A DNA stretch of 64,000 nt, taken from the NCBI GenBank assembly GCA_023248635.1, contig JAHFED010000001.1, positions 1-64,000 on the forward strand. Reading direction: 5' to 3'. The position numbers and the translations under genes are program-made. Below the pieces are notes generated by a model. The model made no database searches. It was not told the DNA's origin and saw only the letters and a list, made by a program, of their open reading frames with translations. Positions 1-64,000 of the stretch are shown in pieces (position 1 is the stretch's first letter; each line of letters begins with the position of its first letter). This stretch comes from Myxococcales bacterium (lineage in GTDB: Bacteria > Myxococcota > UBA727 > VGSZ01).

Positions 1-978
1 CACGAAAAGGGCAGCTTCACGGGCGCGCTGGCCAGAAAGGTCGGCCGCTTCGAGCTCGCGCGGGCGGGCACCATCTTTCTCGACGAGATCGGCGACATCA
101 GCCCCAAAACGCAGGTCTCTTTGTTGCGGGTGCTGCAGGAGCGGCAATTCGAACGCGTGGGCGGCACCCAGACCGTGCACACCGACGCCGTCGTCATTTG
201 CGCCACCCACCGCGATCTCGAAGAGATGGTACGCCAGGGATCGTTCCGCGAAGATCTCTACTACCGGCTCAAAGGCGTCGTCGTCGAAGTCCCGGCTCTG
301 CGCGAGCGCCCCGAAGACATTCCACTGCTGGTCGCTGCCTTCCTCGATCGCGCCCGGGGCGAGCTCGGACGCGCCCCGCGGCGCATGACCCCCGCGGCCA
401 CCGACGTGCTCAGCCGCTACCGTTGGCCCGGCAACATTCGCGAGCTGCAAAACGTGGTGCGCTCGGTGGCCCTGTTTTGCGAAAGCGAGGTCGTCGACGT
501 CGACGACCTGGCGGAGTTTCCCGAGCTCTTTCAAGAAACGGCGGGGGCGCGCCACGACACACCCAGACTCCAGCACCCACCAACGACGACGACGACGGCC
601 CTGCCCACGCAGCTCGAGCGTGCGCGCCCCATCGAGCGGCGCGAAGATCCTCCGGTCGAGCGCGCCGAGCCTTCGCGGCCGGCAGCGGCCCCCGCCCCAC
701 CACCCGAGCTCCCATCGACGACGACGACGAATGGGGGAACCCGCGACGTGCTGCGGCGCGTGGGCGAAGAGTCCGAGGGACTGGCGCTGGGCGATCTCAA
801 GCGGCGGCTCGAGTTCGAGGCCATCGCCAACGCCATCCGCCAGACCGGCGGCAACGTCACCCGGGCGGCGGCCCTCTTGAAGATGAAGAGGCCGCGCCTC
901 TCGCAGATCATCAACGGCAACCCCGAGCTCAAGGTCATCAAAGACGCCCTGCGCGGCGAAGACGACGACGCGGCTTGA
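1..978 (+). CDS. Sigma-54-dependent transcriptional activator, 5' end outside the window
   Basis: Enhancer-binding AAA+ protein that remodels RNA polymerase-sigma54 at -24/-12 promoters. The frame is open from base 1, so the N-terminal sensor domain and Walker A are outside the window. Visible are the sigma54-contact loop as GSFTGA (visible residues 4-9, a conservative variant of GAFTGA), Walker B TIFLDEI (24-30), the sensor/arginine-finger region, and RYRWPGNIRELQN near residue 140. A long Pro/Thr/Arg-rich linker follows, then a C-terminal Fis-type helix-turn-helix near residues 270-315. The linker is unusually long and carries TTTT runs encoded by ACG repeats. Target genes and input signal cannot be read from this fragment. 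It ends 86 bases before pyrG on the same strand. Confidence 0.93.
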   Translation, partial: HEKGSFTGALARKVGRFELARAGTIFLDEIGDISPKTQVSLLRVLQERQFERVGGTQTVHTDAVVICATHRDLEEMVRQGSFREDLYYRLKGVVVEVPALRERPEDIPLLVAAFLDRARGELGRAPRRMTPAATDVLSRYRWPGNIRELQNVVRSVALFCESEVVDVDDLAEFPELFQETAGARHDTPRLQHPPTTTTTALPTQLERARPIERREDPPVERAEPSRPAAAPAPPPELPSTTTTNGGTRDVLRRVGEESEGLALGDLKRRLEFEAIANAIRQTGGNVTRAAALLKMKRPRLSQIINGNPELKVIKDALRGEDDDAA

Positions 979-1064
979 GCGCTCGACGTCAAGCGCCGAT
1001 CTCGGCGGCGAGAAGAAACACGCACCGTTGACGTCGTCGTGTGGGTCTGCGACCGCGATCGTCC

Positions 1065-2678
1065 ATGGCTACCCGCAAGACCAAGGTCATCTTCGTCACG
1101 GGAGGCGTGGTCAGCTCGCTCGGCAAGGGCATCACCGCGTCCTCCCTTGGTGCTCTCCTGGAAAACCGGGGACTCGACATCACCATCCTCAAGCTCGACC
1201 CCTACTTGAACGTCGATCCAGGAACGATGTCGCCCTTTCAACACGGCGAAGTCTTCGTCACCGACGACGGCGCTGAGACCGATCTGGATCTGGGGCACTA
1301 CGAGCGCTTCACCCAGGGCACCCTGAGCCGGTTGAATTCGGTGTCGGCGGGGCAGATCTACGCCCGCGTGTTGGATCGTGAACGACGCGGCGACTACCTG
1401 GGAAAAACCGTACAAGTCATTCCCCATGTCACCAACGAGATCAAAGACGCCATCCGCGCCTGTGCCCTCGGCCACGACCTGATCATCGTCGAGGTCGGCG
1501 GCACCGTCGGCGACATCGAATCCCTGCCCTTCCTCGAGACCGTCCGCCAGATGAAGGCCGAAGATGGCCAAGAAAACTGTATCGTCATTCACTGCGCCTG
1601 GGTGCCCTTCATCCGAAGCGCCGATGAGCTGAAGACCAAGCCGACGCAGCACTCCGTCAAGCAGCTGCTCTCCATCGGCATCCAACCCGATGTGTTGGTG
1701 CTGCGTGCTGAGATGCCGCTGCCCGTCGAGGTCAAAGAGAAGATCTCTCTCTTCTGCAACGTGTCCAAAGACGCCGTCGTCTCCTGTCCTGACCTCGACA
1801 CCATCTACGGGGTGCCCTTGCACCTCAAGGGCGAAGGCCTCGACGACAAAGTCACCGAGCTCTTGAACATCTGGAGCCGCGCGCCCCGGGTCGAGCGCTG
1901 GGAGAAGATCGTCGACGCCTTCCACCACCCCGCCTACGACGTCACCATCGGCATCGTCGGCAAGTACGTCGATCTGAAGGAGTCCTACAAGTCCATCAAC
2001 GAGGCGCTGATCCACGCCGGCATCGCGACCCGGAGCCGGGTCAAGCTGCGCCACATCGATGCCGAAGAGATCGAAGTCAAAGGCGCCGACAGCACACTCG
2101 CGGATTGTCACGGGATTCTGGTTCCAGGTGGCTTTGGATCGCGCGGGACACAGGGGAAAATCCAAGCTGTTCGCTACGCCCGTGAGCGCAAGGTGCCCTT
2201 CTTTGGTATTTGTCTGGGCCTGCAGATTGCCGTCATCGAATTTGCCCGACACGTTGCCGGCATGCCGACAGCGACCAGCGAAGAATTCGACCCCAGCGCC
2301 AGCGACAAAGTCATCCACATGATGGAGCATCAAAAATCGGTCGTGCTTAAGGGTGGCTCGATGCGTCTTGGCGCCTATCCCTGCGTGCTGAAATCCGGGT
2401 CTCTCGCGCAAAAAGTGTATCAGCAAAACGAGATCCGCGAGCGCCACCGCCACCGCTTCGAGGTCAACAACAGCTACCGGGAACGACTGCAAACCATGGG
2501 CATGTCCTTCTCCGGCTTGTCTCCCGACAACGAGCTGGTCGAAATGATCGAGCTGCCCGACCACCCCTATTTCATCGGCTGCCAGTTCCACCCCGAATTC
2601 TTGTCGCGCCCCTGGAAGGCCCACCCTCTCTTCCTCTCCCTCGTCGACGCCTCCCTGAAGCACAAGCCTGCGTCCTGA
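1065..2678 (+). CDS. pyrG: CTP synthase
   Basis: Converts UTP to CTP using ATP and glutamine (pyrimidine biosynthesis, cytosol). The 537-residue product has the N-terminal synthetase domain ([16 protein letters not shown], then the [21 protein letters not shown] region) and a C-terminal class I glutamine amidotransferase with the nucleophile in FFGICLGLQ and the His-Glu pair in CQFHPEF. Length matches the family (about 535-550). I chose the ATG at 1065 because homology begins with [14 protein letters not shown]; a GTG 24 bases upstream would add eight unconserved residues. The aldehyde dehydrogenase gene starts 7 bases after the stop. Codons shift to an AT-leaning choice in the glutaminase half, roughly 2095-2430, although the protein is well conserved there. 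Confidence 0.98.
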
Positions 2679-2685
2679 GGCGCCG

Positions 2686-4071
2686 GTGGTCGACCTGGAT
2701 TTCACACGCGATGCGGCTTTGGGGCCAATGGACCGTCTGCGGAGCGCCCAGGGCGCGTTTTCGACGACGTCGTTGGCCGAGCGTTCGCGCTTGCTCGGTG
2801 GGCTGCGCCATGCCGTGTTGCGCGCTGCCGATCGCTTCGCCGACGTCTTGGTCTCCGAGCTCGGCAAGGTCCGCACCGAAGCCCTGACCCTCGATGTGGC
2901 TCCGGCGGCGATGACTTTGTCCTGGGCTGCCAGCGCCGGACCGCGGGCGTTGGCGTCGTCGAGGTTGCCTTCTTTCTTGCCGGGCTTTCCGCGGCTGGCG
3001 ACGTCGTCGTGGCGACCCCGCGGGGTGTGCGCGCTGCTGTCGCCGTGGAACTACCCCCTCGCCATTCCGATGGCGACCATTGCCGCGGCGCTGGCCGGCG
3101 GAAACGCGGTGCTGTGGAAACCCTCGGAGCACGCGCCCCGCTGCTCACAGCTGCTGCTCGACGTGCTGCGCGAGGGCGGTCTGCCCCACGACCTCATTCA
3201 GATCGTGCAGGGCGGTGCCGAAGCGGGTCGCAACCTCGTCGAGAACGCCGACGTCGACCACCTCACTTTCGTCGGCAGCACCGCGGTGGGGCGCTTGGTG
3301 GCCGCCCGCTGCGGGGAGCGCCTGATCCCCTGCACCGTCGAGCTCGGTGGCAAGGCTGCGGCCATCGTGCTCCCCAGCGCCGACGTCGAACGCTGTGCCC
3401 GCGCCCTGGTCTTTGGGGGCCTGGCCAATGGAGGCCAAAGCTGTGTCGCCGTCGAACGGGTTTATGCCTCTAGCGTCGTCTTCGATCGGCTGTTTTCGCG
3501 CACGTGCGCCCTGGCCCAAGCCCTGCGTCCCGGCGTCGAGCTGGGACGTGCGGTGCTCGCCCCGCGACACGAGCAACTGCGGCGAGAGCTCGCGCGCCTG
3601 GGCACCGACGAGGCCGTCGTCGACGTCACCGGGCGATCGACCACCCTGCTCACCGACGAGACCTTCGGCGCCGCCCTCCCTTTCGTGCGCGTGCAGAACA
3701 CCGACGACGCCATCGCCGCCGCCAACGCCCACCCTCTGCAACTGGCCGCCTACGTCTTCGGGCAACGCGCGCAGGCCCGCGCCGTGGCCACCCGACTGCG
3801 CGCACCCATGGTGGCCGTCGACGACGTCATGATTCACTACGCCTTGCCGCAGGTGCCCTTCGGCGGCACCGGCGCTTCGGGCTTTGGTCGCGTGCACGGC
3901 ACCGAAGGCCTGCGCTCTTTGTGCGTGGAGCAGGTGCTCGTCGAAAACACCTTGCCGCTGACGCCGTCGTCTGAGCCCTGGTGGCAGCCCTACCATCGCT
4001 CGCCCACCCCCTGGCTGCGCGCCCTCGACAAGACCCTGGCCCTGATCGAAGGCCTACGTCGTCGTCGTTGA
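2686..4071 (+). CDS. Aldehyde dehydrogenase family protein
   Basis: NAD(P)-dependent oxidation of an aldehyde to an acid is the expected reaction; the substrate is unknown. The 461-residue protein has the Rossmann entry SPWNYPLAIPM, the cofactor motif FVGSTAVGR, the general-base Glu in VELGGKAA and the catalytic Cys in GGQSCV, all in canonical order. It lacks about 25-40 residues compared with typical 480-500-residue members. The C-terminal 100 residues resemble the short fatty-aldehyde/coniferyl-aldehyde type. The GTG start at 2686 lies 7 bases after pyrG, so the two are probably co-transcribed. The downstream neighbour is convergent, with only 10 bases between stops. Confidence 0.92.
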   Translation: MVDLDFTRDAALGPMDRLRSAQGAFSTTSLAERSRLLGGLRHAVLRAADRFADVLVSELGKVRTEALTLDVAPAAMTLSWAASAGPRALASSRLPSFLPGFPRLATSSWRPRGVCALLSPWNYPLAIPMATIAAALAGGNAVLWKPSEHAPRCSQLLLDVLREGGLPHDLIQIVQGGAEAGRNLVENADVDHLTFVGSTAVGRLVAARCGERLIPCTVELGGKAAAIVLPSADVERCARALVFGGLANGGQSCVAVERVYASSVVFDRLFSRTCALAQALRPGVELGRAVLAPRHEQLRRELARLGTDEAVVDVTGRSTTLLTDETFGAALPFVRVQNTDDAIAAANAHPLQLAAYVFGQRAQARAVATRLRAPMVAVDDVMIHYALPQVPFGGTGASGFGRVHGTEGLRSLCVEQVLVENTLPLTPSSEPWWQPYHRSPTPWLRALDKTLALIEGLRRRR

Positions 4072-4081
4072 CGCAACGACC

Positions 4082-5293
4082 CTACTTCTTGCCTTCACGC
4101 GCGGTGCGCACCCACTCGTCTGGCTTCTTGCCACCCTTGAGCTTCAGCAGCAGCTTCCAGCCGATGTAGGCGGGCGCCTTGACGAGGACGAGGACGGAGC
4201 GCCACCCCAAGCCGCTGAGTTGCATGCCCCGCACGATGTAGAGCAGGAGGCACAGCGCCGGCAGCCAGGAGAGCGCCGTCAGCAGATCGGGCCCCACCAG
4301 CAACGCCCGCCCGCCCCCGACGACGAGCACCGCCGCCACCAGCAGCGCCACCGACGACAGGGGCGGCACCAGCAGGTCGAGGGCGAGATCCAAGAGCATG
4401 ACACTGCGGGTCTTGACGGCATCGCGCAGCACACCAGGGAGCACCTCGCTCTTCAGCTTCTTGCGCCCTTCCTCCCAGCGTCGACGCTGGCTCTCGCTGG
4501 CCTGGCCTCCCGAAACCATCTCCCCCAGCACGTGGGCATCAACGACGGCGACGACGCGGACGGCGCCGCGACCCAGAGCCAGCCCTTGTTCGACGTCTTC
4601 CACGAGGCCGTAGGCCTTCTGCGGGAAACGCTCGAGGCAAGCTCGGGTGAAACACATGCCGTTGCCGCGCAGGCCCGCCGACAGCCCCAGCCTTTCGCGG
4701 GCGTTGCTGCGCAGGGTGTGAAACATGGCCAAGGCCAGGGCCATCAGCTCCGTGCGCCACGACGCCTCGATGTTGGAAACGCCGTACTCGGCTTGCATGG
4801 CCAAGGCGCCTTCGGCGATGCGCGAGGCGAAGGCCACCAAGAGATTGGGCGAGACCACCGTGTCGGCGTCGACGACGACGACGGCGTCGGCCAGGGTCTC
4901 CTTCAAGACGTGGGCAAAACCAAGTTCCAGCGCGTAACCCTTGCCGCGCAGCTCAGCATTGTGGCGCACCAGCACCGTGGCCCCGGCCGCGCGCGCCACC
5001 GTCGCCGTGCCATCGCTGCAGTTGTCGGCGACGACGATGATGTCGACGGACTCGCGCGGCCAGTCGACGGCCAGCAGGCTGGCCACGGTGGCCCCGATCC
5101 CGTTTTCTTCGTTGTGGGCAGGTACGACGAAGGCAAAACGCTGAGAGCGCGACGACGTCACCGATGGACGGTGCCGGGCCGCGAGCAGCGCCAGGAAAGC
5201 CAAATAGAGCGTCGGCAACAGGGCCAACGCCAGGAGCCCGCCCGAGAGAAAGAGGAGCGCGAGCTGCGCGGTGGGAGGAACGGGTCCGAACAT
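4082..5293 (-). CDS. Membrane glycosyltransferase, family 2 (cellulose synthase-like fold)
   Basis: Transfers a sugar from a nucleotide donor onto a growing glycan at the cytoplasmic membrane; donor and acceptor are unknown. There is one N-terminal membrane segment (about residues 10-40), a GT-A domain with VVPAHNEENGI, the metal-binding motif VVDADT and an acidic EDVEQ motif in the acceptor region, a QRRRW-like cluster (SQRRRWEEGRKK), then two or three C-terminal membrane helices. This order is typical of processive GT2 enzymes such as hyaluronan or poly-GlcNAc synthases. The ATG at 5293 was chosen over an upstream frame extension that would overlap the preceding gene. It follows the Wza-like export gene by 31 bases, so the pair likely makes and exports one polysaccharide. 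Confidence 0.9.
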   Translation of the reverse strand: MFGPVPPTAQLALLFLSGGLLALALLPTLYLAFLALLAARHRPSVTSSRSQRFAFVVPAHNEENGIGATVASLLAVDWPRESVDIIVVADNCSDGTATVARAAGATVLVRHNAELRGKGYALELGFAHVLKETLADAVVVVDADTVVSPNLLVAFASRIAEGALAMQAEYGVSNIEASWRTELMALALAMFHTLRSNARERLGLSAGLRGNGMCFTRACLERFPQKAYGLVEDVEQGLALGRGAVRVVAVVDAHVLGEMVSGGQASESQRRRWEEGRKKLKSEVLPGVLRDAVKTRSVMLLDLALDLLVPPLSSVALLVAAVLVVGGGRALLVGPDLLTALSWLPALCLLLYIVRGMQLSGLGWRSVLVLVKAPAYIGWKLLLKLKGGKKPDEWVRTAREGKK

Positions 5294-5324
5294 GGTCTGT
5301 GGCCGCCTGGGCGGGAGGCTGAAG

Positions 5325-6053
5325 CTACTCGACGACGATGACGTCGCCGTCTTCGACGTGGAAGCGCAGCCCCTTGCCATCGGATCGCGAGAGGCGCGCC
5401 CAGGAAAAGCGCACGCGGTTGTTCGACACCGGCGGCACGGCAGCGGCGGCGTCGGGCACAGCTTCGGGCGCAGGAGCGCCGTCTGCGGGGGGCGTCTCCG
5501 GCGTCGGCGCTGCGGGCGGTGCGGGCGGTGCGGGCGCAGCGTCGGGGGCCGCGGTGCGTCCCTTGCGGATCACGAAGATGCGTTCTTTTTCGGCGAACTC
5601 GCTCAGGCCGCCGGCCAGCGCCACTGCGTCGAGGACGGTGGTGCCAGGCTGGAGCTCGAAGCTGCCGGGCTGCCGGACCTCGCCGACGACGGCGAAGCTG
5701 GGTTGGCGGGTCTCGAGCACGGCCACAGACACCGACGGCTTGTCGATGAAGCCCGTGCCCGAGAGGCGCAGGGCGATCTCGGCGCTGGCCATGGGCGGGG
5801 TCTTGCCGAGCACGACGACATCCCCGACCAGGGGCACCGTCACGTTGCCGTCGTCGCGGACCAACACCTCGCCCGACAACGACTCCTGCTTGAACACCGT
5901 GACCTGGAGCTTGTCGCCGCCGCGGATCTTGTAGGGCGACGGCTGCAGCTGCTCTTCGGCGAGATCGTCGACCCAGGTGAAGTTGTCGGCCACCTCGACT
6001 GTGCCAAAACACGAAGCACAGAAAAGCGCGATGACGACGAGAAACGAGCGCAC
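5325..6053 (-). CDS. Polysaccharide export lipoprotein (Wza-like, Poly_export plus SLBB)
   Basis: Outer-membrane polysaccharide export component. The 242-residue protein begins with a short signal peptide ending at a lipobox-like CASC. A Poly_export segment follows (YKIRGGDKLQVTVFKQESL, then VRDDGNVTVPLVGDV), and an SLBB domain (FAVVGEVRQPGSFELQPGTT, DAVALAGGL). A Pro/Ala-rich insert of about 45 residues then separates the SLBB from the C-terminal beta strand ending HVEDGDVIVVE. It is shorter than Wza (about 380) and similar to short export proteins of delta- and alphaproteobacteria. It is divergent from fur, with 141 bases between the starts, and is the first gene of a two-gene leftward operon with the glycosyltransferase. 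Confidence 0.92.
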   Translation of the reverse strand: MRSFLVVIALFCASCFGTVEVADNFTWVDDLAEEQLQPSPYKIRGGDKLQVTVFKQESLSGEVLVRDDGNVTVPLVGDVVVLGKTPPMASAEIALRLSGTGFIDKPSVSVAVLETRQPSFAVVGEVRQPGSFELQPGTTVLDAVALAGGLSEFAEKERIFVIRKGRTAAPDAAPAPPAPPAAPTPETPPADGAPAPEAVPDAAAAVPPVSNNRVRFSWARLSRSDGKGLRFHVEDGDVIVVE

Positions 6054-6194
6054 GGGGCCTCCGACGAAGTGGTCGTCACACTAACACAACCGCCTGGGCC
6101 GGCGGCCGAGGTGGCCAGCCGGCGACGCGCCCGGGTCTTTTTCCCCGCGCACTCTCTCTCAAGGAAAAGAGGGGGACGCGCTACGCTCCCGCTC

Positions 6195-6653
6195 ATGAAC
6201 GCCGAGCCCGCCCACCCGCGCGACGTCATGCGGGCCTACATCACCAAGAACGGCATGAAGACGAGCAGGCAGCGGGAGCTGATCGCCGAGACCTTCTTCG
6301 GCGTCGACGGGCACCTGTCCATCGACGAGCTGTTGGAGCGTGTGCGGGTCGAAGATCCCCGCATCGGGCAGGCCACGGTGTACCGAACCATGAAGTTGCT
6401 GGCGAAGGCCGGTCTGGCCGAGGTCCGGCAATTCGGCGACGGCCACACCCGCTACGAGCGGGCCCATGGCGACCAAGAGGAGCACCACGACCACCTGATC
6501 TGCACCTCATGCGGCAAGATCGTCGAGTTCGTGAACCCGCAGATCGAGTCCCTGCAAGCGCGGGTGGCCAAACAGCACGGCTTCGTCGTCACCCACCACA
6601 AGATGGAGCTCTACGGCACTTGTGAAGACTGCCAGCGACTGCACCGGCGCTGA
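6195..6653 (+). CDS. fur: Fur family ferric uptake regulator
   Basis: Iron-responsive (or related metal-responsive) repressor. The 152-residue protein has an N-terminal winged helix (MKTSRQRELIAETFF; recognition region IGQATVYRTMKLL near 58-69), the metal-binding HHDH cluster (97-100) and two zinc-binding pairs, CTSC (103-106) and CEDC (143-146). Both CxxC pairs are present, as in Fur proper rather than the shorter Mur type; PerR cannot be excluded by eye. The ATG at 6195 agrees with the family N-terminus. A strong Fur-box match lies elsewhere in this window at 34138-34156, so a direct target can be tested. Confidence 0.95.
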   Translation: MNAEPAHPRDVMRAYITKNGMKTSRQRELIAETFFGVDGHLSIDELLERVRVEDPRIGQATVYRTMKLLAKAGLAEVRQFGDGHTRYERAHGDQEEHHDHLICTSCGKIVEFVNPQIESLQARVAKQHGFVVTHHKMELYGTCEDCQRLHRR

Positions 6654-6712
6654 GCACCGGCCCTGAGCCCCGCCTGCCAATTGGCCACCCGCCTGAGGGC
6701 AGCGAACTCCTC

Positions 6713-6770
6713 CAGATCGCATCAGATCAGGCCGGCTATGTAACTTGCTCCAGATCCATGTCAGGATCTG
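6713..6770. promoter_or_regulatory. CAGATC repeat cluster upstream of the partition cassette (candidate operator/centromere)
   Basis: CAGATC occurs at 6713, 6723 and 6751 on the plus strand and as its complement GATCTG at 6765. The first two are 10 bases apart, one helical turn. The last two form the ends of an inverted repeat with arms CAGATCC and GGATCTG and a 6-base spacer (6751-6770), ending 3 bases before the ParA start codon. Type Ib partition systems place such sites directly upstream of parA, where the small partner both represses the operon and marks the DNA. That role is inferred here. Confidence 0.55.
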
Positions 6771-6773
6771 CCC

Positions 6774-7889
6774 ATGAGCACCGAAAGCGCGACCTGCACC
6801 ATCTGCGGCAAGGCCTTCCGACCGCGGCTCCACTACCAGACAGAAGCGGGCGAGCAGACCCGCTTCTACTGCTCGCTGCCCTGCCGAGCGGGGCAAACAG
6901 CCCAAGGCAAGGTCCGCTGTGACACCTGCGGCGACGCCTTCGAGCTGACCTTTGCCTATCAAGCCGCGCGCGATCCCCAGGGACGCACGCGCTACGCCTG
7001 CTCTGAGGCCTGCAAGCAGAAGGCGACGACGACGACGGCGGCTGCTCTCAGGCCCTATCGGGTCGCGGTGCTCAACCAAAAAGGAGGAGTCGGCAAGACG
7101 ACGACGTCGGTGAACGTGGCCGCGGGTTTGGCCGAAGCCGGCGGACGCGTGCTGCTCATCGACGGCGACGCCCAGGGCAACGTCGGCATCTCATTGGGCA
7201 TCAAGGCCGAGAAAACGCTCTACCACGTGTTGATGGAGCAGGTCTCCGTCGACGACGCGGTGGTGCCGCTGGGCGCGAACTTCGACGTGCTCTGCAGCGA
7301 CGACACCTTGGCCGCAGCCGAGATCAAGCTGGCCCAACATCCCGGACGCGGCGGCGTGCTGCAAAAAAAGCTCGACCACGCGGGCGCGGTGTTCACCAAG
7401 GCTGGCAGCGCCGGCTACACCCACGTCGTCGTCGATTGCGCGCCGAGCTTGAGCCTCATCAACCAAAACGCGCTGTGCGCCGTCGACGAAGTGTTGATTC
7501 CGGTGGCTTGCGATTACCTGAGTCTGGTCGGTGTGAAACAGGTGTTGAAGACGCTGAAGAACGTGCACGCGCATCTGGGGCACACGGTGATGGTGGGCGG
7601 GGTGTTGCCCACCTTCTACGACGGGCGCGCCAAGATCTGCCGCGACGCTCTCGAGGCTTTGCGCAAGCACTTCGGCGACCTCTGCCTGCCGCCCATCCGC
7701 CAAAACACCAAGCTGAAGGAGGCGCCGAGCCACAAAAAGACCATCTTCGAGCACGATCCGACGTCGACAGGAGCGGAGGACTACCGAGTCGTCGTCGCCT
7801 ACGTGTTGGCGCGGGCCCAGCTGGTCGCACGCGACGAAGCGAAGAAGGCGGCGTCTGCCCTTGCTCCCCTGCTCAAGGTGGCGCCATGA
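6774..7889 (+). CDS. ParA-family partition ATPase with two N-terminal zinc-finger-like modules
   Basis: Deviant Walker ATPase that would move a DNA or protein cargo over the nucleoid. Residues 1-85 hold two repeated four-Cys modules: Cys 8, 11, 33, 37 and Cys 49, 52, 76, 80, each CxxC followed by CxxxC, probably treble-clef zinc ribbons. The ATPase starts near residue 95 with the deviant Walker A NQKGGVGKTTT (101-111, signature Lys present), DGDAQGN, and VVVDCAPSLS as Walker B. Total length is 371, where a plain plasmid-type ParA is about 210-260. The zinc modules are not part of the standard family. The stop overlaps the next start (ATGA), so the small RHH protein is translationally coupled. 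Confidence 0.9.
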   Translation: MSTESATCTICGKAFRPRLHYQTEAGEQTRFYCSLPCRAGQTAQGKVRCDTCGDAFELTFAYQAARDPQGRTRYACSEACKQKATTTTAAALRPYRVAVLNQKGGVGKTTTSVNVAAGLAEAGGRVLLIDGDAQGNVGISLGIKAEKTLYHVLMEQVSVDDAVVPLGANFDVLCSDDTLAAAEIKLAQHPGRGGVLQKKLDHAGAVFTKAGSAGYTHVVVDCAPSLSLINQNALCAVDEVLIPVACDYLSLVGVKQVLKTLKNVHAHLGHTVMVGGVLPTFYDGRAKICRDALEALRKHFGDLCLPPIRQNTKLKEAPSHKKTIFEHDPTSTGAEDYRVVVAYVLARAQLVARDEAKKAASALAPLLKVAP

Positions 7890-8230
7890 GCAAGGCAGAG
7901 CGCAAGGACTCGGTACCCCCAACCCGCGGCAAGGCCAACAGCGCCGAGCTCGGCCTCGGCGACAACCCCCTGGCCGACGACGTCCTCGTCGACGCTTTCT
8001 ATGCGCCGGTGAAAAAGAAGACCGGGCGTAAGCCGCGGGGACGACAACCCCTCAAAGACGGGCGCACGTTTCGGCTGGTGACCTTCTCGGTCTACGAAGA
8101 CGACGTCGCTCGTCTCGATCAGCTGCTGGCCGATGCCCGCGAGCTGGGGCACCGACGCGTGAGCCGCAGTCAGATCGTGCGGCTGGCGCTGCGCCAGGTC
8201 GATCTCTCCCAGTTGCCGGACGAGATTTGA
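7886..8230 (+). CDS. Small ribbon-helix-helix-like DNA-binding partner of ParA
   Basis: 114 residues. The first 55 are Lys/Arg/Pro-rich and look disordered, including KKKTGRKPRGRQP. The last 55 fit a ribbon-helix-helix fold: a beta strand FRLVTFSVY, helix A EDDVARLDQLLADAREL, and helix B SRSQIVRLALRQV. Size, position, the disordered basic arm and ATGA overlap match the ParG/small-ParB partners of type Ib partition ATPases. It probably binds the CAGATC cluster upstream of parA; this is inference. The TTG start of the next gene overlaps its stop. Confidence 0.78.
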   Translation: MSKAERKDSVPPTRGKANSAELGLGDNPLADDVLVDAFYAPVKKKTGRKPRGRQPLKDGRTFRLVTFSVYEDDVARLDQLLADARELGHRRVSRSQIVRLALRQVDLSQLPDEI

Positions 8231-9099
8231 GTCCTCGAGGGGAACGCGTCGTCGTCGTCGGCCGCGGCAAGGCCGGTGGATCGCTGCTGGCCTCGCTGCA
8301 AGCGGCCGGCGTCGACGTCGTCGTCGTTTCAGCCCGCGCCAGCGGCTTCGACATCAAGACGCGCCAGCGTCTTGAACATCCAAACACCAAAACTGCGTCT
8401 CGCCGACTTGTGCCAAAGCGATTGCAGCCCACGCTCGTGCTGCTGTGCGTGCCCGATCGGGTGGTCTCCGGCATCGACGTCGACGTCGCCGACGACGTGC
8501 TGGTTTGCCATGTGGCTGGGTCTTTGGGCCTGGGTGCCTTGAAGGCCGGCAGGCGCGGTGTGTTTCATCCCCTGGCCTCCCTCGATGGAAAAACGCCTGT
8601 GCCTCGGGGGTGCCTGTGCGCCTTCGATGCCGACGACGACGACGACGCTGCGCGCTTGCAACGCCTGGCCAAGCGCCTCGGCTTGTCGCCCTGTCGCGTG
8701 CGCGATGCCGACCGCAGCCGCTACCACGCCGGTGCTGTCATCGCCGGCAACCTCGCCACCGCGCTCTTGCAGCTGGGCATCGAGCAGCTGGAACAGGCCG
8801 GCGTCGACAGCGACGTCGCCCGCGTGTCCTTGGCCCGGCTCTTGGCATCGACGGCGGCGCGCTCCATCCGCCTGCCGTTGGACGAAGCGCTGACGGGTCC
8901 CGTGGCCCGCGGCGACGATGCGACCCTGGCGGCACACTTGGGCGCCATCGACGACGCCATGACCCGTGAGGTCTATCGCCTGCTGAGCGGCGTGCTCATC
9001 GATCGGGTGGTGCGCAACCCCAAGGGCGATGAGCGCGACGACGACGACGCCGTCGACAAAGAGGCGCTGCGCCGGGCCTTGGGGTTGGGGAAGCGCTGA
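8227..9099 (+). CDS. Rossmann-like and DUF2520 domain protein carrying an in-frame hairpin repeat
   Basis: 290-residue putative NAD(P)-dependent oxidoreductase: an N-terminal Rossmann strand-turn (VVVVGRGKAGGSLLASL), then LLCVPDRVV, and a DUF2520 helical domain with GVFHPLASL and AGAVIAGNLATALL. No substrate is known for the family. The TTG start overlaps the upstream stop, so it is the third coupled gene of the partition cassette. About 25 residues between strand 2 and LLCVPD (roughly residues 40-66, containing FDIKTRQRLEHP) look foreign to the family. They are encoded by a copy of the dispersed hairpin repeat (8354-8375) and its flanks. The protein remains in frame, so the insertion was tolerated or adopted as a loop. 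Confidence 0.82.
   Translation: MSPRGERVVVVGRGKAGGSLLASLQAAGVDVVVVSARASGFDIKTRQRLEHPNTKTASRRLVPKRLQPTLVLLCVPDRVVSGIDVDVADDVLVCHVAGSLGLGALKAGRRGVFHPLASLDGKTPVPRGCLCAFDADDDDDAARLQRLAKRLGLSPCRVRDADRSRYHAGAVIAGNLATALLQLGIEQLEQAGVDSDVARVSLARLLASTAARSIRLPLDEALTGPVARGDDATLAAHLGAIDDAMTREVYRLLSGVLIDRVVRNPKGDERDDDDAVDKEALRRALGLGKR
8354..8375 (-). repeat. Hairpin repeat copy inside the DUF2520 reading frame
   Basis: A 22-base perfect palindrome with 9-base arms TCAAGACGC and GCGTCTTGA. Read on the minus strand with its flanks, it starts GATGTTCAAGACGCTGGCGC, the same string as the first unit of the array at 12814. It is thus an inverted copy of that family. Confidence 0.85.
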
Positions 9100-9170
9100 C
9101 GCCACGTGGCTCGCCGAGACCAAAGCGAAGGCAGAGCTGTCAGCCGTCCGAAGAACTGGTACGACGACGG

Positions 9171-11771
9171 ATGCTCGATTTGCCGTCTGGATCGCCTCGC
9201 ATGCTCAAGCGCACCACGGCGCAGGGTCTGACCATTCTCGCGTTGGAGTCGCGGGCCGCCCCCGTCGTCGCCGTCCAGGTGTGGGTGGGGGTGGGCAGCG
9301 CCGACGAGACCGACGCCGAAGCCGGCCTGGCTCACGTGCACGAGCACATGCTCTTCAAGGGCACGGTCAAAGACGGCAAAGTTCGACGGGGCGTGGGTGA
9401 GATTGCCAGCGCCATCGAAGGCGCCGGCGGCGACATCAACGCCTGGACCAGCTACGACCAGACCGTCTACCACGTCGTCATCGCCAAGGATTTCTTCGAC
9501 ACCGGGCTCGATGTGCTGGCCGATGCCGTGCAGCACTCGGCCTTCGAAAAAGACGAGCTGGCCCGCGAGCTCGAGGTCATTCTCGAGGAGATCAAGCGCA
9601 GCGAAGACTCGCCGGGCAGCCGCGTGAGCAAGGGACTCTTCGCCGAGGCCTTCCTCCAGCATCCCTACCGCCGCCCCGTGATCGGCTACCGCGACATCGT
9701 CGCCGCCTTCACCCGCGACGACGTCACCGCCTTCTTTCGCGCCCACTACCGCGCGGATCGCCTCACCGTCGTCGTCGTCGGCGACATCGACGCCGCCAAC
9801 GCTCTCGACAAGGTCGAGGCCGCGTTTTCCGAGAGCACCCGCGGAGCGCGGGTCTTGCCTGCGCGTCCCCACGAACCCTCTCAGCGTGGTCTGCGCGCCC
9901 GCGGCCTCACCGACGACGTCGAAGAGAGCCACCTCGCCGTCGCCTTTCGCGGTCCCTCTTTGCTCGACGCCGTCACCCCGGCCCTCGATGTGCTCGGCAT
10001 CGTGCTCGGACAGGGTGAGTCCTCGCGCCTCTCGCGCGCCGTGAAGCGGGAGAAGCAGCTCGCCAACGAGGTCTACTCCTACGCCTACACGCCCAAAGAT
10101 CCGGGCCTCTTCGTCGTCGGCGCCACCTTGAATCACGAGAAGCTCGACGCCGTGCTGCCGGCCATCGGCCACGAGCTGCGGCGCGTGCAAGACGGCATCT
10201 CTCCTCAAGAGGTCGAAAAGGCCAAGGCCATCCTCGCCAGCGAGTCCGTGTACCAGCGAGAGACCGTCGAAGGGCTCGCGCGCCGCCTCGGCACTTGGCA
10301 ACTGCTCACCGGCGATCCCGCTTTCGAGGCCGAGTACAACGCGCGCGTGCAGAAGGTCACCGTCGAAGAAGTCATTGCCGCTGCCCGCGCCATCTTCGAT
10401 CCCGCGCAAGCCACGATCATCGCGCTGGTGCCCAAGGCCGAAGAGGGCCGCGTCGTCGTCGACGACCTCAAGGAAAAGGCTCACAAAGCCTTGCGCCCGC
10501 GCGTGCGCCGCCAGTCCATCGTGCAGTCCAACATCACCAAGGAGACGGTGAAGGGCACCCGCGTCGTCGTCGAACACGATCCGACCAATCCCATCGTCGC
10601 CGTCCGCGCTGCCTGGTTGGGTGGCTTGCGCGCCGAAGACGACGTCACCTCGGGCTACACGCACCTGTGCTCCGAGCTGGTGTCCAAGGGGACCGCGACC
10701 CGCACGGCCACCGAAATCGCCGACTACCTCGATCGCACGGCGGGGGGCCTCGACGGCTTCGCGGGACGCAACTCCTTCGGCTTGCGCCAAACGGTGCTGA
10801 CGCCGAACCTGCAGAGCGGCCTCGAGCTCTTCTTCGACGTCTGGAACCACGCGGTCTTCGCCGACGACGAGCTGCAGCGCCAAAAGGAGCACACCCTCGA
10901 AGACCTCCGCGCCCGCGCCGACAACCCTGCGGGCCTGGCCTTCGACCAGTTCCACCAGGCCTTGTGGAAGACCCACCCCTACCGTCGCGATCTGCTCGGC
11001 ACCCCCGAAACGGTGAAGGCGGCGACGTCGACGGCGCTCTCCCAATTCTGGCGTGCCCGAGCCCGCGTCAGCGACGCCGTCTTGTGCTTCGTCGGCGACA
11101 TCGATCCCGATCGCGCCTTCGCTTTCGTCGACGAACACCTCCACCCCGACGAGGGAGTCGCGCCGCCCCAGCCCCAGGCCGAGGCCGATCCCAGCAGCAG
11201 CGCGGTGCTGCGTCTGGTGCGCGACCGGGCTCAGGCCCACCTCGTCACGGGTGTGCGCGGCCTGACCTTGAGAGATCCCGATCGCTACGCTCTCGAGCTC
11301 TTGGTCGCTGCTCTCTCAGGACAAGGTGGTCGCCTCTTCCTCGAGCTGCGCGACAAACAATCCCTTTGCTATTCGGTGGCCGCCTACGCCGTCGACGGCC
11401 TCGAGCCCGGTGCTTTCTCGGTCTACATGGGCACGAGCCCGGACAAGGTCGAACGCGCCCTCGAGGGCATCAACAAGATCCTGCAGCGCCTCGTCGACGA
11501 AGGCATCCCCGAGGCCGAGCTCAAGCGCGGGCAGCGCTATCTCACGGGCAGCCACGCCATTGGGCTGCAGCGCACGGGCTCGAGAGCGACGACGATGTCG
11601 TTGAACGAGCTCTATGGCCTGGGCCATCTCGCCCACCGCGATCACCTGCAGAAGCTGCAGCAGGTGAGCCTCGACGACGTCCGCCGGGTGGCCCAACGCG
11701 TCCTCACGCGCACGCGCATCACGTCCATCGTCGGCCCCGAAGGCACCAGCGGTCCAGCGATCTCGGGCTGA
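9171..11771 (+). CDS. M16 family zinc metallopeptidase (two fused halves)
   Basis: 866-residue insulinase/pitrilysin-type protease; the active centre degrades peptides inside a closing clamshell. The inverted zinc motif HxxEH is HVHEH at residues 55-59, and the distal zinc Glu lies in ELEVILEEIKRSED near residue 135. The C-terminal half (from about 450) repeats the fold without an HxxEH motif, and has the substrate-binding region GQGGRLFLELRDKQSLCYSV. No signal peptide is evident, so a cytoplasmic or periplasmic site is undecided. ATG 9171 gives a ten-residue leader; ATG 9201 (MLKRTTAQGL) fits the family N-terminus equally well. It follows DUF2520 by 71 bases and ends in a convergent intergenic region filled with hairpin repeats. 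Confidence 0.93.
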   Translation: MLDLPSGSPRMLKRTTAQGLTILALESRAAPVVAVQVWVGVGSADETDAEAGLAHVHEHMLFKGTVKDGKVRRGVGEIASAIEGAGGDINAWTSYDQTVYHVVIAKDFFDTGLDVLADAVQHSAFEKDELARELEVILEEIKRSEDSPGSRVSKGLFAEAFLQHPYRRPVIGYRDIVAAFTRDDVTAFFRAHYRADRLTVVVVGDIDAANALDKVEAAFSESTRGARVLPARPHEPSQRGLRARGLTDDVEESHLAVAFRGPSLLDAVTPALDVLGIVLGQGESSRLSRAVKREKQLANEVYSYAYTPKDPGLFVVGATLNHEKLDAVLPAIGHELRRVQDGISPQEVEKAKAILASESVYQRETVEGLARRLGTWQLLTGDPAFEAEYNARVQKVTVEEVIAAARAIFDPAQATIIALVPKAEEGRVVVDDLKEKAHKALRPRVRRQSIVQSNITKETVKGTRVVVEHDPTNPIVAVRAAWLGGLRAEDDVTSGYTHLCSELVSKGTATRTATEIADYLDRTAGGLDGFAGRNSFGLRQTVLTPNLQSGLELFFDVWNHAVFADDELQRQKEHTLEDLRARADNPAGLAFDQFHQALWKTHPYRRDLLGTPETVKAATSTALSQFWRARARVSDAVLCFVGDIDPDRAFAFVDEHLHPDEGVAPPQPQAEADPSSSAVLRLVRDRAQAHLVTGVRGLTLRDPDRYALELLVAALSGQGGRLFLELRDKQSLCYSVAAYAVDGLEPGAFSVYMGTSPDKVERALEGINKILQRLVDEGIPEAELKRGQRYLTGSHAIGLQRTGSRATTMSLNELYGLGHLAHRDHLQKLQQVSLDDVRRVAQRVLTRTRITSIVGPEGTSGPAISG

Positions 11772-11876
11772 AGTGCTGATGGTTTGTGCCCTCGGCACGG
11801 ATCCAGTGCTTCCTGCTTTTGCGCCGTTGGCAGGGCGCAAGTGCCGATGGCTTGAGCCGTTGGCACGGCTCAAACG
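11771..11876 (+). repeat. Array A of hairpin repeats (three units)
   Basis: Three imperfect units of 33-36 bases: 11771-11804, 11805-11840 and 11841-11873. Each starts with a spacer like AGTGCTTCCTGC or GTGCCGATGG, followed by a palindrome around TTGGCA or similar. Stems differ: GTGCC/GGCAC in unit 1, TTGCGCC/GGGCGCAA in unit 2, TTGAGCCG/CGGCTCAA in unit 3 (11852-11873). The array fills the gap between two convergent genes. No T-tract follows the stems, so a simple terminator role is not supported. Confidence 0.85.
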
Positions 11877-12245
11877 TCAGCGCCGGGCCTTGAGCAGGCG
11901 GTCGATGGCCTCCTTCAGCAGATCTTCGTCGATGGGCTTGCTGACGTAGGCGTCGAAGCCGGAAGCCAAGATGCGTTCGCGGTCCCCGCGGATGGCGTGG
12001 GCGGTGACGGCGATGACGGGGATGGCCTGGGTCTTTTTCTCGGCGCGCAACAGGGCCACCGCCTGGAAACCGTCGAGGCGGGGCATCGAGATGTCCATCA
12101 AGATCAGCTCGGGGACCGACGCAATGGCGGCGGCAACACCGGCGGCGCCGTCGGTGGCGCTCTCGATGGTGTGATCGTCTTCGAGCATCTGGGTGAAGAG
12201 CTCGAGGTTCAGCGGGTTGTCCTCGACGATGAGGAGTCGGGCCAT
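11877..12245 (-). CDS. Single-domain response regulator (CheY-like)
   Basis: 122-residue receiver domain with no output domain. Acidic pair in LLIVEDNPLN (residues 4-13), phospho-acceptor Asp in LILMDISMP near residue 52, conserved Thr/Ala in VIAVTAHA, and the Lys of VSKPID near 104. Such stand-alone receivers relay phosphate or bind a partner protein. It lies 7 bases after the second receiver gene on the same strand, so the two are one operon. No cognate histidine kinase is in the window. Confidence 0.95.
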   Translation of the reverse strand: MARLLIVEDNPLNLELFTQMLEDDHTIESATDGAAGVAAAIASVPELILMDISMPRLDGFQAVALLRAEKKTQAIPVIAVTAHAIRGDRERILASGFDAYVSKPIDEDLLKEAIDRLLKARR

Positions 12246-12252
12246 CAGAGGC

Positions 12253-12669
12253 TCAGCCGCCTTCGAGGCGCTTCAGGGCGGCCTGGGTGCGGGAGAGGCG
12301 TATCTGGCTCTTCACCCGCGCCACCAGGGCCGTGGGGTTGTAGGGCTTCTGCAAGAAGTCGCTGCCCCCAGCGGTCAGACAAGCCGCCAAGAGGTCGTCG
12401 GAGTCGCCCGACGCGGTCAGAAACAAGATCGGGGTCTCCTGGGTGTGAGGGAGCGCGCGGAGCTGGCGGCAGCACTCGATGCCGTCCATGCCGGGCATCT
12501 TGATGTCGAGGAGGATGACGTCGGGACGGTAGCCCGCGACAGCAGCCAAACAGGCAGCACCAGAATCGGCGCTCTCGACGTCGAAGCCCTCGCCCTCGAG
12601 GTCCTGCTGCAAGAGCATGAGATTGGCCTGCTTGTCGTCGACGATCAGCACCTTGCCCGCGTCCGTCAT
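12253..12669 (-). CDS. Single-domain response regulator
   Basis: 138-residue receiver. KVLIVDDKQAN gives the acidic pair, LLDIKMPGMDG the phospho-acceptor, LFLTASG the Thr switch, and QKPYNP the conserved Lys. About 20 residues after the domain (SQIRLSRTQAALKRLEGG) form an amphipathic helix that could continue into an output or dimer helix, but the protein stops there. I chose ATG 12669 (MTDAGKVLIVDD) because the longer frame upstream lacks homology and runs into the repeat array region. First gene of the two-receiver leftward operon. Confidence 0.94.
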   Translation of the reverse strand: MTDAGKVLIVDDKQANLMLLQQDLEGEGFDVESADSGAACLAAVAGYRPDVILLDIKMPGMDGIECCRQLRALPHTQETPILFLTASGDSDDLLAACLTAGGSDFLQKPYNPTALVARVKSQIRLSRTQAALKRLEGG

Positions 12670-12813
12670 CGGCGACCCCTCCTCGGCTGCCGCATGGTGG
12701 ACCACGGCCTCGGCCCTCGCAAGCCAGCTGGACGTTCGGCCGACAGACCTGGCCGCCGTCGCTTTGCGGTCTGCCAGGGCCACGTTTTCGCCCTGTCAAG
12801 AAGCGCAAGCGGA

Positions 12814-12986
12814 TGGAAGTCGATGTTCAAGACGCTGGCGCGTTGGAAGTTTGCTGGTTCAAGACGCTGGCACGTCTGGAAGTGCTTCCTGCTTTGCGCC
12901 GTTGGCACGGCACAAAGTGCTCCCTGCTTTGCGCCGTTGGCACGGCCCAAAGTTTTGATGGTTCAAGACGCTGGCACGTCTTGAAC
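12814..12986 (+). repeat. Array B of hairpin repeats (five units) between divergent genes
   Basis: Five units: 12814-12843, 12844-12876, 12877-12915, 12916-12950 and 12951-12985. Spacers resemble TGGAAGTGCTTCCTGC. Units 1, 2 and 5 carry the TTCAAGACG-type stem; units 3 and 4 carry TTTGCGCCG paired to CGGCACAAA or CGGCCCAAA. Unit 5 is the cleanest: arms GTTCAAGACG and CGTCTTGAAC around loop CTGGCA (12961-12986). The gap 12670-13018 separates the receiver operon (leftward) and the kinase gene (rightward), so both promoters must lie in or beside this array. I see no clear -35/-10 pair. Confidence 0.85.
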
Positions 12987-13018
12987 ATCAGAACTTCAAC
13001 GGCCAGACCATCAACACC

Positions 13019-15253
13019 TTGCTGAACGTCAAATTGAAAACCGGGCGGGCGGGCTTTGTCCTGGTCCTCCAAGGAGCGCTCGATGGGCCCGTGAGCTGGC
13101 CCTCCTTCGACGCGCTGCCGACCGCGCTCACGGGCGGGCTCGTCATCGTCGACTGCGGGGGTGTGCCCGAGGTGAGTCCCGCCGGCGTCGACGCCCTCTT
13201 GCGCGGCTTGCAGTCGGTGCCGGCCAAGAGACGCCTCCTCGTCAACGTGCGACCCGCTCTGCTCTCGGCGGTGGCCCTGTTTCCGGGGGCCATCGAGATG
13301 GCTGGCATCGGCAGCGCTTGGCTCCCGCTGGTCTGCATCCGCTGCCAACGCGCTCAGGAGCAGCTGCTCGACCTGCGCTTGCACGAGGTGGCCGCGCGAA
13401 CCTTTGGTCTGCCCCCTTTTGCTTGCACAGGCTGCCAGGGCCCCTGCGGCCTCGACGACGACGCTCTGGTGCTCTTCTCGCCCTTTGCGGAACAGCCGCC
13501 GCTGCACCTGCCCGACGGCATCGACGCCTTTTGGCCCCCGCCGCGCGCCGCTCCCACCTCGCGCACCCAGGTGGAGCTCGACGTCGCCGGCGCCGTCGAC
13601 GTCGCCGTCACCGCGGTCTGGCTGTCGGGCACCTTGGCGCCGTCGCCATCGTTGGCGCGCCTGGCTCCGCGCCTGGATGGCACCCTGATCTTCGTCGACG
13701 ACGGCGTACACGCGACGACGGCGGCGGGGCTCGAAGCGTTGCGCGATCTGCTGGGGACGCTGCCGGCTTGGATCGCGCGCTTGTCGCCGGTGCTGGCCGA
13801 GGGCCTGGCCACGACCGTCAACGGCTGGGGCAGCGCGAGCGTGGTCTCGATGCGCCTGCCCTTTCGCTGCGAGAGCTGCGGCGACACCGTGCTGGTCGAC
13901 GTCGACCTCGATGAGCGCGAGCGCTTGGCCTCAGAGCTGCCGCCCCTGTGCCCACGGTGCTCCACGGTGCTGGCCCGCGCCTTCTCCGAACGCGATCAGC
14001 TGAGTCTGGACACGCTGCCCTTGCTCCAGCCGCCGCCAGAGGTCGCCGCCTACCTCGAGAGCCACCTCCATCCACCCTCGCGCGATCGGCAGTCGGAGTG
14101 GACCCAGGTGGCCAGCGAGCAGGCCCCCGCTGTCGGCGCCGTCGACGCAGATCGGCGCGCTGACCCGTCGGCTGTGCCCGCGCTGGCCCCGTCGGGCGTG
14201 CCCGATTTCAGCGCCCGGCCCCCAACGACGGGGCGCGTGCAGGGAACCCGCTACGAAATCACGCGGCGGCTCGGGGTGGGCGGCATGGCCGAGACCCTGC
14301 TCGGGCGCCAGACCGGCATCGGCGGCTTCGAGAAAAGGGTGGTGATCAAGCGCATCCTTCCTTCGCTGGCGGCCAAGCCCGACTTCATCGACATGTTCCT
14401 GCACGAGGCCCGCATCGCCGCGCGCATCAACCATTCCAACGTCGTGCAAATCTTCGACTTCGGCCGTGCACGTGGTGAATATTACATTGTAATGGAGTAC
14501 GTAAAAGGATACGATCTTGCCGCGATTCTGAAGACGTCACAGACGCTGAACCGCCCCATTCCCATCGAGCTGGCCATTCGCATGGTGGCCGATCTCTGCG
14601 GCGGCCTCGCCGCTGCCCACACCGCCCGCGACGACCACGGCAACCTGGATCCCATCATTCACCGCGACGTCTCGCCGCACAACGTGCTGATCTCCGCCGA
14701 CGGCGCCACCAAGCTGGCCGACTTCGGGATCGCCAAGCCCCAATCCCACGTCGGACAGACACAGCCAGGCGAGCTCAAGGGAAAGATCGTGTACATGGCT
14801 CCCGAGGCTCTGCGCAACGAACCACCCACCATCAAGCTCGACATCTACGCCGCCGGCCTGATCCTCTATACTTTGTTGGCCGGCAAGAATCCCTATACAC
14901 GGGCCAGCGAAATCCAGAGCATGTACGCCGTCGCCCACGAAGGTTTGCCGCCCATCATCACCCAGCGCCGCGACGTGCCTTTCACGCTGGCAGCGACCCT
15001 GGGCCGCGCGGTCAACCGCGATCCGGCCGCCCGCTTTCCGTCGGCCCAAGCGCTGCAGTTGCACCTTGAGGCCTTCTTGGGTGAGCTCGGGCGCCCCGCC
15101 ACGCCCATGCACCTGGCGCTGTGGGTCAACGAGCTGATGGCCACCCAACCCGACAAGCCCTCGCCGATGGAAGGCACGCCTTCGTCGTCGCTGGAGCTGT
15201 TGGACATTGGCGGCCTGGGTGGCATCAGCGACGTACCGATGTTTGAGCCCTAG
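13019..15253 (+). CDS. STAS-like / zinc-ribbon / Ser-Thr protein kinase fusion
   Basis: 744 residues. Residues 1-100 and about 180-270 look like two STAS-like (anti-anti-sigma type) domains (VIVDCGGVPEVSPAGVDALL; LIFVDDGVHATTAAGLEALR). Each is followed by a Cys cluster: CIRC plus CTGCQGPC (about 106-142), and CESC plus CPRC (about 285-314). A linker leads to a Hanks-type kinase (about 405-690): Gly-rich loop GVGGMAETLL, VIKRI Lys, HRDVSPHNVL, DFGIA, and APE as APEAL. There is no transmembrane segment, so it is cytosolic. TTG 13019 is the best start seen, but translation could begin further upstream. The stop TAG lies in the loop of a hairpin repeat (15241-15266). Domain calls for the N-terminal half are by pattern only. 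Confidence 0.85.
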   Translation: MLNVKLKTGRAGFVLVLQGALDGPVSWPSFDALPTALTGGLVIVDCGGVPEVSPAGVDALLRGLQSVPAKRRLLVNVRPALLSAVALFPGAIEMAGIGSAWLPLVCIRCQRAQEQLLDLRLHEVAARTFGLPPFACTGCQGPCGLDDDALVLFSPFAEQPPLHLPDGIDAFWPPPRAAPTSRTQVELDVAGAVDVAVTAVWLSGTLAPSPSLARLAPRLDGTLIFVDDGVHATTAAGLEALRDLLGTLPAWIARLSPVLAEGLATTVNGWGSASVVSMRLPFRCESCGDTVLVDVDLDERERLASELPPLCPRCSTVLARAFSERDQLSLDTLPLLQPPPEVAAYLESHLHPPSRDRQSEWTQVASEQAPAVGAVDADRRADPSAVPALAPSGVPDFSARPPTTGRVQGTRYEITRRLGVGGMAETLLGRQTGIGGFEKRVVIKRILPSLAAKPDFIDMFLHEARIAARINHSNVVQIFDFGRARGEYYIVMEYVKGYDLAAILKTSQTLNRPIPIELAIRMVADLCGGLAAAHTARDDHGNLDPIIHRDVSPHNVLISADGATKLADFGIAKPQSHVGQTQPGELKGKIVYMAPEALRNEPPTIKLDIYAAGLILYTLLAGKNPYTRASEIQSMYAVAHEGLPPIITQRRDVPFTLAATLGRAVNRDPAARFPSAQALQLHLEAFLGELGRPATPMHLALWVNELMATQPDKPSPMEGTPSSSLELLDIGGLGGISDVPMFEP

Positions 15254-15266
15254 GCACGGCTCAAAC
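15241..15266 (+). repeat. Hairpin repeat copy spanning the kinase stop codon
   Basis: Arms GTTTGAGCC and GGCTCAAAC (9 bases each) around an 8-base loop. This matches unit 3 of array A with two loop-side changes. The kinase TAG (15251-15253) is in the loop, so the last residues of the kinase are encoded by the repeat. Confidence 0.85.
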
Positions 15267-15340
15267 GCTCGAGCTGGGCGCCAGGGACCGCGACGCAAGC
15301 GGCCAGGCATCGACCAATGGCGACGACGGAGAGGGTCCCC

Positions 15341-16030
15341 ATGTTGCGCTTGTCTCCCCTGCTCTTTGTGCTGGCCGTCCCCTTCGTCTTCGGCTGCGAG
15401 GGCAACGAAAGCCCCACCGAGGGCGAAGGCGAGGAGAGCGAAGGCGAAGAGGGCGAGGGCGAAGAGGGCGAGGGCGAAGAGGGCGAGGGCGAAGGGGAAG
15501 GCGAAGACACCTGCACCCAGACCGGCTGCCCCGCACTGCAAAGCTGCGGATCCATCTTTGCCGGCGACGTCGTTCCCGCCTGCTTCAACACCTGCGTCGA
15601 TGGTGCGGCGCCCTGCACAACGGCGGCCGGCAAGGTGGGCGAGTGCCGGACGCTGCCAGCCTTCGACGACGCCATCTGCCGCTCCCAGGCCGAGAACCTC
15701 GAGACCTGCGGCAACGTCGAAAACGCGGGCTGTCTGGACGACGACGCCGTCTGCGTTCCCTTTGCCGACGAGGTGATCTTTCCCGACGACCAGGGCATCT
15801 GCGTGCGCCCCTGCGACGTCGACGTCGACTGCCTCGATGCTGCGCTGGGCTGTTCGCTCGATCTGCTCTTTTTGGTGGCGGGCGACACCTCCGCGCACGG
15901 CGTGTGCGCTCCGCTCAGCCTGGTCGGCAGCCCCTGCGGCCGCCTGGGCGATGGATCTCTCGAGTTGTGCACATCGGAGCAGGGCTGCGATCGCCTCGAG
16001 CAAGAGTCCCAGGGCGCCTGCGTCGAGTGA
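15341..16030 (+). CDS. Cys-rich lipoprotein with a Gly-Glu repeat linker
   Basis: 229 residues, function unknown. Signal peptide LSPLLFVLAVPFVFGC with the lipid-attachment Cys near residue 19. An acidic linker of repeated GEGEE units (DNA 15421-15500) follows, then about 175 residues with some 18 cysteines in short CxxxC-type pairs, as in surface-exposed disulfide-rich modules of Myxococcota lipoproteins. ATG 15341 was chosen over 15317 because it gives a standard signal peptide and follows a GAGAGGG ribosome site. Probably exported and outer-membrane anchored; the linker would hold the disulfide domain away from the membrane. Confidence 0.8.
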   Translation: MLRLSPLLFVLAVPFVFGCEGNESPTEGEGEESEGEEGEGEEGEGEEGEGEGEGEDTCTQTGCPALQSCGSIFAGDVVPACFNTCVDGAAPCTTAAGKVGECRTLPAFDDAICRSQAENLETCGNVENAGCLDDDAVCVPFADEVIFPDDQGICVRPCDVDVDCLDAALGCSLDLLFLVAGDTSAHGVCAPLSLVGSPCGRLGDGSLELCTSEQGCDRLEQESQGACVE

Positions 16031-16124
16031 CGCGATGCGGCGCGTCCACGACGTCATTGACTTCGTCGACAGGGGGAGGGGACCTTCCGCCACTTCGGCT
16101 CGCGCTGAGGTGCAGGAGGCATCC

Positions 16125-17216
16125 TTGCGCGTGATTGTGCTCTTGGCTTTCCTGGTGGGTCCCCTGGGCTGCGGCGAAGAGCTAGCACCGCTGCAGGACG
16201 TCGACGACGACGACGATGGCTATCGCGCTGAGGTCGCCGCTCCCATCGATGGCAGCGCCCTCGAGGAGATCGCGAGCGAGCAGGCCCCGCTGGGCGCGCC
16301 CTATCCCATCATCTTGGTGCACGGCTTCTCGGGCTGGGCCGACGTCGGCGCCGTGGGCTACTTCTACCACGTCGTCGAAGACCTCACGGCCGCCGGCGCC
16401 GACGTCACCGCTCCCGCGCTGCCGCCCTATGACTCGTCCGCCGAGCGGGCCGTGGTGTTGGGCCACGTCGTCGACGCCGTGCTCGCCCGCACGCACAAGC
16501 GCAAGGTGCACCTGATCGCTCACAGCCAGGGCGGCGTCGACTCGCGCATCCTCATCACCGATCTGGGCTACGCCGATCGCGTGGCCTCGTTGACCACCAT
16601 CAGCACCCCTCACCGCGGCACCGCCGTCGCCGACCTCGCCGACGTCGCACCCGGTGAGGTGCTCAACCCTGCCGGGCAGCTGCTGGCCTGGCTCGTGGGA
16701 TCGTTGCAGGGCGATCCCCCCGACGAAGCCTCCTGGCTCCTCGACGAGGGCGTGGAAGCCGCCTACGACCCCGACCTCGCGGCCTCCATCGACGGCCTGC
16801 GCCCTGGCACCATGGCCCTCTTCAATGCCGCGCATCCCGATCCCTTGGGGGTGCCCATCTTCTCCATTGCTGGGGTCAGCAACCTGGCTTCGATGGACAC
16901 CCCGGGCTGCAACGACGGCCTATGGGCCCACAACGACGCCGTCGATGTCGTCGACGTCATCTTTGCCGCCAGCGGCGCCTACTTGAACTACACCGAGGGT
17001 GGCACGCTCCTGTCGCCCACCCCCAACGACGGCCTCGTGACCGTTTCGTCGGCGCGATGGGGGGTGTGGCTCGGCTGCGTTCCCGCCGATCACTGCGACG
17101 AGATCGGTCAGGTGGCAGACGACGGACCTGGGCTGATCTCTGGATGGGACCACCGCACGCTCTACCTGCGCCTGCTCCAACATGTGCGCAGCGTCGAAGA
17201 CCTTGAGCAGCGCTGA
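16125..17216 (+). CDS. Exported triacylglycerol lipase-like alpha/beta hydrolase
   Basis: 363 residues. Signal peptide VIVLLAFLVGPLGCG (Cys available for lipidation, though the -3 Pro is atypical). The mature part has the oxyanion strand IILVHGFSG, the nucleophile elbow AHSQGG (GxSxG type with Ala-His) and STPHRGT, all characteristic of bacterial lipase family I / LipA-like enzymes. The acid and His of the triad are likely the Asp near NDGLVTVSSARWG and the His of GWDHRTLYLR. TTG 16125 is preceded by AGGAGG at 5 bases spacing, which decides the start. A poly-Asp stretch (DVDDDDDG) follows the signal peptide. It overlaps the next gene by 35 bases. Confidence 0.85.
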   Translation: MRVIVLLAFLVGPLGCGEELAPLQDVDDDDDGYRAEVAAPIDGSALEEIASEQAPLGAPYPIILVHGFSGWADVGAVGYFYHVVEDLTAAGADVTAPALPPYDSSAERAVVLGHVVDAVLARTHKRKVHLIAHSQGGVDSRILITDLGYADRVASLTTISTPHRGTAVADLADVAPGEVLNPAGQLLAWLVGSLQGDPPDEASWLLDEGVEAAYDPDLAASIDGLRPGTMALFNAAHPDPLGVPIFSIAGVSNLASMDTPGCNDGLWAHNDAVDVVDVIFAASGAYLNYTEGGTLLSPTPNDGLVTVSSARWGVWLGCVPADHCDEIGQVADDGPGLISGWDHRTLYLRLLQHVRSVEDLEQR

Positions 17217-17727
17217 GCTCCTCGCCGAATACGACGCCGTCGTCGCCAAAGTCGAAGGCGCCATCGCCCGGGCCCAGTCCTCGGCGTCGGATCAGCTCTC
17301 TTGCCGGCCGGGCTGCGACTCCTGCTGCACCGCGGGCCTGAGCGTGTTGCCGGTGGAGGCAGCGGCGGTGCGGCGCGCGCTGCCAGTGGCTCGGGACTTC
17401 AGGGCCAGGGGCGAGGGCTGGTGCGCCTTTCTCGACCTCGACGGCCGCTGTGGGGTCTATGCCGCGCGTCCCTTGTTGTGCCGCACCCACGGCCTGCCGC
17501 TGAAGATGTCCGGAGCCAGCGCGGATCGCGGATCCCTGCGCGTCGTCGACGACGACGTCAGCGTTTGCTCTTTGAACTTCACCCAGCGCACACCCACCGC
17601 CGCGGAAACGTTGGATGCCGAAGCGGTGCTCAAGCTGCTCGTCGTCGTCGACCGGCGCTTTCGGCTGGCGTCGGGCGCGGCGGATGACGCCTCTCGTGTG
17701 CTGCTGTCGACGCTGGTGGGGCCATGA
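17182..17727 (+). CDS. YkgJ-family cysteine-cluster protein
   Basis: 181 residues. Cys motifs SCRPGCDSCC, WCAF, GRCGVY and LLCRTHG are those of the YkgJ family, thought to bind zinc or an iron-sulfur cluster; no reaction is established. ATG 17182 lies inside the end of the lipase gene; TTG 17203 is an alternative that would remove most of the overlap. The stop overlaps the next start by ATGA, so lipase, YkgJ and the next gene form one operon. Confidence 0.85.
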   Translation: MCAASKTLSSAELLAEYDAVVAKVEGAIARAQSSASDQLSCRPGCDSCCTAGLSVLPVEAAAVRRALPVARDFRARGEGWCAFLDLDGRCGVYAARPLLCRTHGLPLKMSGASADRGSLRVVDDDVSVCSLNFTQRTPTAAETLDAEAVLKLLVVVDRRFRLASGAADDASRVLLSTLVGP

Positions 17728-18398
17728 GCCGCAAGCGCGATGAACAGCGGGAAAAGCGGCGCGAGCTGGCCCGCCAGGTTGGGGTGAAGGGCAGCGACGT
17801 CCCAGAGGCCTTGCTGGCCAATGAGCGGGTGACCGAGCCCTCACTCAAAGGGAGCTTGAGCGTGCAGCAGGCACGGCGCGGCTGGTTCAAGCGCGCGGGC
17901 CCCTTGGCCGTCCACGCCGCCCTCTTCGTCGTCGACGGCGCGGGTGCTCGCTTGGCCCGGCTCTGGTCGGCGCGCGGGCACATCGATCGCGTCCCCGGCG
18001 ACATCCCCCTCACGCTCGCAGAAACCCGCGGCGACGACGTCATCCGCTACCGCCGCCCCGGTCACTTCGTCGTCGTCGTCTTGCTCACCGAAGGCGTCTC
18101 AGCGGCCGACGCCGTTCGGCACGCGGCCGCCCTCGCCGACGCAGCCACCCTACGGGTCGTCGTCAACGGCAAGAGCTTCGGACCCGGCGACAGCGCGATC
18201 GCCCGCTGGGAAACACCCAAGGCCGCGAGCATCGAGTCCGGCGGCGCCGCCCTCGTCGACGTCACCGCCGTGCAATTTCTCGCCGCTGCTGTGGCGGGGA
18301 TCCCCGCTGCCCACCGTGTGCAGGAGATCGTGGCGGTGCCTCTGGTGTCGGCGGACGGGGCGTTGTCGGCGACGCTTTCCGTCGCGCTTCGTCTCTGA
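17724..18398 (+). CDS. Conserved-looking hypothetical protein
   Basis: 224 residues, family not recognised. A basic N-terminal helix (RKRDEQREKRRELARQ) precedes a mixed alpha/beta body, HFVVVVLLTEGVSAADAVRHAAAL in the centre, and a beta-rich end. No signal peptide or membrane helix is seen. Coupled by ATGA to the YkgJ gene. Coding is supported by the overlap, strong third-position GC and absence of a competing frame. Confidence 0.72.
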   Translation: MSRKRDEQREKRRELARQVGVKGSDVPEALLANERVTEPSLKGSLSVQQARRGWFKRAGPLAVHAALFVVDGAGARLARLWSARGHIDRVPGDIPLTLAETRGDDVIRYRRPGHFVVVVLLTEGVSAADAVRHAAALADAATLRVVVNGKSFGPGDSAIARWETPKAASIESGGAALVDVTAVQFLAAAVAGIPAAHRVQEIVAVPLVSADGALSATLSVALRL

Positions 18399-18401
18399 TC
18401 T

Positions 18402-18592
18402 GATCCCCGATCTCGCTGAACTTCGACCGCGGTCTCGTTCATCTCCGTCGGGGATGCTCTTCTGGGAGGTCTGATGCAGACCCCTGACGCGGGGCCCCCC
18501 ACCAACTCCGCGTTCCGCGGGCGCGCTTCACGCGCGTCATCCCGCGTCTTTCCCATCTCGGAACGCGCTCGAACATCAAGCGGACCGGGATG
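18402..18592 (+). repeat. MITE-like dispersed element, copy 1
   Basis: About 190 bases, highly similar to the reverse complement of 39341-39558. Shared landmarks include GATCCCCGATCTCGCTGA, TCCGTCGGGGATGCTCTTCT, CGTTCCGCGGGCGCGCTTCA and TCTTTCCCATCTCGGA. Internal inverted ends TGAACTTCGACCGCGG and the complement of its right end (TTGATGTTCGAGCGCG) are similar. It contains no transposase. It fills the gap between the hypothetical gene and glgP; the remainder to 18656 shows nothing recognisable. Confidence 0.85.
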
Positions 18593-18656
18593 AGGTTCGC
18601 CCCCTCTTGGGGAAGGACTCCCGCCCTCCCCGCAGCGGAGAGGGTGGGACCGCCGC

Positions 18657-21206
18657 TCAGGGCCGCACGGGGGTGACACCCCAAATTTCGCGGGCGTAGT
18701 CGGAGATGGTGCGGTCCGTCGAGAACTTGCCCATCTGGGCGACGTTCAAGATCGACTTCTTCGTCCACGTCGTCGGATCGCGGTAGGCGAGGGAGACCTT
18801 CTCCTGGCAGGCGATGTAGGAGCCGTAGTCGGCCAGCAGCATGTATTCGTCGTGGTGCAGCAGCGAGTCGACGATGGGCTTGAACAGGTCGCGCTCACCG
18901 GGGCTGAACGAACCGTTGCTGATCATCTCGAGCACCTGGTGCAGCTCGGCGTTCTGCTCGGCCCACTGGGCTGGTCGATATTTACCCTGCAGGGCCCTGA
19001 CTTCTTCGGTCAGCATTCCGAAGATGAAGATGTTCTCGGCACCCACTTCTTCGCAAATCTCGACGTTGGCGCCATCCATCGTACCGATGGTCAGCGCTCC
19101 GTTGAGCGAGAACTTCATATTGCCGGTGCCCGAGGCCTCGGTGCCCGCGGTGGAGATCTGCTCGGAGAGGTCCGACGCGGGGAAGATCTTTTCGGCCAAA
19201 GACACGCGGTAGTCGGCCATGAAGACGACCTTCAAGCGGTCGCCGACGTCAGAATCGTTGTTAACGACGTCGCCGATGGAGTTGATCAGCTTGATGATCA
19301 ACTTCGCCTGGTGGTAGCCGGGGGCCGCCTTGCCCGCAAAGAGGATGGTGCGGGGCGTGTACACCCCCTTCGGATTCGCCTTGATCCGGTTGTAGAGCGT
19401 GATGGCGTGCAGCGCGTTCAGCAACTGCCTCTTGTACTCATGAAGCCGCTTCACTTGACAATCAAACATCGAGTCAAGGTTCACAGTGAGGGGAGCACCA
19501 CGCTTTTTGTATTGGGCCGAAATTTCCAGAGCCAACCGCTCTTTGTTCGCGCGCTTCACGGCACGCCACTTCTCTTGGAAGGCCGCGTCGCTCGCCAACG
19601 GCATGAGCTTCTTGAGCTGGAAGAGATCGGTGATCCAGCCGTCGCCGATCGCCCCTGTGATCAACGTTGACAGCTTGGGGTTGGACTTCAGCAGCCAGCG
19701 ACGTTGGGTGATGCCGTTGGTCTTGTTGTTGAACTTCTTGGGCCACATCTCGACGAAGTCGGGAAACACCGTCTCCATCAGGATCTGCGAGTGCAGGGCG
19801 GCGACGCCGTTGACGCTGTGGCTGCCCACGATGGCGAGGTTGGCCATGCGGACGCGCTGCTCACCGCCCTCTTCGATGATGGACATGCGACGGCAGCGGG
19901 CGTCGTCGCCGGGAAAGCGCGCGCGCACCGTGCGCAGGAAGCGCTCGTTGATCTCGTAGATCAGCTGCAGGTGTCGAGGCAGCACACGACCCATCAAGGA
20001 CACGGTCCAGCGTTCGAGAGCCTCGGGCATCACCGTGTGGTTGGTGTACCCGCAGGTGTTCTGCGTGATGTCCCAGGCCTCGTCCCAGCCCAGTCCTTCG
20101 ACGTCGAGGAGGAGGCGCATGAGCTCGGGGATGGCCAACGCCGGATGGGTATCGTTGAGCTGCAGCGCGTTTCGGTCGGCGAAGCGCGCAAACAAGCCGC
20201 CGTCGGGGTTGGGGTGGAGCTTCTGCTGTTTCTTATAACGACGGATGACGTCTTGCAAAGTCGCGGAGACGAAGAAGTATTCCTGCTTCAATCTCAGTTC
20301 TTTTCCTTCTGGCAAGTTGTCATTCGGATACAGAACTTTTGAGATGTTTTCTGAGCGCATCTTCTGTTCGACAGCGCCACGGTAGTCGCCGGAATTGAAG
20401 TTGCGGAAATCAAAATCGCGACTGGCCTTTGCCGCCCAGAGGCGCAGGGTATTCACCGTGCCATTTTTATATCCAGGAATCGGGGTATCATACGGCATCG
20501 CCAATACTTCTTCGAAGTCGACCCAGTCGGTTTTCAATCGGCCGTTGGGCTCCTGGCGCTGGTGCACCCGGCCGTAGAACTTGACGGAGAAGAGGTCGGT
20601 GTGGCGCGGGATCTCCCAGGGATTGCCGTACTCGAGCCAGGTGTCGGGGACCTCGACCTGAACGCCGTTGACGATGCGCTGGTGGAAGATGCCGTATTCG
20701 TAGCGGATGCCGTAGCCGTAGGCGGGCAGTTGCAACGTCGCCAAGGAGTCGACGAAGCAGGCCGCCAGCCGACCGAGGCCGCCGTTGCCAAGCCCCGCAT
20801 CCCATTCAGCATCGCGCAGGTCCTCGAGGGTGTAGCCAAGATCGCTCAAGGCTTTGCCACAGGCCTCGGTGATGCCCAAGTTGAGCATCGCGTTGCCGAG
20901 GGTGCGCCCCATCAGGAATTCCAGCGAGAGATAATAGACGCGTTTTGCGTCTTGGTGATAATAGGATTCCTGAGTCTGAATCCAGCTCTCGATGAGGCGA
21001 TCACGCACCGCAAGGGCCATGCTGACATAGGGTTCCCATTTGTTGTCAACATGCTTTGGGAGCTCTGCCAGTGTAAACTGAAGATGGCGGACGATTGATT
21101 CCTTGATGGAATCAGAGCTCAGCGGATCGACGGTGTTCGTCGTTGCCCAGGTGCCAGTTCGCTCGGGGCTGGCTTTTGCTGTCGTCGTGCTGCGCTGGAT
21201 CGCCAT
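18657..21206 (-). CDS. glgP: Glycogen/starch phosphorylase
   Basis: PLP-dependent release of glucose-1-phosphate from alpha-1,4-glucan (cytosol). 849 residues, the usual family length. Motifs: GLGNGGLGRLAACFVDS, the glucan/phosphate-site NDTHPALAIPELMR, KRLHEYKRQ, and the PLP-lysine motif EASGTGNMKFSLNG. ATG 21206 is preceded by AGAGGTGA at good spacing, which excludes the longer frame. The neighbouring region 21207-21503 is a shared divergent promoter region with the kinase. The stretch 20220-20520 uses clearly more AT-ending codons than the rest of the gene. Confidence 0.98.
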   Translation of the reverse strand: MAIQRSTTTAKASPERTGTWATTNTVDPLSSDSIKESIVRHLQFTLAELPKHVDNKWEPYVSMALAVRDRLIESWIQTQESYYHQDAKRVYYLSLEFLMGRTLGNAMLNLGITEACGKALSDLGYTLEDLRDAEWDAGLGNGGLGRLAACFVDSLATLQLPAYGYGIRYEYGIFHQRIVNGVQVEVPDTWLEYGNPWEIPRHTDLFSVKFYGRVHQRQEPNGRLKTDWVDFEEVLAMPYDTPIPGYKNGTVNTLRLWAAKASRDFDFRNFNSGDYRGAVEQKMRSENISKVLYPNDNLPEGKELRLKQEYFFVSATLQDVIRRYKKQQKLHPNPDGGLFARFADRNALQLNDTHPALAIPELMRLLLDVEGLGWDEAWDITQNTCGYTNHTVMPEALERWTVSLMGRVLPRHLQLIYEINERFLRTVRARFPGDDARCRRMSIIEEGGEQRVRMANLAIVGSHSVNGVAALHSQILMETVFPDFVEMWPKKFNNKTNGITQRRWLLKSNPKLSTLITGAIGDGWITDLFQLKKLMPLASDAAFQEKWRAVKRANKERLALEISAQYKKRGAPLTVNLDSMFDCQVKRLHEYKRQLLNALHAITLYNRIKANPKGVYTPRTILFAGKAAPGYHQAKLIIKLINSIGDVVNNDSDVGDRLKVVFMADYRVSLAEKIFPASDLSEQISTAGTEASGTGNMKFSLNGALTIGTMDGANVEICEEVGAENIFIFGMLTEEVRALQGKYRPAQWAEQNAELHQVLEMISNGSFSPGERDLFKPIVDSLLHHDEYMLLADYGSYIACQEKVSLAYRDPTTWTKKSILNVAQMGKFSTDRTISDYAREIWGVTPVRP

Positions 21207-21503
21207 GGAAATCACCTCTGCTGAATTCGGCGCGCGGAATGGCTTCCCTGTCACTGCTCGCTTCCGCGTCAGTGAGAAGCCAACCCGAAGCGCCCAATGG
21301 AATTGCGTCGCCGTCGGCGGCGGGAGGCTAGTCCCGAGGCGAAATTCCAAGCAAGTTGCAGCGACGTCCACCGGGAGCAGCGCGGCGACGAGCGCCTGGT
21401 CGCGGCCGAATGCGCCCGGCTCGCCAAACTCGCCTCACTTGGCTCGGGCTCTGGTCCCCGCGCCCCAGCCAAGACTAGGGTCGCGACCGGAGAACGAAAT
21501 CAC
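21207..21503. promoter_or_regulatory. Divergent intergenic region between glgP and a kinase gene
   Basis: 297 bases without a gene. A partial inverted pair, GGAATT...CGCC near 21298 and GGCGAAATTCC near 21340, is visible. No convincing -35/-10 pair or Fur-like site could be read. Confidence 0.4.
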
Positions 21504-23324
21504 ATGGCGCTGCTCGACTGGGTGAAGAAGGCCACAACCAAGACCAGGTCCAACTCGACGGTGGCGCCGACGACGCCCCAGGGCTCGGGTCCTGTGGCGG
21601 CGAACCCGGGGACCACCGAGGTGACCGAGCGCTACGAGCACCGAGGCGAGGTGGGGCGCGGCGGCATGGGCGCCATTCTTCGTGTCGTCGATCGGGGGCT
21701 GCGCCGCACCCTGGCCATGAAGATCCTCGAGCCGGCCGATGGGGTCACTGACGACACGCGCACGGGCCTCTTCGTCGAAGAAGCGCAGATCACGAGCCAG
21801 CTCGATCACCCCAACATCTGCCCCATTCACGAGTATGGTCGCGATGCCACCGGGGTGCATTTCTTCACCATGAAATTGGTGCGGGGAAAGACCCTCGCCG
21901 ACATCGTCCACGCCCCCGGCTACGACGCCAGCGACCCGCGAAGTCTCCGCGATGCTCTCGAGGTCCTGAAGCGGGTGTGCGACGCCTTGGCTTTCGCCCA
22001 CGCCAAAGGCGTGCTGCACCGTGACTTGAAGCCCGAAAACATCATGGTGGGCGACTTTGGTCAGGTCTATTTGATGGACTGGGGCATCGCGCTCTTGTTG
22101 CCCACCGACCCAGCAGACCCCAGCGAGCGAGTCTCGGTCTCGCGGCAGGGCGCATCGCCCACCACGGCCGCCGGGACCATCGTGGGAACGCTGATGTACA
22201 TGCCGCCCGAGCAGGCGCGAGGCGAAGGCGTCGACATCCGCACCGACGTCTTCGGGCTCGGCGCGATCCTCTACGAGATCCTGACCCAGGTGCCGCCCTA
22301 CTACTCGCCCAACATCGGCGACCTCGTGTTGATGGCCCAATCGGCGGGTTGGCGTTCGCCCCAGGAAATGGCGGGGACGCAGGTCCCCTTGCCTTCTGCG
22401 TTGTGCGTCATCTGCGAACGCGCCATGCATGTGGATCCCGCTCAGCGCTACCAAACAGTGTCTGATTTCAAGGCGGCCATCGACGAATTTCTCGTCGGGG
22501 GTCTGTCTTTTCCGACCATCTCGGTCGAGCCCGGCCACTGCATCATTACGGAAGGTGAACCCGGCGATCAGGCATACATTATCCAGCGGGGATATTGCCG
22601 CGTTTACAAACATATCAATGGCGAGCAAGTGGCCCTGACCGATCTGGGGCCGGGCGATGTCTTCGGCGAAACCGCCGTGTTCGCTCAGAGCCCGCGCACC
22701 GCCACCATCCAAGCCCTGACCGACGTCACCCTGCAGGTCGTCAGCGCCGAGGTCTTCGAGAAGGACCTGGGCATGGCGTCGGCGATGGGTGCCTTCGTCA
22801 AAGCCGTCGCCCAGCGTTTCGTCGCCACCGATCAGAAGCTGCGTGTGGTGCAAAACGAACTGAACCAGCTGGCCTTCGCCCGCGAACAAGCCGCGACCCC
22901 GGCGCCGCCGGCCCCTGCCGCGACCTCGGTGCCGGCGCCTGCTCCCGCCCCTGCGGCGCAGGCGGCCGTGGTGCCAGCGGCTCCGGTTCCGGCGGCTCCT
23001 GCTGTGCTGGAGGTGGCCGCCCCACTGGCCCTGCCCCCTGCGCCCGACGGTCCGTCGGTGACCCAACCACCAGCCCATTGGACAGCCGGTGCCCCGCTCC
23101 CCCCACCCGCCAGCTTGCTACCGGCGTTGGTGCCGGCGACGACGGCGCTGCTTCCGTCGATGACCACACCGTTGGCGCTGATCGACGCTGTGGTGCGACT
23201 GCAGATCCTGGCGGGTGTGCCCTCAGAGACCGGGTCCTTGTTCGTCGAGGCCGTGTGCCGCGGCGCCCAGATCTTGAGCGACGAGCGGGCGCGCGCGCTG
23301 GGGCCCGCAGCCAACCGGAGCTGA
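21504..23324 (+). CDS. Ser/Thr protein kinase with C-terminal cyclic-nucleotide-binding domain
   Basis: 606 residues. Kinase at about 40-325: GEVGRGGMGAILRVVD loop, AMKILE Lys, HRDLKPENIM (about 172), MDWGIA in place of the usual DFG, and MPPEQARGEGVD for the activation segment. A cNMP-binding (CAP_ED) beta barrel at about 335-430 follows: IITEGEPGDQAYIIQRG and DLGPGDVFGETAVF, with the PBC-like GExAxF signature but lacking the classic RTA (it has SPRTATI). A Pro/Ala-rich linker and a short C-terminal helical part end the protein. No membrane helix, so cytosolic. It resembles a reversed cGMP-dependent kinase, in which the sensor follows the kinase. ATG 21504 is preceded by a GGAGAACG site. Confidence 0.92.
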   Translation: MALLDWVKKATTKTRSNSTVAPTTPQGSGPVAANPGTTEVTERYEHRGEVGRGGMGAILRVVDRGLRRTLAMKILEPADGVTDDTRTGLFVEEAQITSQLDHPNICPIHEYGRDATGVHFFTMKLVRGKTLADIVHAPGYDASDPRSLRDALEVLKRVCDALAFAHAKGVLHRDLKPENIMVGDFGQVYLMDWGIALLLPTDPADPSERVSVSRQGASPTTAAGTIVGTLMYMPPEQARGEGVDIRTDVFGLGAILYEILTQVPPYYSPNIGDLVLMAQSAGWRSPQEMAGTQVPLPSALCVICERAMHVDPAQRYQTVSDFKAAIDEFLVGGLSFPTISVEPGHCIITEGEPGDQAYIIQRGYCRVYKHINGEQVALTDLGPGDVFGETAVFAQSPRTATIQALTDVTLQVVSAEVFEKDLGMASAMGAFVKAVAQRFVATDQKLRVVQNELNQLAFAREQAATPAPPAPAATSVPAPAPAPAAQAAVVPAAPVPAAPAVLEVAAPLALPPAPDGPSVTQPPAHWTAGAPLPPPASLLPALVPATTALLPSMTTPLALIDAVVRLQILAGVPSETGSLFVEAVCRGAQILSDERARALGPAANRS

Positions 23325-23378
23325 GCCGACGACGACGACGGCTTTGCCCTTTTCCATCCCGCTGCTAACGCCTGGGGC

Positions 23379-26126
23379 ATGAGCGACAGCCCCGAAAATC
23401 CGTCGAAGAATGGCAACGGCAACGGTGGCCCGACCGCCAGCACCAATGGGCACGGCGACGGCCCCGGTGATCCAGCAGCGCCAGCCGGCGGAGCACCAGG
23501 TCGACGCGTCGAAGCGGTCTCCATCGTCGACGAAATGCGCGGGAGCTACCGCGACTACTCGATGAGCGTGATCATCGGGCGCGCGCTGCCCGACATCCGC
23601 GACGGCCTCAAGCCCGTGCACCGCCGCGTGCTCTACGCCATGTTCGACGAAGGTCTGCTGTCGAACCGCAAGTACTCCAAATGCGCCGGCGTCGTCGGTG
23701 AAGTGCTGAAGAAATACCACCCGCATGGCGATGCTTCAGTGTACGACGCGCTCGTGCGCCTCGCGCAGCCCTGGAACATGGGCCACATGCTGGTCGACGG
23801 CCAGGGCAACTTCGGCTCCGTTGACGGCGACCCGCCCGCGGCCTACCGCTACACCGAGTCGCGCCTGACCAAGCTTGCTGAAGAATTGTTGCGCGACATC
23901 GAGAAGAACACCGTCGACTTCATTCCCAACTTCGACGGCAACTACCAGGAACCAACCGTCTTGCCGTCGCGGGTTCCCAACCTGCTCATCAACGGCTCCG
24001 AAGGCATCGCCGTCGCCATGGCCACGCGCTGCCCACCCCACAACCTGAAGGAAGTGGTCGACGCGCTCATCGCCATCGTCGAGGAGAAATACGAAGGCAA
24101 AGACAAAGTAGATCTCAAGCGCCTGCTGCAGCTCATGCCCGGACCCGACTTTCCCACCGGCGGCCAATTGTGCGGCGGCGCCGGCGTCGTCTCTTATTAC
24201 GAGACGGGTCGAGGCTCGCTGAAGCTGCGCGGCAAGGCCCGCATCGAGGACAACACCAAGGCCAAGCGCACACAGATCATTATCGACGAGATCCCCTACC
24301 AGGTGAACAAGGCCCGCCTGGTCGAGCGCATCTCCGAGCTCGTGCGCGACAAAAAGATCGAAGGCATCGCCGAGCTGCGCGACGAGAGCGATCGCGACGG
24401 CATGCGCATCTGCATCGACCTCAAGCGCGACGCCATCGCCGACATCGTCATCAACCAGCTCTTCAAGCACACCCAGCTCGAGGTCAGCTACCCAGTGCAA
24501 ATGCTCAGCATCGTCGACGGTCAGCCCAAGACCCTCGGCATGCGCGCCCTGCTCGAATACTTCATCGACTTCCGCCGCGAGGTCGTCACCCGTCGCACCC
24601 GCTTCGAGCTCGACGAAGCCGAACGCCGTTTCCACCTGCTGGCCGGCCTGCTCACCGCCCTCGACGACATCGACCGCATCATCGACATCATCCGCACGTC
24701 GAAGGACACAGACGTTGCCAAAGTCCGCATGTGCGCGGAGCAATTCACCGGCGCCATCAAGCTCGGCATTTTCGCCAGCGCGCCGACGCCCCAGGTCGCT
24801 CAGTGGTTGAAGCAGGGCTTTGCGCAGCTCGACGACATTCAGGCCCAGGCCATCCTCGAGATGAGGCTCTCGCGCCTCGTGGGCCTCGAGCGCGACAAGC
24901 TCACCGCCGAGGCCGCCGAGCTCTTGACGGACATCGATCGCCTCCGCGAGATCCTCGGTGATCTGCGCGTGCTCATGCAGGTGATCAAGAGCGAGATGAA
25001 GGACATCCAGGCCCGCTTTTCCGAGCCCCGTCGCACCCAGCTGGTGGGCGACGTCGACGAGATCAACGTCGAAGACCTCATCGCCGAAGAAGAGATGGTC
25101 GTGACCATTTCCCACGCGGGCTACATCAAGCGCTCACCCGTCTCTGCCTACCGGGCCCAGCGCCGCGGGGGCAAAGGCAAGAGCGCCGCCAAAGCCAAAG
25201 ACGAAGACTTCATTCAAGATGCCTTCGTCGCCTCGACCCATGCTTATTTGCTCACCTTTACGACGCGTGGTCGCGTGTTCTGGTTGAAGGTGCACCAGGT
25301 GCCCGAGGCCGGCGGCCAGGCTCGCGGTCGGCCCATCGTGAACTTGATCCAACTCGAGGAAAACGAGCAGGTCTGCACGGTGTTGCCGGTGCGCAAGTTC
25401 CCCGAGAAGGAAGATGAGGCCTTCTTGTTCTTCTGTACTAAAAATGGCGTCGCAAAGAAGACCGATCTGACTCAGTATTCAAATCCGCGCAGCACCGGTT
25501 TGATCGCTTGCGGCATCGAGCAGGGCGACGATCTCATCTCGGTGGCCGTCACCGACGGCAAGAGCGACGTGTTCCTCACGACGGCGGAGGGCATGTCGAT
25601 CCGCTTCAACGAGGCCGAGGTGCGCACCATGGGTCGCCAGGCCATCGGCGTGAACGGCATCCGTCTCGCCCCCGAACAAGGCAAGACCGACGAGGTCGTC
25701 AGCATGGAGGTCCTACACAAGGGTGCTTCGGTGTTGACGGTGACCGAACGCGGGTTCGGCAAGCGCACCAACGAAAACGAATATCCCTTACAGCACCGCG
25801 GCGGCATCGGCGTCATCACCATCAAGACGACCGAGAGAAACGGTCGCGTCGCCGGCGCCATCCAGGTCAGCCCCGGCGATCAGGCCATGTTGATCACCAA
25901 CGGCGGCACGCTGATCCGCATCAACACTGACGAAGTCTCCGAGATCAGCCGCAACACCCAGGGCGTGCGCCTGCTCAACGTCGACGAGGGCGAGAAGGTC
26001 ATCGCCATCACCCGCATCGCCGAGCCCACCGACGACACCACGCCCTTGCAAGCCCTGGTGCTCTCCACCGACGGCATTCCAGTCGACGATGACGCGCCTG
26101 AGAAGGGCCCCGGCGGCGATGCGTAG
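23379..26126 (+). CDS. gyrA: DNA gyrase subunit A
   Basis: ATP-dependent negative supercoiling with GyrB. 915 residues; a Gly/Asn/Pro-rich N-terminal extension of about 40 residues precedes the family start (VSIVDEMRGSYRDYSMSVI). Catalytic Tyr is 158 in AYRYTES, the GyrA-box QRRGGKGK is present (so gyrase rather than topoisomerase IV), and the C-terminal blades follow. In the quinolone pocket HPHGDASVYD, Ala119 replaces the Ser83 of E. coli, with Asp123 equivalent to Asp87. A local AT-leaning patch occurs near 25425-25500. The next gene starts 8 bases before its stop. Confidence 0.98.
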   Translation: MSDSPENPSKNGNGNGGPTASTNGHGDGPGDPAAPAGGAPGRRVEAVSIVDEMRGSYRDYSMSVIIGRALPDIRDGLKPVHRRVLYAMFDEGLLSNRKYSKCAGVVGEVLKKYHPHGDASVYDALVRLAQPWNMGHMLVDGQGNFGSVDGDPPAAYRYTESRLTKLAEELLRDIEKNTVDFIPNFDGNYQEPTVLPSRVPNLLINGSEGIAVAMATRCPPHNLKEVVDALIAIVEEKYEGKDKVDLKRLLQLMPGPDFPTGGQLCGGAGVVSYYETGRGSLKLRGKARIEDNTKAKRTQIIIDEIPYQVNKARLVERISELVRDKKIEGIAELRDESDRDGMRICIDLKRDAIADIVINQLFKHTQLEVSYPVQMLSIVDGQPKTLGMRALLEYFIDFRREVVTRRTRFELDEAERRFHLLAGLLTALDDIDRIIDIIRTSKDTDVAKVRMCAEQFTGAIKLGIFASAPTPQVAQWLKQGFAQLDDIQAQAILEMRLSRLVGLERDKLTAEAAELLTDIDRLREILGDLRVLMQVIKSEMKDIQARFSEPRRTQLVGDVDEINVEDLIAEEEMVVTISHAGYIKRSPVSAYRAQRRGGKGKSAAKAKDEDFIQDAFVASTHAYLLTFTTRGRVFWLKVHQVPEAGGQARGRPIVNLIQLEENEQVCTVLPVRKFPEKEDEAFLFFCTKNGVAKKTDLTQYSNPRSTGLIACGIEQGDDLISVAVTDGKSDVFLTTAEGMSIRFNEAEVRTMGRQAIGVNGIRLAPEQGKTDEVVSMEVLHKGASVLTVTERGFGKRTNENEYPLQHRGGIGVITIKTTERNGRVAGAIQVSPGDQAMLITNGGTLIRINTDEVSEISRNTQGVRLLNVDEGEKVIAITRIAEPTDDTTPLQALVLSTDGIPVDDDAPEKGPGGDA

Positions 26127-27297
26127 GGTCGTCTCTCTCGTCGTTGCCGTCATCGTTGCCTTGGCGTTGGGCTGTGAGGAAGCCGGCCCCGAGGGGACCA
26201 CGGGCGCCCAGGGCAAGGTCGTCTTTCAGGCCGAGACCCCGCTGGTGTTCTCGTCGCGCGTCGCTGTCGGCAGCACGTTTCAGATCGCCATCGTGCCAAA
26301 GAACGCCGACGTCGCCCTGTCGAACGAGGCCGTGCTTGGCTCGGGCGACGACAACGTGCTCGCCGTAACCGCCGTCGAGGCGCTGCTCTTCGACGTCGTC
26401 ATCACGGGCCCGGGACGAGTGGAGCTGACGGTGAGCGACGGCGGCGCCAGCATCGACAGCATTTTCATCGAGGCCGCGCGCCCCGTCGACACGGCGCTGG
26501 TCGATGCCGAGCTCTTGAGCGCCAGCGACGCCGTCGACCCGCGCCTCCCGGCCCGTTTCGCCCTCATCGACGACGGGCCCACGCGCTTCTTGGTCTCGAC
26601 CCTCGACAAATGCGGTGGGCCCCTGCTCGATCTCGGCGCCAGCAGCGTCGTCGTCACCGGGGGCGAGGGAGTGGATCCGACGTCGCTCGCCACCGTCACC
26701 GCCGATGGCGCTGCGGCCTTTCTCGTCGAGCCGGTGCTCGGTGCCGGGGGATCGTTCAGCGTCGAGCTGCTCACGCCAGAGGTTGAAGGCTTGTCCTACG
26801 ACGTCGACGTCGTCGAGCGCGGGGACATCGACGAGGTGCACGCTGAGGTGGCCGCTGTCGACACTGCCGCTGCCACGGTGCGCTTGTGGGGCCGGGCCTT
26901 CGTCAACGACGTCGACGTCATCGGGTTGAGCTACGACTGGTCCACGGATCTCCGGGTGGCGCTCGACGCCGGCCAAGGCCCCGCAGTCACCGCCACCGTC
27001 GCCTTTGAAGCCGACGAAAACGGGGTCGACCTGCGCCCGGCCACCGTCAGCGCCGAGGTCTTTGGCACCGACGACACGCGCGATCTCCTCGTGGTGCAGA
27101 CCAGCGATCTGGTGACGGCCCGCGACGCGGGACCGGTGCGCAGCAGCCCGGCCGTCCTCGATGACGACGCAGCCACCGGTGGCGCCACCTGCGCCAGCTG
27201 CGAGGGTGGCAACGCGTGCAACGCCCTCGCCGTCGGCGCCGCGTGGGCCTTGAAACGACGACGCCAAGGGCTTCGTCAGCGCCAACCCCAGCCGTGA
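26119..27297 (+). CDS. Lipoprotein with a Cys/hydrophobic/Arg C-terminal tail
   Basis: 392 residues, unknown function. Signal peptide VVSLVVAVIVALALGC, Cys 19 for lipidation, followed by a collagen-like EEAGPEGTTGAQG. The body is beta-rich with repeated Ig-like stretches. The C-terminus ends TCASCEGGNACNALAVG followed by a short hydrophobic run and KRRR, which is reminiscent of a MYXO-CTERM tripartite sorting tail, although the hydrophobic segment is short. ATG 26119 overlaps gyrA by 8 bases; ATG 26089 is a less likely start. The stop overlaps the ABC ATPase start (GTGA), so it belongs to the exporter operon and may be its cargo or partner. Confidence 0.75.
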   Translation: MRRVVSLVVAVIVALALGCEEAGPEGTTGAQGKVVFQAETPLVFSSRVAVGSTFQIAIVPKNADVALSNEAVLGSGDDNVLAVTAVEALLFDVVITGPGRVELTVSDGGASIDSIFIEAARPVDTALVDAELLSASDAVDPRLPARFALIDDGPTRFLVSTLDKCGGPLLDLGASSVVVTGGEGVDPTSLATVTADGAAAFLVEPVLGAGGSFSVELLTPEVEGLSYDVDVVERGDIDEVHAEVAAVDTAAATVRLWGRAFVNDVDVIGLSYDWSTDLRVALDAGQGPAVTATVAFEADENGVDLRPATVSAEVFGTDDTRDLLVVQTSDLVTARDAGPVRSSPAVLDDDAATGGATCASCEGGNACNALAVGAAWALKRRRQGLRQRQPQP

Positions 27298-28010
27298 GCA
27301 ACGTCGTCACTGCTCGCGGTCTCGGTCACGGATTTGGGGGGGAGGTGGCCCTCGTCGACGTCGACCTGTGCTTGAGGCGGGCTTGCATCACTGGTTTCCT
27401 GGGAAAAAATGGCGCGGGCAAGAGCACCACCATGCGCATCTTGGCTGGCGTCTTAATCCCCGCCTGCGGCAGCGTCATCGTCGACGTCGATGGCAGGTCC
27501 TGTCGGGCCCACAGCGCGGCGGCTCGAAAGAGCATCGCCTGGGCGCCCGAGGAGCCCGCGGTGCACCCAGGTCTGAGCGTGCGGGAGCAGCTGCGCTTTG
27601 CCCAAGCGTTGCGCGGCGAAGGCGACGTCGACGACGTCATCGCGGCTCTGCACTTGGAGCCTGTGGTTGCGCGGCTGTGTGGCGCCTTGAGCAAAGGCAC
27701 GCGCCAGCGCGTCGGCATCGCCCAGGCCTTGCTGACGCGCGCGCAGGTGCTGCTCCTCGACGAGCCGACGGCAGGCCTCGATCCCACTGAGGTCGAAGCG
27801 CTGCGCAAGCTTCTGCTGCGACGCCGCGACGAAGGCGCAGCCATCCTGTGGTCCTCGCACGTCGCTGCGGAGATCGAGGCCGTCGCCGACGACGTCTGCG
27901 TCTTGCACCGCGGTCGCATGGTGCACCACGGCGAGCGCGCGACCTTGGCGCAGGCATTGACGGCCCTGCACGCCGGCCCGGCGGCAAAGAAGGCGGAGGC
28001 GACGTCGTGA
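27294..28010 (+). CDS. ABC transporter ATP-binding protein (GldA/NatA-like)
   Basis: 238 residues. Walker A GKNGAGKST, an ABC signature rewritten as LSKGTRQRVGIAQAL (canonical LSGGQ; KG for GG), Walker B VLLLDEPTAGLD and the H-loop SSHVAAE. This is the energy module for the permease and GldG protein immediately downstream, the GldAFG arrangement used by gliding bacteria and for export/secretion functions. GTG 27294 overlaps the previous stop. Coupled to the permease by GTGA at 28007. Confidence 0.93.
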   Translation: MSNVVTARGLGHGFGGEVALVDVDLCLRRACITGFLGKNGAGKSTTMRILAGVLIPACGSVIVDVDGRSCRAHSAAARKSIAWAPEEPAVHPGLSVREQLRFAQALRGEGDVDDVIAALHLEPVVARLCGALSKGTRQRVGIAQALLTRAQVLLLDEPTAGLDPTEVEALRKLLLRRRDEGAAILWSSHVAAEIEAVADDVCVLHRGRMVHHGERATLAQALTALHAGPAAKKAEATS

Positions 28011-28783
28011 GAGCGATCCTGGTCCGGGAGCTGCGTCTCCTGCTGTGGTCCCCGTCGGGCGCGCTGCTCTTGTCGGTGTGGACCTTTCTGACCGGCGCCC
28101 TCTTTCTCCTCGAGCTCACGGCCTTCGAGCAAGCCGAGCAGCGCGCACTGCAATTGGGGGATCCGAGCGTCCTTGCCCTGCTCGATTTCAACGATCTGCT
28201 GCTCGCCGCCGTTTCTCAGCACCTCATCGTCGTGCTCCTCTTTTTGGGCCCTTTGATCGGCGCGCGCTTGTTCGGCGATGGCGCCTCGCGCGAATGGCTC
28301 TTGCACGCCGCCCCCTCGCTGCGAGCGATCGTGATGGGGAAATTGGGGGCCGGCGTCGTCGTCGTCGCTGTGCTCGTTGGCTGCACCTTGGCCCTGCCCC
28401 TCTTTCTCAGCGTGGCCGGGCAGGGGACCCAAGGCGAAGGCGTCGTCGTCGACCCCGCTCAGACTCTCTTGGCGGCGTTGACGGTGACCCTGGCCGGCAG
28501 CGCCTTCGTCGTTGTCGCCGCCGTCGTCGCCGCGCGCTCCCAAGCTCCCCTCGCCGCTGCGCTCGGATCTTTCTTGTTGTTGTTGGTGCTCTGGCTGCTG
28601 CCGGGGGCTGCGGGACTGTTGCCCCCGGAGTTGGCCGACGTCGTCGTCTTCGTCTCCCCTGCCAGCCACGTCGAAAACGGGCTGCGGGGCCTTCTCTCTT
28701 TTGGCGACTTGCTCTGGTTCGGCTCGCTGATCGGCGCCGCCGGTGCGGGCTGCGGCGTAGCCCTCGATGGAGCCCGTCGATGA
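28007..28783 (+). CDS. ABC transporter permease (ABC-2/GldF-like)
   Basis: 258 residues with six predicted membrane segments; the first is near residues 15-40 (LLLSVWTFLTGALFLLELTAF), and the segment LIVVLLFLGPLIGARLFGDGASRE matches the ABC-2 family. The next start overlaps its stop (ATGA). It would form the membrane pore with the upstream ATPase. The cargo is unknown. Confidence 0.9.
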   Translation: MRAILVRELRLLLWSPSGALLLSVWTFLTGALFLLELTAFEQAEQRALQLGDPSVLALLDFNDLLLAAVSQHLIVVLLFLGPLIGARLFGDGASREWLLHAAPSLRAIVMGKLGAGVVVVAVLVGCTLALPLFLSVAGQGTQGEGVVVDPAQTLLAALTVTLAGSAFVVVAAVVAARSQAPLAAALGSFLLLLVLWLLPGAAGLLPPELADVVVFVSPASHVENGLRGLLSFGDLLWFGSLIGAAGAGCGVALDGARR

Positions 28784-30279
28784 GCCCTCGAGAACAAAGA
28801 GGCGCAGCCCTCGCCGCCGTTGGCGCCGTCCTCGTCGCCGCCAGCCTCGTCGTCGCCCTGCCCCTCTTTGGTCCGCGTCCCTTCGCCCTGGTGCCGCTGC
28901 TGGGGGGGGCGTTGGCCCTCAGCCTGGGCGCTGCGCTGCAGAAACGGCCGCAGCCGGTGCTGCGCTCGTTTTCGCAAATGGCGAAATGGGCCGTCCCCGC
29001 CATCGTCGTTTTCGCTGGCTGGGTGTCCTCTCATTTCGTCATTTCGACGATTGATATCACTCAGGCGCAGGTGAACACGCTGGCTGCCGAGAGCCTGGCG
29101 GTGGCCCAGGGGCTCGATGCCGAGGTGTGCATCGTGTCCTTTGTCGCCGAAGGGGATCGGGCCGCGCTCGAGCTGCAGACCTTGGTGGCGCTGTACACGG
29201 CGGCAAACCCGCGGGTGCATGCCGAGCCTCGCTCCTTGAAGCGCGCCGCCGACCTCGACGTCGCCCGTGAGCTGGGCATCGCCGCCCTGCTGCCGCTGGG
29301 CGGTCCCAACGTCGTCGTCGTCGCGCCCCACGCTCGGGTGCCGCTGCGCTTTGATGCAGGTCTGCCCAACCACGAGGAACAGATCACCAACGCCCTGCGC
29401 CAGGCGACGACGACGAAGACCACCATCCGCGCCTACGTCGTCGCCGGCCACGGTGAGCCGGCCCTGCACGATGCGTCGCCGCTGGGGCTCTCGCACTTTC
29501 GCGAGGCCTTGCAGGCGCGCGGGATCGAGCTGGTGCCTTTGCCGCTGCTGCTCGTCGGAGGACGCATCCCCGCGGATGCCCGCCTGCTGATCCTGCCGCC
29601 GACGACGACGGCCTACGCCGATGCCGAGATCGCAGCCATCGGGGCCTACGTCGACGGCGGCGGCCACCTGCTGCTCCTGCTCGAGCCCGATGCCCCCCAA
29701 GCCGTGCAGCAGATGCTCGCTGGACGTTTCGGCGTCACCATCCTCGACGACGTCGTCATCGACGAATCCCCCTTCTCCCAGCTCTTGGGCGGTGCCGACA
29801 CAGCGACCGGCAGCAGTCAGCTGGGCCATCCCATCAACCAGCCCCTGCAAGGCGCGCTGACGCATTTTCCGCGGGCCACGGCTCTTGCAACGACGCCCAT
29901 CGCCGGCATCGACGTCGTTGCCGTGATCTCCAGCGGCTCCGACGCCCGCGCGCCCAAGACCAACGCCCGCGGACCCCTGCCCCTGCTGGTCGCCGCCGAC
30001 GGCAAACGCCAGCCCAGCGGCCGCGCCGTCGTCGTCGCTGACACCTCCTTTCTGCAAAACGCCGGCATCGGGCTGGGCGCCAACCGCGATCTCGCGATCA
30101 ACAGCGTGCTCTGGCTGGTGCAAGACGAGTCCTTCATCGCGGTGCGCGCGCGTCAGAAGAGCGGAGCCCTGATCTTCCTCTCGCCGTCGTCGCGAGAGGC
30201 ATTGGCCTTCGTCTTGTTGTTTTTGATCCCAGTGTCGCTGGCAGCAGCTGCCGCCGTGCTCAGCGCGTCGCGACGCTGA
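28780..30279 (+). CDS. GldG-family ABC auxiliary membrane protein
   Basis: 499 residues. Two N-terminal membrane helices, then an extracytoplasmic domain of about 370 residues of the ABC_transp_aux/GldG type (VVAGHGEPALHD, LLLLLEPDAPQAV, VVVADTSFLQNAG) and a final membrane anchor ahead of SASRR. In Bacteroidetes GldG assists gliding machinery; in Myxococcota homologues are linked to motility or export, so the exact task here is inferred. It ends 20 bases inside the convergent miaA gene. Confidence 0.9.
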   Translation: MSPREQRGAALAAVGAVLVAASLVVALPLFGPRPFALVPLLGGALALSLGAALQKRPQPVLRSFSQMAKWAVPAIVVFAGWVSSHFVISTIDITQAQVNTLAAESLAVAQGLDAEVCIVSFVAEGDRAALELQTLVALYTAANPRVHAEPRSLKRAADLDVARELGIAALLPLGGPNVVVVAPHARVPLRFDAGLPNHEEQITNALRQATTTKTTIRAYVVAGHGEPALHDASPLGLSHFREALQARGIELVPLPLLLVGGRIPADARLLILPPTTTAYADAEIAAIGAYVDGGGHLLLLLEPDAPQAVQQMLAGRFGVTILDDVVIDESPFSQLLGGADTATGSSQLGHPINQPLQGALTHFPRATALATTPIAGIDVVAVISSGSDARAPKTNARGPLPLLVAADGKRQPSGRAVVVADTSFLQNAGIGLGANRDLAINSVLWLVQDESFIAVRARQKSGALIFLSPSSREALAFVLLFLIPVSLAAAAAVLSASRR

Positions 30280-31165
30280 GAGCGCCGTCGACGTCGGCGG
30301 CGTTGACGCGGGTCCACCAGGGCTCCTTCTTGAACCAGGTGCGTTGGCGTTTGGCGTACTGGCGCGTGCGGGTCGCCGTGGCGTCGATGGCGTTTTCGAC
30401 GCTGCTGAGGCCCAAGGCGACCTCGAGGGCTTCGTGCACACCGATGGTTCTCAAGAGCGCGTGCCCCAAAGGCAAGATCTCCGACAGGGCAACGGCTTCG
30501 TCGACGATGCCGCCCGCGTACATGGCGCGGGTGCGGGCATCGATGCGCTCCAACAAGCGAGCGTCGTCGACGAGGAGGAAACGGGCGTTCGCGCACGCTG
30601 GCCGCGGCGGTCGCAAGAGCAAGGCCTCGATGCAACGTCCGCCGGCATTGCCACCGAGCAAGGCGATCTCCAGCGCGCGCACCACCCGCACCGGATTGTT
30701 GCGATCGATGCCATCGGCAGCGTCGACGTCGACGGCGCGCAGGCGGGCCACCAGGGTCGAGAGTCCCTCGCGAGCGAGATCCTGCTCGAGGGTGCGCTTC
30801 AGCTCGGGGTCGGTGGGCAGCGCCTCATCGAGCCCCAGGCGCAGCGCGCGCAAGTAGAGCCCGGAGCCGCCGACGACGACGGCCACCTTCCCCCGCGCCT
30901 GGATGTCGTTGATGACGTCGTCAGCGAGCTGCAAAAAAGAGGCGGCCGACAGTGCGGCGACCTCGGCCAGTGGCGAAACGCTGCCGTAAAGGTGATGGGG
31001 AGCGCGAGCACGATCCGACGTCGTGGGACCCGCCGAAGCGATGGGAAGACCGCAATAAAGCTGACGGCTGTCGGCCCCCACGATCTCTCCGTCGAGGCGC
31101 TCGGCCAGGGCCAGGGCCAGGGCACTCTTGCCCGCCGCCGTCGGTCCACCGATCACGACAATCAT
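30260..31165 (-). CDS. miaA: tRNA dimethylallyltransferase
   Basis: Adds the isopentenyl group to A37 of UNN-reading tRNAs. 301 residues. P-loop GGPTAAGKSALALAL at the N-terminus, DSRQLYCGLPIAS, the substrate-channel motif VVGGSGLYLRAL, and the RTRQYAKRQRTWF region that marks MiaA. ATG 31165 overlaps the xseA stop (ATGA), so it is coupled to xseA. The convergent 3' end overlaps the GldG gene by 20 bases. Confidence 0.96.
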   Translation of the reverse strand: MIVVIGGPTAAGKSALALALAERLDGEIVGADSRQLYCGLPIASAGPTTSDRARAPHHLYGSVSPLAEVAALSAASFLQLADDVINDIQARGKVAVVVGGSGLYLRALRLGLDEALPTDPELKRTLEQDLAREGLSTLVARLRAVDVDAADGIDRNNPVRVVRALEIALLGGNAGGRCIEALLLRPPRPACANARFLLVDDARLLERIDARTRAMYAGGIVDEAVALSEILPLGHALLRTIGVHEALEVALGLSSVENAIDATATRTRQYAKRQRTWFKKEPWWTRVNAADVDGALSVATR

Positions 31166-32595
31166 GGGGCTTCGTCGTCGTCGACGGTGACCCGGGCCTC
31201 GCCGCCATCGACGCGCACTCGCAGCCGGGCGCCTGGGCTGAGATCGGCGGCGCGGGCAATGCGGGTGGCGTCGTCGCCGACGGTGACCAGGGCCCAACCG
31301 CGCCTCAACACCGCCGTCGGCGACAAAGCATCGAGCTGTTCGATCGATCGGCGGAGGCGCATCTGGGCGTCTTCCACGCGGCGCGCGATGGCCTTGTTCA
31401 CACGCACCGCGAGGGCCTCGACACGGCCGTCAGCGACGACGACGCGGCCCTGGGGGTCCACCCTCTCGAGACGGCGCGCGAGCTCGGTGACCCGGCGCCC
31501 GCGCTGCGAGAGCTGGGCCTGCGGCGACGCCAAACCCAGGCGGACGTCGAGGGCGAGCATGCGCCGGGCTTGTTGCTGGTGCAGCGCCGCAGGTGCGGGA
31601 AGGCGTCGCCACAAGTCGTGCAAACGGTGTCGATGGTGGTCGACGACGGCGGCGGCCCTTCCGTGCAGGCGGTTCTCGAGGGTGTGCAGGCGGCGGCGCA
31701 GGTCGTCTTCGCGGGGCACAGCGAGCTCGGCAGCCTGACTGGGGGTCGCGGCCCGCACATCGGCGGCCAGATCGGCCAACGTGATGTCGACCTCGTGGCC
31801 CACGCCAGCGACGACGGGGACGCTGCAAGAGCAAAGAGCCCGCACCACCGGCTCGGTGTTGAAAGCATGCAGGTCCTCGCGCGCCCCACCCCCGCGCACG
31901 ACGAGGATCACATCGCAGCGCCCGAGCCCATCGAGGCGACGCAAGGCATCGGCGACGTCGGCGGCGGCCCCATCCCCCTGCACCTTGGTGGCCGCGACGA
32001 TGACGGAGGTGCGTGGTGCACGGCTCTTGATCACCGTCAGCACATCGCGGAGCGCTGCTCCGTTGAGCGAGGTGACGATGCCGACGGTGAGGGGCAAGGC
32101 CGGCAGCGGGCGCTTTTTGTCGACGTCGAAGCAGCCCTCGGCTTGCAGTTTTGCCTTCAAGGCTTCGAGCTTCTTGGCCAGCGCGCCTTCGCCAACGGGC
32201 AGGACCAAGCGCCCCAGCAGCTGCGCTTTGCCGAAGCCCAAGTGGTAGCTCGCGCTGCCGGTGACGACGACGAAGTCCCCCTCCTGCGGGATGGCCGGAC
32301 TGCGACGGGTGTCCTTGAAAAACACGACGACCGCGACCTTGGCGTTTTTGTCCTTGAGATCGAAGTACCAGTGCCCGCCGGCTGCGACCTTCAAACCCGA
32401 GATCTCGCCAGCGACGACGACGTCACCCAGCTCCTCCAGCTTTCCTTTCATGCGCAAGGTGAGCTGGGTGACCGTCCAGGAGCCTTCCGGGGCGCCGCCA
32501 GCCTCAGCGGAGCGAGCGAGAGGCGCGCCCACGGTCTTTTTCGCCGCGGGAGGTGCGGCAAAGAGGCCGATCAGACGGGGCGGGCGCTCGGTCAC
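31162..32595 (-). CDS. xseA: Exodeoxyribonuclease VII large subunit
   Basis: ssDNA-directed nuclease subunit. About 477 residues from GTG 32595. N-terminal OB-fold domain (VTQLTLRMKGKLEELGDVVVAGEISGLK, GHWYFDLKDKNA), central nuclease domain with GIVTSLNGAALRDVL and VVRGGGAREDLHAFN, and GVGHEVDITLADLAAD; a long coiled-coil follows, then the C-terminal segment PTAVLRRGWALV. The frame extends 675 bases further upstream into the reductase gene, but no homology supports that. No xseB small-subunit gene is adjacent. Coupled to miaA. Confidence 0.95.
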   Translation of the reverse strand: MTERPPRLIGLFAAPPAAKKTVGAPLARSAEAGGAPEGSWTVTQLTLRMKGKLEELGDVVVAGEISGLKVAAGGHWYFDLKDKNAKVAVVVFFKDTRRSPAIPQEGDFVVVTGSASYHLGFGKAQLLGRLVLPVGEGALAKKLEALKAKLQAEGCFDVDKKRPLPALPLTVGIVTSLNGAALRDVLTVIKSRAPRTSVIVAATKVQGDGAAADVADALRRLDGLGRCDVILVVRGGGAREDLHAFNTEPVVRALCSCSVPVVAGVGHEVDITLADLAADVRAATPSQAAELAVPREDDLRRRLHTLENRLHGRAAAVVDHHRHRLHDLWRRLPAPAALHQQQARRMLALDVRLGLASPQAQLSQRGRRVTELARRLERVDPQGRVVVADGRVEALAVRVNKAIARRVEDAQMRLRRSIEQLDALSPTAVLRRGWALVTVGDDATRIARAADLSPGARLRVRVDGGEARVTVDDDEAP

Positions 32596-32709
32596 AGGGG
32601 GCCTCTTGTCCTCGACGGTGTCTCGACGCCGGCCCTCAAACAAGCGCAACTTTCCATCGCCCCCAGACCCGCAGTATGAGTCGGGCGCATCGCCCAAGGA
32701 GGATCGCTC

Positions 32710-33912
32710 GTGAACATTCCGCCGCCGCCGCCAGCGCCCGCTGGAGGAACTGGATACCCGCCCCACCTTCCCGGAGGCTCCGGAGGAGGAGGTGGAGGCG
32801 CACCCGCCGCCGCCCCGCCGCCCCAGGCCCCGCCGCAACAGCAGTACGCGCCGCCGCCGCCGCAGCAGCAGTACGCGCCACCGCCGCCCCAGCAGCAGTA
32901 CGCGCCGCCACAGCAGCAGTACCAGCAGCCTCCGCAGCAGCAGTACCAGCAGCCTCCGCAGCAGCAGTACCAGCAGCCCCCGCAGTACGCGCCTTCGCCG
33001 GGTGTTCAGGCTTCGGCTCCTCCGCAGCCCGCTGCAGCCGCTGGCGCCCCGGTGCGCACCATCCGCAAGTACGACGCCGTCATTGTCGACGTCGTCCGCC
33101 GCACCCACGACGCTTCGTCGGTATACTTTTTCATCGGCGATGCTCCGGCGTACAAGGCTGGGCAGTTCTTGAGCATCGATCCGCACCAGTTTCCCGAGCT
33201 GAAGCGCTGGATTGAGTATCTCGAAATGCTCAAGGGCAAGAAGGAGCCCATTCGCTCCTATTCCTTGCAATCAGCGCCCGGCGAAAAGTGCATGGCAATC
33301 TGCACCAAGGCCGAGGATTACGACCCCAAGGTGCACAAGTACCCCCCGGTCCTGTCCCCCCTGATGGCGTCGGGATCGCTCAAGGGCCGCGAGGTCGTCA
33401 TCGGCGGCTTCACCGGCGCCTACTTCATCCCCGACGACATCTCCAACGTCACCGACCAGGTCCTGCACTTCGTCGCCGGCTCTGGTGTGGTGCCGAACTA
33501 CGGGATGCTGAAGGACGAGCTGCGCAACAACAAAAACCCGCGCGTGAAGCACGTAATGATCGACGTCAACAAGACCGTCGGCGACATCATCCTTCACGAG
33601 CAGCTCCGGGCATTGGCAAAGGCCTATCCGGATCGCTTCGAGTTCATCAACTTCATCACGCGCGAAGATCCATCGTATCTCGGGCCGGGCTACTACAAGG
33701 GCCGGCCGTCGACGGAGTTCGTGCGTCGTTACGTGCGCGATCCCGGCAGCGTCCGGGCCTACGCCTGCGGTGCGGCGATCACGAAGTACCACCGCGAAGC
33801 GGCCAAGCAGACGGGCACCGAGCCCCAGCCCCGCTTCATGGAGTCCGTGGAACAGATTGTTCACGAGCTCGGCATGCCCAAGCCTCACTTCAAGAAAGAG
33901 GAGTTCGGTTGA
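32710..33912 (+). CDS. FAD/NAD(P)-binding oxidoreductase with a Pro/Gln/Tyr-rich N-terminal tail
   Basis: 400 residues. Residues 1-110 are low complexity (repeated QQQYAPPPP and QQQYQQPP units), probably disordered. The rest is a ferredoxin-NADP reductase-type module: FAD site with RSYSLQSAPG (RxYS motif), GQFLSID, HFVAGSGVVPNYGML for the NAD(P) phosphate, and a C-terminal ACGAAITKYH. Equivalent modules serve oxygenases or ferredoxins; no partner gene is adjacent, so electron acceptor is unknown. GTG 32710 follows AAGGAGGA (32696-32703) at normal spacing and is firmly supported. A strong terminator follows. Confidence 0.88.
   Translation: MNIPPPPPAPAGGTGYPPHLPGGSGGGGGGAPAAAPPPQAPPQQQYAPPPPQQQYAPPPPQQQYAPPQQQYQQPPQQQYQQPPQQQYQQPPQYAPSPGVQASAPPQPAAAAGAPVRTIRKYDAVIVDVVRRTHDASSVYFFIGDAPAYKAGQFLSIDPHQFPELKRWIEYLEMLKGKKEPIRSYSLQSAPGEKCMAICTKAEDYDPKVHKYPPVLSPLMASGSLKGREVVIGGFTGAYFIPDDISNVTDQVLHFVAGSGVVPNYGMLKDELRNNKNPRVKHVMIDVNKTVGDIILHEQLRALAKAYPDRFEFINFITREDPSYLGPGYYKGRPSTEFVRRYVRDPGSVRAYACGAAITKYHREAAKQTGTEPQPRFMESVEQIVHELGMPKPHFKKEEFG
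32830..32985 (+). repeat. CAGCAGTAC-rich coding tandem repeat
   Basis: Imperfect repeats of CAGCAGTACGCGCCG and CAGTACCAGCAGCCTCCG encode QQYAPPP and QQYQQPP. Near-identical DNA copies in a row suggest slippage-driven length changes in the disordered tail of the reductase. Confidence 0.9.
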
Positions 33913-33956
33913 CGACGCCGCTCGCCGCCTGCACGGCGGGCTGACGACGTTGATGC

Positions 33957-33991
33957 AAAGGAAAAGCGGCCCCTGGGGCCGCTTTTCCTTT
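33957..33991. terminator. Bidirectional intrinsic terminator
   Basis: Perfect 17-base arms AAAGGAAAAGCGGCCCC and GGGGCCGCTTTTCCTTT separated by one T. In each direction the stem ends in a T-rich run (CTTTTCCTTT). It terminates the reductase gene rightward and could terminate a leftward transcript starting near the Fur box. Confidence 0.93.
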
Positions 33992-33998
33992 GTGCGCG

Positions 33999-34029
33999 AG
34001 AGATCATTTCCGACTCGGAAATCATCTCT
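33999..34029. other. Second hairpin in an AT-rich intergenic segment
   Basis: Arms AGAGATCATTTCCGA and TCGGAAATCATCTCT pair with one mismatch around a central C. It lies 8 bases from the terminator, in an AT-rich segment that runs to about 34090 and contrasts with the GC-rich surroundings. Together they look like the 3' part of a small structured RNA read leftward; there is no coding potential. Confidence 0.5.
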
Positions 34030-34137
34030 ACACGCTGAATCTTAACTCTCATCGAAACTATTCATTGACACTTTTTTGAGATGGAGTTAGCAGGGCCCCT
34101 CCCTAAAGGGCGGGGGGTGGGTGGTGGGCCCAATTTT

Positions 34138-34156
34138 GATAATGATTCTCATTCTC
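34138..34156. promoter_or_regulatory. Fur box without an obvious protein-coding target
   Basis: GATAATGATTCTCATTCTC matches 16 of 19 positions of the classical Fur consensus GATAATGATAATCATTATC. It sits in the 388-base gap between convergent genes (reductase 33912; XRE regulator stop 34301), so it cannot be a promoter for either. A -10-like TATCAAAAT overlaps it on the minus strand. Confidence 0.75.
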
Positions 34157-34300
34157 GAGCGCTCGTTCGCTCTCGCAGCCACCTTGGGCCGCCCGAGACC
34201 ACCGCACCGAGCCCTTGACCTCGTCGACGCGCCTCCAGCCGCAAGGAGCGTCAGCACTCGATTGAACCCCGGATGGTGCAGCGCGGCGCGCCCACCAGAA

Positions 34301-34909
34301 CTACTTCTGCGCTTCCACATAGGTCATCACCAGATATAGAATCGCATCGCTATCACCTGTGTTCCTGTATGAATGGGCGACGTCGGCGTCGAAGACCAGC
34401 GCATCGCCGGGGCCCATCGCATGCGGGATGTCGTCGACGACGATTTCAACTTTGCCCTTGCTGACCACCAGGTTCTCGCGGGTGCCAGGAGCATGGGCGT
34501 CGGCGTTTTCGATGCCGCCTTTTTTCAGCTCCAATTCATAGAACTCGACGCGGCGGGGCTCATCAAAAGGAAAGAGGGCCCGCGACGAAAAAGTTCCATC
34601 GTGAGAGGTCAGGCGCTTCGTCTTCGCCGCCTGCAACACGCGGGTGCCGCTGGTGGCCTTCTGCGCCGTGATCAAAGCGGAGAAAGGCAGGTCGAGGGCG
34701 CGCGCGATCTTCCACAGCACGTTGATGGTCGGCGCCGACTGACCGAGCTCGATCTGGCCCAGCATCGCGCGACTGACGCCAGAGAGCTTCGCCAATCCCT
34801 CGAGGGAGAGACCGCGTTCGCCCCGCAGACGGCGGAGGTTGGCTCCCACGATGGGGGCGAGGTCCGGCGAGGCGGGCTCCTCTTTGGCTTTGTCTTCGTC
34901 GTCGGCCAT
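34301..34909 (-). CDS. XRE-family regulator with a C-terminal cupin domain
   Basis: 202 residues. Helix-turn-helix at about 20-75 (LRRLRGERGLSLEGLAKLSGVSRAMLGQIE) and a cupin beta barrel at about 125-195 (GTRENLVVSKGKVEI, HAMGPGDALVFDADVAHSY) that binds a small ligand. Such proteins regulate amine, amino-acid or polyamine genes. The N-terminus is acidic (DDEDKAKEEPASPD). It starts 26 bases after the map stop on the same strand, so it is probably co-transcribed with map. Confidence 0.94.
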   Translation of the reverse strand: MADDEDKAKEEPASPDLAPIVGANLRRLRGERGLSLEGLAKLSGVSRAMLGQIELGQSAPTINVLWKIARALDLPFSALITAQKATSGTRVLQAAKTKRLTSHDGTFSSRALFPFDEPRRVEFYELELKKGGIENADAHAPGTRENLVVSKGKVEIVVDDIPHAMGPGDALVFDADVAHSYRNTGDSDAILYLVMTYVEAQK

Positions 34910-34935
34910 CGATCCCTGTCAGTCCGCGCGAGCGC

Positions 34936-35748
34936 TCAGAGGAAAGTGTCGCCTTCGCGCAAGGTCAGCACTTCGACGCCTTTGTCGGTGACGGCGATGG
35001 TGTGCTCGAACTGCGCGGACAATTTTCCGTCGGCGGTGATGGCCGTCCAGTGGTCGGACAGGGTCTTGGTCTCGAAACGACCGGCGTTGATCATGGGTTC
35101 GATGGTGAAGACCATGCCACGCTCGATGCGGGGCCCGCGCTTGGCGCCCGTGAAGTAGTGCGGCACCTGGGGGGCGGTGTGAAAGACCCGGCCGACGCCG
35201 TGGCCGACGAAGTCTTCGACGACGGAGAAGCCCTGCTCGTGCGCATAGGTCTCTATGGCTTTGCCGATGTCGTTGATGCGCCCGCCCTCTTTCACGGCGC
35301 GAATTCCGCGGCGCAGGCACTCCTCGGTGGCCTCGACCAACTTCTGGGCGTGGGGAGGGGGCGTGCCAACGAAGAAGGTGCGAGAGGTGTCGCCGAACCA
35401 GCCGTCGACGATGGGGCTGACGTCGATGTTGATGATGTCGCCCTCCTTGAGCTTCTCTTTCTTCGAGGGGATGCCGTGGCAGACGACGTGGTTCACCGAG
35501 GTGCAGATGCTGCGCGGGAAAGAGCCGGGGCTGCCGACGCCGTTGGGATAGCCGAGGGGGCCGTTGGTGTGGCCGCGCTCGGTGGTCCAGGCGACGGCGG
35601 CGTCGTCGAGGTCTTGGGTGGTGACCCCAGGCTTGAGAAAGCTGGCGACGTGCCACAGCATCTCGGCCGCCGCTCGACCTGCCTTGCGCATGCAGTCGAT
35701 CTCGGCGGGAGACAGGAGGGTGATGCGGTCTCGGCTCTTCGCGTCCAT
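34936..35748 (-). CDS. map: Methionine aminopeptidase
   Basis: Removes the initiator Met from nascent chains. About 270 residues. Dinuclear metal ligands are visible: Asp in INIDVSPIVDG and GWFGDTSRTF, His in FVGHGVGRVFH, Glu in FTIEPM, and Glu in FEHTIAV; the P1 pocket loop CTSVNHVVCHG is present. Start is ATG 35748 (MDAKSRDRITLLSP) by homology, though no ribosome site precedes it; GTG 35790 would add 14 residues. Divergent from the kinase gene (128 bases). Confidence 0.96.
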   Translation of the reverse strand: MDAKSRDRITLLSPAEIDCMRKAGRAAAEMLWHVASFLKPGVTTQDLDDAAVAWTTERGHTNGPLGYPNGVGSPGSFPRSICTSVNHVVCHGIPSKKEKLKEGDIINIDVSPIVDGWFGDTSRTFFVGTPPPHAQKLVEATEECLRRGIRAVKEGGRINDIGKAIETYAHEQGFSVVEDFVGHGVGRVFHTAPQVPHYFTGAKRGPRIERGMVFTIEPMINAGRFETKTLSDHWTAITADGKLSAQFEHTIAVTDKGVEVLTLREGDTFL

Positions 35749-35876
35749 GCGTGTAGGTCTACGCCCGACGACGTCGTCGAGCAACGCCACTTCGCGGGCC
35801 GGCGGCCTCGGCGCTCCGGCGGCTGGGACAAGCAGCGATCGCGCGCGCCTCCTGCCGGACGGGTAGAGTCGAAGCA

Positions 35877-38213
35877 GTGTCAGCGTCGAAGCCGCCGGAT
35901 CGGGGTGGCTCTCCCCTCGTTACGGGAGAGGTGACGGCGTCGGCGCGCCGCGGCCATCCGCGATCGGTCTCCTCGCTCCTCAACGAGCTGCCGTCGAAGC
36001 ACAAAAGCCGGACCGGACAGCCCGTCGACGTCGACCTCGACAGCGTCAACGACGGCGACATCATCGATGGGTCGTCCGAAGATCCAGGGATGTTGATCGC
36101 CGGCTCTGGCCTGACGGGCTCTGCCGAACTGCACCCGCTGGTGAAACCCATGGTGTCGGGAGAGCTCCCCGGCGACGACGACGAAGCCGACTCCACTGCC
36201 AAGCGCCACGTCCCCGACGACGGCGCCCTGCCCGACAGCGAGCGCAGCTTCGGCCCCTACACGCTGCTGCGCCGCCTCGCTTTTGGCGGCATGGGTGAGG
36301 TGTTCCTGGCGCGCCGCGACGCCAACATTTCGGGCCCGCTGGGGGCGGCTTCTGGCGTGCGCTCGGGCTTGGCGCGGCTCGTCGTCATCAAGCGCATCCT
36401 CAACCACATGCGGCGCGACGAGAAGCACCGCCAGATGTTCGTCGACGAAGCCCGGGTCCAAACGCTGCTGCGCTCCTCGCACATCGTGCAGATCCACGAC
36501 GTCGGCGAGATCGATGGCCAGGTCTTCCTCGCCATGGAGCACGTGCACGGTCCGTCGTGGCGCGGGCTCATCGATCGCTGCCGCAAGCTCAAGCAGCACA
36601 TCCCGGTCGCCTACGTCGTCGATATGATGGTCCATGCAGCCGAGGGGCTCAGCTATGCCCACAACCTGCACGACGCGGGCACGGGCTCGGCGCTGCGCAT
36701 CGTGCACCGAGACATCAACCCCCACAACGTGCTCGTCACCTACGACGGCGTCGTGAAGCTCATCGACTTCGGCATCGCCAAGAGCGAGTTGCGCGAACAG
36801 CAGACCGAGACCGGCACCATCAAGGGCAAGTTTGCCTACATGTCGCCGGAGCAGTCCGCCGCCGAGCCCCTCGACGCGCGCAGTGATTTGTTCGCCCTCG
36901 GCATCTGCCTCTACGAGCTGCTCACGCTCACCAACCCCTTCAAGAAGGGGAACATCGTCTTGTCCCTCGAGGCCATCCAAAAGAGCGACCCCCGCCCTGT
37001 GGGCTCGCTGCGACCGGGTGCCGCCTTCTTGTCTCCCGTCGTCGAGCGCATGCTGCGAAAGAACCCCGACGACCGCTTCGCCGACTGCGCCGAGGTCGCC
37101 GCCGCCCTGCGCCAGCTGCGCCAGGACGGATTGGTGCCCGAGCCCAAGCAGCCTTTGCCGACGTGGCTGCGGGAGGTCTTCGCAGAAGAGATCCAAGCCC
37201 ACCTGCGGGTCCTCGATCAGACCGGATCCGACGTCGACGTCGCCGTCTCGTCCACCCACCTGCGCCACACGGGCTCTTTTCCCCTCGCCGCGCGGCCGCT
37301 GCCTCCCGACCCGACTGCCGAAGACCTCCCGCTCCCCGCAAGCCTGCTGCCCGAGGGACACGGCACCGGACCCACCGGCGCCCTGCAACTCGCGCCGCCG
37401 CCCCGCCGTGCTCCGCTGATGGCCGCCAGCCTCGCCGCCGCCCTCGTCGCTCTCGTCGCGCTGGCGGGCTGGTATTTTTCACGCGACCCATCGCCTCAGC
37501 CCGTCGTCGCCGTCGACGTCACGCCCCAGGTCCTGACCCACGTCGATCCCGTTGCCGTGGTGGTCGTCGACGCCGGCCAGCCCGCGGCCCAAGAAGCCCA
37601 ACCCGCCGTCGTCGACGCCGGCGCCATCGTCGGCGACAACGAGCCCGACGTGGTGCAAAACCGCAGGCACAAGCCCGAGCGCCGACATCCAGACAAGAAC
37701 GCCAAAGCCGCCAAAGCGGAGAAGACCGAGAAGACCGAAGTCGTCGACGCCGGTGAGAAGGTCGAGAAGGTCGAGAAGGTCGAGAAGGTCGAGAAGGTCG
37801 AGAAGGTCGAGAAGGTCGAGAAGGTCGAGAAGGTCGAGAAGGTCGAGAAGGTCGAGAAGGTCGAGAAGGTCGAGAAGGTCGTCGACGTCGTCGGCAAAGT
37901 CACCGTTTCTGCCGAGGGCTTCGTGGTCCGCGGCGCACGCAACGTCGGAGAAAAATCACCCGCAGTGCTCGTCGTCGACGACGCAGACGCTCCCTTCAAG
38001 CTCAAGCTGCGCGTCTCCGTCGATGGCAGCGGCGCGCCCCGCGTGTCCGTCGAGAGCGATCCCTGGGCCATCGTTCGTGTCGATCAGGTAGGACGAGGCA
38101 AGACCCCCGTCACCAACGTCGCTCTGATCGCCGGACGCAAGATGTCGCTCTCCCTGTCAAACCCCAGCGGGGCGCAGATGGACGTCTCGTTGACCTTCAC
38201 CGGCAAGCCCTGA
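35877..38213 (+). CDS. Membrane-anchored Ser/Thr protein kinase with EKV repeat stalk and PEGA-like domain
   Basis: 778 residues. N-terminal 125 residues are disordered. Kinase about 128-400: FGGMGEVFLAR loop, VIKRIL Lys, HRDINPHNVLV, IDFGIA and SPEQS. A Pro/Ala linker leads to one membrane helix (about 512-532, AASLAAALVALVALAGW). The exported part has an Ala/Val/Asp spacer, 14 exact repeats of EKV (627-668), and a C-terminal PEGA-like fold (WAIVRVDQVGRGKTPVT). This topology suggests a receptor kinase whose exported part senses the envelope. GTG 35877 is supported by position after a divergent gap; the protein is one of three such kinases in the window. Confidence 0.92.
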   Translation: MSASKPPDRGGSPLVTGEVTASARRGHPRSVSSLLNELPSKHKSRTGQPVDVDLDSVNDGDIIDGSSEDPGMLIAGSGLTGSAELHPLVKPMVSGELPGDDDEADSTAKRHVPDDGALPDSERSFGPYTLLRRLAFGGMGEVFLARRDANISGPLGAASGVRSGLARLVVIKRILNHMRRDEKHRQMFVDEARVQTLLRSSHIVQIHDVGEIDGQVFLAMEHVHGPSWRGLIDRCRKLKQHIPVAYVVDMMVHAAEGLSYAHNLHDAGTGSALRIVHRDINPHNVLVTYDGVVKLIDFGIAKSELREQQTETGTIKGKFAYMSPEQSAAEPLDARSDLFALGICLYELLTLTNPFKKGNIVLSLEAIQKSDPRPVGSLRPGAAFLSPVVERMLRKNPDDRFADCAEVAAALRQLRQDGLVPEPKQPLPTWLREVFAEEIQAHLRVLDQTGSDVDVAVSSTHLRHTGSFPLAARPLPPDPTAEDLPLPASLLPEGHGTGPTGALQLAPPPRRAPLMAASLAAALVALVALAGWYFSRDPSPQPVVAVDVTPQVLTHVDPVAVVVVDAGQPAAQEAQPAVVDAGAIVGDNEPDVVQNRRHKPERRHPDKNAKAAKAEKTEKTEVVDAGEKVEKVEKVEKVEKVEKVEKVEKVEKVEKVEKVEKVEKVEKVVDVVGKVTVSAEGFVVRGARNVGEKSPAVLVVDDADAPFKLKLRVSVDGSGAPRVSVESDPWAIVRVDQVGRGKTPVTNVALIAGRKMSLSLSNPSGAQMDVSLTFTGKP
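37755..37880 (+). repeat. Minisatellite GAGAAGGTC x14
   Basis: Fourteen exact, uninterrupted 9-base units encode (EKV)14 in the stalk of the PEGA-domain kinase. Absence of synonymous changes means recent expansion or active homogenisation, and length variation in frame is expected between strains. Confidence 0.97.
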
Positions 38214-38219
38214 GCAGAC

Positions 38220-38816
38220 TCAGGCTGCGGGCTTGAGCTCCAAGCCGACGACGGAGACCGAATATTCCTTCTGGTCTTCGGTGAACGCCTTGCGGGTCTC
38301 GCCGGCCTTCAGCTCGCGCTCGTCCTCGAAGTGCTGGGCGGTGGCCTGGGGGACAATCTTGAGCTTGAATTCGCCTTCGACGGTGGCCTGACGACCGGCG
38401 GAGGATTTGGGCACGAAGATGTCATGGGCCTTGCTGGTGATGCGCACGCGCTCGTTGGGCTTGTCACCGGCGAGGATCATCCAGCAGCCCATGGGCTGAC
38501 AGACGCTCTCGACCTGGCCGGTCAACTTCACGAGCTTGCCGTCGACATCGGGCTTGCTGATCACCTCGGCTACGGTGAGGGCCGTGAGGTCGGAGAGCTT
38601 GGCCCCGCGGCGCACGACGCCGTCGCCGTCGACCTGCTCCCGATCGATCTTCTGCCCGGTTTTTTCGCCGTGGTGCTGGTCGTTTTCGTTTTTCTCGTCG
38701 TGAGAGGCGGGCTGCGACGTCGGTCCGATGCTCTCGACCGGCGCCGCGTTGCCCCCCTCTTTCGGGCAGGCGGCAAGCAGGGCGACGACGACGAAGAGCG
38801 GGGCTGCTGCGCGCAT
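38220..38816 (-). CDS. DUF4920 lipoprotein
   Basis: 198 residues. Lipoprotein signal PLFVVVALLAAC, then a charged His/Glu/Lys linker (SHDEKNENDQHHGEKTG) and the DUF4920 core with GQVESVCQPMGCWMIL and VRITSKAHDIFVPK. Two Cys in VCQxxGCWM suggest metal or redox chemistry, but no reaction is known. Ten bases after the hemerythrin-like gene, so likely co-transcribed and possibly part of one oxidative or metal-handling function. Confidence 0.85.
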   Translation of the reverse strand: MRAAAPLFVVVALLAACPKEGGNAAPVESIGPTSQPASHDEKNENDQHHGEKTGQKIDREQVDGDGVVRRGAKLSDLTALTVAEVISKPDVDGKLVKLTGQVESVCQPMGCWMILAGDKPNERVRITSKAHDIFVPKSSAGRQATVEGEFKLKIVPQATAQHFEDERELKAGETRKAFTEDQKEYSVSVVGLELKPAA

Positions 38817-38825
38817 GACGAAACC

Positions 38826-39344
38826 TCAGGGTTGGTCGTTGCTAGCCGGCGGCGACGTCTCGGACAACACGCTGCGCAGTCCGGCGACGACGCGGGCCTG
38901 ATCGGCCGCGTCGAGGCGGGCAGCGACGACCGGATATACATAGCGGCGCTCGCGCTCGGTGTGGTGCTCCAAGGTGGCGATGAGTCGGTAGACGTGGGGG
39001 AGCCCCTCGAGCAGGGGCCGCAGCACAGCGGGACCCGCAAGCAGCCCGCGCACACTCTCGATGCCCCGCTGCAAGATGACATGGTCGCCGTCGACAATGT
39101 CGGGCTTGCCGGGTCCCTGCGCGGGGCCGTGCAGGCGATAGCAAGGCATCACGACGTCGTCTTCGAGGCGCAGCCCCACCTCGAGCTCGGTGACGAAGCG
39201 CTCGAAAACAGCGCGCGCGCCGTCGACGTCGACGACCACCAGATGCTCGAGGGTCTGGAACAAGAGCTCGCGCAGCTGGGCGTGGTGTTCGTCGTGGAGC
39301 GCGCCGAGATCCACTGCCGCCCACCCTGAGGTCACAGAACTCAT
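38826..39344 (-). CDS. Hemerythrin-like domain protein
   Basis: 172 residues forming a four-helix bundle with the hemerythrin HHxxxE-like pattern: LHDEHHAQLREL, LRLEDDVVMPCY, DHVILQRGIE and LEHHTERERRYVYP. Such proteins bind a di-iron centre and sense or carry oxygen, NO or iron. Some ligands differ from the canonical set, so iron binding needs confirmation. The first codon lies at the edge of the dispersed element copy 2 (39341-39558), so its promoter would be inside that element. Confidence 0.8.
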   Translation of the reverse strand: MSSVTSGWAAVDLGALHDEHHAQLRELLFQTLEHLVVVDVDGARAVFERFVTELEVGLRLEDDVVMPCYRLHGPAQGPGKPDIVDGDHVILQRGIESVRGLLAGPAVLRPLLEGLPHVYRLIATLEHHTERERRYVYPVVAARLDAADQARVVAGLRSVLSETSPPASNDQP

Positions 39345-39558
39345 CCGGCGTCCGCTTGAAGTTCGACCGCGCTCCGAGATGGGAAAGACCCGGGATGAAG
39401 CGCGTGAAGCGCGCCCGCGGAACGCGGGGTTGGTGGGGGGGCCCGCGTCCGGCTCCGCCGGCGCGGGGGGAGGTCGGCATCAGACCTCCCAGAAGAGCAT
39501 CCCCGACGGAGCTGAACGAGACCGTTCCGCGGTCGAAGCTCAGCGAGATCGGGGATCA
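39341..39558 (-). repeat. MITE-like dispersed element, copy 2 (inverted)
   Basis: About 218 bases, the reverse-complement copy of 18402-18592. Ends read CGCTTGAAGTTCGACCGCGC on this strand and CGCTGAGCTTCGACCGCGG from the opposite side, imperfect terminal inverted repeats. It has an extra C/G-rich insert near 39450-39475 absent from copy 1. It abuts the hemerythrin gene start and the tRNA region. No transposase inside. Confidence 0.85.
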
Positions 39559-39592
39559 TGCGGCCTCGCAGCGGTTCAAGATCGAACCAGAA

Positions 39593-39624
39593 GGCCTGCC
39601 GACACCAGGAGGTGTCGACAGGCC
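39593..39624 (-). terminator. Long hairpin downstream of the first tRNA-Ser
   Basis: Arms GGCCTGCCGACACC and GGTGTCGACAGGCC around AGGA, nearly perfect. It lies 10 bases beyond the 3' end of tRNA-Ser(GGA) as transcribed leftward, followed by the modest T-rich TTCTGGTT. Likely processing or termination signal. Confidence 0.65.
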
Positions 39625-39633
39625 CGCTCGGTC

Positions 39634-39723
39634 TGGCGGAGAGAGAGGGATTCGAACCCTCGAACGAGTTTCCCCGTTACACACTTTCCAGGCGTGCGCC
39701 TTCAGCCACTCGGCCATCTCTCC
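39634..39723 (-). tRNA. tRNA-Ser (anticodon GGA)
   Basis: 90 nt class II tRNA with long variable arm. Acceptor GGAGAGA pairs with TCTCTCC; the anticodon loop is CTGGAAA with GGA. The T arm contains GGTTCGAATCC. CCA is encoded (39634-39636 on the plus strand as TGG). Reads UCC/UCU codons. Confidence 0.97.
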
Positions 39724-39817
39724 GTATCCGGTTTTCTTCGGCTGGGTCGACGTCGACCCAGCAGCCGAGAGGCCTGACAAAAACCCACGCTCGAGGCCGC
39801 CCTTGAGCATGCAACTC

Positions 39818-39841
39818 TTCACGACGCTTCTGCGTCGTGAA
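39818..39841 (-). other. Hairpin between the two tRNA-Ser genes
   Basis: Arms TTCACGACGC and GCGTCGTGAA around TTCT, perfect. It is 5 bases from the 3' end of tRNA-Ser(CGA). No T-tract follows in the leftward direction, so it may aid RNA processing rather than terminate. Confidence 0.6.
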
Positions 39842-39846
39842 GCCAC

Positions 39847-39936
39847 TGGCGGACAGCTAGGGATTCGAACCCCAGATACCCTCGCGGGTACTCCTGATTT
39901 CGAGTCAGGTGCCTTCAGCCACTCGGCCAGCTGTCC
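39847..39936 (-). tRNA. tRNA-Ser (anticodon CGA)
   Basis: 90 nt class II tRNA. Acceptor GGACAGC pairs with GCTGTCC; anticodon loop CTCGAAA gives CGA, reading UCG. T arm GGTTCGAATCC, long variable arm and encoded CCA as in its neighbour. UCG is a frequent Ser codon in this GC-rich genome. Confidence 0.97.
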
Positions 39937-39976
39937 ACACGCCAAAGACCTACCACGGCCGATGATGACGTCAACG

Positions 39977-41482
39977 TCAGTCGGCGTCGGCGAGCTGAGC
40001 GCGCAGCAGGGCTGCTGTCCCCGGATCCGGGGCGGCAGCCACGGCCTTCTCCCAGGTCGCACGCGCCCGACGGGCAAAGCCCAGCTGACCAAAGAGCGTG
40101 GCCAATGAAACATGGGCCAGAAAGAGTGAACCATCATACACTGAAGCAAATTCATAGGCACGGAGGGCCGCGACGTAGTCACCGTTGGCGAGGGCGAGGT
40201 TGCCGCGCTCGAGCCAGGCCCGCGCCGAGAAGGGATCCCCCGCCAGCCAAGAATCGATGACGGCCGCTGCCGCTGTCACATCACCGAGGGTGAGGTGGTG
40301 ATCGACCAGTGCCCTCGCTCGATCGCTGGAGAGCACCTGACCCGGCGTCGTCGTCGGCTTCGGCTTCTCCTTTTTGAGCAGGTCGGCGGCGACGTTGCGC
40401 AGGTGGTGGATCTCGAAAGGCTTCTCTAAGAATGCGTCGGCGCCGTGCACTTCCAGAATGTTCTTGGTGTTGTCGAAACCGCGAAAGACGGCCGACACCA
40501 TGAGCACCGGCACGGTGGACCACTGGGGGCTGGCCTTGATGGCAGCACAAATCTCGAAGCCGTGCACATGCGGCAACATCGCATCCAACACCACGAGGTC
40601 GGGACGGCGCCGGCGCAGAGCCTCGACGGCGAGCTTCCCGTCGGGGGCCTCTTCCACATCGCAGCGATCGTGGCGCAGCACCCGGCTGATCAGCCCGCGG
40701 ATGGCGTCGTCGTCTTCGACCACCAAACACCAGGGTCGTTCCGTCGACGTCGACGCCGCAGTCGGAGCGACGGGGACCGGCCCGCTGGGTGCGCGCACCT
40801 GTTTGAGGCGCACTGCGCCGATGGGTTGGACGCCCTCTGAGGCCTCACTCGGACGCGAGAAGCCGCCGGGGGTCAGCCGAGCGACGACGGCAGGCCCCCC
40901 CGGTTTGAGCTGGGCTGGCAAGGACGGGTCGAGGAGATCGCCGAGGGCCTTGGCCACGCGGTCGGCGTGCGAGCGATCGGGGGGACGGGCCAAGGTCAAG
41001 GTCGGCTCGGCCTCGGTGCTCTTGGGGCCCGGCAACACGGTGCGCCCCGCGGCGACGGCGGCCAACGCGCGCTCGAGAGTGGCCGTGAGCACGGGCTCCA
41101 GGGCGACGACGACGACGACGCGACGGCCGGTGGCGACCTCGAGGGGCCGCACCAGCGCGGGCTCGGCGGTGGTCGCGGCGAGGGTCAGGCTCGAGCCGTC
41201 CTGCAGCACCGGCAGCACCGTGTGGTGCCGCAAGAGCGCGGCCGGAACCAGGGCCACCGCGGCCAGATCCAAGGTCGACGTCGACAAGACCGCCGTCGGT
41301 GCGTGCAAGCGTCCGGAGAGCACGGCGGCGACGGCGGCTTCGTGCTCGACGACGAGCTTCACGATCTCGGCGCGCACCCGATCCGCGCCGCGAAAGGGCT
41401 CCTCGCCGAGGACGGCAGCCATGCGGGGCTGCGACATGCAACCTGCTTCGACGAGAAGACCGCCGAGGGTCGAGCTGTCCAT
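39977..41482 (-). CDS. MshEN-like / response-regulator receiver / TPR protein
   Basis: 501 residues. N-terminal 160 residues resemble the MshEN (type II/IV ATPase N-terminal) domain, with the c-di-GMP motif-like TLGGLLVEAGCMSQPRMAAVL. A linker is followed by a receiver domain at about 250-370 (CLVVEDDDAIRG, LVVLDAMLPHVHG, VLMVSAVF, EKPF) and TPR-like helical repeats to the end (SARAWLERGNLALANGDYVAALRAYE). Together it could integrate c-di-GMP and phospho-relay signals and assemble a partner. ATG 41482 fits the domain start. No ATPase follows, so it is not a pilus motor. Confidence 0.8.
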   Translation of the reverse strand: MDSSTLGGLLVEAGCMSQPRMAAVLGEEPFRGADRVRAEIVKLVVEHEAAVAAVLSGRLHAPTAVLSTSTLDLAAVALVPAALLRHHTVLPVLQDGSSLTLAATTAEPALVRPLEVATGRRVVVVVALEPVLTATLERALAAVAAGRTVLPGPKSTEAEPTLTLARPPDRSHADRVAKALGDLLDPSLPAQLKPGGPAVVARLTPGGFSRPSEASEGVQPIGAVRLKQVRAPSGPVPVAPTAASTSTERPWCLVVEDDDAIRGLISRVLRHDRCDVEEAPDGKLAVEALRRRRPDLVVLDAMLPHVHGFEICAAIKASPQWSTVPVLMVSAVFRGFDNTKNILEVHGADAFLEKPFEIHHLRNVAADLLKKEKPKPTTTPGQVLSSDRARALVDHHLTLGDVTAAAAVIDSWLAGDPFSARAWLERGNLALANGDYVAALRAYEFASVYDGSLFLAHVSLATLFGQLGFARRARATWEKAVAAAPDPGTAALLRAQLADAD

Positions 41483-41582
41483 GGGCGCAGGCTTGATGGC
41501 TGAACACGCGGCGGTCAATGGACCTCGACGACGGCGTCTCCGATGATCACGATGCTGAGCCGACCAAGGGGCGTATCCACGA

Positions 41583-41843
41583 TCAGTCGGCGGCGTCGAC
41601 GATGCCGATGATGGCGGCGTCGACCGGCACAAAGCTGGGCGCAAAGGCCAGGGCTGCTTCTCGCGAGCCCACACAGGTGACGAAGTCGCCGACACCGGCC
41701 TGGGTGGCGTCGGCGGCGACGTGCGGCTCGCCATTGGGGCGCCGAGCTTTGTCGCACGGCTGCACCACGAGGAGCTTCATGCCCTTCATGTTCTCCGCCT
41801 TGGTCGTGCAGACCACCGTACCAATGACGCGCGCGAGATACAT
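41583..41843 (-). CDS. EutN/CcmL-family bacterial microcompartment vertex protein
   Basis: 86 residues, the full length of a BMC-P pentamer subunit. The family signature is clear: MYLARVIGTVVCTTKAENMKG, LLVVQPCD, DATQAGVGDFVTCVG and PVDAAIIGIVDAAD. These form the pentameric caps that close icosahedral shells. No BMC-H or BMC-T hexamer gene is in the window, so it is an orphan here. It lies between lspA and the MshEN-receiver protein, same strand. ATG 41843 is the natural start. Confidence 0.93.
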   Translation of the reverse strand: MYLARVIGTVVCTTKAENMKGMKLLVVQPCDKARRPNGEPHVAADATQAGVGDFVTCVGSREAALAFAPSFVPVDAAIIGIVDAAD

Positions 41844-41857
41844 GTTTCGCTCTCTGA

Positions 41858-42556
41858 TCAGGCGGGCTGGTCTGTGACGGGAGGCTGGGCAGTCGCCGAC
41901 TGCGGTCGCAGGGGTTTCATCGTGCGAAACACCACCAACAGGGCGCCGACGACGATGCAGGAATCGGCAATGTTGAAGGTGGGCCAGTGGTTGGTGTTCG
42001 CGTTGCGCACCAGCCAGGCCACCGCTGACGCGGGCGCGGACAGGTAGACATCGAGGAAGTCGATGACGAAAGCCAGCCGCAGCCGGTCGATCAGGTTGCC
42101 GATGGCGCCGGCGATGATCAGAGGGAAGGCGGTAAAAATTGCCCAGTCTTTCTCTTTCAATCGCAGATACCAAAAGGCGATACCGATGCTGGCTATCATC
42201 GAAACCAGCAGCAAGAATGGCCGGCGGAACCAGACAGGCAACGATCCAGTCATCGAAAACGCTGCCGCCGGATTCTCTGCGTACTTGAAACCGAAGACGC
42301 CGTCGACGACGGGCACATCTTTCAGGACCACGCGGTAGCCGTGCTCGGTGACGCGCGGGCTGCCCCGGCACTCGGGCTGGTGCTTGCGGGCCCCCGGGAG
42401 ATCGCAGGCCAGCTCGGCGGTGGTCGCGGGGCGGGTGAGGACCTGAAACGCCCACGCTTTCGATGCCTGGTCCAGGCCGACGCCGACGACGACGACGACG
42501 ATGAGCCAGGCGATCCTGTTCTTCCAGATGAAGGCCGTCATGCCGCCGCTGGTCAT
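41858..42556 (-). CDS. lspA: Signal peptidase II (prolipoprotein signal peptidase)
   Basis: Cleaves signal peptides before the lipidated Cys. 232 residues with four membrane helices. Catalytic Asp in AIGNLIDRLRL / VIDFLD and in TFNIADSCIVVG. Longer than E. coli LspA (164): there is an insert of about 45 residues after the first helix with two Cys (ELACDLPGARKHQPECRGS) and a C-terminal tail. ATG 42556 follows GAAGGA at good spacing. Suits a genome rich in lipoproteins. Confidence 0.94.
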   Translation of the reverse strand: MTSGGMTAFIWKNRIAWLIVVVVVGVGLDQASKAWAFQVLTRPATTAELACDLPGARKHQPECRGSPRVTEHGYRVVLKDVPVVDGVFGFKYAENPAAAFSMTGSLPVWFRRPFLLLVSMIASIGIAFWYLRLKEKDWAIFTAFPLIIAGAIGNLIDRLRLAFVIDFLDVYLSAPASAVAWLVRNANTNHWPTFNIADSCIVVGALLVVFRTMKPLRPQSATAQPPVTDQPA

Positions 42557-42704
42557 CCCGCCGTCCTTCTCGAGCGCCGTCGCTGCCGCCGTCTGACCGA
42601 CGCGCGCGGCCGCTGCAACACCCGCGACCTGAACGGTCATCCTGGGGCACGCGCTTGATCGCGAGCAGCCAAGGCGGATCCCCGGCTGCGAGCAAGGGCA
42701 ACAC

Positions 42705-42762
42705 ATCCCGTTTCCGGATGATGCCGCCGACGTAGTCGGCAAAATCAGCCCGAAAACGGGAT
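42705..42762. promoter_or_regulatory. Inverted repeat in the leader of the Hsp70-like gene
   Basis: Arms ATCCCGTTTCCGG and CCGAAAACGGGAT (one mismatch) enclose an inner palindrome GCCGACGTAGTCGGC. It ends 11 bases before the start codon and masks the region where a ribosome site would be. Either an operator or a structured leader; it is not CIRCE. Confidence 0.55.
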
Positions 42763-42773
42763 AACAGCCGATC

Positions 42774-45509
42774 ATGGCGGTCGCACTCGGCATCGATCTC
42801 GGCACCACCAACACCGTCGTCGCCTCCATCGATCTCGAGGGCTCCGATGGCGTCGTCGTCGACGTCGATCTGCCCCAGCTCATCGCGCCCGGTGAGGTCG
42901 CCGCCCTGCCCCAGCTCGCCTCGACGCTCTATCTGCCTCTGCCCGGCGAGCTCGGCGATCTCGACCGCCGACTGCCTTGGTCGGCGGCTGGTGAAGCTCC
43001 CCCTTTCCCAGCAGGCGCCTATGCCAAGGCCCAAGGGGCCAAGGTGCCCGGACGCGTCATCGTCTCCGCCAAGTCCTGGCTCTCGACCTCCGGGGCCGAT
43101 CGGCGTGGCAAGATCCTGCCCTGGGCCGTCGTCGACGACGCCTTGCCGCGGCTCTCCCCCGTCGAAGTCCAAACCCGCCTGCTCGAGCACGTGCGCCACG
43201 CCGTCTCTCCGGAAGACGCCGACGTCACCATCACCATCCCCGCCTCCTTCGACGAGGTCGCTCGCGCCTTGACCCTCGAGGCCGCCGCCGCCGCCGGCTT
43301 CGTCGACGCCAGGCTGATCGAAGAACCGCAGGCCGCCTTCTACGCCCTGCTGCACAAGCAGAGCCGACGTCTGCGCGAGCTGCTCGAAGGGGTGCGTTTG
43401 GTCCTCGTCGTCGATGTCGGCGGCGGCACCAGCGACTTCACCCTGCTCACCGTCGACGCCGGCGACGCCAAAGGTCCGCCCCGCATCGAGCGCATCGCCG
43501 TGGGTGATCACCTGATGCTCGGCGGCGACAACATGGATGTGACGCTGGCCCGACACGTCGAGCAGAAGCTAACCGGCGCGGTCGGCGCACTCGACGCCGT
43601 CTCTTTCGCCCAGCTGGTGCTCTCGGCCCGCCTCGCCAAAGAGACCCTGCTCAAAGACGGCGCCCCCGACGAATTCGGTGTGACGCTGCTCGCGCGCGGC
43701 AGCAAGCTTCTCGGCGGTGCCCGTACCTCAGTCGAGAAGCGCTCGACGGTGCGCGAGCTCTTGCTCGATGGCTTTTTTCCCAAGACCAGCAGCGATGACG
43801 TCGTCGAAGCACGCCGGGGCGGACTGTCCGAGCTGGGCCTGCCCTACGCGCGCGAGCCGGCACTTCCCCGCCACATCGCGACCTTCTTGCAACGCCACCG
43901 CGCCGCCGCCGCCGACGCTGGGGCGCGCATTCACGGTTCTTTGCCCATCCCCGACGTCGTCTTGCTCAACGGTGGCGTGTTCCGCGCCCCCGCCATCCGC
44001 CAACGCTTCGCGGAGGTGCTGCGCTCGTGGGCCGGCCATGAGGTGCGCCTCTTCGACGTCGACGGCAGCGACCTCGATCGGGCCGTCGCTCGGGGAGCGG
44101 CCTATGCCGGGCTGGTGCGGCGCGGCCGCGGCGTGCGCATCGGCGGCGGATCGGCGCGCGCCTACTTCGTCGGTGTCGACGACAGCTCGAGCTCACCCCA
44201 AGCGCTGTGCGTGGCGCCGCGCGGACTGCACGAAGGAGAGCGCCGCGAGGTGGCCCGCACCTTCAAAGTCGTCGTCGGCCAGCCCGTCACCTTTCCCCTC
44301 TTCTCGTCGACCTTCGAAAACGCCCAGGCCGGCGACGTCGTCGACGCTCGCGATCTCGAAGCCCTGCCCTCGATTTCGACGGTGTTGCAGCCCGCGCGCG
44401 AAGTGCCGGTGCGCCTCGAGGCCACCCTCACCGAAGTCGGCACCCTCGAGCTGGCGTTGCGCATGACCGACGAAGCCCTGCAGCGCTTTCAGCTGAGCTT
44501 CAGCACCCGCCTCGACGGCGTCGTCGACGGACGGGGGAAGGCCGGCGAAGTGCCCTCCGCCGGACCGGTGCACAAGAGCGCAGACGTTGGCAAAGACCTG
44601 ATCCTCGGCTACTTCGGACCTCCCAAAGCCGGCGGCAAGGACATCGATCCCAAGAAGGTCAAAGACCTGCGCCGCGATCTCGAGAAGATCTTTGGGCTGC
44701 GCGAACAATGGTCGCTGGGACTCAACCGCGAGCTGGCCGGCGTGTTGCTCAGCGGTGCCTCCCGTCGCCGACGAAGCGCAGAGCACGAGCGCGCCTTCGT
44801 GCAATTGCTCGGCTTTTGCTTGCGCCCCGGCACCGGCGCCTCCTTCGACGACTGGCGCATCGAACAGGTGTGGCCCCTGTGGAAAGAGGGCCTGCAGTAC
44901 GTCGCCGAAAAACCGACCTGGGCCTCGTGGTTCGTGTTGTGGCGCCGCATCGCCGCCGGCCTCGACGTCGCCCGCCAAGACGAGCTGTGGGCCTGGCTCA
45001 AGCCTTGGCTCTTGCACCAAGGCACGGGCAAAAAGGGCTGCGGTCCCCAACCGCACGGGCAAGACGAAATGATTCGCTTGGCCTGCTCCCTCGAGCGTTT
45101 GCCCAGCGTCGAGAAAAGCGAGCTCGGCGAGTACGTGCAAAAGAAGCTCGGCCGCGGCGGGATCACCAGCTTCTGGCCCCTGGGACGTCTGGCAGCCCGC
45201 GTGCCCCTGGCCGGCTCCACCCACGACGTCGTCGACAAAGAGATCGCCGCACGCTTCTGCGAGCGCATCCTCGAGCACGAGCTGAAGACCGCCGACGGCG
45301 CCGCTTTCGCATTGGCCCAGATCGCTCGACGCACCGGCGACCGCACCCGCGACGTCGACGCCGCGCTGCGCGACAAGATCGTGGCCCGCCTGGAAAAAGC
45401 GGGCGTGAACCCAAGGTGGATCCAGATGGTGCGCGACGTCGTCGTCTTGTCCGCCGACGACGAAGCCGCCGCCTTCGGCGAAGCCCTGCCCGTGGGCCTG
45501 CGGCTGTGA
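42774..45509 (+). CDS. Hsp70-family chaperone with a large C-terminal extension
   Basis: 911 residues. N-terminal actin-fold ATPase to about 480: GIDLGTTNTVVAS, PASFDEVARALTLEAAAAAGF, VVDVGGGTSDFTLL, LGGDNMDVTL and VVLLNGGVFRAPAI. The C-terminal 380 residues are not a DnaK substrate-binding domain but a helical extension (YFGPPKAGGKDIDPKKVKDLRRDLEKIFG, GWRL-like and QYVAEKPTWASWF regions) of the DUF3731 type found in proteobacterial Hsp70 proteins. Client and co-chaperone unknown. Its stop overlaps the crotonase start (GTGA). Confidence 0.9.
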   Translation: MAVALGIDLGTTNTVVASIDLEGSDGVVVDVDLPQLIAPGEVAALPQLASTLYLPLPGELGDLDRRLPWSAAGEAPPFPAGAYAKAQGAKVPGRVIVSAKSWLSTSGADRRGKILPWAVVDDALPRLSPVEVQTRLLEHVRHAVSPEDADVTITIPASFDEVARALTLEAAAAAGFVDARLIEEPQAAFYALLHKQSRRLRELLEGVRLVLVVDVGGGTSDFTLLTVDAGDAKGPPRIERIAVGDHLMLGGDNMDVTLARHVEQKLTGAVGALDAVSFAQLVLSARLAKETLLKDGAPDEFGVTLLARGSKLLGGARTSVEKRSTVRELLLDGFFPKTSSDDVVEARRGGLSELGLPYAREPALPRHIATFLQRHRAAAADAGARIHGSLPIPDVVLLNGGVFRAPAIRQRFAEVLRSWAGHEVRLFDVDGSDLDRAVARGAAYAGLVRRGRGVRIGGGSARAYFVGVDDSSSSPQALCVAPRGLHEGERREVARTFKVVVGQPVTFPLFSSTFENAQAGDVVDARDLEALPSISTVLQPAREVPVRLEATLTEVGTLELALRMTDEALQRFQLSFSTRLDGVVDGRGKAGEVPSAGPVHKSADVGKDLILGYFGPPKAGGKDIDPKKVKDLRRDLEKIFGLREQWSLGLNRELAGVLLSGASRRRRSAEHERAFVQLLGFCLRPGTGASFDDWRIEQVWPLWKEGLQYVAEKPTWASWFVLWRRIAAGLDVARQDELWAWLKPWLLHQGTGKKGCGPQPHGQDEMIRLACSLERLPSVEKSELGEYVQKKLGRGGITSFWPLGRLAARVPLAGSTHDVVDKEIAARFCERILEHELKTADGAAFALAQIARRTGDRTRDVDAALRDKIVARLEKAGVNPRWIQMVRDVVVLSADDEAAAFGEALPVGLRL

Positions 45510-46255
45510 GCGTGCTCGTCGAGAAACACGGTCCGGTCACGCTGGTGACCCTGCACCGCCCCGCGGTGAAAAACGCCGTCGACGCCCCTACCGCGCTGGC
45601 CCTGGCCGACGCCTTCCGTGCCTTCGACGACGACGAGAGCGCGGCCGTCGCGGTGTTGGCAGGGGCGGGCGGGAGCTTCTGCGCGGGGGCCGATCTCAAA
45701 GCCGCCCACGCAGAGCCCGAGCGCATGAACCGCATCGACGACGACGGCGACGGCCCCATGGGTCCATCGCGCATGTTGCTGAGCAAGCCCGTCATCGCCG
45801 CCATCGCCGGACACGCCGTCGCCGGCGGCCTCGAGCTCGCGCTGTGGTGCGATCTGCGCGTCGTCGAAGCCGATGCCGTGCTCGGGGTCTTTTGTCGGCG
45901 TTGGGGCGTTCCCCTGATCGACGGCGGTTCGATTCGCTTGCCCCGCTTGATCGGCCTGTCGCGCGCGTTGGATCTGATCCTCACGGGCCGCGCGGTGGGC
46001 GCCGACGAAGCCTTGCAGATGGGCCTCGTCAACCGGATCGTGCCCAGCGGAGCAGCGGTGACGACGTCGTTGGCCTTGGCGGCCGAGCTTGCCGCCCTGC
46101 CCCAGCTGTGTTTGCGCGGCGACCGCCGCTCGGCCTACGAGCAGCACGATCTCTCCCTCGACGACGCCCTGCACAACGAGCTCCGACATGGACGCGCGAG
46201 CCTGGCCGCCGCCGCCGACGGCATCGCGCGCTTCCAGTTGCGTCAGCGGCGCTGA
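45506..46255 (+). CDS. Enoyl-CoA hydratase/isomerase (crotonase) family protein
   Basis: 249 residues. HRPAVKNAVDAPT, the oxyanion-hole FCAGADLKAA, and GHAVAGGLELALWCDLRV with the second oxyanion Gly are the crotonase core. The usual catalytic Glu positions are not clearly conserved (VLGVFCRRWGVPLIDGG), so hydratase activity is unproven and it may act as an isomerase or dehalogenase-like member. Coupled to the Hsp70 gene by GTGA. GTG 45506 start. Confidence 0.92.
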   Translation: MSVLVEKHGPVTLVTLHRPAVKNAVDAPTALALADAFRAFDDDESAAVAVLAGAGGSFCAGADLKAAHAEPERMNRIDDDGDGPMGPSRMLLSKPVIAAIAGHAVAGGLELALWCDLRVVEADAVLGVFCRRWGVPLIDGGSIRLPRLIGLSRALDLILTGRAVGADEALQMGLVNRIVPSGAAVTTSLALAAELAALPQLCLRGDRRSAYEQHDLSLDDALHNELRHGRASLAAAADGIARFQLRQRR

Positions 46256-46458
46256 GCACCGCGCCCGATGTGAGCTGCGGGCCGACGCCAGATTGGGTGC
46301 CCTGAGGCGCCTCCAATTGGCTCCGTCATCCCACACGTATCAGCCCGTCCTCGACGTGATCTGGGGACAAAAACTTGCGAACGAGCTCGAATGGGTCGAC
46401 CTTGACAGCGGCACCTTCAGCGCTTCGCTGGAGTTGTCTGATCGAGCCCGGAGAGAGC

Positions 46459-48990
46459 ATGCGCCTCCTTCCCAATGCCCCCCGTCTCTTGCTGTGGACC
46501 GCCCTCGCGGTCGGTGCAGCCCTGCCCGCCCTCGCAGACGGGCGGGTCGACGCCATCGAGCTGGGCGATCCCTCCGGGCGAGGCGAGACTGCCGACATCA
46601 GCATCCGATCGGCAGCCTTCGCCGGCGCTCGACCCGAATTCTCGCTCTTTCGGCTGCAAAACCCCGCCCGCGTCGTCGTCGACATCCCCGGCGTCGACGT
46701 CTCGGGCCTCGCAACGCCGCGCCCCAGCGGGCTGGTGCAAGCGGTGAGCACCACCCAGTTCCGCGGTCGCAACGGTCCGGTGGGGCGCGTGGTGATCGTC
46801 CTGACCAAAGACGCCGACGTCGACGCCGACGTCAAAGGCGGCGCCATCGTCATCAGCGCCCGTCAGGGACCAAGCCCCCCCGCGCGCGCTGCCGTCGCCG
46901 ACAAGAGCGACACACCAGTGATCAGCCTCGAGGGCGAGCCCGACGCACCCGTCGTCGGACGTCACCTGCAAGACGTCACCGCCAAAGAGCAGGACAGCGG
47001 CGCCGTCGTCGTGCTCAAGACCGATGGACAAGTCAGCCGCTACGAGGTCGATGAGGTCGTCGATCCGCCCCGGCTCATCGTGGATCTCTTCGGCGTGAGC
47101 ACTGATGGCAACAGCGAAAAGACCTTCTCCGGCACTGCTCTGAAGGGCGCCCGCATCGGCAAGCATGCAGACAAGACGCGCATCGTCCTCGACGCGCGCG
47201 GCGGATCGCTGCCGCGCTACGACGTCGCCAGCACTGGTGAGGGCATCGCGATCTTGTTCTCCGGCAAAGCCGCGAGCGCCAGCGACGCCGTCGACGTCAA
47301 GGGCGTCACCTTCGACAAGAAGAACGGTTTCTGGCGCTTGCGCCTCGACACCGCCGCCGCCGTCACGGTGCGCACGGTCAAGAACACTCCCGATGAAAAG
47401 GTCCTCGCCCTCGACGGCGCCCGGGCGTCGGCTGCGCTGCTGGGCAGCCGCGGACTCAGCGGCGGACCCGTGCGCGACATCCTCATCGAGAAAGATCCCC
47501 ACCGCGACTCTTCACTGCGCATCACGCTGAAGCTCAACGCCGACGTCGAGCACAGCGCCTGGCAGCGCGACGGCGCCGTCTATTGGGACCTTCGCCCCAT
47601 CGGCGCATCGGCTCCCGTCGTCGCGTCAGCCGATCGCGTGCAGCCCAGCGCCGCCCCCTTCTCCTCCGGCCCAGTGACGCTGACTCAGCAATCAGCGACG
47701 GCGGCCTCGTTCAAGGGCAAGAAGGTCGTCATCGACATCCAAGACGCCGACATTGTCAACGTCATCCGCCTCATCGGTGACGTCAGCGGCAAAAACGTCG
47801 TCGTCGGCGAAGACGTCAAGGGCAAGGTCACCGTCAAGCTCAAGAATGTCCCCTGGGACCAGGCCCTCGAGGTGGTGCTGAAGACCAAGGATCTCGGGCA
47901 AGAGACCAAAGGCGGCATCATCCGCGTCGTCGCCCAAGCCAAGCTGGATGCCGAGCGCGAAACCCGCCTCAAGCTGCAAGACGACCGTGAAAAGAAGCTG
48001 CCGACGACCGTGCGCCTCATTCCGGTGAACTATGCGGTCGCCAGCGAGCTCACCCCGCAGGTCAAAGAGCTGCTGTCGGCGCGTGGCAAGGTCACCCAAG
48101 ACGCCCGCACCAACGTCATCATCGTCGAGGACATCCGCGACAACCTCGACCAGGCCGAGCGCCTGGTGCGCACGCTCGACACCCAGACGCCCCAAGTGTT
48201 GATCGAGGCGCGCATGGTCGAAGGCACCACCAGCTTCACCCGCGCCCTCGGCATCCAATGGGGCGGCGGCTTGTTCTTCAGCCAACGCGGCGGCAACCCC
48301 ACCGGCCTGGTGTTCCCCAACAACGTCGGCATCGTCGGTGGCGCTGATACGGGCCAGACCGAACAAGGCGTGTTCTTCCCGCCGAACTTCGCGGTCAACC
48401 TGCCCGCGTCGAACTCGAACTCCGCCGTCGGCGTGAACTTGGGTTCCATCGGCAACTTCGGCTTCGTCAACGCCAAGCTCTCGGCGGCCGAGACCTCGGG
48501 CCAGGCCAAAGTCATTTCGTCGCCGCGCATCACGACCTTGAACAACAAGCGCGCCCGCATCACCCAGGGCACCGACATCTCGGTCCCCGTCGTCACCGCG
48601 AACCAGCTCTCGGTGTCGACGGTGACCGCAGCCCTCGAGCTCGACGTCACGCCCCACGTGACCGCCGACGGCTCGATCCTGATGGCCATCAAGCTCACCA
48701 ACAACGTGCCCCTGGCGCTGGCGGCGGGCCAGACCGTGCCGCCGGTGTCCACCAAGGAAGCCGAGACCGAGATGCTCGTCAAAGACGGCGACACTGCTGT
48801 CATTGGCGGCATCTACACGCGCAACACCAGCGAGGCCTACAGCCAGACACCTTTCCTCGGCTCGATCCCGATCCTCGGCTGGCTGTTCAAGAACGTGAAC
48901 GAGTCCGACAACCGCACGGAAATGTTGGTGTTCATCACGCCCCGCATCGTGAACCGGCGCAGCGCGACGCCGGCGGCGGGTGGCCTGTGA
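46459..48990 (+). CDS. pilQ: Type IV pilus secretin PilQ
   Basis: Outer-membrane multimer through which the type IV pilus passes. 843 residues. Signal peptide LLLWTALAVGAALPALADG; AMIN domains at about 25-125 and 150-235; STN/N0-like region (VVIDIQDADIVNVIRLIGDVSG) and N1 (TTVRLIPVNYAVASELTPQVKELL); secretin core from about 590 (QVLIEARMVEGTTS, FGFVNAKLSAAE, GGIYTRNTSEA, PFLGSIPILGWLFK). ATG 46459 follows GGAGAG. The rest of the pilM-P set lies on the other strand at 55.7-58.6 kb. Confidence 0.96.
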   Translation: MRLLPNAPRLLLWTALAVGAALPALADGRVDAIELGDPSGRGETADISIRSAAFAGARPEFSLFRLQNPARVVVDIPGVDVSGLATPRPSGLVQAVSTTQFRGRNGPVGRVVIVLTKDADVDADVKGGAIVISARQGPSPPARAAVADKSDTPVISLEGEPDAPVVGRHLQDVTAKEQDSGAVVVLKTDGQVSRYEVDEVVDPPRLIVDLFGVSTDGNSEKTFSGTALKGARIGKHADKTRIVLDARGGSLPRYDVASTGEGIAILFSGKAASASDAVDVKGVTFDKKNGFWRLRLDTAAAVTVRTVKNTPDEKVLALDGARASAALLGSRGLSGGPVRDILIEKDPHRDSSLRITLKLNADVEHSAWQRDGAVYWDLRPIGASAPVVASADRVQPSAAPFSSGPVTLTQQSATAASFKGKKVVIDIQDADIVNVIRLIGDVSGKNVVVGEDVKGKVTVKLKNVPWDQALEVVLKTKDLGQETKGGIIRVVAQAKLDAERETRLKLQDDREKKLPTTVRLIPVNYAVASELTPQVKELLSARGKVTQDARTNVIIVEDIRDNLDQAERLVRTLDTQTPQVLIEARMVEGTTSFTRALGIQWGGGLFFSQRGGNPTGLVFPNNVGIVGGADTGQTEQGVFFPPNFAVNLPASNSNSAVGVNLGSIGNFGFVNAKLSAAETSGQAKVISSPRITTLNNKRARITQGTDISVPVVTANQLSVSTVTAALELDVTPHVTADGSILMAIKLTNNVPLALAAGQTVPPVSTKEAETEMLVKDGDTAVIGGIYTRNTSEAYSQTPFLGSIPILGWLFKNVNESDNRTEMLVFITPRIVNRRSATPAAGGL

Positions 48991-49148
48991 GCCCGACGCA
49001 GAACCGTTGGCGCTCCGGCCTTCGGCCCCAAAGCTGCATCCTCTGGCCTGCGCGCCGAATCCATGCCGTCGTGACGCCGTCGTCTGCGCCCGTTATGCTT
49101 GCTCCGTTTCGTGCAGAGCGTTCTGCGGAATCGCTCAGGAGGCCCTCC

Positions 49149-49970
49149 ATGCGCCTGGCCCTTGTTGCATCGCTGTCTCTCTCGCTGGCCGCCTCCTGCG
49201 TGGTGGAGGACGACGGCACGGTGTTCGTGCAGGGGGCCCTGCCCCTCGACCCCGCCGACGACTGCGTTGCCCAGGCAGACTCCGAGATCTTCCTGTCCAG
49301 CGGCCTGCTCGACATCCTCGAGCCTCGCGGTTACACGGCGGCCTTGCAGGTGGTCACGAACCTGCCGTCCACCTTCAGCGGCGGCGAGGTCAACAAAGAC
49401 GTGAACTACCCAGACTACGGGGCCACCGACAACAACATCATCATCTTCAGCTCAGCCGAGATCGACTTCGAGTTCCAAGTCGGCGCCGGCGACGTCGCCG
49501 CGGTCGAGGGCGTGCAAATCGACGGCGCCGCGGTCTTCGCCTGCGATGGCACCACCTGCACCGCGACGGGCCAAAAACCCGCCGTGTCGGGCACGGTGTT
49601 CAACGAGCAAACCTCACTGAGCTCGACGGCGGCCGTGTTCCTGGAGGCGATGTCGGCGACGGATGCGGTGTTCTTTGCCGAGGCGCTGGCCGGAGTGCTC
49701 CAATTCCCCAGCGACCGCGCCCGCATCATCGCCAAGATGAGGCTGAAGGGCACGACGACGGGGAACGGCGAGCTGACCACCTTCACCTTCCCCTTCCCCA
49801 TCGACCTCTGCCGGGGCTGCCTCGTGCCCAACGCCGACTTCTGCGAGGGCAAGGGCGCCGTCTTGGTGCCCAATGCGGCCCAAGACGTTTGTTTCCTCGG
49901 CCAAGACCACGACGCGGTTGCGGAGTGCCGCTGCGGGGCGGCGGCCCTGGGCAATGAGGATTGCCCCTGA
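49149..49970 (+). CDS. Predicted lipoprotein downstream of pilQ
   Basis: 273 residues, unrecognised. Signal peptide LALVASLSLSLAASC with a good lipobox (LAASC). The mature part is beta-rich, with C-terminal Cys pairs (DLCRGCLVP, FCEGKGAVL, AECRCGAAALGNEDC). AGGAGG sits 6 bases upstream of ATG 49149 and decides the start. The stop overlaps the Roadblock gene start (TGATG), so both are translated together. Confidence 0.82.
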   Translation: MRLALVASLSLSLAASCVVEDDGTVFVQGALPLDPADDCVAQADSEIFLSSGLLDILEPRGYTAALQVVTNLPSTFSGGEVNKDVNYPDYGATDNNIIIFSSAEIDFEFQVGAGDVAAVEGVQIDGAAVFACDGTTCTATGQKPAVSGTVFNEQTSLSSTAAVFLEAMSATDAVFFAEALAGVLQFPSDRARIIAKMRLKGTTTGNGELTTFTFPFPIDLCRGCLVPNADFCEGKGAVLVPNAAQDVCFLGQDHDAVAECRCGAAALGNEDCP

Positions 49971-50329
49971 TGTTCAACGACATCCTCGACCGCTTGCTGC
50001 GAGAGACCCCGGGCGCCCGCTCGGCGACGGTCATGGGTTTCGACGGCATTGCGATCACCTCCAAGGACGGCGCCGAGGCCAACGGCAGCGAGCAATCCGC
50101 CGCCGTCGAAGTCGCCGCCGTCACCAGCCAACTCAAGCGCGCCGCTGAAGGCCTGGGCGCCGGCGACGTGCGCGAGGTGGCTCTCGAGCTCGACGGGCAA
50201 ACGACCCTGCTGCGGCCGTTGACCTCGGAGTATTTGCTGGCCCTCACCCTCGGACCGGACGGCTACGCCGGCAAGGGGCGTTATTTGATGCGCATCCTGG
50301 CCCCCCAGATCGTGGCTGAGCTCGTTTAA
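49970..50329 (+). CDS. Roadblock/LC7 domain protein
   Basis: 119 residues with the Roadblock fold: GARSATVMGFDGIAITS strand-turn-strand, a helix, VREVALELDGQTTLLRPLTSEYLLALTL and a C-terminal helix. In Myxococcus the Roadblock protein MglB is the GAP of the polarity GTPase MglA. This is a relative by fold only, and no MglA-type GTPase lies in the window. It is coupled to a lipoprotein gene downstream of pilQ, which suggests a link to the pilus pole. Confidence 0.88.
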   Translation: MFNDILDRLLRETPGARSATVMGFDGIAITSKDGAEANGSEQSAAVEVAAVTSQLKRAAEGLGAGDVREVALELDGQTTLLRPLTSEYLLALTLGPDGYAGKGRYLMRILAPQIVAELV

Positions 50330-50467
50330 CCCCGTGGCCGAAATGGTTGATCGAGCAGGGCGGGCGCGCCGCAGGGACAGCCTCTCTGACTTCACCGACG
50401 ACGCAACGACGCCCCCACCGAAAAGACCAAGCCAGGCGACGTATCAACCCTTTTGGTCACGGGGTTA
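50327..50467. repeat. 141-bp element with 25-bp inverted ends
   Basis: Left end 50327-50351 and right end 50443-50467 are inverted copies (22 of 25 match; two mismatches are G:U pairable in RNA). The left arm starts with the Roadblock stop TAA and the right arm ends 4 bases before the aroQ start. Read as RNA it would fold as a long hairpin enclosing about 91 bases. Confidence 0.8.
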
Positions 50468-50471
50468 GGCA

Positions 50472-50921
50472 GTGCGTCGGGTCATGGTGCTGCACGGGCC
50501 GAACCTCTCGCGCTTGGGTCGTCGCGAGCCCGGCATCTACGGATCAAAGAGCCTGGCCGACGTCGACGCCGCTTTGGTTGCCTTAGGCCTCTCCCTCGGC
50601 GTCGAGGTGACGACGTCGCAGAGCAACCATGAAGGCGTCCTGCTCGATGCCCTGCTGCGCGCCGACGACGACGGCTGCTGCGGGGTCTTGCTGAACGCCG
50701 GCGCCCTCGCCCACACGAGCCTCGCCCTCGCCGACGGAGTGCGCGCGATGGCTCCCCTGCCCGTCATCGAGGTGCATTTGACCAACACAGCAGCCCGCGA
50801 CGCCGCTCGACAGGTTGCCCTGGTCGGGGCCGCGTGCCGGGCCCGGGTCGAGGGTTTCGGCGTCGAGTCCTACCTGCTCGGGCTGCGCGGCTTGTTGGCA
50901 GTGCTCGATGCGCAGCGCTGA
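50472..50921 (+). CDS. aroQ: Type II 3-dehydroquinate dehydratase
   Basis: Shikimate pathway, 3-dehydroquinate to 3-dehydroshikimate. 149 residues, family-typical. Motifs: VLHGPNLSRLGRREPGIYG with the catalytic Tyr, QSNHEG, NAGALAHTS (usually NAGxYTHTS, so the Tyr is Leu-Ala) and VIEVHLTN with the catalytic His. GTG 50472 or ATG 50484 are both possible starts. efp follows 68 bases later. Confidence 0.95.
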   Translation: MRRVMVLHGPNLSRLGRREPGIYGSKSLADVDAALVALGLSLGVEVTTSQSNHEGVLLDALLRADDDGCCGVLLNAGALAHTSLALADGVRAMAPLPVIEVHLTNTAARDAARQVALVGAACRARVEGFGVESYLLGLRGLLAVLDAQR

Positions 50922-50989
50922 GCAAGGCGCTTGACCGTCGTGGGCGGGCTCTCTACGACGACGACGTTGGCAAGAACCTTGGAGCAACC

Positions 50990-51547
50990 ATGTACACGAC
51001 GTCGGACTTCCGCCGCGGCTTGCGCATCGAGATCGATGGCACCCCCTACAGCATCATCGAGTTCGAGCACCACAAGCCCGGCAAGGGAGCAGCCATCACC
51101 CGCTGTCGCCTGCGGAACCTCGTGACCGGCCAGATCACCTCGCCGACGATGCGCTCTGGTGAAAAGGTCGGCACGCCCGACATCGAAGACAAAGACGGCC
51201 AATTCCTCTTTGCGTCGGGGGACACCTACACCTTCATGGATCCTGTCTCTTACGAGCAATACGAGATCACCAAAGAGATGCTGGGTGAGTCGGCGCTGTT
51301 CCTCGTCGACGGCATGAACGTCAGCATCCTGTTTTTCCAGGGGAAAGCCGTCAGCGTCGACCTGCCGAATTCTGTGGTCCTGAAGATCACCGAGACCGAG
51401 CCCGCCGTGAAGGGCGACACCGCCACCAACGCCACCAAGAAAGCCAAGCTTTCTACAGGGCACGTCGTGCACGTGCCCCTCTTCATGAAAGAGGGCGAGA
51501 TGGTGAAGGTCGACACGCGGACCGGCGATTACGTCGAGCGCGCCTGA
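50990..51547 (+). CDS. efp: Translation elongation factor P
   Basis: Rescues ribosomes stalled at polyproline. 185 residues (E. coli 188). KOW-like N-terminal domain, HHKPGKGAA with the modifiable Lys 32 in the conserved loop, and C-terminal OB folds (HVPLFMKEGEMVKVDTRTGDYVERA). Lysine at the tip suggests the EpmA-type or unmodified route, not arginine rhamnosylation. Useful here because many kinases and tails are Pro-rich. Confidence 0.97.
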   Translation: MYTTSDFRRGLRIEIDGTPYSIIEFEHHKPGKGAAITRCRLRNLVTGQITSPTMRSGEKVGTPDIEDKDGQFLFASGDTYTFMDPVSYEQYEITKEMLGESALFLVDGMNVSILFFQGKAVSVDLPNSVVLKITETEPAVKGDTATNATKKAKLSTGHVVHVPLFMKEGEMVKVDTRTGDYVERA

Positions 51548-51612
51548 GGGCTTTGGCAAGAAGCCGCTGCCATTGAGTGGTCAAGGTGCCGGCGGGTGCG
51601 CGACGTCGACAC

Positions 51613-51822
51613 TCAAAGGTCGATGATGATGACGCTGGACCTGGAGGCTTCTTCGCGGGGCGGCTCGTCGGCCATCTCAGGCATCGGCAATGGCAGCTCG
51701 AGGCGTGGCGCCTCCAGGCGGGGCGTCTCCGCCGGCAGTCCATCGATGATCCAAGCGGGCAGCTCGCCAGAGACGGGCATTCTCTCGTCGGTCTGTTCGG
51801 TCGGGATGCGCAGAAACCGCAT
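51613..51822 (-). CDS. 69-residue uncharacterised protein
   Basis: Small protein MRFLRIPTEQTDERMPVSG... with an acidic Pro-rich middle (RLEAPRLELPLPMPEMADEPP) and a hydrophobic tail ending VIIIDL. No family recognised. It has a perfect ribosome site and stands alone between efp and the Rsm22-like gene, divergent from the latter. Low sequence complexity resembles short linear-motif proteins that dock onto a partner. Confidence 0.75.
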   Translation of the reverse strand: MRFLRIPTEQTDERMPVSGELPAWIIDGLPAETPRLEAPRLELPLPMPEMADEPPREEASRSSVIIIDL

Positions 51823-51827
51823 GGGAG

Positions 51828-51835
51828 ACCTCCTT
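51828..51835 (-). promoter_or_regulatory. Perfect Shine-Dalgarno for the 69-residue gene
   Basis: AAGGAGGT on the minus strand, 5 bases from ATG 51822. It is one of the best ribosome sites in the window and is the main evidence that the small frame is translated. Confidence 0.9.
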
Positions 51836-51969
51836 CCGCTGCTCTCGTTCGTGTCTCGCCGCTCTCACTGCTCAAACGAGCCCGGCGCCCGTTCGCTTCA
51901 TTTTTTGTGCTTCTTCTTCACTCTTCCCATGTATCGGCACATCCGCCAGTTCTGGCCAGGATCAGCAAC

Positions 51970-53175
51970 GTGATCTCCTCCACAGTCGTCGCCGATCGCC
52001 TGGCCCGCGTGGCCGACGCCGCTGTTGCCCTGGCGTCCCGACGCCACAAGAGCCCCCTGGCGGCCGACGTCACACGCCTGTCGACGCTGTTCACCAGTGA
52101 GCGCGGAAGTCGGGAGCGCACCTACATGCGCGACCCCGCGTTGCGCCGGGCCTATCTGGGCTTCTTTGTCCCGCACAATGTCGCCCGCATCGCTCTGCTC
52201 CTGCAGCGCGCGCGCGGCGAAGGCCTCCTGCCGGAGCGAGAGGCCCCCCGCGTCGTCGACGTGGGGGCTGGCCCTCTGGCGGGCATGTTGGCGTGCTGGG
52301 TCGTTTATGGGCGACTGGGGGCCTGTTGGGCCGTCGATCTTTCCCGGGCCGCGCTCGAAGACGGACGAGAGCTCTTGGCCGCCGTCGGCGCCGACGTCGA
52401 TTTGCTCACCTTGTGGGACAAGAGCCTGAACGCGGAGCCCGGCACCTGGCTGCCAGTCGGCGACGTCGACGTCATCGTGGCTGCGAACGTCTTGAACGAG
52501 CTCTCGGATCCGCGCTCGCCCGATCTGCGGCTGCGCGTCGTCGACGCTTGCGTGAAGGCGCTGCTGCCGGGGGGCCGCTTGTTGGTGGTCGAGCCCTCGA
52601 TGCGGGTCGAAGCCCGATCGCTGATGAGCGTGCGCGACGACGTCGTCGACGCCGGCGTGGCGGCTGTGCTCTCGCCCTGTCGCGGGGCTGCGCGTTGTCC
52701 CCTGCTGTTGACGCGGGGGGATTGGTGCCATGGCGAGCTTCCCTGGGGCGCGCATCCGCCGGCCTACCGGGCCCTCGAGAAAGCGGTGAAGTTGCGCAAG
52801 GACCTGCTCTCGTCGGCGCACCTGCTGTTGGCGCGTCCCGACGAAGCCGCGCCCTCGACGGGGTTGCGCTTGGTGGGGGGCTTGATGCGCCCCGGCGACA
52901 GCGATCTGCGTTACGCCTGTGGGCGCGAGCTGATCACGTTGCGCGGGAATCCACGCTTGGCCCCCGCCGCCGCTCAGCCCTTCCGAGGAGCTCTGGTCGA
53001 CGACGCGCTGGCAACGGGGGCCGCGGTGACGACGACGACGGCGACGCCTCTGCGGCCGCCGTTGCCGCTCACGGGGGCTCGGCCCGCTCGGCCTTCACGA
53101 AGCGCCGGTGGAGCAGCCGGGCCACCGCTCCCACGCTCCCCGCGCCCTCCGGGTCGGCGCGGACGAGGAAAGTGA
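51970..53175 (+). CDS. Rsm22-like putative rRNA methyltransferase
   Basis: About 400 residues. Rossmann-like AdoMet core ([20 protein letters not shown]), then ANVLNELSD and VVEPSM, and the Rsm22-type cysteine motif [25 protein letters not shown]. The family matures mitochondrial and bacterial small ribosomal subunits. GTG 51970 follows CAGGATC. The final 35 or so residues (from about 53069) are Pro/Arg-rich and antisense to the end of lysC; they may be real read-through or the overlap may be biologically meaningful. Confidence 0.82.
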
Positions 53176-54328
53176 CGCGAAAGCTCGACGTCGAAATACC
53201 GTCGACGTCGATTTTCTCGGCGGCCAACAGGCGCAAGCTGTCGGCGAGCAATCGGGGATCATCGAGGATCCCCTGCCCCACCAGCGAGACCGCTCCGACG
53301 TCGGCGCCGTCCCAAAAGCGCGCTCCTTCGGGGATGTTCTCCGCGCAAATGCGGCGAAAGCCATGGGCGTCTTCGGGGGGCACGAGGATCTCGACGCGCG
53401 CGTCGTGGGCCTGGTAGCGCCGTTCGATGGGGCCCATGCCGGCTGCGTAGGCGATGACGGGTCCGGTGGGCAGCTGGTGGCGCGCCAAGAAATCGAGCAT
53501 GGCCGGCAGACGCGTGAGGTCGTTGGCCACCAGTCGGTGCAGCAGGTTTTTGTGAGCGACGCCGCGAACGCCGCCGACGGGGGCCGGGGCGTCTTTGCGG
53601 ACGACGGTGCCGTTGCCCGCCGCAAGTCCGGTCTGCAGCGCGAAGATCGCGATGCCCTTGGCCTTGGCGAATTGGACGGCCTGGGCGTTCAACACTTTGG
53701 CACCGGCGGCCGCGAGCTCCTGCATCTCTTCATGGGTCAGCGCTTCGATGCGCGTGGCCTCGGGGACGACGCGGGGATCGCTGGTCCACACCCCATCGAC
53801 GTCGGAGTAGATCTCGCAGTCGGCGTCGAGAGCTGCGGCCAGGGCGACGGCGGTGGTGTCGCTGCCCCCGCGGCCCAGGGTCGTGATCTCTTTGGCGTAA
53901 GAGACGCCCTGAAAGCCCGCGAGCACGACGACGCGGCCGCCGTCGAGCTCGTCTTGCACGCGGTAGGGACGCACCTCGAGGACGCGGGCGCCAGCGTGGG
54001 TCGCATTGGTGATGATGCCGGCCTGGCTGCCCGTGAAGCTGATGGCATCGACGCCGACGTCGTGCAGCGCCATGGCCAGGAGGGCTGCGCTTGCTCGTTC
54101 GCCGGTGGTCAACAGCATGTCGAGCTCGCGGCGGGGCGGGGCCTTGGCCACCTGGGCGGCCAGCTGCAAGAGCTCATCGGTGGTCTTGCCCATGGCGCTG
54201 ACGACGACGCAGAGGCGGTGTCCCTGATCCCGGCGGGCCTTCACTTGCGCGGCCACCGCCCGGATCTTGCGGATGTCGGCGACGGAAGATCCGCCGTATT
54301 TCTGCACGATGGTTTTCGACGTCGTCAT
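53069..54328 (-). CDS. lysC: Aspartate kinase
   Basis: First step of the aspartate family (lysine, threonine, methionine). 419 residues. [10 protein letters not shown] at the N-terminus, [27 protein letters not shown] and [15 protein letters not shown]; two ACT domains follow (near 275-340 and 345-415) for feedback by lysine or threonine. ATG 54328 overlaps the proA stop (ATGA). The convergent Rsm22-like gene overlaps its 3' end by about 107 bases. Confidence 0.96.
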
Positions 54329-55593
54329 GGGCTTCCCCTGGTCTGGCCGGCGCCGAGCACCACGAACTTGCGCGTGCAGAGCTCCTCGAGCCCCATGGGA
54401 CCATAGGCGTGCAGCTTCGACGTCGAAATGCCGAGCTCGGCGCCCAGCCCGAGCTCGCCGCCGTCGTTGAAGCGCGTGCTCGCGTTGATCATCACGCACG
54501 AGGCATCGACGGCGCGCAGAAAACGCATGGCGACGTCGTGGTCCCTGGTGATGATGCTCTCGGTGTGGCGGCTGCCGTGATCGGCGATGAAGCCCAGGGC
54601 GGCTTCGAGGTCGTCGACGACCTTGATGGCCACGGTCAGGGCGAGGAACTCGGTGTCGAAGTCGGCGGCGTTGGCGGCCTTGACTCCGCCGACTTCGGTG
54701 CGGGTGCGCTCGCAGCCCCGTACCTCGACACCGTGGCCTTGCAGCGCAGCAACGATGGGCGGCAGGGCGACATCAGCGATGGCGGCGTCGACGACGATGC
54801 ACTCCAGCGCGTTGCAGACACCGGGCCGCGAGACCTTGGCGTTGACGATGACGGCGACGGCGACGGCGACGTCGGCGGCGGCGTGGACGTAGACGTGGCA
54901 GATGCCCTGGTAGTGCTGGATCACCGGAATGCGCGCGTGCTCGTTGACGGCGTCGATCAACGAGGTGCCACCGCGGGGGATGGCGAGATCGATGGCCTGG
55001 GTCTGCTGCAAGAGGGCGTAGAGCAGCTCTCGATCTGAATCATCGCAGAAGACGACGGCGTCTTCGGGCAGCCCCGCGGCGTTCACCGCTCCCTGCACGA
55101 CGGAGGCGAGGGCGCGGTTGGTGTGCAGGGCTTCTTTGCCACCGCGGAGGATCACCGCGTTGCCGGACTTCAAGCACAGGGCGGCGGCGTCGACGGTGAC
55201 GTTGGGGCGGGCCTCGTAGATCATCAGGACCACGCCGAGAGGAACGCGCATGCGCCCGACGTAGATGCCCGAGGGTCTCTGGCTCAACTCGGCGATGGCG
55301 CCGACGGGGTCCGGCAGGGCTTCGACCTCGCGCAGGGCCCGGGCCACCCCCGCCAGAGCGCGGGCATCCAGGCGCAGGCGGTCGATCAACGACGTCGCCA
55401 GCCCAACAGCTGCGGCTGCGGCGAGATCCTGCTGGTTGGCCTCGAGGAGGGTCGTCGTCGTCGAGGTCAACGCGAGCGCGTCGGCGATGCGGCCCAGGGC
55501 TTCGTTTTTCTGGCGGGTCGGGGCCGTCGACAGAGCGCGGGCGGCGGTCTTTGCCCGCTTCGACAGGGCGCGGGCCAGCTCCATCGTCGTCAT
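54325..55593 (-). CDS. proA: Glutamate-5-semialdehyde dehydrogenase
   Basis: Proline pathway, reduces glutamyl-5-phosphate. 422 residues. [36 protein letters not shown], catalytic Cys in [11 protein letters not shown], and the C-terminal [14 protein letters not shown]. Translationally coupled to lysC, an unusual pairing that links proline and aspartate-family synthesis. It begins 133 bases after pilP, beyond a terminator. No proB is in the window. Confidence 0.97.
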
Positions 55594-55615
55594 GCGGGCT
55601 TGTTAGCAGCAGCGC

Positions 55616-55645
55616 CAGAAAGAGAAACGGCCCTCGGGGGGCCGT
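55616..55645 (-). terminator. Intrinsic terminator of the pilM-P operon
   Basis: Arms ACGGCCC and GGGCCGT (55627-55645) with a 5-base loop; in the leftward direction they are followed by TTTCTCTTTCT. It separates pilP from proA. Confidence 0.85.
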
Positions 55646-55726
55646 CTCGTCGTCGCAGCTGCCAGCCGTCCCACGGCCGCGTTTCTGTGTACTGCGCGCT
55701 GCGAAGCGAGCACCGGGATCGGAGCC

Positions 55727-56245
55727 TCACGGCGGGCTTTCGAGCTTCAGCTCCTTGAGCTGGGGAATGCGCTTGCCGGTGAAGTCGCGAAACTCCTCTT
55801 GGACCACGATCTCGCCTCGACGGATGTGCTTCACCTGCCCCAGCCGCTTGCCGACCAAGGTGCCGATCTTGAGCGTGTGGCCCTTGCCATCAGGAGCCTC
55901 GACCATGGCCATCGGCGTGCTGGTGCCGACGACGACGGCAACCAGCCTGAGCTTGTCGAGCTCGATGGTTTGCAACTCGGTCAGCCTCGAGGTGTCTTTG
56001 ACCTCGTCGCTGTTGAGCTCGTCGAAATAGGTCTTGAAGGGATCGCGCCGCGGCTGTCCGTTGACGAGCACGTCGTAGGAATAGCTGGCGTCGGCGGAGG
56101 CCTTCTTCTCCGGTTCGGCCAGCGCGGCCGGGTTGGCGTCGCTGGCAGCAGCCGTCGTCGTCGGCGCGGCTGCGGTTTCGTCTTCGCCGCAGGCTGTAAG
56201 GGCGGCGAGAGAGCTTGCGGCAATGAGGAGCGCGATGTTCTTCAT
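55727..56245 (-). CDS. pilP: Type IV pilus lipoprotein PilP
   Basis: Joins the PilN-PilO alignment complex to the secretin. 172 residues. Signal peptide IALLIAASSLAALTAC (lipobox LTAC), a disordered Thr/Ala-rich stretch, and a PilP homology domain (RDPFKTYF, LVAVVVGTSTPMAMVEAPDGKGHTLKIGTLVGKRLG). ATG 56245 is preceded by GAGGATCATC; a TTG 12 bases upstream is not needed. Its start overlaps the PilO stop region by 9 bases. Confidence 0.94.
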   Translation of the reverse strand: MKNIALLIAASSLAALTACGEDETAAAPTTTAAASDANPAALAEPEKKASADASYSYDVLVNGQPRRDPFKTYFDELNSDEVKDTSRLTELQTIELDKLRLVAVVVGTSTPMAMVEAPDGKGHTLKIGTLVGKRLGQVKHIRRGEIVVQEEFRDFTGKRIPQLKELKLESPP

Positions 56246-56253
56246 GATGATCC

Positions 56254-56859
56254 TCAAGGCGTCACCGTGACGTCTGTTGCAGCGACAGCTTCCCGCTCGA
56301 GGAAGCGATACGTCGTCGCCGTGTACGAGCTCGCCACGACGATCTTTTTGTTTTCGATGTTGGGCGCCGTCATGTTGACGTCGGTGACGTTCACGATGCG
56401 CGGCATCTTCGACAGACGATCGAGGAACACCGCGATCTCATGATAGTTGCCGCGAACCGTCATCTTCAAAGGCACGGCCGCGAAGTCGCCCTGGACCTGC
56501 TCGCCCTGCGGCTCGAAACGATCGACCCGCAACCCGGCCTGCTTGGCCTCGTAGTCGATGTCGCGCAGCACCTTGGGAATTTCGGCCTGCTTCGGCAGCT
56601 GCTCTTCGGCCTCGCGCAGTCGCTGCTTGAGACGCTCGACCTCGCGCATGAACTGCGTGCGGTGTTGGGCCTGCTGCTGCAACTTCAGCAGCTCGGCGTC
56701 TTGCTTCTCCAGTGAGGCGTCGTGGGCTTCGATCTGCGCCACGGCTGCCGACACGGAGAGGAAGTAGGTGCCGAGCCCGATGATGGCGACGAGGGCGCCG
56801 ACGGCTCCCAGCTTTTGCTGCAGCGGGATCTTGGCAAAACTCTCGAGGAACTTTTCCAT
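56254..56859 (-). CDS. pilO: Type IV pilus alignment protein PilO
   Basis: 201 residues. One N-terminal membrane helix (AVGALVAIIGLGTYFLSVSAAV), a coiled-coil (QIEAHDASLEKQDAELLKLQQQAQ) and a ferredoxin-like PilO domain with the MTVRGNYHEIAVFLDRLSKMPRIVNV strand. Inner-membrane partner of PilN. Confidence 0.95.
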   Translation of the reverse strand: MEKFLESFAKIPLQQKLGAVGALVAIIGLGTYFLSVSAAVAQIEAHDASLEKQDAELLKLQQQAQHRTQFMREVERLKQRLREAEEQLPKQAEIPKVLRDIDYEAKQAGLRVDRFEPQGEQVQGDFAAVPLKMTVRGNYHEIAVFLDRLSKMPRIVNVTDVNMTAPNIENKKIVVASSYTATTYRFLEREAVAATDVTVTP

Positions 56860-56904
56860 GACGGCTCCTGATCACTCCAAAGGACGAAACACAGTGACTG
56901 GCCG

Positions 56905-57450
56905 TCAGGCCGAGTAGTTGACCTTACAGCCAACTTCGAAGTTGAACACCGTAACACCATCGCGCAAATCAGCTTGCGTGAACTTCAAAGAAATCTCAGA
57001 GAAGTATGGCGTCTTCTGCATCGCCCTCATGAACTCCGAGATGTCCGAGTTGTCCATCGCCGAACCTGTGATCGAGAGGGTGCCGCCGGCTTCGCGGAAG
57101 CTCGTGATCCACACGCGCTTGGGTATCGATGCTGACAACTCATCGAGCACGCGCACTGGCCCACGCTTGCCTTTTTCGAGCTTGTCGATGACCGCGAGCT
57201 GGTTCAACAAGCGCTGCTTCTGTTTGTCGAGCTCGTTGACCTCACCGATAATTTTCTGAAGGCGCTTGATTTCTGCTTGATTTTCCGCAATCTTCTTTTC
57301 GCGCTCTTCGACCTTACTGCGATAAATAGTGTGCACCGTGAAAGCGCCGACCAAGGCCACCATCAAAACGGCAGTCATCGCCACAATTTGATAGATGCTT
57401 GTGTTCCGCTTCTTCTTGGCGCGGACCGGCAGCAGGTTGATGCGAATCAT
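56905..57450 (-). CDS. pilN: Type IV pilus alignment protein PilN
   Basis: 181 residues. The cytoplasmic N-terminal INLLPVR peptide that docks into PilM, one membrane helix (VAMTAVLMVALVGAFTVHTI), a coiled-coil and a small ferredoxin-like domain (TSFREAGGTLSITGSAMDN). It is AT-richer than its neighbours. Stands 45 bases from pilO. Confidence 0.96.
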   Translation of the reverse strand: MIRINLLPVRAKKKRNTSIYQIVAMTAVLMVALVGAFTVHTIYRSKVEEREKKIAENQAEIKRLQKIIGEVNELDKQKQRLLNQLAVIDKLEKGKRGPVRVLDELSASIPKRVWITSFREAGGTLSITGSAMDNSDISEFMRAMQKTPYFSEISLKFTQADLRDGVTVFNFEVGCKVNYSA

Positions 57451-57516
57451 CGGTGCTCTCCTCGTCTCAGGCAGTGATGTCGCGCCGGACAGCCGGCAGA
57501 ATCGTGCAAGCCACGA

Positions 57517-58569
57517 CTAGCGCTCGTCACCCGAGCGGAGCGCGAGCCCCACGGCGACGGTGGCCAAGGGGGCCAGGTTCTTCAGGAAGGAGGGGTCGAG
57601 GCCCCGGCTGCCAATGTCGATCTGCCGGAAGGGGTCGATGGCTTCGACGGGGACGCCGGTCTTTGCTTCGACGGCCTTGGTCAGCGCGGGAACCTTGGCG
57701 CAGCCCCCCGACAGGTAGATGCGGTTGATCGACGCGTCCGCCGACGTCGCTGCGTAGAAGTCGAGGGAGCGCTGCACGTCGTTGGCGATGGTCTCAGAGA
57801 CCTGCTGCATCACCCGCTCGACCTCCTGAGGGACGACGGAGTCCTGGTCGCCGCCGCCGCCGCCGACCTTGAGGGCTTCGGCTTCGTCGTAGCTGACGTT
57901 CAGCTGCTTCTGGATTTCATCCGTATACTGATTCCCGCCCTGCGCGATGTCTCGAGTAAAGGCTGAAACGCCTGAGTGGATGACGTTGATGTTGACGACG
58001 GCGGCGCCGACGTTGATGAGCGCGACGGTCTCGCCCACGGGCAGGTTGTAGTTGACCTCAAAGGCGTTTTGGACCGCGAAGGAGTCGACGTCGACGACGT
58101 TGGCCATGAGTCCGGCTTCTCTGACGACGTTGATGTAGTCGTTGATCATGTCCTTCTTGGCGGCCACCAGCAGGACGTCCATCTGGCCCTGATCGTTGTG
58201 GTCGTTGAGGATGGCCACGTCGATATTGACGTCGTTGATATCGAAGGGAATGTACTGCTCGGCTTCCCACTGGATGCTCTCTTCGAGCTCTTCACGCGTC
58301 ATCACCGGCAAATTGATTTTGCGGAGAATCACCGAGTGACCAGACACGGAGACGGCGACGTCCTTTTGGCGGATCTTCTGGCTGGCCATCAGCTCTCGGA
58401 TGGCGTCGACGACCGCGGTGGCGTTCATGATGCTGCCGTCGACGATGGCCTCGGGGGGCAGCGGGATCGTGCCGAAGCACTGCAGCTGGTAGGCGCGGCG
58501 GGTCTCCTTCAGCTGGCACACCTTGATGCTGGACGAGCCGATGTCGAGGCCGATGAGGTTGTTCGCCAT
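57517..58569 (-). CDS. pilM: Type IV pilus ATPase-like protein PilM
   Basis: 350 residues of actin-like fold: IGLDIGSSSIKVCQLKE, PVMTREELEESIQWEAEQYIPFDINDV, NVGAAVVNINVIHSG and the Gly-rich IYLSGGCAKVPALTKAVE. PilM binds the PilN tail on the cytoplasmic face. A Gly-rich segment (VGGGGGDQDS) is inserted near residue 240. The XRE gene ends 4 bases upstream, so both are co-transcribed. Confidence 0.97.
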   Translation of the reverse strand: MANNLIGLDIGSSSIKVCQLKETRRAYQLQCFGTIPLPPEAIVDGSIMNATAVVDAIRELMASQKIRQKDVAVSVSGHSVILRKINLPVMTREELEESIQWEAEQYIPFDINDVNIDVAILNDHNDQGQMDVLLVAAKKDMINDYINVVREAGLMANVVDVDSFAVQNAFEVNYNLPVGETVALINVGAAVVNINVIHSGVSAFTRDIAQGGNQYTDEIQKQLNVSYDEAEALKVGGGGGDQDSVVPQEVERVMQQVSETIANDVQRSLDFYAATSADASINRIYLSGGCAKVPALTKAVEAKTGVPVEAIDPFRQIDIGSRGLDPSFLKNLAPLATVAVGLALRSGDER

Positions 58570-58572
58570 GAG

Positions 58573-58884
58573 TCACCCGTTCCCGTTTTCGATGTTGTCG
58601 TAGCTGGCGCTGGCCAAGGGCTCGTCGTCGCCGGCCGCCGTCCGGACGAAGACCTGATCCTTCTCGGCCACCGTCATGCCGAGGGCGAGAATGATCTTGC
58701 GCTTGGTGTCCATGCGGCAGGGCAGCCCGGACTCGACGCGATCGATGGTGAGCGTCGAAATGCCGGCCTTGCGCGCCAGCTCGGCTTTGGTGAGCAGGCG
58801 GTCTTCGCGCAGCCGCCGCACGTTGTTCTTGAGGCGGCTCTTCACCGCATCGGCGTCACTCGGGGTGTTGTGGTGGTTCGTCAT
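58573..58884 (-). CDS. Small XRE-family regulator ahead of pilM
   Basis: 103 residues. Helix-turn-helix about 22-75 (KNNVRRLREDRLLTKAELARKAGISTLTIDRVESG). The tail is acidic and Gly/Asn-rich (DEPLASASYDNIENGNG), no second domain. It sits 4 bases before pilM on the same strand, so it probably controls the pilus operon or itself. A fixed small HTH gene in front of pilM is the notable context. Confidence 0.92.
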   Translation of the reverse strand: MTNHHNTPSDADAVKSRLKNNVRRLREDRLLTKAELARKAGISTLTIDRVESGLPCRMDTKRKIILALGMTVAEKDQVFVRTAAGDDEPLASASYDNIENGNG

Positions 58885-59010
58885 GGGGCTCGACCACGGT
58901 AGGCCTTGCCCATCACAGACCGCAAGCTTGGGTTCACCAACCCATCACTATCTCGATCAACTACTTGATATTGCGCAGATCTGTCCAAAGGCACATCGAG
59001 ACAACCAAAC

Positions 59011-59976
59011 TCAGGAAAAGAGGCCGCCGGGGCCAAACCCGAGCAGAGGCAGCACTCGTTCGTGAAACGCATCGCCGAAGAATGCGGCCAGCAACCCCCC
59101 CAACGCCAGAAAAGGACCAAAGGGAACGGCGTCGTCGGGCGGGATCCAGGGATCGTCCTCGGAAATCGGACCCCGGTTCTTCAACTTGCCGCTGAACTTG
59201 AGCGCGAGCCCCACCACCGAGCCAGCAACCGACGCGAGGAACAAGGTCAGCGGCATCAATTGCCAGCCGAGGTTGGCACCGATGCCAGCGATGATCATCG
59301 GATCGCCCCAACCCATCGCGGTGTCATCGGGACCGACCCGAGGCTGGCCGTCTTTGCCTTTGACCCGCCGCAGCACCGCCGTGGCCGTGACGACGACGGC
59401 CGACAGCATCAAGCCCGATCCGACGCCGCCGATCAGGCGGTCGACGACGACGCTGCCGGCGACGCCGCCGTTGGCCTCGGGTCCCATGAGGAAGCGCACG
59501 ACGCCAAAGCCCAACCCCGTGACGCCCAGCGCCACCACCAACGAGATGGGCACGGTGAAGGTGTCGAGGTCGATGAAGGAGATGGCGATCAACACCAGGA
59601 TGAAAACGGTGAGCTCGAGAGCAGCAACGGTGAGGCCGAAGCGCGCAACGGCGGCGGCGCAAGAAAGGCCCCCCAGAAATTCGACGAAGGGGTAACGCGC
59701 CGAGATGGCGACGCCGCAGTTGCGACAGCGGGCCCGCAAGATCACCCAGGAGAGGATCGGGACGTTGTCGTAGGCCGCGATCTGCTTTTCACATTTGGGG
59801 CAGCGGGAACGAGGCGTGACGACGCTGATGCGGCGCGGAACCCGCGCGATGACGACGTTGAGAAAGCTGCCCCACAAGGCCCCGAAACAAAAGGCAATGG
59901 CCAGCACGCACGCCGCCACCACGGTCGGCAGCTCGCGCGGCGGGGTGGCCAACCAGGACAGGGTGTCTGCGTCCAT
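59011..59976 (-). CDS. pilD: Prepilin peptidase / N-methyltransferase
   Basis: Cleaves the leader of prepilins and methylates the new N-terminus. 321 residues with about eight membrane segments. SFLNVVIARVPRR, the four-Cys zinc motif CPKCEK and CRNC, catalytic Asp in SFIDLDTF, and the second Asp in AMGWGDP (canonical GxGD modified to GWGD). 126 bases of intergenic sequence separate it from the XRE gene. A hypothetical aldolase gene precedes it by 9 bases. Confidence 0.95.
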   Translation of the reverse strand: MDADTLSWLATPPRELPTVVAACVLAIAFCFGALWGSFLNVVIARVPRRISVVTPRSRCPKCEKQIAAYDNVPILSWVILRARCRNCGVAISARYPFVEFLGGLSCAAAVARFGLTVAALELTVFILVLIAISFIDLDTFTVPISLVVALGVTGLGFGVVRFLMGPEANGGVAGSVVVDRLIGGVGSGLMLSAVVVTATAVLRRVKGKDGQPRVGPDDTAMGWGDPMIIAGIGANLGWQLMPLTLFLASVAGSVVGLALKFSGKLKNRGPISEDDPWIPPDDAVPFGPFLALGGLLAAFFGDAFHERVLPLLGFGPGGLFS

Positions 59977-59985
59977 CGTTCGAAC

Positions 59986-61035
59986 CTAACGCCCCGCCCT
60001 GCCCGGTGCTTCCGGTCGGGACATCTGGGCGCGCTGCAGGTCGAGGGCGACGTCGACGATGAGGTCTTCTTGCCCCCCGACGAGCTTGCGCCGGCCCACC
60101 TCAACCAAGATGTCTCTGGCGTCGACGCCGAAGCGCAGCGCTGCTCGCTCGGTGTGCAGCAAGAAGCTCGAGTAGACGCCGGCGAAGCCCATCATCAGCG
60201 CGTTGCCGTCGATCTGCACGGGATGCTCCGCCTGCATTGGGCGCACGAGCTGATCAGCGCACTCGATCAGAGGATACAGCAATGCCCCCGTCTCTATGCC
60301 CATTCGCTGCAGCACCGCGACCAGCACCTCGAGGCGACAGTTGCCGGCCCCCGCGCCCATGCCGGCGACGCTGCCGTCGACGCGGTCGGCCCCGGCCTCG
60401 ATGGCGACCACGGTGCAGGCCACGCCGAGCCCGAGGTTGTCGTGGTTGTGAAACCCGACTTCACACGACAGTGATTCCTTGAGTGCAGTGATCTTTTCTT
60501 TGGCTTCGTGCATCAGCAGTGCGCCGGCGGAGTCGACGACGTAGACGCAGTGGGCTCCGGCCTTCTCCATGATTTTGGCTTGGCCCACGAGCTCCGACGT
60601 CGACGTCATGTGGGCCATCATGAGAAAGGTGGCGACGTCGAAGTCCAGGTGGCGGGCGGTCTCGATGTGCTCGTTGGCGATGTCGGCCTCGGTGCAGTGA
60701 GTCGCGATGCGGATGGTGTCGACGCCGCAAGCCTTGGCCAGGTGCAGCTCTTTGGTGGTGCCGATGCCGGGCAGCAAGAGGGCGGCGAGCTTGCTGTGCT
60801 TGAGCACGGCTTTGACCGCCCGCAGGTATTCTTCTTCTGTATGGCGAGAGAAGCCGTAGGTAAAGGAATTGCCGTTGAGTCCGTCACCGTGGCTGACCTC
60901 GATAATGTCGATTCGTGCCTCATCGAGCTTGGCAGCGATCGCGACCATTTGTTGGATGGAATATTGATGAGCCAGCGCGTGCATGCCGTCGCGCAGGGTG
61001 GCGTCATTCAAGACGAGCTTCGAGGTGCGAGCCAT
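59986..61035 (-). CDS. 4-hydroxy-2-oxovalerate aldolase-like protein (DmpG/HpaI-unrelated, HMGL-like TIM barrel)
   Basis: 349 residues. LNDATLRDGMHALAHQYS (metal-binding DATLRDG), IIEVSHGDGLNGNS, GFHNHDNLGLGVA (His pair) and DGSVAGMGAGAGNC match the DmpG/BphI class II pyruvate aldolases, which release pyruvate and an aldehyde. DmpG normally channels acetaldehyde to DmpF; no dmpF is adjacent. ATG 61035 gives the normal length. It is in one run with pilD, which is an odd pairing. Confidence 0.92.
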   Translation of the reverse strand: MARTSKLVLNDATLRDGMHALAHQYSIQQMVAIAAKLDEARIDIIEVSHGDGLNGNSFTYGFSRHTEEEYLRAVKAVLKHSKLAALLLPGIGTTKELHLAKACGVDTIRIATHCTEADIANEHIETARHLDFDVATFLMMAHMTSTSELVGQAKIMEKAGAHCVYVVDSAGALLMHEAKEKITALKESLSCEVGFHNHDNLGLGVACTVVAIEAGADRVDGSVAGMGAGAGNCRLEVLVAVLQRMGIETGALLYPLIECADQLVRPMQAEHPVQIDGNALMMGFAGVYSSFLLHTERAALRFGVDARDILVEVGRRKLVGGQEDLIVDVALDLQRAQMSRPEAPGRAGR

Positions 61036-61079
61036 GGCCCGATGTAGCTCGCGCGACGCTCTGGTGGAACCCGGCGAGA

Positions 61080-61496
61080 CTATGGGGCCGGCCGACGCTG
61101 TCGGCGGAGCACGCGCATGCGCGCTTCGATGGTGGAGCGGGCCGGCAGCTGGCTCTCCTTCACGGCGCGGCTCAGGCGCAAGAGCGGCTGGTCGTCGACG
61201 AGAAACGACGACAAGAGCTCGGGCACGTCGGGCGGCCCAACGCCGCAAGAGACGAATTCGTTGTCGGCCTCGCTGAGAGTCAGGCGGTCGGCGTCGACGT
61301 CGAGGTCGCTGTTGCGGCGCCGCACCACGATGTTGGGGCCGAGATCGCACAAGCCATAGCAGCCACCTCGGTGCAGACGCGCGCGCTCCTGACCGTCGAG
61401 CTCGTGGGCACAAGCATGGGTGACGACGTCGGCGCCGTTGGCTCGACACATCCGCCCCTCGCAGACCCAGACGTCGAAATGCGGGCGCTCAGCCAT
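61080..61496 (-). CDS. [2Fe-2S] thioredoxin-like ferredoxin protein
   Basis: 138 residues. CEGRMCRANGAD and GGCYGLCDLGPN give the spaced Cys pairs of the thioredoxin-like [2Fe-2S] ferredoxin domain. A charged C-terminal extension (about 45 residues) follows. It precedes the aldolase by 44 bases on the same strand. Electron partner unknown. Confidence 0.85.
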   Translation of the reverse strand: MAERPHFDVWVCEGRMCRANGADVVTHACAHELDGQERARLHRGGCYGLCDLGPNIVVRRRNSDLDVDADRLTLSEADNEFVSCGVGPPDVPELLSSFLVDDQPLLRLSRAVKESQLPARSTIEARMRVLRRQRRPAP

Positions 61497-61710
61497 CGCT
61501 CACGGTCGTTTCTCCCTGGATGAAGGCTCCCGCGCAGGCACCCTACAAAGCGGCCGAGAGAAGATCAGGTTTGCGTCCCATGGACATCGTGGAGCCGCAC
61601 GCCCGATCCCCGTCACGCGCTGCCGCGGCGTCCGCTCAAAAGCCCCTTCTCGTTCGGCGTCGGGCTTTGTTACTAGAATGGCTCACCGCTGTTGTTGCCG
61701 AGGAGGATCC

Positions 61711-62433
61711 ATGTCCGTCATCGCTGGTTTCGCGCCCCCCATCTCTGGTCCCTCTGAGTCTCGCCTCGCCTTCATGCGCAAAGTCGGCGTGTTCACGTTC
61801 GTCGGCCTGGCGGTCGCCGCGCTGATCGCGGTGGTGTCGACCTTCACGGTCGCGCCGGCGCTCTACTCGATGGGACGCTGGGGCGGCTTCGTCGGCATCA
61901 TGGGCTCCTTCGCCATCTCGCACTACGTCGCCCGCAAGATGGTCTACGGCGGCGCCAAGATTCCGGGCTTCGTGCTCGCCGTCGCCTTCGAGGGCGTCTC
62001 CTTCGGCTTCTTGCTGCTTTCGACCATCAGCTACGTGCCGATTGGCGGGACCGCGGAAGCTGCCTTCGCAGCGGGGCTGGGCATCATCGCCAAAGCCATG
62101 GCCATCACGGCGTCGTCGGGGCTCGGGATGTTGATCTACGTGTGGTTCAACAAGAGCGAGCTCAGCATCGTGAAGGCCGGGCTCTCGATCCTCGGCATGC
62201 CGATGATCGTGCTGATGGTGTTGAGCTTCGTCTTCCCCGTCGGCGGCGTCTTTGGGCTCATCATCTGTGGCGTCTTCGTCGTGGCGTCGGGCGCTGCCCT
62301 TCTTTATCGCCTGAATTCCGTCGTTCATGAGTACAGCGAAGATCAACATATCGAGGCTGCCTACGAGATCTCGATGGCTTTGCTCGTGCTGCTCTGGAAC
62401 GTCATCTCGCTGCTCAACCGCCTGCGCCGATAG
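61711..62433 (+). CDS. Bax inhibitor-1/YccA-family membrane protein
   Basis: 240 residues with about seven membrane helices. Family signature regions GGFVGIMGSFAISHYVARKM, LAVAFEGVSFGFLLLSTISYV and the C-terminal EDQHIEAAYEISMALLVLLWNVISLLNRL. The family acts as pH-gated calcium leak channels in some bacteria. ATG 61711 follows GAGGAGGATCC. A strong terminator follows. Confidence 0.93.
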   Translation: MSVIAGFAPPISGPSESRLAFMRKVGVFTFVGLAVAALIAVVSTFTVAPALYSMGRWGGFVGIMGSFAISHYVARKMVYGGAKIPGFVLAVAFEGVSFGFLLLSTISYVPIGGTAEAAFAAGLGIIAKAMAITASSGLGMLIYVWFNKSELSIVKAGLSILGMPMIVLMVLSFVFPVGGVFGLIICGVFVVASGAALLYRLNSVVHEYSEDQHIEAAYEISMALLVLLWNVISLLNRLRR

Positions 62434-62462
62434 GCAGCGGCTCGAGGACGCTGATCCGAGCG

Positions 62463-62493
62463 GGGTCCAGGTACACCTGGGCCCTTTTTTTTT
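62463..62493 (+). terminator. Intrinsic terminator after the BI-1 gene
   Basis: Hairpin GGGTCCAGGT / ACCTGGGCCC (one G:U pair) followed by nine T (62485-62493). It lies between the two convergent genes. Confidence 0.93.
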
Positions 62494-62523
62494 CGGACGC
62501 GCTGAAGAAACGCACCACGTGCG

Positions 62524-63291
62524 TTATTTTGGGATCGCTTTGAGCATGGCTTTTCCATCTTTCAGCACCACTTTGAAATCCACCGCTTCGCAGTTGTGCT
62601 TCTGGCGGATGCTGGGCACTTGCTTGGCGATTTGGGCTCTCAAGGCATCGAGGGAGAGGGTCGAGGCCTCGCCGGTGCGCTTCTTGGCGTCCATGTAGAC
62701 CTTGTAGAGCTTCTGCAGCTGCTGCTCCGAGGGACCGCCGCCGCTGCCGCCGACGTCGACGGGTCGTGGCGCAGGTGGGGGTGGACGGGGCGCGGGGGGC
62801 TTGGGGGCCACAGGGGCGGGCTTCGATGGGCCGGTGCCCGAAAGAGAGTCTTCGTCGAAGGAACCCATGTCGACGTCGAAGGAGTCGGTAGCCTCCCCCA
62901 TGCCAGATACGGGCCGAGGAAGATCGACGCGGTCGGCGACCTGGCTGCCGGCGAGGCGCGCGGCTTCTTGCTCGCGCGCCTTGCGCAGTCCGAGCTTCAG
63001 CTTGTCGCGCTTGTAGGTCCCGTCTTCGATCTGCTTCAGCGTGCGCGCCCAGATGCGCTCCATCGACACGAAGCGAGCGTGAATCTGGTTGAAACGAAAG
63101 CGGTCCTGGGTGTTCCAGTCGCCCAGCTCTTCCTCTTTGATCTTGCGCATGGTGCCGGCGAACTGGGCCTGCGTCATCGTGGGAGCGCGGCGCTGCAGAC
63201 CCATGAAGAACTGTTCGAACTCGCGACGGATCCCTTCCGCGCTCTTCTCGAGATCGTCGAGTCGCTTTTTCTGCGCCGAATTCGCCGCCAT
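62524..63291 (-). CDS. MXAN_5187 C-terminal-domain-like protein
   Basis: 255 residues, related by pattern to a Myxococcus family named for MXAN_5187; I am only moderately sure. N-terminal coiled-coil (about 1-110) with QKKRLDDLEKSAEGIRREFEQFFMG, a disordered Pro-rich linker (KPPAPRPPPPAPRPVDVGG), and a C-terminal small domain (SEQQLQKLYKVYMDAKKRTGEASTLSLDALRAQIAKQ). No function established. Confidence 0.7.
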   Translation of the reverse strand: MAANSAQKKRLDDLEKSAEGIRREFEQFFMGLQRRAPTMTQAQFAGTMRKIKEEELGDWNTQDRFRFNQIHARFVSMERIWARTLKQIEDGTYKRDKLKLGLRKAREQEAARLAGSQVADRVDLPRPVSGMGEATDSFDVDMGSFDEDSLSGTGPSKPAPVAPKPPAPRPPPPAPRPVDVGGSGGGPSEQQLQKLYKVYMDAKKRTGEASTLSLDALRAQIAKQVPSIRQKHNCEAVDFKVVLKDGKAMLKAIPK

Positions 63292-63302
63292 CGGACCGGA
63301 CT

Positions 63303-64000
63303 CTAACGGCTTTCGGCGGAAGGTCGCACATCGACCGCGCCGACGTCGTCAGGGCGGGCAACAGGGGCGTCGCGGCGCTGTTCGTCGGCGAGCTTTTGCA
63401 GGCGCCCTCGCTCCGCCGTCAAGAAAGCGCGGTCGAAGCCCTCGTCGTCGCCTTGGACTTGCAGGCGCTCCAGGATGGCCAGGCCTTCGGCGGCGGCGTT
63501 GTTCTGGCCGAGGGCCGTTGCGTAGGTGTGGGCGATGGCTGCCTCATGTTTGCCCGACTCGTCGAAGGCTTCTTTGGCGAGGGGCAGCGCGCGTTGGGGA
63601 TCTTGCACTGCGGGCTCACGCGCGCGCAGCAGCAGCCAGGCGCAGGTGTTCTTGAGCACCGGTGCTGGGCCCTTGAGCTCCTCGAGAGCAGCGCCGCACA
63701 AGGTGCGCACGCTAAAGCCGTCGGTGATGTCCATCTGGCCCGGGTCGTCGTCGTCGGGCTCCGAGAGCCCCAGCTCGCGCACCGCGTTGTCAAAGCCGGC
63801 TTGGCGGTCACCTCCGCGCTGAAAACCGACGAAGGCGGCGGCGGCGGCGGCGCCGGCTTCGTCGTCTTTGCCATCGTGCTCGAGCACGCGCGCGGCGAGG
63901 AGCAAGGTTGCAGGGTCGTCGGGGGCCAAGGCCGTCGCGCGAGCGCTGTGGATCCTGGCGCTCGAGAGGGGGTCGTCGTCGACGTTGTTGGGTTGAGCAG
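63303..64000 (-). CDS. TPR-like repeat protein, N-terminus outside the window
   Basis: The frame is open to base 64000, so the gene continues beyond the window. The visible 232 residues are helical-repeat (LAPDDPATLLLAARVLEHDGKDDEAGAA, YATALGQNNAAAEGLAILERL) with an acidic DDDD patch. Likely a scaffold; no catalytic features. It ends 11 bases before the MXAN_5187-like gene on the same strand. Confidence 0.75.
   Translation of the reverse strand, partial: AQPNNVDDDPLSSARIHSARATALAPDDPATLLLAARVLEHDGKDDEAGAAAAAAFVGFQRGGDRQAGFDNAVRELGLSEPDDDDPGQMDITDGFSVRTLCGAALEELKGPAPVLKNTCAWLLLRAREPAVQDPQRALPLAKEAFDESGKHEAAIAHTYATALGQNNAAAEGLAILERLQVQGDDEGFDRAFLTAERGRLQKLADEQRRDAPVARPDDVGAVDVRPSAESR

Follow-up and report, generated by a model that had tools for sequence, protein, structure and literature searches.

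The hairpin repeats that form two arrays in the window (the whole 64,000-nucleotide stretch of a Myxococcales genome analysed here) are probably copies of a REP-type mobile DNA element that is small and non-autonomous. Each unit, about 33-35 bases long, consists of a short spacer and, after it, a 10-bp palindrome with the loop TGGC. This reading rests on the high copy number of the family and its restriction to one genome, the outlier status of the TGGC loop, and stem changes that are two-sided between subfamilies and one-sided within them; it rests also on insertions in lipB and in a DUF2520 gene, on empty and filled forms of a second repeat, on TGAAG at array edges, and on head-to-tail order and intergenic placement. 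Against it stand the failure to find an active Y1/RAYT enzyme, the missing GTAG tag, and a TGAAG edge in only about half of the type B arrays. To our knowledge, the movement of REP-type hairpins is poorly understood and direct evidence of their insertion is scarce. In the genome studied here, empty and filled sites occur naturally, and their target can be read.

The two arrays and their family

A sequence-only reading had described two arrays of three and five units and had quoted their stems; the arrays, the unit counts and the stems were all correct, the first unit of array 1 being degenerate. The same reading overlooked an intragenic copy at 8354-8375. The features of the window are as follows.

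8354-8375, - strand: lone type B hairpin, in frame within the DUF2520/Rossmann gene 8227-9099; relatives do not have the segment
11771-11874, + strand: array 1, one degenerate and two good units; loops at 11828 and 11861
11771-11803, + strand: array 1 unit 1, degenerate, by direct reading; A2-type spacer AAGTGCTGATGG, remnant stem GTGCC/GGCAC
11805-11841, + strand: array 1 unit 2, type A1; spacer AGTGCTTCCTGCT, hairpin 11818-11841, loop TGGC 11828-11831, two positions unpaired
11842-11874, + strand: array 1 unit 3, type A2; spacer GTGCCGATGG, hairpin 11851-11874, loop TGGC 11861-11864
12816-12989: array 2, five units; TGGC loops at 12836, 12868, 12903, 12938 and 12972
12816-12849, + strand: array 2 unit 1, type B; hairpin 12826-12849, right arm decayed or broken (GCGTTGGAAG)
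12847-12881, + strand: array 2 unit 2, type B; spacer AAGTTTGCTGG, hairpin 12858-12881
12880-12916, + strand: array 2 unit 3, type A1; AAGTGCTTCCTGC and hairpin 12893-12916, one mismatch
12915-12951, + strand: array 2 unit 4, type A1; AAGTGCTCCCTGC and hairpin 12928-12951, one mismatch
12950-12985, + strand: array 2 unit 5, type B; AAGTTTTGATGG and hairpin 12962-12985
12986-13000, - strand: inverted spacer copy (CATCAGAACTTCAAC), extending the last palindrome of array 2

Array 1 lies between convergent genes, a putative M16-type peptidase gene (+), whose stop codon ends at 11771, and a putative response regulator gene (-, 11877-12245). Array 2 lies between divergent genes, flanked by the start of a second putative response regulator gene (-) and the start of a gene at 13019 (+); the names of these genes were read off their translations only. 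Array 2 is mixed, with A and B units directly adjacent and the same ...AAG|T junction as elsewhere, and the inverted-spacer arrangement at its end recurs at C9:372303 and L051:3671. A search of the window with Rfam 15 at gathering score returned two tRNAs only and left the arrays unmatched. A CRISPR array was rejected, since here the spacers are constant and the units dispersed through the genome, rather than identical repeats with unique spacers. Both arrays are best read as tolerated insertions, and nothing found points to regulation of the neighbouring genes.

Pattern searches of the genome to which the window belongs (6.53 Mb in 135 contigs, some of which terminate in arrays; 96.7% complete) yielded a total of more than 680 copies of a hairpin of about 24 bases. 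Type A (TTTG[C/A]GCCGT-TGGC-ACGGC[G/T]CAAA) was found in at least 224 copies, counted with the 31-base unit and up to three mismatches, and type B (TTCAAGACGC-TGGC-GCGTCTTGAA) in 459, with no match to the reversed pattern in either case, which bears out the earlier view of a hairpin family with a constant loop and shows it to be a single, dispersed one. These counts for the whole genome rest on pattern searches; base-by-base reading covered only about 18% of it, partly picked for type A matches.

The earlier reading had proposed a scan of the genome and its relatives, which showed that the units are not chance occurrences, being abundant in their own genome and absent from same-genus species. 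Types A and B were both missing from two same-genus genomes, and about 95 relatives gave nothing except one three-mismatch match, probably due to chance. Exact scans of one genome per species across 84,980 species, a collection that may omit the genome itself, gave no match. When relatives were scanned for the low-specificity core CGYTGGCACG, it was enriched in its own genome only, with G001 at most marginal, and a de novo survey for hairpin families, run on 99 kb of G001 and 400 kb each of G002 and G003, recovered no TGGC family. In an unbiased 400-kb contig of the genome itself, TGGC was an outlier among the 256 tetraloops (52 near-perfect hairpins vs. a median of 2); only TCGA scored similarly (58), a loop that is palindromic, common and counted on both strands. 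Folding of single hairpins as DNA gave z = -5.3 and -6.3.

Stem pairing between and within subfamilies

The part that is constant in all classes is the tetraloop TGGC; the bases enclosing it, T...A or C...G, form the first pair of the stem, and this pair covaries with the others. The loop core proposed earlier, TTGGCA/CTGGCA, was therefore right as to a constant loop but too wide, since its outer bases pair: the loop is TGGC, closed by T-A or C-G. The stems of the classes are:

Class A1: TTTGCGCCGT/ACGGCGCAAA
Class A2: TTTGAGCCGT/ACGGCTCAAA
Class B: TTCAAGACGC/GCGTCTTGAA
Class C: GTTCATCGCC/GGCGATGAAC or -T
Class D, rare: CTTCAGGCGC/GCGCCTGAAG and CTTCCGGCGC/GCGCCGGAAG

All five stem pairs that differ between A1 and B are changed on both sides, and for every pair of class consensuses each stem difference is two-sided and paired. 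The spacer form AAGTnCnGATGG is common to A2 and B, which therefore look like a single lineage with four compensated pairs. When spacer and loop were fixed and the arms left free, 105 of 128 matches paired at 9 or 10 of the 10 positions. Quantification of 39 distinct family arms (selected on spacer and loop, and omitting five off-family or out-of-register matches and two poorly matching arms) revealed that 89.5% of cells were paired, compared to 77.1% in shuffles, and that 67 cells carried two-sided changes, compared to 28.6. Covariation was 0.418 vs. 0.209, a value reached by none of 500 shuffles; the shuffles keep relatedness, so that the independent events behind the class-level result are few. 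Slid controls were paired at 48% of positions or fewer, which supports the stem register.

Within classes, by contrast, the substitutions comprised 301 one-sided breaks, 74 wobbles and only 18 changes that were two-sided and paired; many TTTGCGCC...GGCTCAAA hybrids are one-sided changes of this kind. The earlier proposal that compensatory change in the stems means selection on the fold, together with its call to check this in all copies, thus held between subfamilies, whose stems differ only by paired changes, and failed within them, where copies are mostly uncompensated. Since the subfamilies are compensated while single copies decay one-sidedly, pairing is therefore selected in spreading or source elements, not at each resident site: it is needed for spread and not for residence. 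Between-class pairing combined with within-class decay is what a mobile hairpin predicts, and selection at spread can here be separated from the neutral decay of residents.

Insertion, target and placement

The gene named lipB from its sequence (L056, 9083-9985) contains about 55 extra residues in frame, largely made up of two class C units, and its two halves are contiguous or nearly so in four relatives (G001, G002, G003 and G005). Similarly, the in-frame type B hairpin of the DUF2520/Rossmann gene lies in a segment that is missing from three relatives. A further comparison came from repeat E, a second and longer repeat of the same genome, which we surveyed at 28 places. In 20 of these E is empty and reads ...ATCCCAAGTCCAG-TTGAAGTT-CGCTC..., with CCAG directly before TTGAAGTT; five are filled and read ...CCAG-TTGAAGTT-TGGATGTTCAAGACGCTGGCGCGTC-TTGAAGTT-CGCTC..., with type B units at exactly one TTGAAG; two others hold truncated units and one is diverged. 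The filled sites contain from one to at least five type B units of 33-34 bp each, and the added DNA amounts to exactly one array period per unit. This comparison fits insertion of the IS200/IS605 kind, at a fixed target that is regenerated and not duplicated, the 8-bp overlap TTGAAGTT making the exact cut ambiguous. Precise deletion between flanking TTGAAGTT repeats could in principle also have produced the empty sites, and E copies carrying type B might have multiplied as composites, in which case the five filled sites need not be five insertions. Of 60 type B arrays, 31 have TGAAG upstream of their first unit, compared to about 1% of random positions, and each type B unit ends in TTGAAG, the same letters as the insertion target; the type A target is less defined (AAG or CAG). 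Judged from these sequences, the presence and absence of units are shown to be consistent with insertion of mobile hairpins with a target preference.

We propose that a unit would fold as a hairpin in single-stranded DNA, be released by cuts at ...AAG|T on each side and be joined into another AAG|T. An inserted unit, ending in TTGAAG, would recreate the target directly downstream, and repeated insertion, helped by replication slippage, would build head-to-tail arrays. Target regeneration would thus account for direct tandem order. What the enzyme would recognise is the TGGC loop together with the paired shape, not the letters of the stem, so stems that are altered but still paired could found new subfamilies and spread, leaving resident copies free to decay. 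Such loop reading would be compatible with the group 3 TnpA-REP enzymes, which need specific loop bases of perfect palindromes and for which stem letters matter little (PMC8266576).

The placement of the units was surveyed in 1.18 Mb, which held 317 units in 116 arrays. Although 87% of this DNA is coding and 13% intergenic (gene calls being codon-usage predictions), 97 of the arrays are intergenic; 25 arrays lie between convergent, 22 between divergent and 43 between codirectional genes. The loop strand of the codirectional arrays is sense in 22 and antisense in 21, with no orientation bias. Where A and B units adjoin, 167 neighbour pairs run head-to-tail and 8 are inverted, the period being 33-35 bp, and in mixed arrays the two types follow each other directly and share the ...AAG|T junction.

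It is unlikely that the units act as RNA, that is, as transcribed 3'-end or leader structures (terminators, mRNA stabilisers or protein-binding loops) whose fold is selected at each site. Arrays do occur at 3' ends within intergenic DNA (the one at 11771 abuts a stop codon), stem pairing covaries between subfamilies, and REPs elsewhere are often transcribed (PMC3733652). A UGGC loop is strand-specific, however, yet sense and antisense arrays are equally common, and 22 arrays, including array 2 of the window, lie between divergent genes. No U-tract follows the hairpins, and the one terminator-like site (0.9 expected) lies away from the unit hairpins. Within copies, mutations are uncompensated, and Rfam gave no match.

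Perfect palindromes clustered in intergenic arrays would also suit a dimeric DNA-binding protein that favours dyads, whether for nucleoid structure, chromosome segregation or global regulation. We regard this as quite improbable: the subfamilies share only an asymmetric loop and a few stem bases, which a dyad reader would not tolerate, some copies are insertions inside genes, and same-genus species have none. Plain tandem expansion through replication slippage and gene conversion, entirely without transposition, is very improbable, since slippage, although suggested by the regular 33-35-bp periods and identical neighbouring units and probably contributing to array length, cannot make a first unit at hundreds of unrelated loci or explain the empty lipB and repeat E forms, which do not have the hairpin core.

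The mobilising enzyme and comparison with known systems

The REP-type reading raises the question of what moves hundreds of hairpins in a genome whose one detected RAYT relative seems to be catalytically inactive. Pfam Y1_Tnp gave no match above threshold in the 96.7%-complete assembly and by itself missed this relative, a single RAYT-like gene at C9:359993-360397 that NCBIfam NF047646 detected with 43 bits (cut-off 80). The C-terminal domain of the protein is DnaA-like, as in subclass 2.1 proteins (PMC6006769). Alignment with canonical relatives showed MKSEVR at the HUH position instead of MPNHxH/MPDHxH, and tryptophan in place of the catalytic tyrosine (RWVHLWP instead of RYI..NP). Its orthologue in G001 has the same motif losses and similar gene neighbours, and the single family match in G002 is a probable orthologue; both genomes are without hairpins A and B. 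A PDB search with the protein returned nothing useful. The gene has a class C hairpin, with its TGGC loop, 13 bp away, an adjacency expected for about one gene in eight. The orthologue in G001, where hairpins A and B are absent, argues against a simple REP-RAYT pairing. Given the loss of both catalytic motifs, the orthologues in genomes free of A and B, and an adjacency expected anyway, the mobilising enzyme may be encoded in the 3% or so that the assembly lacks, may have been lost, or may differ in kind. Tentatively, and with the odds against it, the element could represent a new class: a tag-less hairpin, read by its TGGC loop, that inserts 3' of TTGAAG and recreates its own target to give direct tandem arrays, moved by a non-Y1-HUH enzyme or by an HUH-less RAYT relative with another nuclease.

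The sequence-only reading knew of no named family of repeats like this one. In kind, such families are in fact known: REPs with fixed short loops, whose stems come in alternative complementary versions, have been published (PMC3733652); high copy number, complementary stem subfamilies, intragenic copies and species-specific expansion are likewise on record for such short-looped palindromes (PMC3733652, PMC3116915). The exact hairpin family appears unreported, and its tag does not match that of the REP families.

Like the GTAG superfamily of REP/RAYT systems, with its 20-40-bp perfect palindromes in high copy number, mostly intergenic and sometimes intragenic (PMC3733652, PMC3116915, PMC8266576), the hairpin described here is a short (near-)perfect palindrome, abundant and mainly extragenic. 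Both also form species-specific families, clusters, and subfamilies with alternative complementary stems, and the group 3 enzymes are loop-dependent. REPs of that superfamily carry GTAG, or a GYRG/GTGG-type tetranucleotide, at the foot. Here, however, GTAG was found within 6 nt of either foot in none of 267 units; the feet are GGATG, TGATG or GATGG (B and part of A2) or CCTGC (A1). A cognate RAYT with HUH and tyrosine motifs, flanked by the repeat, was not found in the 96.7%-complete assembly. Unlike in GTAG REPs, nearly all neighbours here follow one another head-to-tail instead of forming inverted dimers, regions between divergent genes are occupied, and a target, TTGAAG, is visible.

The CGTC-tagged REPs (Neisseria dRS3, Rickettsia RPE-4/6; PMC3733652) resemble the family in a stem starting with A-T, loops of 4-5 bases, heterogeneous stems, in-frame gene copies and the lack of a known dedicated transposase. 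The features that define that superfamily, a terminal CGTC/TGTC/CCTC tag, a CCA tail and an 8-9-bp stem, do not characterise the present units: CGTC or GACG is near a foot in 18 of 267 units, and CGTC tag and CCA tail are not constant. CGTC REPs have 8-9-bp stems and occur mostly as head-head dimers with negligible head-tail pairs, whereas the stems here are 10 bp and the order head-to-tail.

Recognition of a hairpin and insertion 3' of a short target without target duplication would be shared with IS200/IS605 elements (IS608, ISDra2); unlike these, the units have no transposase gene inside or beside them, carry one hairpin each, and repeat the target at their right end. Pseudomonas REPINs (PMC3116915) likewise consist of single-strand hairpin units with evidence of movement, tandem clusters and compensatory hairpin changes, but are two inverted REPs, in contrast to the single hairpin in direct tandem seen here. 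Because GTAG is absent, the CGTC features do not match, and direct tandem order contrasts with inverted dimers, we assign the element to neither superfamily; by analogy with these systems, it is one that would work like a REP.

Class C units and hairpins in genes

The class C unit of the TGGC-loop hairpin repeats is 63 bp long and alternates two different hairpins, one of the form TTCATCGCC-T[G/A]GC-GGCGATGAA and the other TTCACCGACA...TGTCGGTGAA. Such units occupy the following loci:
L041 11800-11920, class C 63-bp units
L056 9530-9630, class C 63-bp units

Hairpins of type A, type B or class C also lie inside, or close to the termini of, further predicted genes at six loci, and the peptides that they add include FKTLARLE, FKxRQRLEH or TGSSPGGDE:
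L055 6995-8252, predicted gene
L059 156-1221, predicted gene
L060 4793-5279, predicted gene
L064 13958-14696, predicted gene
L142 15430-17545, predicted gene
L158 7961-8993, predicted gene

Because contigs C48, C51 and C64 of the own genome, G000 (loci L014, L066), start within arrays or hold N runs inside them, true array lengths and copy numbers in this genome are probably underestimated. Another repeat in the window (37755-37881) consists of 14 copies of the 9-mer GAGAAGGTC in perfect tandem.

Compound multi-hairpin repeats

We also observed longer compound repeats (families E1 and E2) dispersed in the own genome, each comprising several hairpins in a row, among them GGAGGGTCTG-n3-CAGACCCTCC, GTCGAGGC-GAA-GCCTCGAC and others. 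One of these repeats carries type B units. These compound repeats appear to be additional mobile elements with multiple hairpins:
Window 18401-18600, type E2 copy
Contig C9, compound repeats at 92750, 98311, 110729, 137331, 168381, 220551, 236901, 262482, 278738 and 336319

RAYT-like proteins lacking the catalytic motifs

Two loci encode proteins resembling RAYT, the REP-associated tyrosine transposase:
L141 961-1914 (C9 about 359453-360406), RAYT-like protein gene
L099 1384-2373, RAYT-like protein gene

Both proteins have a DnaA-type C-terminal domain and have lost both the HUH and the tyrosine motifs. Proteins of this kind, apparently domesticated transposases, are present in two or more species of the genus, and the genes around them are similar.
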